23,084 nt of DNA, from positions 1 through 23,084 of IMG/VR virus record IMGVR_UViG_3300046001_001466; one strand, 5' to 3'. Shown piece by piece: positions 1 to 23,084 of the stretch. Within the stretch, counting starts at the first letter, position 1, and the number at the start of each line of letters is the position of its first letter. Source of the DNA: a virus. The notes under the pieces are model-generated. The model saw nothing but the letters and a program-made list of their open reading frames with translations. It had not been told where the DNA came from and did not search any database. The position numbers and the translations under genes are program-made.

Positions 1-2
1 TT

Positions 3-71
3 CACGAACTTCAAAATCTTTACTTTGCACTGACTCGTAAAGAACTTGAACTGAAAAACGTAACTCCTTAA
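3..71 (+). CDS. C-terminal end of an unknown protein (partial)
   Basis: An open frame enters from the left edge and stops with TAA at 69-71, giving 22 residues that end LELKNVTP. The other two forward frames meet stops within about 40 bases. The piece is charged and mostly helical in composition and carries no motif I can name. It is on the same strand as all later genes and is followed by a 102-base non-coding gap containing inverted repeats, which fits the end of a transcription unit. The gene itself lies outside the window, so no function is proposed. Confidence 0.45.
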   Translation, partial: HELQNLYFALTRKELELKNVTP

Positions 72-85
72 TTTCTATTATACTC

Positions 86-146
86 TGTTAGCAAATCGTT
101 TTAATGTTTGCTAACGAAAAGCTAACTGACGTTTCAATGTCTGTTA
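86..146. repeat. Cluster of GTTAG/CTAAC inverted repeats
   Basis: In the gap between the first two genes, GTTAGCAAA (87-95) and TTTGCTAAC (107-115) form a perfect 9-bp inverted repeat with an 11-base spacer, extendable by one G-T pair on each side. Two further half-sites follow: AGCTAAC at 120-126 and CTGTTAG at 140-146. CTGTTAG also occurs at 85-91. No T-tract follows the hairpin directly, so an ordinary intrinsic terminator is less likely than a protein-binding site. An operator, a replication or packaging site, or a weak terminator for the upstream gene remain possible. Confidence 0.55.
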
Positions 147-173
147 GGTAATGTTATAACATAAATAGATAAG

Positions 174-257
174 ATGAGTAGAGAAATAATAATAGGCGTA
201 ATAGCTATTGGATTGATAGTAATTACAGTAATAATAGATAAATATACTAAGTTATGA
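174..257 (+). CDS. Small single-pass membrane peptide (27 aa)
   Basis: ATG at 174 opens a 27-residue frame: a short polar start (MSRE), then an unbroken hydrophobic stretch of Ile, Val, Gly and Leu over residues 5-21, then a polar end (DKYTKL). This is the profile of one membrane-spanning helix. Its TGA overlaps the ATG of the next gene (ATGA at 254-257), the same coupling used by other gene pairs in this window, and that is the main reason to believe it is translated. It has no recognisable family, and a function at the host inner membrane is only inferred from the helix. Confidence 0.5.
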   Translation: MSREIIIGVIAIGLIVITVIIDKYTKL

Positions 258-637
258 AAGTAGGAGATAAATTAAGATATAAAGGCGGATTTAATCCAGA
301 AGCCATGGTTTATGAATATATACAGTTTGATAAAGAATATAAAGTAGTTTACGCTAGTGATACTTGTATTGATTTAATATTAGATAAAAATATTGAATGG
401 TCATTTACAATAGATCAAATTCATAGCTTTTTTATTCCTTGTGTTGAATCAAAAGACGAACACTATGACAACACGAATGGAAGCCTTTATAAGTTTGCGT
501 GTGATCATAACCTAAATGCGTTTGAATTCGATTGCATTAAACGTCTAGTAAGATGCAGAAAGAAAGGGCAGTTCAAAGAAGACTTAGAGAAAACAAAAAG
601 AGTGATTGATTTATACTTAAAAGAATTTGAATTATGA
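254..637 (+). CDS. DUF3310-like protein with N-terminal beta domain
   Basis: The protein has 127 residues and appears to have two parts. Residues 1-62 are rich in beta-forming residues (VGDKLRYK at the start, then FDKEYKVVYA), like the small SH3-type N-terminal domains common in phage proteins. Residues 69-122 resemble DUF3310: HYDN, then a helix (LYKFACDHNL), a second helix with a basic patch (CIKRLVRCRKKG) and an EDLEKTKRVIDLYL helix. DUF3310 occurs in small phage proteins, including ones related to T7 gp1.7, a nucleotide kinase; activity here is not shown by the sequence. The ATG overlaps the preceding stop and the stop overlaps the next ATG, so it sits in a coupled operon of small genes. 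Confidence 0.65.
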   Translation: MKVGDKLRYKGGFNPEAMVYEYIQFDKEYKVVYASDTCIDLILDKNIEWSFTIDQIHSFFIPCVESKDEHYDNTNGSLYKFACDHNLNAFEFDCIKRLVRCRKKGQFKEDLEKTKRVIDLYLKEFEL

Positions 638-849
638 CAGCAGTAGAATTTTTAGTAGAACAAATAAAACAGAATGTTCACACTTCATTTGAAGAGTTTG
701 AACTATTAGTTAACCAAGCCAAAGAAATGGAGAAACAACAGATAATTGATGCAGTAGAGGAAACTATTTATGAAATGAGTTTATATGAAAGTTTTAGAAC
801 TTTAGAAACTGGAGAGCAATACTACAACGAAACCTTTAAATCAGAATAA
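634..849 (+). CDS. Small acidic helical protein, paralogue A
   Basis: This 71-residue protein begins MTAVEFLVEQ, contains the block AKEMEKQQIIDAVEE in the middle and ends with EQYYNETFK. It is strongly acidic, probably all-helical, and has no signal peptide or catalytic motif. The ATG overlaps the previous stop. The next gene repeats the same three blocks in the same order, so the two are tandem paralogues. I recall similar short proteins (MTAVEFLVEQ...EQYYNETFK) recurring, often in several copies, in early regions of Bacteroidota phages; their role is unknown to me. Confidence 0.8.
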   Translation: MTAVEFLVEQIKQNVHTSFEEFELLVNQAKEMEKQQIIDAVEETIYEMSLYESFRTLETGEQYYNETFKSE

Positions 850-850
850 G

Positions 851-1129
851 ATGATGACAGCAATTGAATTTTTAGTAGATAAGATTTGTATAGATGTAGA
901 TATGTACGATGAAGAAGGTAATGTTAATGGTGTTGAGTATTGGAATGCTTTTCGTTCTTGTACGGATTTATCAGAATATATTAATAAAGCCAAAGAAATG
1001 GAGAAGCAACAAATAATAGATGCTTATAGAGATGGAAGGAGTGACCAACAATCTGATATACCAAGTAAATTCTATAATAGAATGGCTGAAGATTTCTACA
1101 ACGAAACCTTTAAAAACACGAAAGAATGA
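851..1129 (+). CDS. Small acidic helical protein, paralogue B
   Basis: The protein has 92 residues from the first ATG; the second ATG at 854 gives MTAIEFLVDK, which aligns exactly with the start of the upstream paralogue and may be the real start. Shared blocks are MTA-I/V-EFLV, AKEMEKQQIIDA and YNETFK. Compared with paralogue A it has an insertion after the first block (residues about 15-40, containing GNVNGVEYWNAF) and a different linker before the C-terminal block. The DNA matches at 32 of 35 positions between 718-752 and 989-1023 and at all 18 between 823-840 and 1097-1114, so the duplication is either fairly recent or under strong constraint. No function can be assigned. Confidence 0.8.
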   Translation: MMTAIEFLVDKICIDVDMYDEEGNVNGVEYWNAFRSCTDLSEYINKAKEMEKQQIIDAYRDGRSDQQSDIPSKFYNRMAEDFYNETFKNTKE

Positions 1130-1174
1130 GAACTTTAATTTACATATTTATAATTAATTTGTTATATAAAGGCA

Positions 1175-1200
1175 TTGATTGAAAAATAATGTTATATTTG
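1175..1200 (+). promoter_or_regulatory. Bacteroidota-type promoter for the sigma-like gene
   Basis: TATATTTG at 1193-1200 matches the -7 consensus TAnnTTTG of Bacteroidota primary-sigma promoters. A TTG at 1175-1177 could be the -33 element, although the 15-base gap is shorter than usual. The site follows the end of the paralogue pair by about 60 bases and lies inside the possible N-terminal extension of the next gene. This argues that translation starts at the later ATG (1222), leaving a short A-rich leader with an 11-A run. Confidence 0.5.
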
Positions 1201-1221
1201 AAAAAAAAAAACATCTATATT

Positions 1222-1755
1222 ATGAATGCTGATTGGTTAAAATATATCGCTAAACATCATAAAGAGTGGGTTTCTATTGTAAAAGGATGGGGAGAGCATG
1301 AATACTGTGAAGATATAGTTCAAGAGATGTATATTAAACTACTCAAATATACTACAGAAGAAAAGATAGTTAAAAACGGTCAAGTAAACAAGTCTTATGT
1401 TTGGTTTACATTACGATCTATTTTCATTTCAGCAATCAAAGAACGAAATAAGATAGCAAAGGTTAGAATTGGTGACGGATTTGAAGTAGAATACATTTGT
1501 GAGTTAGAAGAAACAATAGCTTATTCAAGAATGTTAAGTAAGATTGATAAAGAGATGGATAGCTGGGAATGGTTTGATAAGATGCTATTTAAACTATACG
1601 CAAAGTCAGGAGATTCAATACGAGATATTGCAGAACGTTCTCACATTTCAACTACTTCAATATTTCACACGTTAAAGCATTGTAAAGAAAGAATTAAAGA
1701 TAATGTATCAGAAGACTATGAAGATTTTAAGAATAACGATTTTGAATTAATATAA
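1222..1755 (+). CDS. RNA polymerase sigma factor-like protein (ECF size)
   Basis: From ATG 1222 the protein has 177 residues. Residues 8-76 look like sigma region 2: EDIVQEMYIKLLKY (30-43), then an aromatic basic helix (YVWFTLRSIFISAIKERNK). Residues 118-160 look like region 4, a helix-turn-helix (SGDSIRDIAERSHIS, then TSIFHTLKHCKERIKD). The two-domain layout and length fit extracytoplasmic-function-type sigma factors. An upstream ATG at 1189 would add 11 residues, but it precedes the TATATTTG promoter box and the added sequence is lysine-rich, so I prefer 1222. Placed just ahead of the terminase genes, it may direct host RNA polymerase to phage promoters. A non-sigma DNA-binding role, such as in packaging, cannot be excluded. 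The acidic C-terminal tail (SEDYEDFKNNDFELI) is unusual. Confidence 0.65.
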   Translation: MNADWLKYIAKHHKEWVSIVKGWGEHEYCEDIVQEMYIKLLKYTTEEKIVKNGQVNKSYVWFTLRSIFISAIKERNKIAKVRIGDGFEVEYICELEETIAYSRMLSKIDKEMDSWEWFDKMLFKLYAKSGDSIRDIAERSHISTTSIFHTLKHCKERIKDNVSEDYEDFKNNDFELI

Positions 1756-1761
1756 ACAACT

Positions 1762-1938
1762 ATGAATAAAACAGTAATTAAATTTTTAGAACAAGAAGCA
1801 GCAAATATTGCTTTAAAGATGGATGAAGTAGGAAAGTCTGAAACACCAAACTTAGCAGATTATCATTTTTTAACTGCATTAATGATGAGTATCCAATATT
1901 TATTAGAGACAAATGGCAAAGCAAGTAAAAAGAACTAG
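1762..1938 (+). CDS. Small hypothetical protein (58 aa)
   Basis: ATG at 1762 lies seven bases after the previous stop and opens a 58-residue frame ending at TAG 1936-1938. It reads as two helices (IKFLEQEAANIALKM; LADYHFLTALMMSIQYLLE) joined by a polar turn, with a basic tail NGKASKKN. It overlaps the next gene by 26 bases in another frame. Tight spacing and amphipathic helices support a real gene. No family is recognised. Confidence 0.55.
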   Translation: MNKTVIKFLEQEAANIALKMDEVGKSETPNLADYHFLTALMMSIQYLLETNGKASKKN

Positions 1939-2329
1939 AAGAACGCCAGAACAAATGGCAGAAGCAAGAGCGAATGAATCGCAAGGATTAGGAGATACGG
2001 TTGAAAAGATATTTGAAGCAACAGGAATAGCTAAACTTGTTCATTTTATTGCAGGAGATGATTGTAATTGCGACAAAAGAAAAGCAACTTTGAACAAATT
2101 GTTCCCGTATAATAATCCTTTGTGCTTAACTGAAGATGAATATCAGTATTTAGATGCTTTCGTTACTTCAAAGAGAGACGATCTAAAACACGCAGAACAA
2201 ACAAGAATGCTATCGATCTACAATAGAGTATTCAAAGCAAAGAACGAGCCTACAAATTGTGCGTCTTGTTGGAGAGATATAATTAATTCACTTAAAAAAG
2301 TACATAGAACATATGAAGAAAATATTTAG
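1913..2329 (+). CDS. Conserved-type phage protein with paired Cys motifs
   Basis: This 138-residue protein has a basic N-terminus (KQVKRTRRTPEQ), a helix around residues 28-47 and then a Cys motif DDCNCDKRKATLNKLFPY at 49-66 (C51, C53). C71 follows, and a second pair CASC lies at 116-119 near the end. Four or five cysteines in C-x-C and C-x2-C spacing suggest a bound metal, probably zinc; this is inferred from the pattern. I recall DKRK..LN..FPY proteins near the terminase genes of Bacteroidota phages but know no function. A DNA- or terminase-associated role would fit the basic start and the neighbourhood. Confidence 0.75.
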   Translation: MAKQVKRTRRTPEQMAEARANESQGLGDTVEKIFEATGIAKLVHFIAGDDCNCDKRKATLNKLFPYNNPLCLTEDEYQYLDAFVTSKRDDLKHAEQTRMLSIYNRVFKAKNEPTNCASCWRDIINSLKKVHRTYEENI

Positions 2330-2573
2330 TATAGCAATCTTATCAATTGTATTGATGAGTTGCAAGAAAGAAGTTAAAACACCAGTAAGTAACACGTGTA
2401 ATTGTGTAGAGTATCACGAACAAAAAGAAATGGTAGGAACATATCCAACATGGCAGTTAGAGTTTGTATTCGATTATCAAACAGATTCTATTCCTGATTT
2501 GTGTTCAAAGGATAATGGTACATGGATATATAACTCAAACAGCACACAACGCTATAAGTATATCTGTAATTAA
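2313..2573 (+). CDS. Small phage-encoded lipoprotein
   Basis: The protein has 86 residues. A type II signal peptide is clear: MKK, hydrophobic residues 4-14, and a lipobox ending in Cys 17 (VLMSC), followed directly by KKE. The mature part is about 70 residues with four more cysteines (in TCNC, DLC and the final YICN) that could form disulphides in the periplasm. It overlaps the previous gene by 17 bases. Small lipoproteins made by phages sometimes block the receptor or DNA entry of a second phage, as T5 Llp does; that role is only a possibility here. Simple envelope modification is the alternative. Confidence 0.75.
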   Translation: MKKIFSIAILSIVLMSCKKEVKTPVSNTCNCVEYHEQKEMVGTYPTWQLEFVFDYQTDSIPDLCSKDNGTWIYNSNSTQRYKYICN

Positions 2574-2593
2574 TACAAAATGTGTTACACAAA

Positions 2594-2794
2594 ATGTATA
2601 AGCCACAAGATATGAAATACTATATTGCAGTTGTAAATGATAGAATCCATCTAAAGGAATGGAAACGACTAAAAACAAATTTGCAAGTTAGTGGTTATTC
2701 ATATATAGTGTTCTTTGATTATAGCATTCAAGAAATAGAATTGAATGAAGTTACAAAGGAAGTGTTCAAGCAAATGGCATATTGTGAGAATTGA
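2594..2794 (+). CDS. Small hypothetical protein (66 aa)
   Basis: From ATG 2594 the protein has 66 residues; a GTG at 2582 would add four and an ATG at 2612 would remove six. It contains YYIAVVND, a basic stretch HLKEWKRLKTNL and a beta segment YSYIVFFDYS, ending EVFKQMAYCEN. This may be a small alpha/beta fold. The stop overlaps a TTG (TTGA at 2791-2794) that could start the next gene. No family is recognised. Confidence 0.6.
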   Translation: MYKPQDMKYYIAVVNDRIHLKEWKRLKTNLQVSGYSYIVFFDYSIQEIELNEVTKEVFKQMAYCEN

Positions 2795-2814
2795 ATAAAC
2801 AATACTTTTATCAG

Positions 2815-3105
2815 ATGGAAGGAAAGAAACAGAATGGAGGCAAACGTGAGGGTGCAGGAAGACCTACAAAGGTAGATGAGTTGAAAGTTAATGAACTGTT
2901 CAATAAAGCACTTAAAGTTCTTTACAAGCAAGATACGGACGAGGACAATAAAGTCAATTTTATAGTTGATTTATTAGATAGTCAAAGAGGGCAAATCTTT
3001 GTAGCTGAACATTTATTCGGTAAAGCAAAAGATACAGTTGAAACAACATTGAATGTAAACGATTTCAATATTAAAGATTACTTCAAAGTTGGTACTAGTA
3101 AATGA
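2815..3105 (+). CDS. terS: Terminase small subunit-like protein
   Basis: From ATG 2815 the protein has 96 residues. It starts MEGKKQNGGKREGAGRPTK; the GGKREGAGRP motif is a known N-terminal signature of a group of phage terminase small subunits and related DNA-binding proteins. Helices follow (VNELFNKALKVLYK; NFIVDLLDSQRGQIFVAEHLFGKAKD). A TTG at 2791 overlapping the previous stop would add eight residues (MNKQYFYQ). It overlaps the start of the large subunit gene, as expected of a small subunit. The assignment rests on motif and position. It would bind the packaging site and hand DNA to the large subunit. Confidence 0.7.
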   Translation: MEGKKQNGGKREGAGRPTKVDELKVNELFNKALKVLYKQDTDEDNKVNFIVDLLDSQRGQIFVAEHLFGKAKDTVETTLNVNDFNIKDYFKVGTSK

Positions 3106-4294
3106 TAAGTATAATGCTTTAGGCTCAGATTCTAGGTATTTTATAGCAACAGGTGGAAGAGGTAGTAGTAAGTCATTTTCTATTACTTCGTTTCTTGTTA
3201 TGTTATCTAGGGAATCAGGTCATGTTATTCTATTCACACGTTATACATTAGTTTCAGCATCTATATCAATCATTCCAGAATTCATTGAAAAGATTGAATT
3301 GCTTAAATTAGCACATGAGTTCATTATAACCAAAGATGAGATTATAAATATCAATTCAGGTAGTAAGATAATCTTTAAAGGAATAAAGACCAGTTCAGGA
3401 ACACAAACTGCAAACTTAAAATCATTAGCTGGAGTTACGACCTGGGTATTAGATGAAGCAGAAGAGTTAACAGATGAAGATACGTTTGATAAAATTGATT
3501 TATCTATCAGGCATAAGACAAAACAGAATAGAGTTATTCTTATACTTAATCCTGCTACAAAAGAGCACTTCATATATCAAAGATTCTTTGAAAGCAAAGG
3601 AGTGGCTGCAGGAAGTAACATAACAAAAGCAGATACAACGTACATACATACAACGTATTTAGATAACATTGAAAATCTATCTGAATCATTCCTACAACAG
3701 ATTGAAACTATTAAGCTACGAAGACCTGAAAGATACCAACATCAAATACTAGGGGGTTGGTTAGATAAAGCTGAAGGAGTTATTTTTACCAATTGGTCAA
3801 TAGGCAAGTTTCAAGATGTAGGTACTGTTGTGTACGGTCAAGATTTTGGATTCTCAAACGATCCATCTACATTGGTTGCAACATCAATAGATTCTGTAAA
3901 TAAGAAAATATATCTTAAGTTATTAATGTATCAAACTGGATTAACGACTACAGAAATATACCAACTGAATAAACACTACGCAGAAGATAAATTGATTGTA
4001 GCAGATTGTGCAGAACCGAGATTGATTAATGAATTAAGAGCAAAAGGATTGAACATCTTAGAAGCTGTGAAAGGTCAAGGAAGTGTAACACATGGAATCA
4101 CAATACTACAAGATTACGATTTAATAGTAGATGAAGATTCAGTTGATTTAATTAAGGAGTTGAATAATTACTGTTGGCTAGAGAAGAAAAGTAAAACACC
4201 AATAGATAAACACAATCACGCATTAGATGCTATCAGATATGCAGTAGGTTATCAGTTAGACAATCCAACAAGGGGAACATACGCAATATATTAA
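3089..4294 (+). CDS. terL: Terminase large subunit
   Basis: The protein has 401 residues. The ATPase half shows a Walker A-like loop TGGRGSSKS (21-29), Walker B WVLDEAEE (119-126, acidic D122 E123) and LILNP (151-155). The nuclease half has three acidic sites: QDFGFSND (D252), VADCAEP (D306) and HALDAIRYA (D380), the RNase H-like arrangement of Terminase_6/Terminase_3 families. It pumps DNA into the procapsid and cuts the concatemer. The start is a TTG at 3089, overlapping terS by 17 bases. The frame is closed by TAA at 3056-3058 and holds no ATG until residue 38, beyond Walker A, so a non-ATG start is required. At 401 residues it is at the short end for the family. Confidence 0.95.
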   Translation: MVLVNDKYNALGSDSRYFIATGGRGSSKSFSITSFLVMLSRESGHVILFTRYTLVSASISIIPEFIEKIELLKLAHEFIITKDEIININSGSKIIFKGIKTSSGTQTANLKSLAGVTTWVLDEAEELTDEDTFDKIDLSIRHKTKQNRVILILNPATKEHFIYQRFFESKGVAAGSNITKADTTYIHTTYLDNIENLSESFLQQIETIKLRRPERYQHQILGGWLDKAEGVIFTNWSIGKFQDVGTVVYGQDFGFSNDPSTLVATSIDSVNKKIYLKLLMYQTGLTTTEIYQLNKHYAEDKLIVADCAEPRLINELRAKGLNILEAVKGQGSVTHGITILQDYDLIVDEDSVDLIKELNNYCWLEKKSKTPIDKHNHALDAIRYAVGYQLDNPTRGTYAIY

Positions 4295-4296
4295 CT

Positions 4297-4470
4297 ATGG
4301 AATTTATACACATGAATGAAATGATTGAACGAGTAGAGATGTTTCTATGGGATTCAAAGCAAGTAAAGGTAAAGATTATAATAAATAACCCTATGCGAAT
4401 ACATCACGATATGGAGTTATTAAATTATGCTTATGGTATTGCCTTAGACTATTACAAAAATAAGAACTAA
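4297..4470 (+). CDS. Small hypothetical protein (57 aa)
   Basis: ATG at 4297, two bases after the terL stop, opens a 57-residue frame ending at TAA 4468-4470. The sequence has a Met-rich helix (MNEMIERVEMFLW), a beta-like KVKIIINNP and a helix with a Tyr/Ala pattern (LLNYAYGIALDYYK). Without it the stretch 4295-4484 would be the longest gap in this half of a very tightly packed region, so it is probably a gene. No family is recognised. Confidence 0.55.
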   Translation: MEFIHMNEMIERVEMFLWDSKQVKVKIIINNPMRIHHDMELLNYAYGIALDYYKNKN

Positions 4471-4484
4471 TTGTTATAATAATA

Positions 4485-5171
4485 ATGAAACTAGAAATAC
4501 AAGTACCAACTAAATTAGCTGATATATCTTTAGAGAAATACCAGTCGTTTATGTCTATCAAAGAAAGCAATGAGGATGAGGATTTTGTCGGTAAAAAAAT
4601 GATAAGTATCTTCTGTGGTATTAAAATGAATAACGTAGGGTTACTTAAGAAGAGTTCAATAGATGAAGTTTCACAAGTCTTTGTTGATATATTTAGTACG
4701 TTACCAAAGTTTCAAGATAGATTTGAGATGGGCGGTAAAACGTTTGGCTTTATTCCTAACCTTGAAGATATAACACTAGATGAGTATATCGACTTAGATA
4801 ATAACATAGGTGATTGGAAAACATTCCATAAAGCAATGGCAGTAATGTACAGACCTATAATTAAAACGAAGGGTAATAAGTTTGAAATAGAGCCTTATAT
4901 AAGTAATATTACTTATGCTGATGTTATGAAGTATGCACCATTAGATGTTGCTACTGGAGCGAAGGTTTTTTTTTGGAATTTAAAAAGAGAATTATTGAAG
5001 GGTACGATAGCCTATTTGGAGCGAACGGTGAAGGAGATGAGTATTCAGCTCAAACACAATTTACCAAAAGATGGGGATGGTACAACAGCTTATACGCACT
5101 TGCTGGAGGAAACGTACAAGAGTTTGAAAGAGTTGGAAAACTTAGACTTCTTCAATGCTTACAATGGTTGA
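4485..5171 (+). CDS. Tail assembly chaperone-like protein, frame-0 product
   Basis: This 228-residue protein starts with a beta segment (MKLEIQVPTKLADISLEKY) and continues as a mostly helical acidic protein with LPKFQDRFEMGGKTFGFIP near the middle. Around residue 160 the coding sequence crosses nine T bases (4966-4974). Frame 0 continues as FFWNLKRELLKGTIAYLE and a lysine/glutamate-rich helical tail to a TGA at 5169-5171. A second open frame overlaps the last 200 bases. Being upstream of the tape measure gene and split across two frames at a homopolymer matches tail assembly chaperones such as lambda G/GT. Those proteins hold the tape measure during tail polymerisation and are absent from virions. 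Function is inferred from arrangement, not from a recognised domain. Confidence 0.7.
   Translation: MKLEIQVPTKLADISLEKYQSFMSIKESNEDEDFVGKKMISIFCGIKMNNVGLLKKSSIDEVSQVFVDIFSTLPKFQDRFEMGGKTFGFIPNLEDITLDEYIDLDNNIGDWKTFHKAMAVMYRPIIKTKGNKFEIEPYISNITYADVMKYAPLDVATGAKVFFWNLKRELLKGTIAYLERTVKEMSIQLKHNLPKDGDGTTAYTHLLEETYKSLKELENLDFFNAYNG
4966..4975 (+). promoter_or_regulatory. Putative -1 ribosomal frameshift site (T9 run)
   Basis: Nine T bases at 4966-4974 contain the in-frame slippery heptamer T-TTT-TTT (4967-4973). Slipping back one base puts ribosomes in the frame of the 82-codon extension starting with TTG at 4973-4975. That frame is closed upstream by TGA at 4919-4921 and has no ATG between there and the run, so slippage is the simplest way to express it. 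RNA polymerase slippage on nine T bases is an alternative. Confidence 0.65.
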
Positions 5172-5221
5172 TGTACGAAAGTGAAAAGGTTAAAACAGAA
5201 AGAGAAATTATAAACAAATGA
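4973..5221 (+). CDS. Tail assembly chaperone, -1 frame extension
   Basis: The second frame encodes 82 residues: EFKKRIIEGYDSLFG, then a Trp/Gly-rich block (TQFTKRWGWYNSLYALAGG) and a helical end QCLQWLMYESEKVKTERE. It reads as a true folded protein and resembles C-terminal halves of tail proteins I associate with Bacteroidota phages. A -1 slip on the T run would join it to the first 163 residues of the upstream frame, giving about 245 residues. Its stop overlaps the next ATG (ATGA, 5218-5221), whereas the frame-0 stop lies 46 bases earlier. That is strong evidence that this frame is translated. Separate initiation at TTG 4973 is possible but less likely. Confidence 0.65.
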   Translation: MEFKKRIIEGYDSLFGANGEGDEYSAQTQFTKRWGWYNSLYALAGGNVQEFERVGKLRLLQCLQWLMYESEKVKTEREIINK

Positions 5222-5673
5222 CAGGATTCTACGCAGTTACAACAAAGATAAAAGATACATTAGCACTAGATGCTTTTGTAAACACTATTACGATGGGTGA
5301 TATATTTGATGTGGATTTAAATAAACAAACAATATTTCCTTTATCACATTTGATAGTGAATACTGCAACAAAAGAAGATAGAGTTATGCGTTTCAGTTTT
5401 ACTTTGCTTTCAATGGATATAGTGAACATATCTAAGGTACAAGTTACTGACCAATGGATAGGCAATGATAACACACAAGATGTCTTGAACACACAATTGG
5501 CTGTACAATCTAGGTTAACTGAATTACTTAAACGTTCAAGCATTGTAACTGACCATTATATTCTAGATGGTAATCCTAGTTTTGAGCCGTTTACAGAAAG
5601 ATTTGAGAATAGTTTAGCAGGATGGGCTTGTACATTTGATGTATTAGTTCCTAATGACATGACGATATGTTAA
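5218..5673 (+). CDS. Tail terminator/completion-like protein
   Basis: The protein has 151 residues. Layout: a helix (TTKIKDTLALDAFVNTITMGD), beta strands (IFPLSHLIVNTAT; VMRFSFTLLSMDIV), a long helix (NTQDVLNTQLAVQSRLTELLKR) and a C-terminal strand-rich part (FTERFENSLAGWACTFDVLVPN). This alternation, ending with a GW-x3-F-x-V-x-VPN pattern, fits small tail terminator proteins that cap the tail tube before joining to the head. The neighbours, chaperone upstream and gp10-like protein downstream, support a tail-neck role. I assign it by fold-like pattern and context only. Confidence 0.5.
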   Translation: MTGFYAVTTKIKDTLALDAFVNTITMGDIFDVDLNKQTIFPLSHLIVNTATKEDRVMRFSFTLLSMDIVNISKVQVTDQWIGNDNTQDVLNTQLAVQSRLTELLKRSSIVTDHYILDGNPSFEPFTERFENSLAGWACTFDVLVPNDMTIC

Positions 5674-6197
5674 AGGGATTGAAGAAAGAGCTTGACGATT
5701 TTAGAAATAAAGTAGTATCACAAGCTAAAAAGAACTTATCTAAAAAAAATAGTTCGGGTAATCTTCAACGCACTATATCTTCTGATTTAAAAATAGGACC
5801 TAATAGCTTTGAGTTATCATTTGATTTAGGTAATTATGGTGAATTTGTAGATAAAGGAGTTAAAGGAGCAGCACCAAATAGAGTAAAGAACGGTAGACAA
5901 AAAGCACCTAATTCACCTTTTAGATTTAACTCATCTAAACAATCTATACCTACAAAAGTATTAGACAAATGGACAATAATGAAAGGTATTGCACCAAGAA
6001 ATGAGAAAGGTCAATTTATAGGTAGAAAGACTTTAAAGTTCCTTATAGCACGATCTATTCACGCACAAGGAATAAAACCAAGTTTGTTTTTTACCAAGCC
6101 ATTTGAGAAGGAATTTAAGAACTTATCAAATGATGTTGTTACAGGCTTTGGATTAGATGTTGAAGATTTATTAAAATATAGTTTAAATGGCAAATAG
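5667..6197 (+). CDS. HK97 gp10-like neck/tail component
   Basis: This basic protein has 176 residues. The N-terminal helix (LKKELDDFRNKVVSQAKKNL) is followed by the segment FDLGNYGEFVDKGVKGA, typical of HK97 gp10-like proteins, which carry a Y-x2-FVD-x-G motif. After a polar loop it ends in FLIARSIHAQGIKPSLFFTKPFEKEF; an I-x-P-x-x-FFT segment before a final helix is also usual for the family. These proteins are small tail completion or head-tail joining components. The gene overlaps the stop of its predecessor by seven bases and its own stop overlaps the next ATG, so neck and tail genes form one coupled unit. Confidence 0.7.
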   Translation: MLKGLKKELDDFRNKVVSQAKKNLSKKNSSGNLQRTISSDLKIGPNSFELSFDLGNYGEFVDKGVKGAAPNRVKNGRQKAPNSPFRFNSSKQSIPTKVLDKWTIMKGIAPRNEKGQFIGRKTLKFLIARSIHAQGIKPSLFFTKPFEKEFKNLSNDVVTGFGLDVEDLLKYSLNGK

Positions 6198-7260
6198 AAT
6201 TTTTACACGTTCACCTTTTCATATTGCATTGGGTGGTACTGCAAATCAAGAGACAACTTGTGAGTTATATATTTGGAATGGAATTTATAGTTCTACTGCA
6301 CCAACTACACCAACTTATACATTATCTAAGAGCATACCTAGTTCAGTTGTTACAAGTGTTAATTATAATATCAGTCCTTACTTGCGTGAATACATTTCAT
6401 TCACTACACCGTTAACTATATACAATAGTATTTCAAACGCACCTACTGCACAATTTTGCAATGTTATAGTAAAGTTATATTTAGCAGGAGTTCTTCAATC
6501 TACTACGACTTATGTTGGGTTAGATGGATATGGTTATTATGAAGACGATTATAATCCTACATTAGCTCCTTACTTATTAGATGAAGGAACGTATTATTAT
6601 TATTACGATTCTGCTGGTTTAGTTTCTGATTTAGATAAAAGACCAGGATTCTTAACTATTGATACTGTAAGCACCTGGAAGGTAAAATATACTAATCTTG
6701 TATCAGCAGCAACAGTTACAGTAACACCACTTACAGCTGTTGGAGATAACCTTATTTCAATATACAAAGTTAATCCAACATATTGGGCAGATGGTTGTAA
6801 AACGGAAGTTTTAGATGCTAGTAATGTTGTTCTAGCAACGTATTATTTTAGACCTATTGAAGAGTGTAAATATGAGGTTTACTATTTAGATTTTATTAAC
6901 CGTTACGGTGCGTTTCAAAAAGAGTTTCTTTTCAAGGCTTCTAAGCAGTCTGTACAAACAAAAAATACTGATTATAATTTAATGAGTTCAAGCTATAATT
7001 ACAATCCGTCTAATGCAACAAATGCTGTAATGAATGCAAACGGTAATGAATCAATACGATGTAATACTGGTTGGGTAGATGAGTTCTTTGGAACTACAAC
7101 TTTAAAACAAATATTACTTAGTGAACGTGTATTATTAAATGGTAAGCCAGTTAAACTGAAGACTAAAGGAGTTGATGTACAGAAACACATAAACGAAAAG
7201 CTAATTAACTATACATTAGAGTTTGATTATGCATACGATATTATCAATAACGTTATATGA
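6187..7260 (+). CDS. Tail structural protein, probably tail-tip
   Basis: The protein has 357 residues and is rich in Tyr, Thr and Ser, almost wholly beta in character. The first 100 residues resemble an Ig- or fibronectin-like domain (SPFHIALGGT; CELYIWNGIY; INYN-type strands leading to SPYLREYI). Residues 135-160 contain a Tyr-rich run (GTYYYYYDSAG). The C-terminal third (from about 225) has YYLDFINRYGAFQKEFLFKA and then NTGWVDE, LLLSERVLLNGKPVKLKTKG and a final strand YTLEFDYAYDIIN. I associate that block with a conserved tail protein of Bacteroidota phages that may play a distal-tail (Dit) role. It sits immediately before the large hub-like protein, matching Dit-Tal order, but the assignment is inference. 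Confidence 0.6.
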   Translation: MANRIFTRSPFHIALGGTANQETTCELYIWNGIYSSTAPTTPTYTLSKSIPSSVVTSVNYNISPYLREYISFTTPLTIYNSISNAPTAQFCNVIVKLYLAGVLQSTTTYVGLDGYGYYEDDYNPTLAPYLLDEGTYYYYYDSAGLVSDLDKRPGFLTIDTVSTWKVKYTNLVSAATVTVTPLTAVGDNLISIYKVNPTYWADGCKTEVLDASNVVLATYYFRPIEECKYEVYYLDFINRYGAFQKEFLFKASKQSVQTKNTDYNLMSSSYNYNPSNATNAVMNANGNESIRCNTGWVDEFFGTTTLKQILLSERVLLNGKPVKLKTKGVDVQKHINEKLINYTLEFDYAYDIINNVI

Positions 7261-9632
7261 GATCGGTTAAAATATTTATTGAGAATCTTCAGATTGATTT
7301 ATTCAATGATGAAACGATTGAAGTTACTTCTAGTGTTCAAAATATAGCTGATATTGCTACAGTATTTACTGACTTTTCACAGTCGTTTACTATTCCTTGT
7401 ACACCGAAAAATAATAGAATCTTTGAACACTATTATAATAACGATGTTGATACTACAATTGACCACAATAGAAGACGTGCAGCAAGGATTGAAATAGATA
7501 CTGTACCTTTTAGAACTGGTAAGATTCAGTTAGAGAAATCACAAGTAAAGAAATCAAATGCTGAAAGCTATTCTGTAACATTCTTTGGTGATATTGTTAC
7601 ATTTAAAGATTTGGTTTTAGAGGACAAGTTGAAAGATTTAGATTATTCTACAATCAATCATCAATATACTGGAGCAGAAGTTCAAGCAAGAATAGAAACA
7701 GATTTAACAGTTGCAGATTACGATGTTAAGTATCCTTTAATTTCGTCTTCTAGGGTTTGGGATTATGGTGTAGGTGGCACAACAGATATAAACGCAACGG
7801 TTGGAGCAATAGCTTATACTGAGTTGTTTCCTGCAGTTAGAGTGGCTTCAATATTTAAATTAATAAGTATTAAATATGGAGTTACTTTTACCGGTAATAT
7901 TCTAAATAATAAAAAGTTTATAGATGCGTTTTTATTGTATAAGAGTAAAGAAGCAATGTCTACACTTGGTGAGCCAAGTGATTTAGTCTTTGGTGTTGGT
8001 AATGTTTCAACAGATATAATATATAATTCAAAAATACAACAACGACCAATAGCTGATAGTTTGCTGGTTTCTCCTCCTTATGATTATGTGGTTGATCCTT
8101 CATATACAATTCAAATACATATTACAACAGCATCAAGTGTAGATTATTGGTTAGACGTTTATAAAAATGGAGTTTACAGTTCTTCTCTTTCGGCAAATGG
8201 CTCACATTTTTTTGAAATAATAGACGAAGGATTATATAGTGCTGAAATAGATTATACTTTTAAAATAAGAGCAACATCTCCTATAACATATTCAGGCGAT
8301 GTAATATATGCTTATCAATATTTTTCTGCTGATTCTGCTTGGCCTGCTCCTGGTAGCTCACCTCTTACTTTCAATCAAGTAACAGCTACTGAATTAATTG
8401 CATCAACGACAACAACTGATTTTATAGATTTATCTTCCTTTGCACCTGACATGAAGATAATGGATTTTATGAAAGGAATATTCAACACGTTTAATTTAAC
8501 TGTTGTTTCAACTTCACCTACTTCATTTAAATTTCAAACGTTAAAAGATTTCTATAATTCTGGTACTGATAGGAATATTACAAAGTATGTTATAACAGAT
8601 GAAATAACAATTTCAAGACCTAAGCTATACAATGCTGTTTCTTTTGAATACGAAAAAAGTAATTGTTTTTTAAATAGAAAATACTTTGATTTATTTGGTA
8701 AAGAATACTCAAATTTAAAAGCAGTATTTGGATACGATGGTGGCGATTATACAATTAAATTACCGTTTGAAACTTTACTACATCAAAAATTCACAAACAC
8801 AGATTTACAAGTAGCATATACTTTAGGCACAGAGCCTGAATATAAAAATTATATTCCAAAAGCAGTATTATTATACCAAAATAAATACACAAACATTGGA
8901 GCAAGTCAATCTTTTAAGTTTAATAATAGTGTAACAACTGACACGATTACAGATTACATTCCATTTGGACAAGATGCTGATGTTTCAGGTGTTAATTATT
9001 CACTAAATTTCAATAGTGATATTTCTTCTTTCACAGAAAACATAGAAAACAATAGTTTATATGCTACATATTACGAAGAATACTTAACAAATTTGTTTAG
9101 TTCTAAGACACGTTTAGTTGATGTGAAGACGATTATACCAATAAGTATGTTAACGTCTTTGAAACTTAACGATTCGCTTATCATTCGTGACAAGAAGTAT
9201 ATCATTAATTCAATGAAATCTAATCTTACTACTGGAGAAGTTTCATTTAGCTTAATAACTAATCAAAGAGAATCAGTAGATTTTAACCAAACGATCCACA
9301 TTGATTATTTAGCACAAGATGTAGTAGTAGACTTTTCGATACCTGAAGGATATAGCATTGTAATTTCTTTGCCATTAGAAACGCAATTTGCTACACCTGC
9401 TAATTATACACCAATTGGAGAAGAACAAGTAAATTTTGCTTGTACGTTAAACGCAGGAACAACAGATAGAACAAATACATTTCCAATGGTTGTAACTACA
9501 CCTGATGGAGTTTTACCGAATCAATATTTAACAATAATTCAAGCACATGAGATTGGCTATAGAATAATTGAAACGGCAACGGGTGCAATTCCTCGAGTAA
9601 CAGAAGACGGACAAAAACGAATAATAGAATAA
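7257..9632 (+). CDS. Large tail-tip hub/baseplate-like protein
   Basis: The protein has 791 residues. The N-terminus (1-100) carries FTDFSQSFTIP (37-47), NRIFEHYYNNDV and RRRAARIEIDTVPFRTGKI (72-90), a block I associate with tail-hub proteins of Bacteroidota phages. The middle is beta-rich with Tyr/Ser-rich strands (about residues 260-390). From about 395 there are helices and strands (MDFMKGIFNTFNLTVVS), then LYNAVSFEYE. Near 640-680 is IPISMLTSLKLNDSLIIRDKKYIINSM, typical of gp27-like hub domains. The last 100 residues form a likely Ig- or BACON-type beta module ending RVTEDGQKRIIE. It would close the tail tube tip and carry the receptor-contact apparatus. The start overlaps the previous stop (ATGA). 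Confidence 0.7.
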   Translation: MRSVKIFIENLQIDLFNDETIEVTSSVQNIADIATVFTDFSQSFTIPCTPKNNRIFEHYYNNDVDTTIDHNRRRAARIEIDTVPFRTGKIQLEKSQVKKSNAESYSVTFFGDIVTFKDLVLEDKLKDLDYSTINHQYTGAEVQARIETDLTVADYDVKYPLISSSRVWDYGVGGTTDINATVGAIAYTELFPAVRVASIFKLISIKYGVTFTGNILNNKKFIDAFLLYKSKEAMSTLGEPSDLVFGVGNVSTDIIYNSKIQQRPIADSLLVSPPYDYVVDPSYTIQIHITTASSVDYWLDVYKNGVYSSSLSANGSHFFEIIDEGLYSAEIDYTFKIRATSPITYSGDVIYAYQYFSADSAWPAPGSSPLTFNQVTATELIASTTTTDFIDLSSFAPDMKIMDFMKGIFNTFNLTVVSTSPTSFKFQTLKDFYNSGTDRNITKYVITDEITISRPKLYNAVSFEYEKSNCFLNRKYFDLFGKEYSNLKAVFGYDGGDYTIKLPFETLLHQKFTNTDLQVAYTLGTEPEYKNYIPKAVLLYQNKYTNIGASQSFKFNNSVTTDTITDYIPFGQDADVSGVNYSLNFNSDISSFTENIENNSLYATYYEEYLTNLFSSKTRLVDVKTIIPISMLTSLKLNDSLIIRDKKYIINSMKSNLTTGEVSFSLITNQRESVDFNQTIHIDYLAQDVVVDFSIPEGYSIVISLPLETQFATPANYTPIGEEQVNFACTLNAGTTDRTNTFPMVVTTPDGVLPNQYLTIIQAHEIGYRIIETATGAIPRVTEDGQKRIIE

Positions 9633-9633
9633 T

Positions 9634-9786
9634 ATGAAAGAGATATTTGAAATGTTAAAATTAGATTCATTCTATAACATGAGTGAAGAAATAGAAATTG
9701 CAAAGGGTAAAAATCAAATCCCTACAACAGTTAAACAAGCGTTAAAACAAGCCAAAAGAGTTATAAGATGGAAACAAAAACGATAG
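9634..9786 (+). CDS. Small helical basic protein (50 aa)
   Basis: ATG at 9634, one base after the hub stop, opens a 50-residue frame ending at TAG 9784-9786. The N-terminal half is acidic (FEMLKLDSFYNMSEEIEIAKG) and the C-terminal half very basic (KQALKQAKRVIRWKQKR). It overlaps the tape measure gene by 19 bases in another frame and fills what would otherwise be a 135-base gap. It may be a small tail-associated or regulatory protein; no family is recognised. Confidence 0.5.
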   Translation: MKEIFEMLKLDSFYNMSEEIEIAKGKNQIPTTVKQALKQAKRVIRWKQKR

Positions 9787-11636
9787 TAGTAGAAGTTGAA
9801 AGTAACTTAGGTAGTTTAAAATCACAACTTAGAGAAGCACAAGCAGAAGTTTCTGCAATGGCTGAAAAGTTTGGAGCAACAAGTACTGAAGCAATTAATG
9901 CAGCGAAAGCAGCAGCCCGTTTAAAAGATACTATTGGTGACGCTAAGGCAATGACCGACGCCTTTAATCCAGATGCTAAATTCAAAGCGTTAACGGCTTC
10001 AATGAGTGGTGCATTAAATGGCTTTCAAGCTGTTGAGGGTGCTATGGGTTTATTTGGTGCTGAAGGTAAAGCAGTTCAAGAAACTTTATTGAAAGTTCAG
10101 AGTGCTATGGCATTAGCTCAAGGTGTTGATGGTTTACTAGAAGCAAAAGATGCGTTTAAAACGTTTGGAGCAACTGTAGTTAATGGAATGAAAGCTATTA
10201 AAGTTTCAATGCTTACACTTCCTATTTTTTGGATTATCGGAGGTATAGCGTTATTAACGGCTGCATTTATTTATTTAGAATCAACTGCACAAACTGCAGG
10301 AGATCGAATAGTAAAAGGATTTAACGGTGTTTCTAGAGCTGTTGATACAACAGTAAAATCAATTGAAAGGCTAGGCAAAACACAAGATACTGCAACTAAT
10401 AACTTACTTAAGAATTTAGACTTAGAAGCAAAGAGAAGGATTGCAATGGGTGAGGATGCGACTAAAGTACAAAAGGAAATAAACGCATTAAAAATTGAAG
10501 GTTTAAAAATCGCAATACAAGAAGATAGAGCAGCGACAAAAGCATTAAAAAACATAATAGATACTTTAGAAGTTGAAACTAAACGAGCTAAGGGAAAACT
10601 AGCACAACAAATTCTTGATGCTAAAGCTGAATCCGAATCTGCATTAACTGCTTTCGGTATGGCTGACGCTTTGCAAAGAATGAATAAACTTTCAGCACAA
10701 TATAATGCTTTAGAAAGCGAATCTAATAAATCACTTTTTGAAAGTCGTAAATTATTATACGCAAAAACAGCCGAAATTGTATCTTCTAAAGATGCTGTTG
10801 CAGAACTTCAGATTGCACAACTTGAGTTAAATAAAACTGAGAAAGAAGGGAGAGACGCAAAGAAAGATAAAGAAGAAAAAGTAAGTACAGATTTTAAATC
10901 TAGTTCTGAATTTGACATGATGAATGAAGGCGATATATTCGCTGAAGGATTAAGAAAAAAAGAATCTGATAGAATAGATGCATCAAACTTAGAAAAAGAA
11001 GCCGCTAGAACTGCAGAATTAGAAGGTATATCATGGGCAAATCAAGTTAAAGAAGAAAAAAGATTAGAAGATGAAGCGGCTGATAAAAAAGCACAAGAAG
11101 AAAAATTAGCAAGAAACAAACAAATAGCTAGTTTATCTTTAGACGCTACAAAACAAGGTCTTCAAGGAATATCTGATTTAGTAGGTGCATTTGCAGGAAA
11201 ATCTAAAGCAGCACAAAAGAAAGCATTTAACACACAAAAGAAACTTAATATAGCAATAGCTACTATTGATACTATCAAGGGTGCTGTAAGTGCATTTACA
11301 GGAATGACATCAACTATACCAGGACCCGTTGGTATAGCATTAGGTGTTGTTGCTGCTGCTGGTGTTGCTGCTTCAGGTGTTGCTCAAGTTAAGAAAATAT
11401 CATCTACTACTTTTGATGGTGGTGGTGGTGGAGGTGGCGAGGGTGCAGGTGGTGTTGGTGGAATGAATGCTCCATCCGTTCCTACTCCTGCTAACTTTAA
11501 TGTAGTGGGTAATTCAGGCACTAATCAATTAATGCAAGGATTACAAAGTCAACCTATAAAAGCATATGTTGTAGGTGGAGATGTTACAACAGCACAGAAT
11601 TTAGATAGAAATAAAATTACAACAGCATCAATTTAA
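9768..11636 (+). CDS. Tail tape measure protein
   Basis: This 622-residue protein is Ala/Lys/Glu-rich. The N-terminal 60 residues form helices of the type LGSLKSQLREAQAEVSAMAEKFG, ending in an AARLKDTIGDA segment, a common tape measure start. A hydrophobic segment at 148-170 (MLTLPIFWIIGGIALLTAAFIYL) could cross the membrane during DNA ejection. Long coiled-coil stretches follow to about residue 485, then small-residue helices (GPVGIALGVVAAAGVAASGVAQ) and a Gly-rich linker near 549-568. Tail length scales with this protein in siphophages; 622 residues would mean a tail of roughly 90 nm at about 1.5 angstrom per residue. It is small for the family and has no peptidase domain that I can see. 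Confidence 0.85.
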   Translation: METKTIVVEVESNLGSLKSQLREAQAEVSAMAEKFGATSTEAINAAKAAARLKDTIGDAKAMTDAFNPDAKFKALTASMSGALNGFQAVEGAMGLFGAEGKAVQETLLKVQSAMALAQGVDGLLEAKDAFKTFGATVVNGMKAIKVSMLTLPIFWIIGGIALLTAAFIYLESTAQTAGDRIVKGFNGVSRAVDTTVKSIERLGKTQDTATNNLLKNLDLEAKRRIAMGEDATKVQKEINALKIEGLKIAIQEDRAATKALKNIIDTLEVETKRAKGKLAQQILDAKAESESALTAFGMADALQRMNKLSAQYNALESESNKSLFESRKLLYAKTAEIVSSKDAVAELQIAQLELNKTEKEGRDAKKDKEEKVSTDFKSSSEFDMMNEGDIFAEGLRKKESDRIDASNLEKEAARTAELEGISWANQVKEEKRLEDEAADKKAQEEKLARNKQIASLSLDATKQGLQGISDLVGAFAGKSKAAQKKAFNTQKKLNIAIATIDTIKGAVSAFTGMTSTIPGPVGIALGVVAAAGVAASGVAQVKKISSTTFDGGGGGGGEGAGGVGGMNAPSVPTPANFNVVGNSGTNQLMQGLQSQPIKAYVVGGDVTTAQNLDRNKITTASI

Positions 11637-11651
11637 TAATGTTTTATAGTT

Positions 11652-12221
11652 ATGGAAAAGTTACAAGAAATAGAATTAACAATTAAGAGTGCAGACGATG
11701 GAGTCTTCGCCGTTTCTCTAGTTGAATCACCTGCAATAGAAAAGGATTTTGTATTCCTATCTTCTGAAGTAGTTGAGTTGAAAGTAGTAGATGAAGAAAG
11801 ACGTATAGTAGTAGGTTTCGCATTAGTTCCTGAAAAGAGAATATTTAGACGAATGAATGGAAAGGATTTTAATATATTTTTCACTAAAGAAACGGTAGCA
11901 CAAACTGCTGAAATCTATATGAAGAAATTAAACCTAAACAACTTTACTACGGAACACGAAGAAAAGGTGCAAGGTGTTTCAGTAATTGAAAGTTGGATAG
12001 TTGAAGATTATAAGAATGATAAATCTAATTTATATAATCTAGGTGCTAAGGGTGGCGAATGGGTTTTAATGAGTAAGATCTACAACGATGAAGTATGGAA
12101 TGAAATTAAAAACGGAACATTCAAAGGTTATTCAATAGAAGGTGCGTTTGATGGGTTTGAGCAATTACATTCTAAAGAAGATAATATTATTAATGAATTA
12201 AAAACTTTAATAAATGGCTAG
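11652..12221 (+). CDS. Prohead protease, XkdF-like
   Basis: The protein has 189 residues. It has the herpesvirus-assemblin-like pattern of phage prohead proteases: VSLVESPAIEKDF (21-33), GFALVPEKRIFR (55-66), TTEHEEKVQGVSVIESWIVED with H102 and E113, then GEWVLMSKI and KGYSIEGAF with S161. H102 and S161 are the likely catalytic pair; the SPAIEKDF and VIESWIV blocks are characteristic of the XkdF family. It would cleave scaffold and capsid delta regions during head maturation. It starts 15 bases after the tape measure stop and overlaps the next gene by eight bases. Unusually, it is not next to the portal gene, which lies about 4.5 kb downstream. Confidence 0.8.
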   Translation: MEKLQEIELTIKSADDGVFAVSLVESPAIEKDFVFLSSEVVELKVVDEERRIVVGFALVPEKRIFRRMNGKDFNIFFTKETVAQTAEIYMKKLNLNNFTTEHEEKVQGVSVIESWIVEDYKNDKSNLYNLGAKGGEWVLMSKIYNDEVWNEIKNGTFKGYSIEGAFDGFEQLHSKEDNIINELKTLING

Positions 12222-13518
12222 TACTATAAACACAGCTTATGCAGTTCAAGTTGATACATTAGAAAGTGAATCAAACATATCATTTGAGAATGGTGTAATA
12301 CATTTATTTAACGGTCAGTTAAAATACCATTATAACGGTTTGGCATTACCGTTATCTACTTCTGCTTTGTCTAGTGGTAATCTAGTATTCGTAAATCAAA
12401 AATCAGATTTTCCAACTGCTGTAAGTGGGGTTATTACTTTACTTGCAAACGTTACTTATTTTATTACTACTACAATCGACTTGCTAGGTGACAGATTAGT
12501 ATGTGGTGAGAATACAACTTTAATCGGTGGATCATCTGAAAACTGTAGAATCAAATCTACGGGTTTAGTTTCTGCTTTGATTACGTCTAACTATTCTTTA
12601 CCTATTCGAAACTTGACACTCGAGGCGGCTTTAGTTTTAGACTTAGACGGTGACGGGGTTACAACTGCTTTAGACTGGTTTGGAGTTAACTTTACTGATT
12701 GTGCTGTTATAGGAACTATTAAAGACTATTCTAATTTTGTTATGTCAGATTGTGCATTTCTTAATAGTGGCGGTTTAACTTTTAATGGAACGATAGGAAC
12801 GGTATCTATCAATAGTTCGTTAATTGATTGTAACGCTTCAACTACTGCTATTATATTACCTTCTACTTTATCAATTACTAGACGTTTTAGAGTTACTTAC
12901 ACTTCATTTATAGTGTTAAGTGGTGAAACGGGAATAAGTGTAGATGCTGGTGTTACATGGTTAGCCGATGAAAGATATATTTTAGATACGGTTAATTTTT
13001 CAGGCGGTGGAACTTACACAAGTGGTATAGGTGTTTCTTCAAATAAAGCATTATTTATTAATTGTGTAGGTATTTCTAATAGTGCTGTAAACGGTCAAAT
13101 TTATATGCAAGACAACGCAACAGCAACTACTGTCGGAGTTAAAAATACATTTTATAAAGTAGCAGGAACAACAACTGCTAGTATTGATAATTCTAAATAT
13201 TTAATGCCTTCAAATAATAGACTTACAAACGATGCAACAGTAACTAGAAAATATTTGATTCAATGCGTGTTATCGTTTACAGGAACGGCAAACGGCGTTT
13301 ATCAATTTGCTTTTTATGATAGTAAGTTAGGAACAATTAGAACGCCATCTAAAACAAAGTCAACTTCAAATAATAATGGTCGTAATGAGAATGTTTCATT
13401 TGCTTGTGTGGTATCACACGTTGCAGGTGACTATTTAGAAATACATGGAACAAATAATAGTGGTGCTAGAAATTGTACAGTAACAGATATGAACTTTGTA
13501 ATAACGGAAATTAAATAA
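12214..13518 (+). CDS. Beta-helix fibre-like protein with jelly-roll C-terminus
   Basis: The protein has 434 residues. The first 50 form a small beta domain (NISFENGVIHLFNGQLKYHYNG is of virion-anchor type). From about 65 to 330 the short strands and Asn/Ser/Gly turns resemble a right-handed parallel beta-helix (FTDCAVIGTI, NFVMSDCAFLNSG, VSINSSLIDCNAS), as in pectate lyase-fold spike proteins. The last 90 residues (from about 345) look like a jelly-roll or TNF/C1q-like head: LSFTGTANGVYQFAFYD, ENVSFACVVSHVAGDYLEIHG and TVTDMNFVITEIK. I see no clear catalytic acids. Its place between protease and scaffold suggests a head fibre or head-attached spike, but tail fibres can also be encoded here. 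Confidence 0.6.
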   Translation: MASTINTAYAVQVDTLESESNISFENGVIHLFNGQLKYHYNGLALPLSTSALSSGNLVFVNQKSDFPTAVSGVITLLANVTYFITTTIDLLGDRLVCGENTTLIGGSSENCRIKSTGLVSALITSNYSLPIRNLTLEAALVLDLDGDGVTTALDWFGVNFTDCAVIGTIKDYSNFVMSDCAFLNSGGLTFNGTIGTVSINSSLIDCNASTTAIILPSTLSITRRFRVTYTSFIVLSGETGISVDAGVTWLADERYILDTVNFSGGGTYTSGIGVSSNKALFINCVGISNSAVNGQIYMQDNATATTVGVKNTFYKVAGTTTASIDNSKYLMPSNNRLTNDATVTRKYLIQCVLSFTGTANGVYQFAFYDSKLGTIRTPSKTKSTSNNNGRNENVSFACVVSHVAGDYLEIHGTNNSGARNCTVTDMNFVITEIK

Positions 13519-13519
13519 A

Positions 13520-13627
13520 ATGGCAAAGGTAAAAAAACCAAAATTAAAAGATTACGAAAAGCAATCTAAAGGACAAGGATTAGGCACATTGATAGGTCAA
13601 TCTACAAGCACTATTACACACGTTTAA
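13520..13627 (+). CDS. Small basic protein (35 aa)
   Basis: ATG at 13520, directly after the previous stop, opens 35 codons ending at TAA 13625-13627. The first half is lysine-rich (MAKVKKPKLKDYEKQSKG) and the second is Gly/Thr/Ser-rich (GQGLGTLIGQSTSTITHV). A good AAAATGGC start context like its neighbours and the lack of any gap support it. A minor head protein or assembly peptide is possible. The region 13628-13692 after it shows nothing I can name. Confidence 0.45.
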   Translation: MAKVKKPKLKDYEKQSKGQGLGTLIGQSTSTITHV

Positions 13628-13692
13628 AAAATGAATTTACAACAAAACAAAATAAGTCTTGTTAAATAGATAATAACTAAAATAATATACAA

Positions 13693-14271
13693 ATGAGTTT
13701 AAAAGAAAACGTTAATTCTGTACTAAGAGCCGTAGGCTTGAAAGCTGTAGAAATTAAACTAGCACAAATGAAAAGCGAAGACGGAGTTACAGTATTTGAG
13801 GCTGAATCTTTTGAAGCTGATTATTCAGTTGGTATCGCAACAGAAGAAGGAATTGTTCCTTGTCCAGTTGGAGAATATACACTTGAAGATGGATCTATTA
13901 TGGTAGTTCTAGTTGAAGGTGTAATTGCTGAAATTAAGCAACCTGAATCAGAGGCAGAAACTTCAGTAGAAGTAGATGTTGAAGCAGAAGCAACTGTTGA
14001 AACTCCTGTAGTTAAAAAAACTGTTGAATCAGTTACTAAAGAAACATTCTTTTCTGAAAACATTTTGTTGAAAGTTCAAATTGAAGAATTGAAAGCACAA
14101 TTAGAAGCTAAGAATGAAGTGAGAACTGAAGTAGTAGAATTGGCTGAAGAAAAAGAAGTTGAGCCTATTAGATTCAATCCTGAAAACTCTAAAACTCCTG
14201 AAGTATTTAGATATGCGAAAGGTGCAGGTCAAACAAGACTAGATTCAATTATAAACAAATTAAACAAATAA
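13693..14271 (+). CDS. Scaffold-like head assembly protein
   Basis: The protein has 192 residues and is strongly acidic. Residues 1-80 hold a small beta domain (FEADYSVGIATEEGIVPCPVGEYTLEDG, then IMVVLVEGVIAEI). An acidic Glu/Val/Ala linker (about 82-110) leads to a coiled coil (LLKVQIEELKAQLEAKNE, about 118-140). The C-terminus is basic (FRYAKGAGQTRLDSIINKLNK). Acidic middle, coiled coil, basic helical end and position just before the capsid gene fit a scaffolding protein, whose basic C-terminus usually binds the capsid protein. The beta domain is an addition that I associate with scaffolds of Bacteroidota phages. It could instead be a capsid-associated minor protein. Confidence 0.6.
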   Translation: MSLKENVNSVLRAVGLKAVEIKLAQMKSEDGVTVFEAESFEADYSVGIATEEGIVPCPVGEYTLEDGSIMVVLVEGVIAEIKQPESEAETSVEVDVEAEATVETPVVKKTVESVTKETFFSENILLKVQIEELKAQLEAKNEVRTEVVELAEEKEVEPIRFNPENSKTPEVFRYAKGAGQTRLDSIINKLNK

Positions 14272-14274
14272 TAA

Positions 14275-14694
14275 ATGGCAACAACATCAACAACCTCAAA
14301 CGATCTACAATATACACGTAGAAATCAAGTTGCAATTACTGCTACTCAATCCCTAGAAGAAAAGGATGCTGGTAGTGATTACAATGTAGCTACTGATGCT
14401 TTAGTTATTACACTTCCTTTAATTGAAGCTGATAACTTAGGTATGGAATTTCTATTTAGAAATACGGGTGCAAATGGTGCAAACATCATTACTCTTTCTC
14501 CTGCTTCAGCTGATGGAATTAACGGACGTATTTCAACTGCTGCTGCTGATTCAACTGCAGGGGGTGTAGTAAATAAAGACTGGATTAACACTAAGGCAAC
14601 TGCTAAGAAAGGTGACTATGTAAGAATTAAGGCTGTAGCTTTAACAACATGGTTTATCGAAGAAGGTCAAGGGGTTTGGGCATCTGAAGCATAA
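14275..14694 (+). CDS. Capsid decoration-like protein
   Basis: The protein has 139 residues with a Thr-rich N-terminus (MATTSTTSNDLQYTRR) and a beta-rich body: ALVITLPLIEADNLGMEFLFRNTG, ANIITLSPASADGING and KGDYVRIKAVALTTWFIEEGQGVW. The body looks like a small beta sandwich of the sort that decorates capsids or ends fibres. It lies between the scaffold-like and major capsid genes, the usual place for decoration proteins. The assignment is from position and composition. Confidence 0.5.
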   Translation: MATTSTTSNDLQYTRRNQVAITATQSLEEKDAGSDYNVATDALVITLPLIEADNLGMEFLFRNTGANGANIITLSPASADGINGRISTAAADSTAGGVVNKDWINTKATAKKGDYVRIKAVALTTWFIEEGQGVWASEA

Positions 14695-14731
14695 CAATTT
14701 AAATAATTAACTAATAAATAAATTTTAAAAA

Positions 14732-15685
14732 ATGGCAACTACAACGTCAATTACAACAAGTTATATCGGGGAAAATTCTGCTCGATACGTTTCTGCAGCA
14801 TTACTTTCTGCAAACAGTTTAGAAAATGGAGGATTAACTATCTTACCAAACATTAAGTACAAACAAGTAATCAATAAAATCGGTATTGATGCAATCTTGA
14901 AAGATGCTACTTGTGATTTTACTGCAACATCTACAGTTACTTTAACTGAAAGAGTTCTTACAGTAGAGGATTTTCAAGTTAACTTACAATTGTGTAAGAA
15001 AGATTATCATAATACATGGATGGGATTACAACAAGGTTTCTCTGCTCATGATACTTTGCCTAAATCTTTTTCTGATTACCTTATTGCATTAGTTGCTGAT
15101 AAAGTTGCTGCTACTGTAGAGACTAACATTTGGTCAGGTGCTACTGCTACTTCTGGTGCTTTTGATGGTTTTGAAGTTCTTTTAGCTGCTGATGCTGCTC
15201 TTCCTACTGCTAACGAAGTTGCTGGTGCTGCTGTATCTTCTGCAACTATCATTGTTGAATTAGGTAAAATTGTTGATGCTATTCCTGCTGCTGTTTACGG
15301 TAACGAAGGATTAAGAATCTATGCTTCACGTGCAATTGTTAAGGCTTATATTCGTGCATTAGGTGGATTCGGAACAAGTGGATTAGGTGGAAATGGTGTT
15401 AACGCACAAGGTACACAATGGTACACAGATGGTTCTTTATCATTTGACGGGATTCCAATCTTCATGGCGTCAGGAATGACTTCTACAGTTGCTATTTGTA
15501 CATATCCTGAAAACTTATATTTCGGTTGTTCAATCTTATCTGACTTGAATGAAGTAAAAGTAATCGATATGAGCGAAATGGATGGTTCTCAAAACGTACG
15601 TGTTATAATGCGTATGGGTATGGGTATTCAATATGCTAACGTTTCAGATATCGTTACTTACGGAATCACCAACGCAGCTAACTAA
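14732..15685 (+). CDS. Major capsid protein (HK97-type fold likely)
   Basis: The protein has 317 residues and is Ala/Gly/Thr-rich with few charged residues. The N-terminal part (SARYVSAALLSANSLENGGLTILPNIKYK) is followed by a strand-rich region (LTERVLTVEDFQVNLQLCKKDYHNTW), a central helix (FSDYLIALVADKVAATVETNIWSG) and a long domain ending in FDGIPIFMASGM, NLYFGCSILSD and VRVIMRMGMGIQYANVSDIVTYG. The helix that tests and binds, then the GIP-x-F and final beta elements, are typical of HK97-fold capsid proteins of this group. It follows scaffold- and decoration-like genes and ends in a strong terminator, as expected for the most abundant virion protein. Confidence 0.8.
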   Translation: MATTTSITTSYIGENSARYVSAALLSANSLENGGLTILPNIKYKQVINKIGIDAILKDATCDFTATSTVTLTERVLTVEDFQVNLQLCKKDYHNTWMGLQQGFSAHDTLPKSFSDYLIALVADKVAATVETNIWSGATATSGAFDGFEVLLAADAALPTANEVAGAAVSSATIIVELGKIVDAIPAAVYGNEGLRIYASRAIVKAYIRALGGFGTSGLGGNGVNAQGTQWYTDGSLSFDGIPIFMASGMTSTVAICTYPENLYFGCSILSDLNEVKVIDMSEMDGSQNVRVIMRMGMGIQYANVSDIVTYGITNAAN

Positions 15686-15704
15686 TAATTAATTATTAAC
15701 TAAG

Positions 15705-15737
15705 AAGGGGTGGTGCAATATACACCATCCCTTTTTT
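15705..15737 (+). terminator. Intrinsic terminator after the capsid gene
   Basis: AAGGGGTGGTG (15705-15715) pairs with CACCATCCCTT (15723-15733) over 11 bp with one G-U pair and a 7-base loop. T bases run through 15732-15737. It lies 20 bases after the capsid stop and before the tail tube gene. Confidence 0.9.
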
Positions 15738-15750
15738 AATACATATAAAA

Positions 15751-16293
15751 ATGGCTTGTGAAATAACACTAGGGCGTATAGAGCCTTGTAAAGACAGTAT
15801 TGGTGGATTAGATGCAATTTACTTCGTTAACGAAGGAGATACGACTGGATACACTTATGATGCTACAAATACTGATTCAATTGAAACTGTAACGGGAACA
15901 CCTGTTGCTTTTAAATACGATTTGAAAGGGAGTGCTAATACTTTCGTTCAAACTGTAAACTCTTCAAGAGATAACGGTACTACTTTCTTTGACCAAAAAT
16001 TATCTATTACATTAAAGAAACTTTCTGTATCTGACCACAAACAACTTAAATTGTTGATTTACGGAAGACCAAACGTTATCGTTAAAGATAACAACGGTAA
16101 TTTCTTCTTAGCAGGAAAAGACTTTGGAATGGATGTAACCGGTGGAACTATCGTAACTGGTGGTGCAATGGGAGATTTGAGTGGCTACACTTTAGAATTA
16201 ACGGGAATGGAAAAAGTACCTGCTAACTTCTTTGAAGCAACTACTGAAGCGTTACTTATTACTTCAGGGTATACAATCACTGCAGGAGTATAA
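15751..16293 (+). CDS. Major tail tube protein
   Basis: The protein has 180 residues and starts MACEITLGRIEPCKDSIGG, then LDAIYFVNEGD. Beta strands dominate (FDQKLSITLKKLS, GNFFLAGKDFGMDVTGG, GYTLELTGMEKVPANFF). I associate the CEITLGR-x-EPCKD start and the GYTL-x-L-x-GxE-x2-PA end with major tail proteins of Bacteroidota siphophages. The final EKVPANFF block matches the tube-protein rule of a beta hairpin near the C-terminus. It would polymerise around the tape measure. It lies between two intrinsic terminators and far (about 10.5 kb) from the chaperone genes, which is unusual. Confidence 0.8.
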   Translation: MACEITLGRIEPCKDSIGGLDAIYFVNEGDTTGYTYDATNTDSIETVTGTPVAFKYDLKGSANTFVQTVNSSRDNGTTFFDQKLSITLKKLSVSDHKQLKLLIYGRPNVIVKDNNGNFFLAGKDFGMDVTGGTIVTGGAMGDLSGYTLELTGMEKVPANFFEATTEALLITSGYTITAGV

Positions 16294-16313
16294 TTATTAT
16301 TTTCTAGAAACAG

Positions 16314-16344
16314 AAACCCTCGCTGAATTAGTGGGGGTTTTTTT
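16314..16344 (+). terminator. Intrinsic terminator after the tail tube gene
   Basis: AAACCCTCGCT (16314-16324) pairs with AGTGGGGGTTT (16330-16340) over 11 bp, with G-U pairs and a 5-base loop (GAATT), followed by T bases to 16344. It starts 21 bases after the tail tube stop. A downstream TTG (16343-16345) and TAACTTTT (16362-16369) might form a weak promoter for the portal unit. Confidence 0.9.
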
Positions 16345-16385
16345 GTTTTTAAAACAGTTTTTAACTTTTCTTGTTATTATAGTAT

Positions 16386-16715
16386 ATGATTATCTTAAAA
16401 GAATTAGCGACAAGTCAAACGTTTAAAGTTATTCCAAGAACATTGGCAGCAACATCTATGACTTTTACGCATGAAGAAACTGGAATAGTTACAACTTATG
16501 CAATTACACCAACTATTGATAGATACTATTTATCTATTTCAAAGATTCTTGTTTTAAAAGATAATCATTTTTACACGCTAAATATTTTGGATGGTACTAC
16601 TGTAGTTTATACAGATAAGGTATTCGTTACAAATCAAACAATAGCAACTTATTCAATTAACAACGGAGAATATGTACAATCTTCTTCAAATAATGACTAT
16701 GTAGTTTATGAGTGA
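16386..16715 (+). CDS. Small beta-rich structural protein
   Basis: The protein has 109 residues and is almost all beta: MIILKELATSQTFKVIPR, SMTFTHEETGIVTTYAI, YYLSISKILVLKDNHFYTLNILDG, VVYTDKVFVTNQTI, and an end NNDYVVYE. The repeated strand pattern suggests a fibronectin- or Ig-like sandwich. It overlaps the portal gene by eight bases. I have an impression of similar proteins just before portal genes in Bacteroidota phages, so it may be a minor head or head-tail interface protein. No firm function. Confidence 0.65.
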   Translation: MIILKELATSQTFKVIPRTLAATSMTFTHEETGIVTTYAITPTIDRYYLSISKILVLKDNHFYTLNILDGTTVVYTDKVFVTNQTIATYSINNGEYVQSSSNNDYVVYE

Positions 16716-18453
16716 AACATCAAATAGTTTTGTACTAGAATTATCTAGTTACACACAGCCTTCAATTATAGAAGATTCACGTAATGCGTGGGTTGAATAT
16801 GGTGAAGATAATAATTACTATTCTTGGTTAATTGACCGTTATAGAAATTCGCCTACTAACAATGCTGTAATCAACAATATGTCAAAGTTGATATACGGCA
16901 AAGGGTTAAACGCAAAAGACGCTAATAGAAAGCCTAACGAATACGCTCAAATGAAGATGTTATTCGGTAAAACTTGTTTACGATCCGTTATTCTAGATTT
17001 GAAACTAATGGGTTCAGGTGCTTTTCAATGTATTAAATCAAAAGGTTTAATATCTAAAGTTGAACATTTACCAATGAATCTATTAAGACCTGCTAAATGC
17101 AATGACAAAGGTATTGTAGAGGGCTATTGGTATTCTGATAATTGGGATGACATTAAAAAGTTTGTTCCTGTATTTATTCCATGTTTAGGCACTACAACAG
17201 AAGATATTGAAGTTTTAGTATTTGGTAACTATTCGGTAGGTAGAAAATATTTTAGTGCCGTAGATTACGAAGGTGCTTTAGACTATTGTGTACTTGAAGA
17301 AAGAATAGCTGAATATCTAATTAACGAAGTTGAAAACGGATTTTCAGGAACTAAAGTCGTAAACTTTAACAATGGTGTACCTGGAGAAGAACAACAAAGA
17401 CTTCAATCTAGTAAAGTATTAAACAAATTAACGGGTTCAAGAGGTCAAAAAGTAATCGTTTCTTTTAATAATAACGAAACACAAAAGACTACAGTTGACG
17501 ATATACCATTAAACGATGCACCACAACACTACGAATACTTATCTACAGAAGCTAGAAACAAGATTTTAGTAGGTCATAATATTACTTCTCCTATGTTAGT
17601 AGGTGTTACTTTGGATGGTAGTGGTTTTTCTAGTTCAGCAGATGAAATTGAAGTTGCAGCAATCTATTTTTATAATACTATTGTAAATCACTTTCAAGAA
17701 CTAGTTACAGATGCTTGTGATACTATTTTAGCAATTAACGGTATTGCTTTAGATTTATTCTTTGAGCGTAAATCTTTAACTACAGATTCAAATGTTGTAG
17801 CACAAGCACAAGAAACTACTACGCTTTCTTTAAGTTCTGCTATTGACAAATTAAACTTAGATAACTTTGGAGAAAATGCTCCTGAAAATTGGTTATTAAT
17901 TGATGAGTTTGAAGTTGATTACGATACTGACGATTCAGAAAATGCATTATTAAGCGAAAAACCAAAAGAAGAAACTTTACTATCTAAGATTTGGAACTTT
18001 ATTTCTTCAGGAGATGCAAGACCAAATATAACAAGTAAGCAAGATGAAAATATTGATGGTATAAAATTCGTTACACGTTATAAATATGCAGGAGAAACAA
18101 GTGAAGATTCTCGTGCTTTTTGTAAAAATATGATGAAAGCTAATAAGATATATCGTAAAGAAGATATTATAAATATGGGAAGTCAAGTTGTTAACGAAGG
18201 ATGGGGACCTGAAGGGACTGATTTATATTCTGTTTGGTTTTTTAAAGGCGGTGGAGCGTGTCATCATAGATGGAATAAGCAAGTTTATGCTGTTCTTTCT
18301 GGTACTGCTTTAAATTTGCCTAATCAAAAACAAATATCACAAGCAAAGGCTAAGAAATACGGTTATGAAATTAAAAACGAAAGTTTAGTATCTACAAGAC
18401 CAATTGATATGCCTTACAACGGTTTTTTACCAACTAATAAAAGATTTAACTAA
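16708..18453 (+). CDS. Portal protein with C-terminal Cys/His domain
   Basis: The protein has 581 residues. Residues 1-400 look like a portal: Tyr/Trp-rich start (WVEYGEDNNYYSWLIDRYRNSPTN at 28-51, a frequent portal opening), LIYGKGL, LDLKLMGSGAF, and the helix-rich crown with GHNITSPMLVGV (289-300) before GSGFSSSADEIE (304-315), a typical portal segment. Residues 450-527 form a further domain: FVTRYKYAGETSEDSRAFCKNM, EDIINMG, NEGWGPEGTDLYSVWFFKGGGACHH and RW. C472, C518, H519 and H520 could bind a metal. SRAFC and the GP...C-HH-x-W pattern recall the conserved part of Mu gpF/SPP1 gp7-like minor head proteins. Portal fused to such a domain is inference. It starts eight bases inside the preceding gene. 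Confidence 0.85.
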   Translation: MSETSNSFVLELSSYTQPSIIEDSRNAWVEYGEDNNYYSWLIDRYRNSPTNNAVINNMSKLIYGKGLNAKDANRKPNEYAQMKMLFGKTCLRSVILDLKLMGSGAFQCIKSKGLISKVEHLPMNLLRPAKCNDKGIVEGYWYSDNWDDIKKFVPVFIPCLGTTTEDIEVLVFGNYSVGRKYFSAVDYEGALDYCVLEERIAEYLINEVENGFSGTKVVNFNNGVPGEEQQRLQSSKVLNKLTGSRGQKVIVSFNNNETQKTTVDDIPLNDAPQHYEYLSTEARNKILVGHNITSPMLVGVTLDGSGFSSSADEIEVAAIYFYNTIVNHFQELVTDACDTILAINGIALDLFFERKSLTTDSNVVAQAQETTTLSLSSAIDKLNLDNFGENAPENWLLIDEFEVDYDTDDSENALLSEKPKEETLLSKIWNFISSGDARPNITSKQDENIDGIKFVTRYKYAGETSEDSRAFCKNMMKANKIYRKEDIINMGSQVVNEGWGPEGTDLYSVWFFKGGGACHHRWNKQVYAVLSGTALNLPNQKQISQAKAKKYGYEIKNESLVSTRPIDMPYNGFLPTNKRFN

Positions 18454-18953
18454 TGGCACAATCACTATTTGTCACTACTACTGACATTGCAAAATTCACT
18501 TCTTTGAATGGTAATTTAGATCCCGACAAGTTCACTGATAAAATGAAGGTTGCACAAGATATTCATATTCAAAATATCTTAGGTACAAAGCTATTTAATA
18601 AGATAAACGATGGAATAGTAGCAGGAACTTTAGTAAGTCCTTATACTACTCTATTAACGTCTTATATCAAGCCTATGGTTATTCATTACACAATGGTTGA
18701 ATATTTGCCATTCGCTAGTTATACATTTGGTAATAAAGGAGTGTTTAAGCATGGTAGCGAAAACGGTGAAAACATATCTAAAGAAGAAATGGATTCATTA
18801 ATTGAGAAAGAACGAAGTTTAGCACAGCATTATAACGAAAGATTCGTAGATTACATTTGCTTTAATTCAAATTTATATCCTGAATATAACGCAAACTCTA
18901 ACGGTGATATGTTTCCTGACAAAGACGTTAATCTTTCAGGGTGGTTTCTGTAG
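18453..18953 (+). CDS. Head-tail connector-like protein
   Basis: The protein has 166 residues, helical in pattern: TTTDIAKFTSLNGNLD, then DKMKVAQDIHIQNILGTKLFNKI and a hydrophobic helix YTTLLTSYIKPMVIHYTMVEYLPF. Later SLIEKERSLAQHYNERFVDYI is a helix before a Asn/Asp-rich end. Short all-helical proteins following the portal gene and starting with a TD-I-x2-F pattern are head-tail connectors or adaptors (gp6/gp15-like; DUF6712 is one such Bacteroidota family). The start overlaps the portal stop by one base. The C-terminus ends SGWFL. Assigned from helix pattern and position. Confidence 0.65.
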   Translation: MAQSLFVTTTDIAKFTSLNGNLDPDKFTDKMKVAQDIHIQNILGTKLFNKINDGIVAGTLVSPYTTLLTSYIKPMVIHYTMVEYLPFASYTFGNKGVFKHGSENGENISKEEMDSLIEKERSLAQHYNERFVDYICFNSNLYPEYNANSNGDMFPDKDVNLSGWFL

Positions 18954-18969
18954 ATTTAAAGCATAAAAT

Positions 18970-19086
18970 ATGAAGATAAAATATAAACAAAAGGCTTCTA
19001 ACGTTAAGAAATTAGAGCAGTACATAATCAAATTAAGTAAAGATGGCACAATACAAGATATCAGGGTTAACAGCATATCCAAATAG
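18970..19086 (+). CDS. Small basic protein (38 aa)
   Basis: ATG at 18970 opens 38 codons ending at TAG 19084-19086. The product is lysine-rich: MKIKYKQKASNVKKLEQYIIKLSKDG, then TIQDIRVNSISK. It overlaps the following fibre gene by 44 bases. It fills the 89-base interval after the connector gene; a chance open frame is not excluded. No family is recognised. Confidence 0.4.
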   Translation: MKIKYKQKASNVKKLEQYIIKLSKDGTIQDIRVNSISK

Positions 19087-20017
19087 TACATTCGGGGTTA
19101 ATGATAAGTTTGAAGTATCTTATCTTTCAGGAGGTGTTCACTATTCTAGGTACTTGACAGGAACGCAAATACTAGCAACTATTCCTAGTGGCATAACAAT
19201 AGGCACAACTGCAATTACTTCAGGAACAACAAAGCGTGTATTATTTCAAGACGGCTCGGTTGTTTCTCAAAGTGCTAATTTCGTATTCGATGCAGCTAAT
19301 CAGTTAGTAATCGGAGGGCATACGGGAGGGGCTAGGATTGACGTTAAAGCTGGGGGGGCTTTGAGTACTGATTTAGGATTGAGAGTTCGGGATAGTGCTG
19401 GTGGTGCAAATTTACTCAGCGTACAAGGAGATGGAGGTGTAGTAGTAAATGGTAGGATAGGATTGAATACGGCTGTTAATTCGATAATTGATTTCTACAT
19501 ATCAGCATCAACGGGTACATATTATGGGATATACGCTACGGGATCGTATGGTCAAGCCGCCTTCGCTGCGCCCGTCAACACATCTTCCACTCCCACGAAT
19601 TTTTACGCCCCTGGATGCGGTAATTCGGCAGCATATAAAGCAGAGAATACAGGTGGAACAGCAACAGTTACAGGTGTTAGACGTGGATTTGTTGCGGATA
19701 ATTTTAATAGTTCTGCCTACAACAACATTGCGTTTTCTGCTGACATAACGAATAGTGGTGGAGGTGAAGCATTAGCCTTTGATGTTGTGAATGGCAATTT
19801 TAAATTTGGAACAGGAACAGGTACAAAAATAGGAACAGGAACAACTCAAAAAATAGGTTTTTGGAACGCAACACCAATAGTACAACCTACAACGGCAGTT
19901 GCAGCTGCTACCTTAGCAAGTTTAGGAGGTACAACGATTACGGATACAGATACTTTCGACGGCTACACATTGAAACAAATCGTTAAAGCATTACGGAATG
20001 CTGGGTTACTAGCATAA
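19043..20017 (+). CDS. Tail fibre-like protein with compositional patch
   Basis: The protein has 324 residues, Gly/Thr/Ala-rich and beta in character. It starts MAQYKISGLTAYPNSTFGVNDKFEVSYL, an N-terminal pattern common in fibres of Bacteroidota phages. The middle (about 80-250) contains repeated short strands with SAGGANLLSVQGDGGVVVNGRIG and FDVVNGNFKFG. The end has a known type of fibre C-terminus: GTGTKIGTGTTQKIGFW, TPI-x-QPTTA and LKQIVKALRNAGLLA. It probably contacts the host surface. The segment 19551-19620 is 60 percent G+C, far above the rest of the window, which hints that this part was acquired from another source. Confidence 0.7.
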   Translation: MAQYKISGLTAYPNSTFGVNDKFEVSYLSGGVHYSRYLTGTQILATIPSGITIGTTAITSGTTKRVLFQDGSVVSQSANFVFDAANQLVIGGHTGGARIDVKAGGALSTDLGLRVRDSAGGANLLSVQGDGGVVVNGRIGLNTAVNSIIDFYISASTGTYYGIYATGSYGQAAFAAPVNTSSTPTNFYAPGCGNSAAYKAENTGGTATVTGVRRGFVADNFNSSAYNNIAFSADITNSGGGEALAFDVVNGNFKFGTGTGTKIGTGTTQKIGFWNATPIVQPTTAVAAATLASLGGTTITDTDTFDGYTLKQIVKALRNAGLLA

Positions 20018-20021
20018 TTAT

Positions 20022-20037
20022 TATATTTACACAAAAA
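20022..20037 (+). promoter_or_regulatory. Possible promoter -7 box before the gene at 20046
   Basis: TATATTTACACAAAAA follows the fibre gene stop. It shares 14 of 15 bases with the box at the right edge of the window. No TTG lies at the usual distance (only CTG at 20001-20003), so this is a weak call. It would give the small downstream gene a very short leader. Confidence 0.3.
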
Positions 20038-20045
20038 AAAACAAA

Positions 20046-20360
20046 ATGGGGTTAATTATCAAATCAACAGAAGCAAAGAAAATTCAAAGTCAAGGGTACG
20101 ATGGACAAATTACAGAAATTGAAAGTGTTTATGCACGTTTAGAATTTGCTTGTAGACCGAATGGAACAACTATTGAGAGTGCATTTCCTTACATCTTTTT
20201 GAGTAAGGCAGCTTTTAAATTGAACGCTCCAACTATTCCAACTGACATTCCAACAAGTGCAAGTGGTGAAGTCTTAGAGCAATCTATGTTAACAGCTCAC
20301 GAAGTTGCAAGTGCTATGCTAGTCAAAGAAGGTTATGAAGTTATTATAGATTTGGTTTAA
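20046..20360 (+). CDS. Small fibre-associated hypothetical protein
   Basis: The protein has 104 residues: MGLIIKSTEAKKIQSQGYDG, a beta segment VYARLEFACRPNG, a middle AFPYIFLSKAAFKLNAP and a helix LTAHEVASAMLVKEGYEVIIDL. It is soluble, with no signal peptide. It follows the fibre gene by 28 bases and its leader contains a promoter-like TATATTTA. It may be a fibre chaperone or minor virion protein; context is the only support. Confidence 0.6.
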   Translation: MGLIIKSTEAKKIQSQGYDGQITEIESVYARLEFACRPNGTTIESAFPYIFLSKAAFKLNAPTIPTDIPTSASGEVLEQSMLTAHEVASAMLVKEGYEVIIDLV

Positions 20361-20390
20361 TAACCGAATAACCTAAACAAGAAACCACAA

Positions 20391-20639
20391 ATGACACCCG
20401 AAAAAATACTAGATTTAGGCGTAAAAATAGGCGTAGTTCCATTTATGTTCTATATTATAATGCTTACTCGTTCAGACGTTAAAGAGCTTCAAACGGCTTT
20501 AAAAGACTGTTATTTACAGATGAATAACTTGAGTGAAAATCCTAGAGATGAGCAACAAAAAGACACGTTTAGAATAGTTGCAATTTTACCATCTAATCCA
20601 ATTGAATATGATAAGCGTTATCAAAGAACTACTTTGTGA
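20391..20639 (+). CDS. Small membrane protein, holin-like
   Basis: The protein has 82 residues. One hydrophobic segment (about 9-26, VGVKIGVVPFMFYIIML type) is followed by a charged amphipathic helix (RSDVKELQTALKDCYLQM) and a polar tail. One N-terminal membrane helix followed by a coiled helix is like BhlA/UviB-type holin-related proteins. It heads a lysis cluster, overlapping by 32 bases with the next membrane protein gene. It may be a holin, antiholin or holin partner; this cannot be settled from sequence. Confidence 0.55.
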   Translation: MTPEKILDLGVKIGVVPFMFYIIMLTRSDVKELQTALKDCYLQMNNLSENPRDEQQKDTFRIVAILPSNPIEYDKRYQRTTL

Positions 20640-20829
20640 TACTTTAAAGAAAGAGGGTAAATGGAGTAGAACAAGTTTAACAATGTTTACGGCTTGGTTC
20701 TTTGCGTTATCATTCGCTTGGTTTGATTTTATGGATAAAGGTCTTAGGTTTGATGTATGGGTAACGTTGGTAGGGGTGGCATTAGGTAGTAAGATAACAG
20801 ATTCATTCAGTAAAAAATTAGAAAAATGA
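20608..20829 (+). CDS. Two-helix membrane protein, putative holin
   Basis: From ATG 20608 the protein has 73 residues; a TTG at 20578 would add ten. After a short N-terminal helix (VIKELLCDTLKKEGKWSRTSL), there are two hydrophobic segments: TMFTAWFFALSFAWFDFM (about 24-41) and VWVTLVGVALGS (about 50-61), then a basic end SKKLEK. Small size, two membrane helices and a charged C-terminus fit a class II holin. Its stop overlaps the next ATG (ATGA at 20826-20829). Likely to form membrane lesions that release the endolysin. Confidence 0.6.
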   Translation: MISVIKELLCDTLKKEGKWSRTSLTMFTAWFFALSFAWFDFMDKGLRFDVWVTLVGVALGSKITDSFSKKLEK

Positions 20830-21272
20830 AAATAAACTTAACACAATTAGCGTCTTTAGTATTTGCTATTCTATTGTCTATCTATTTAATGTTTCTTATT
20901 TCGTGTTCTGCTAAATTTCATCAAAAGAAGTTTATTCAAAAAGGTGGCAAGATTGAACAAACAGAACGAACTGTAACAGTTACCGACACATTGAGAATAA
21001 ACGGCAAAGATTCAATTATCTACCGTCAAGTTAATGTTGATTGTCCAGAGTTAGTTGCTCCATTGACTAGATATGAAATTAGATATCAATATAAAACGAT
21101 TAGAGATACTTTAAGATTAATTAAGTATAATACGAAGTGGAAAACTAAACAAGCCGTTAAAACGCTTAGAAACGATAAAAAAAAGTCATTCGGTTATAAT
21201 TTAAGATTTATTGGAATAATTGCGTTTTTGTTGATTTTAATTGTACTTTTGCTTCGAACAAATAAAAATTAA
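20826..21272 (+). CDS. Putative unimolecular spanin (u-spanin)
   Basis: The protein has 148 residues. The N-terminus is a type II signal peptide (hydrophobic residues 8-26) with lipobox LISC and acceptor C27. The periplasmic part (28-120) is basic and strand-prone: KFIQKGGKIEQ, TVTVTDTLRING and YEIRYQYKTIRDTLRL. Residues 124-143 form a C-terminal membrane helix (FIGIIAFLLILIVLLL) followed by RTNKN. An outer-membrane lipid anchor plus an inner-membrane C-terminal helix in one chain is the hallmark of u-spanins such as T1 gp11, which fuse the two membranes in the last step of lysis. The beta-like middle matches u-spanins too. It sits beside the putative holin and close to the endolysin, so context agrees. 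No separate i-spanin/o-spanin pair is seen. Confidence 0.7.
   Translation: MKINLTQLASLVFAILLSIYLMFLISCSAKFHQKKFIQKGGKIEQTERTVTVTDTLRINGKDSIIYRQVNVDCPELVAPLTRYEIRYQYKTIRDTLRLIKYNTKWKTKQAVKTLRNDKKKSFGYNLRFIGIIAFLLILIVLLLRTNKN
21220..21251 (+). promoter_or_regulatory. Bacteroidota-type promoter inside the spanin gene end
   Basis: TTG at 21220-21222, 21 bases, then TACTTTTG at 21244-21251: a full match to TAnnTTTG with a normal spacer. It lies in the last codons of the spanin gene and 25 bases before ATG 21277. It would add transcription of the next gene and the endolysin, and it argues for the ATG at 21277 as the start. Confidence 0.55.
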
Positions 21273-21276
21273 GATT

Positions 21277-21663
21277 ATGAAAACAAATTATGTAATTGGA
21301 GAAACTTATTATTACAAAAGAGTTAAGTTAGAGTTGATAGATATTAGAATAACAGATGCTTACCCTCTTAGATGTTTTGATAAAGATGGTGATTGTTGGT
21401 GTTTTTTATTAGATGGTAAATATACTGTTAATCAAAATCCCTCCCTATCAACTTCACCTACTGAATTTATTGCGCCTAAAGAGAAGTGTGAAACAAAGAT
21501 TTATTTTGAACAAGATGTTGTTGATGAGATTAAAAAAGTATTCAGCAAAAAATTAAGCCAAATTGGAGATAAACAAATATATATAGATTATACACCAATT
21601 GATGTGACACAAGCAATAGCACTTCTAAAATCAGAAGGTTACACAATCACTAAACAATATTAA
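21277..21663 (+). CDS. Hypothetical protein in the lysis cluster
   Basis: From ATG 21277 the protein has 128 residues; a TTG at 21241 would lie inside the promoter and is rejected. The N-terminus is beta-rich (NYVIGETYYYKRVKLELIDI) with a Cys/Trp cluster RCFDKDGDCWCFLLDGKY, SH3-like in feel. The C-terminus is helical: EIKKVFSKKLSQIG, then IDVTQAIALLKSEGY. There is no signal peptide or membrane helix. It stands just before the endolysin, but nothing shows a lysis role. Confidence 0.65.
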   Translation: MKTNYVIGETYYYKRVKLELIDIRITDAYPLRCFDKDGDCWCFLLDGKYTVNQNPSLSTSPTEFIAPKEKCETKIYFEQDVVDEIKKVFSKKLSQIGDKQIYIDYTPIDVTQAIALLKSEGYTITKQY

Positions 21664-21664
21664 G

Positions 21665-22264
21665 ATGGAACTAGAAAAATACAAAGGTGTGACTATTAAC
21701 GGCTCACACTTTCCTGACAAACCAATTCTAAACAATGCTAAGATTTCATTCAATACGGAAATACTAAAAGAGTACATCCCAACGATTGAAAAGATGAACG
21801 TTTCTAAAGGGTTGAAGTTATTGTTAATCATAATGACAGACCATGAAGGGTTTAAAGTTGGTACACGAAGTTATAGAACAAACAATCCTGGTAATATCGG
21901 TAATACTGATTCAGGTGCAAACGTTAAACTTGCTTCATTAGAAATTGGGATTCAAAGACAAATAGATTACTTTACTAAAATCATTGAAGGTAAATCTAAA
22001 ACCTATCCAATGAATAAACAAGTGAACATCAAGCCTTATTATTCAAGTGAGATAGCAAAGAATATTAAGACTTATCAGATGTCACCTTATGTACCAGGTT
22101 ATCGTTTCATCTTTACAGGGCAATTAGATCAGTTTATTAAAATCTATTCAACGGGTGCAAGAGCAGGAAATAGTTATTTAAGTGAGATAATTTCATTCTT
22201 TAAAAATCACGGTATAACAGTAACACCTGAAACAACATTATTCGATATTAATAGAATCGTTTAA
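21665..22264 (+). CDS. Endolysin, lysozyme-like
   Basis: The protein has 199 residues with no signal peptide. A lysozyme-like core is visible: LLLIIMTDHEGF (52-63) with E61 as the likely general acid, then RSYRTNNPGNIGNTD (68-82) and LEIGIQRQIDYF. The E-GF...R-NNPGNIG pattern occurs in phage murein hydrolases with a lysozyme fold (soluble lytic transglycosylase or glucosaminidase related). The C-terminal half includes YQMSPYVPGYRFIFTGQLDQFIKIYSTG. It should cut peptidoglycan after holin lesions form. The lack of a signal peptide fits holin-dependent export. It is followed by a terminator, closing the unit. Confidence 0.75.
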   Translation: MELEKYKGVTINGSHFPDKPILNNAKISFNTEILKEYIPTIEKMNVSKGLKLLLIIMTDHEGFKVGTRSYRTNNPGNIGNTDSGANVKLASLEIGIQRQIDYFTKIIEGKSKTYPMNKQVNIKPYYSSEIAKNIKTYQMSPYVPGYRFIFTGQLDQFIKIYSTGARAGNSYLSEIISFFKNHGITVTPETTLFDINRIV

Positions 22265-22270
22265 ATTTCA

Positions 22271-22295
22271 GACCTACTAATCAGTAGGTTTTTTT
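22271..22295 (+). terminator. Intrinsic terminator after the endolysin gene
   Basis: ACCTACT (22272-22278) pairs perfectly with AGTAGGT (22283-22289) around an AATC loop, with a flanking G-T pair, followed by T bases to 22295. It begins seven bases after the endolysin stop. Confidence 0.9.
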
Positions 22296-22313
22296 ATTAC
22301 CTAAAAATTTATT

Positions 22314-23027
22314 ATGGAATATAGACCAAGATTAAATGAAACAGAATATAATCTAATTTTAAACGCCCGTAAGAATAACGGAAATAGAGTTTTATGTATC
22401 GGAGATTTGCATGAACCGTTTTGCTTAGATGGTTATATTGACTTCTGTATTGAGATGTATAAGAAACATAGTTGCAATAAAGTAGTTTTCATTGGTGACG
22501 TTATCGACTGCCATTATTCGTCTTATCACGAGACCGATTCAGATGGTTTAGGTGGAGGTCAAGAACTAGATTTAGCAATTAGTAAATTAGCAAAGTGGTA
22601 TGAAGCATTTCCACAAGCTGATGTAACAATCGGTAACCACGATAGATTAATAATGCGTAAGGCTCAAACGGGTGGAATACCTACCAAGTGGATTAAAGCA
22701 TATAAAGAAGTGTTAGAAACGCCTGAATGGAATTTTACGCATAGAGTTATAATCGACAACGTTCAATACATTCATGGTGAAGCAGGAACGGCAAAAGCTA
22801 AATGTAAAGCTGACATGATGTCAACAGTTCAAGGGCATTTACATACTCAATGTTATACAGAATGGTTTGCAGGTGCTAACTTTAAGATATTTGGAGCACA
22901 AGTAGGTTGTGGAGTAGATCATGATGCGTATGCAATGGCGTATGCAAAAGCTGGAAAGAAACCAATTATAGGTTGTGCTGTAATAATAAACGGTAAAACT
23001 TGTATAAACGAGTTGATGGAGTTATAA
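22314..23027 (+). CDS. Calcineurin-type metallophosphoesterase
   Basis: The protein has 237 residues with all the family motifs in order: GDLHEP (D31, H33), GDVID (D62), GNHDR (N108, H109), IHGEAG (H154) and GHLH (H175, H177). These residues bind two metal ions, so the active site looks complete. A Gly-rich loop GLGGGQELD (78-86) separates the first two motifs. There is no signal peptide. Phage enzymes of this family act on nucleic acids, nucleotides or phosphoproteins; the substrate cannot be read from the sequence. It follows the lysis terminator and so probably belongs to another transcription unit than the structural genes. Confidence 0.85.
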   Translation: MEYRPRLNETEYNLILNARKNNGNRVLCIGDLHEPFCLDGYIDFCIEMYKKHSCNKVVFIGDVIDCHYSSYHETDSDGLGGGQELDLAISKLAKWYEAFPQADVTIGNHDRLIMRKAQTGGIPTKWIKAYKEVLETPEWNFTHRVIIDNVQYIHGEAGTAKAKCKADMMSTVQGHLHTQCYTEWFAGANFKIFGAQVGCGVDHDAYAMAYAKAGKKPIIGCAVIINGKTCINELMEL

Positions 23028-23042
23028 TTTTTAGTACATTTA
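23013..23042 (+). promoter_or_regulatory. Bacteroidota-type promoter at the right edge
   Basis: TTG at 23013-23015, a 19-base spacer, then TACATTTA at 23035-23042, one base off TAnnTTTG. It starts in the last codons of the phosphoesterase gene. The following ACACAAAA also follows the TATATTTA box at 20022-20029 (TAyATTTACACAAAA in both). It would drive a gene beyond the window; 23043-23084 has no start codon that I can support. Confidence 0.5.
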
Positions 23043-23084
23043 CACAAAATCTGTTTTACACGTTTCATAATCGTTATTTTTTCA

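Follow-up and report, generated by a model that had tools for sequence, protein, structure and literature searches.

The window analysed here is a 23,084-base stretch of viral DNA (IMG/VR virus record IMGVR_UViG_3300046001_001466, positions 1-23,084), in which a gene with two probable alternative ends, referred to below as the fork gene, appears to lie within a tail module. The order of genes is terminase, fork gene, two small genes, two larger genes, and tape measure gene; thus, the fork gene adjoins the terminase gene, and four genes separate it from the tape measure gene downstream (Table 1). Upstream of the terminase gene, positions 1189-1755 encode a small sigma-factor-like protein (weak HTH match), and in the corresponding region of the Nonlabens phage P12024S, a gene is noted as sigma-70 region 2. 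An XkdF-type protease and a likely capsid protein and portal are found downstream of the tail module (11652-12221 and 14732-18453), i.e., the head genes follow the tail genes, although head genes usually come first. The window ends with a calcineurin-like phosphoesterase (22314-23027, Pfam PF00149).

Within the fork gene, the frame-0 codons across a run of nine T (T9) are GTT TTT TTT TGG, which places the canonical -1 heptamer T_TTT_TTT in register. The frame-0 open reading frame (4485-5171) encodes 228 amino acids, and a product that shifts at the heptamer would have 163+82 = 245 amino acids. The -1 frame is closed on its upstream side by TGA 4919-4921, contains no ATG or GTG, has TTG 4973 as its sole candidate start, and terminates at TGA 5219-5221, which overlaps the ATG of the next gene at 5218 (ATGA). 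The earlier note had already described the T run at 4966-4974 within an approximately 200-base overlap of two long frames, the products of 228 and about 245 residues, and the -1 frame of 82 codons (here counted from 4973) with no ATG, the upstream TGA, and the stop overlapping the next ATG; all of this agrees with the sequence, and only its count of 66 frame-0 codons beyond the run must be corrected to 65. In nearly all loci, the +1 frame is closed two codons past the T run (window 4975-4985), which would shorten any +1 product; a designed truncation was considered, but the coding of the other two frames probably accounts for this stop.

Table 1. Positions of the fork gene, its putative slip site, and the neighbouring genes in the window.
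Feature	Position	Strand	Basis or similarity
Terminase large subunit, upstream neighbour	3089..4294	+	
N-terminal part of both products, 163 codons (residues 1-163)	4485..4973	+	ORF list; AF2; phrog_32199
T9 run	4966..4974	+	Sequence; T9 also in 243/254 distinct loci
T_TTT_TTT, in-frame slippery heptamer, proposed -1 slip site	4967..4973	+	Register kept in 254/254 distinct loci
-1 tail entered by the proposed shift, 82 codons + stop, helical domain rich in Trp/Gly, with WGWY motif	4973..5221	+	
Frame-0 tail, 65 codons + stop, helix continued from N-terminal domain and less certain second helix	4974..5171	+	
Next gene, 151 aa, ATG overlaps -1 stop (ATGA)	5218..5673	+	phrog_30964, unknown function
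Tape measure protein, 622 aa, same module	9768..11636	+	PHROG tape-measure matches, best E 8e-9

When viral contigs were searched with the frame-0 protein, over 590 related stretches were obtained, and the 80 best entered the analysis. Three further kinds of query enlarged the set: the -1 tail, an alignment restricted to the N-terminal domain, and the P12024S gene. The search with the N-terminal domain alone does not favour loci that have the T run, and it gave T9 or T10 in every locus that reaches the site. The site could be read in 254 distinct loci; 243 have T9, four have T10, five have T8 (L240, L241, L242, L244, and L251), and two have T7 (L259 and L263); both tails are open in all seven loci with the shorter runs, and L259 and L263 read ACT TTT TTT AC-, i.e., the heptamer and no more. 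As judged from phase counts and sequence contexts, T_TTT_TTT is present in the same register in all 254. Two loci sit in Bacteroidota MAGs, and three loci without a run end short of the site. The case that, according to the earlier note, would speak against a fork (a homologue without the T run and with stops in one frame) did not occur, in that no distinct locus had lost the slip heptamer. The conservation of the heptamer together with two open frames is well above chance. The -1 tail is near-universal among the homologues; it is 76-92 codons long in all complete loci but one (40 codons), with F30 and W34 invariant. Since the few loci with a short frame-0 tail (15-37 codons) still carry the heptamer and an intact -1 tail, the -1 tail is the constant part of the gene.

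The T run appears to be the only common entry to the -1 frame because ATG and GTG are absent from this frame in all 76 listed loci, the junction codon is TTA in 138 of the 243 T9 loci (TTG in 104), and in some loci a -1 stop sits only 2 nt ahead of the run. That the -1 frame is a separate gene begun at TTG 4973 is hardly credible and was rejected: TTG opens the frame in the window, where AAGG lies 7 nt 5' of it, and in the 104 loci mentioned, but the TTA loci and the many listed loci without any start codon in that stretch contradict such a start, the SD-like sequence is not conserved, and the invariance of T_TTT_TTT would be left without a reason. The -1 extension is thus a conserved domain that lacks a start of its own, as in the G/GT pair of phage lambda.

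Synonymous-site constraint was analysed in both frames on aligned homologues, as the earlier note had suggested, and was found in both, which supports the fork and its dual coding. Of 244 loci, 238 have a frame 0 that stays open for 50 codons or more, compared with 20.8 expected if the -1 frame alone were selected (random synonymous codons), and the -1 frame is open in 227 of 228 loci, compared with about three expected if frame 0 alone were selected. As the loci share ancestry, these are not independent events, a limitation that affects comparisons of pairs less. Across 79 disjoint pairs, the synonymous differences within the overlap are reduced to 0.22 (95% 0.19-0.26) of the upstream N-terminal rate in frame 0 and to 0.39 (95% 0.33-0.45) in the -1 frame; part of the latter suppression does not come from frame 0 because the short region coded in the -1 frame only is also below the upstream rate (silent change 0.156 vs. 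0.292). Loci L001 and L004, close relatives of the window, are 82% and 81% identical to it upstream but 96% and 95% identical in the overlap. Single changes tell the same for each frame: 168 changes silent in frame 0 produced no stops in the -1 frame (15.8 expected) and were conservative for the -1 residue (BLOSUM 1.17 vs. 0.10 expected), and 327 changes silent in the -1 frame produced no frame-0 stops (17.6 expected, matched for base change) and were milder in frame 0 than expected (BLOSUM 0.18 vs. -0.71; 0/2000 resamples). The latter changes are conservative in frame 0 in all three segments of the overlap, most strongly in the first 25 codons (BLOSUM 1.38 vs. -0.56). The load of selection shifts within 4974-5171, with frame 0 dominating the first 25 codons and the -1 frame thereafter, and both frames are selected in every segment.

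It could be argued that only the -1 domain matters and that the frame-0 tail is a by-product, open yet without function, i.e., that the gene is a classic G/GT pair with a late stop. Indeed, the -1 frame is more constrained overall (dN/dS, each frame scored alone, 0.26 vs. 0.70 for frame 0), and the frame-0 tail is short in P12024S/P12024L, L179, L277, and L280. However, the excess of loci with an open frame 0, the lack of frame-0 stops, and the conservative frame-0 changes in every tail segment make such a by-product quite improbable. At the level of sequence, the slip site, the two open frames, and the selection on both are established, and both tails are, by these comparisons, under protein-level selection in hundreds of related phages.

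The -1 frame might also be reached without any ribosomal shift, if RNA polymerase added a U within T9 and the resulting 10-U messages were read in the -1 frame, yielding the same two proteins. In many bacterial genomes, selection against slippage-prone runs becomes evident from about nine bases (PMC1088944), which is the length of the run in the window and in 243 of the 254 loci, and mxiE of Shigella uses a U run in like manner to join two overlapping frames (PMC1088944). In addition, no stimulatory RNA structure was seen: a search of the family for RNA structure downstream of the slip gave no signal, an Rfam search around the slip gave no match, and an SD-like stimulator near the slip is present in 22 of 96 loci, i.e., it is not conserved. 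Nonetheless, whereas mxiE slips at transcription, divergent members of the fork family keep the heptamer and not the run length; a homopolymer of about nine or more bases, as expected for an mxiE-type mechanism, is lacking in the five T8 and two T7 homologues (the window itself has T9), and both tails are still open in them. The two extra Ts of T9 can be explained by protein constraint (a hydrophobic NTT codon before the heptamer and Leu/Phe in the -1 frame after it). Slippage by RNA polymerase thus appears unlikely, and a ribosomal -1 slip is favoured, since the run shrinks to T8 or T7 in divergent members and the heptamer is kept; the ribosome would be the agent of the shift.

Both tails also look like protein, as the earlier note had proposed. 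AF2 predicts for the frame-0 product a confident N-terminal domain (residues 1-170) leading into a long helix that is continued by the frame-0 tail, with an uncertain far end, and for the -1 tail on its own a compact, helical, Trp/Gly-rich domain (pLDDT 83); both tails are selected. Sequence and fold searches of the PDB gave no usable match, which does not make the fold new, and Pfam and NCBIfam searches over the whole family yielded only scattered matches at chance level.

The identity of the fork protein must be worded more cautiously. The window protein matches phrog_32199 (E 9.5e-12), as do 95 of 95 family members, and 15 of the -1 tails match phrog_38404; both groups are of unknown function and, by their length, might correspond to genes 38 and 39 of P12024S. 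A role in the tail module is likely because of the neighbourhood, which extends from terminase to the tape measure gene. The label of tail chaperone given in the earlier note holds in so far as this context and weak similarities agree with it: Pfam Phage_TAC_7 was matched in one member only (E 0.042), and among BFVD matches, which are mostly unnamed phage proteins, there is a weak one to the 'tail assembly chaperone' ctCpR1 (E 0.027). The label does not extend to a significant similarity to any named chaperone family, which the Pfam and BFVD searches did not find. The protein R9VW65 of Flavobacterium phage 6H (BFVD E 9e-5) was considered as a relative and set aside, as its -1 frame closes at once. 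It was taken to be the 191-aa gene L310:10352-10927 (minus strand), with weak profile similarity (E 0.0018); this gene has T_TTT_TTC near its end, and the frames downstream are oddly arranged. The absence of strong chaperone similarity and the position next to terminase would also suit a structural protein whose two ends arise from this shift, such as a neck or connector protein. However, tail chaperones widely conserve a -1 shift in a small protein that is encoded in one module with the tape measure gene (PMC5009743), and the weak BFVD and Pfam matches point in the same direction, so that a structural role seems rather improbable. Context and weak similarity together make a chaperone role the best inference, and the fork gene may belong to the G/GT family.

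The programmed frameshifts known from tail genes yield a short and a long protein, with few leftover frame-0 codons. The fork gene shares with lambda gpG/gpGT an in-frame X_XXY_YYZ heptamer for a -1 shift, placed towards the end of a tail-module gene (conserved in the 3' part of the gene in 254/254 distinct loci) and a common N-terminus with an extra domain in the -1 product, although no sequence similarity between the fork protein and gpG/gpGT was detected. In lambda, the tape measure gene follows the pair immediately, whereas four genes intervene in the window. Both lambda and P2 use a -1 shift in a tail chaperone role (PMC5009743); P2 E/E+E' likewise carries a -1 shift by annotation, in an operon of tail genes that precedes the tape measure gene; since E terminates about 20 nt past the annotated site, its frame-0 end is a stub. 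Frame 0 continues after the heptamer for 15 nt in lambda, for 195 nt in the window, and for a median of 210 nt in the fork family, and the mean after the slip in the SEA-PHAGES training genomes is 26 nt (PMC10885494). Thus, the early frame-0 stop that is typical of G/GT genes, though it does not define them, is generally missing in the fork family, and the claim of a fork with two C-termini, different from the usual short/long pair, is upheld. Neither the fork family nor a long fork in tail chaperones was found described in the open-access literature; the fork layout would be a new variation on a mechanism that probably resembles G/GT.

True homologues with the same T9 and -1 tail are genes 38/39 of the cultured Nonlabens phages P12024S and P12024L, which differ in that the P12024S frame-0 tail has only 24 codons. 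In P12024S (L093), T9 lies at L093:2943-2951, and the annotation gives two separate hypothetical genes, 38 and 39, which most likely form one frameshift pair. In L093:2943-3195 (JQ823122.1 23578-23830), gene 39 (55 aa) covers just the last part of the 81-codon -1 tail. L177, L178, L179, L277, and L280 are further loci with short frame-0 tails. A midpoint-rooted tree places P12024S and L179 opposite the rest, with L280 next, on long branches and with a tentative root. Most simply, the -1 domain would have come first, and the frame-0 tail would have extended across it later. Whether the frame-0 tail is a working domain overprinted on an older -1 chaperone domain, which would give two full-length chaperones from one slip site, is a question on which the arguments are evenly balanced.

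Overall, a fork that yields two products by a -1 slip, as a chaperone pair similar to lambda G/GT in which the frame-0 end is extended over the -1 domain, is a fairly probable reading of the locus. One gene would give two proteins that share their first 163 residues and differ beyond them: the majority of ribosomes would be expected to continue in frame 0 and produce the 228-residue protein, and a fraction would slip back one base on T_TTT_TTT and produce the 245-residue protein with its Trp/Gly-rich helical end. The pair probably works like the gpG/gpGT tail chaperones: the tape measure protein would be held by the part common to both products, tail-tube subunits would be brought in by the -1 domain, and the ratio of the two products would be set by the efficiency of the slip. 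Unlike in lambda, the frame-0 end is itself conserved and under selection, and its coding sequence overlaps that of the -1 domain.

For a large group of mostly uncultured phages, this means that about 200 bases are kept doubly coded. Gene callers miss the -1 product, of which the annotation of P12024S is an example. Because relatives with short and long frame-0 tails exist around one slip site, the origin of the overlap and the meaning of the chaperone ratio are directly testable. If overprinting is true, these phages would make two different full-length chaperones, with a single slip site setting their ratio, and not a short/long pair.
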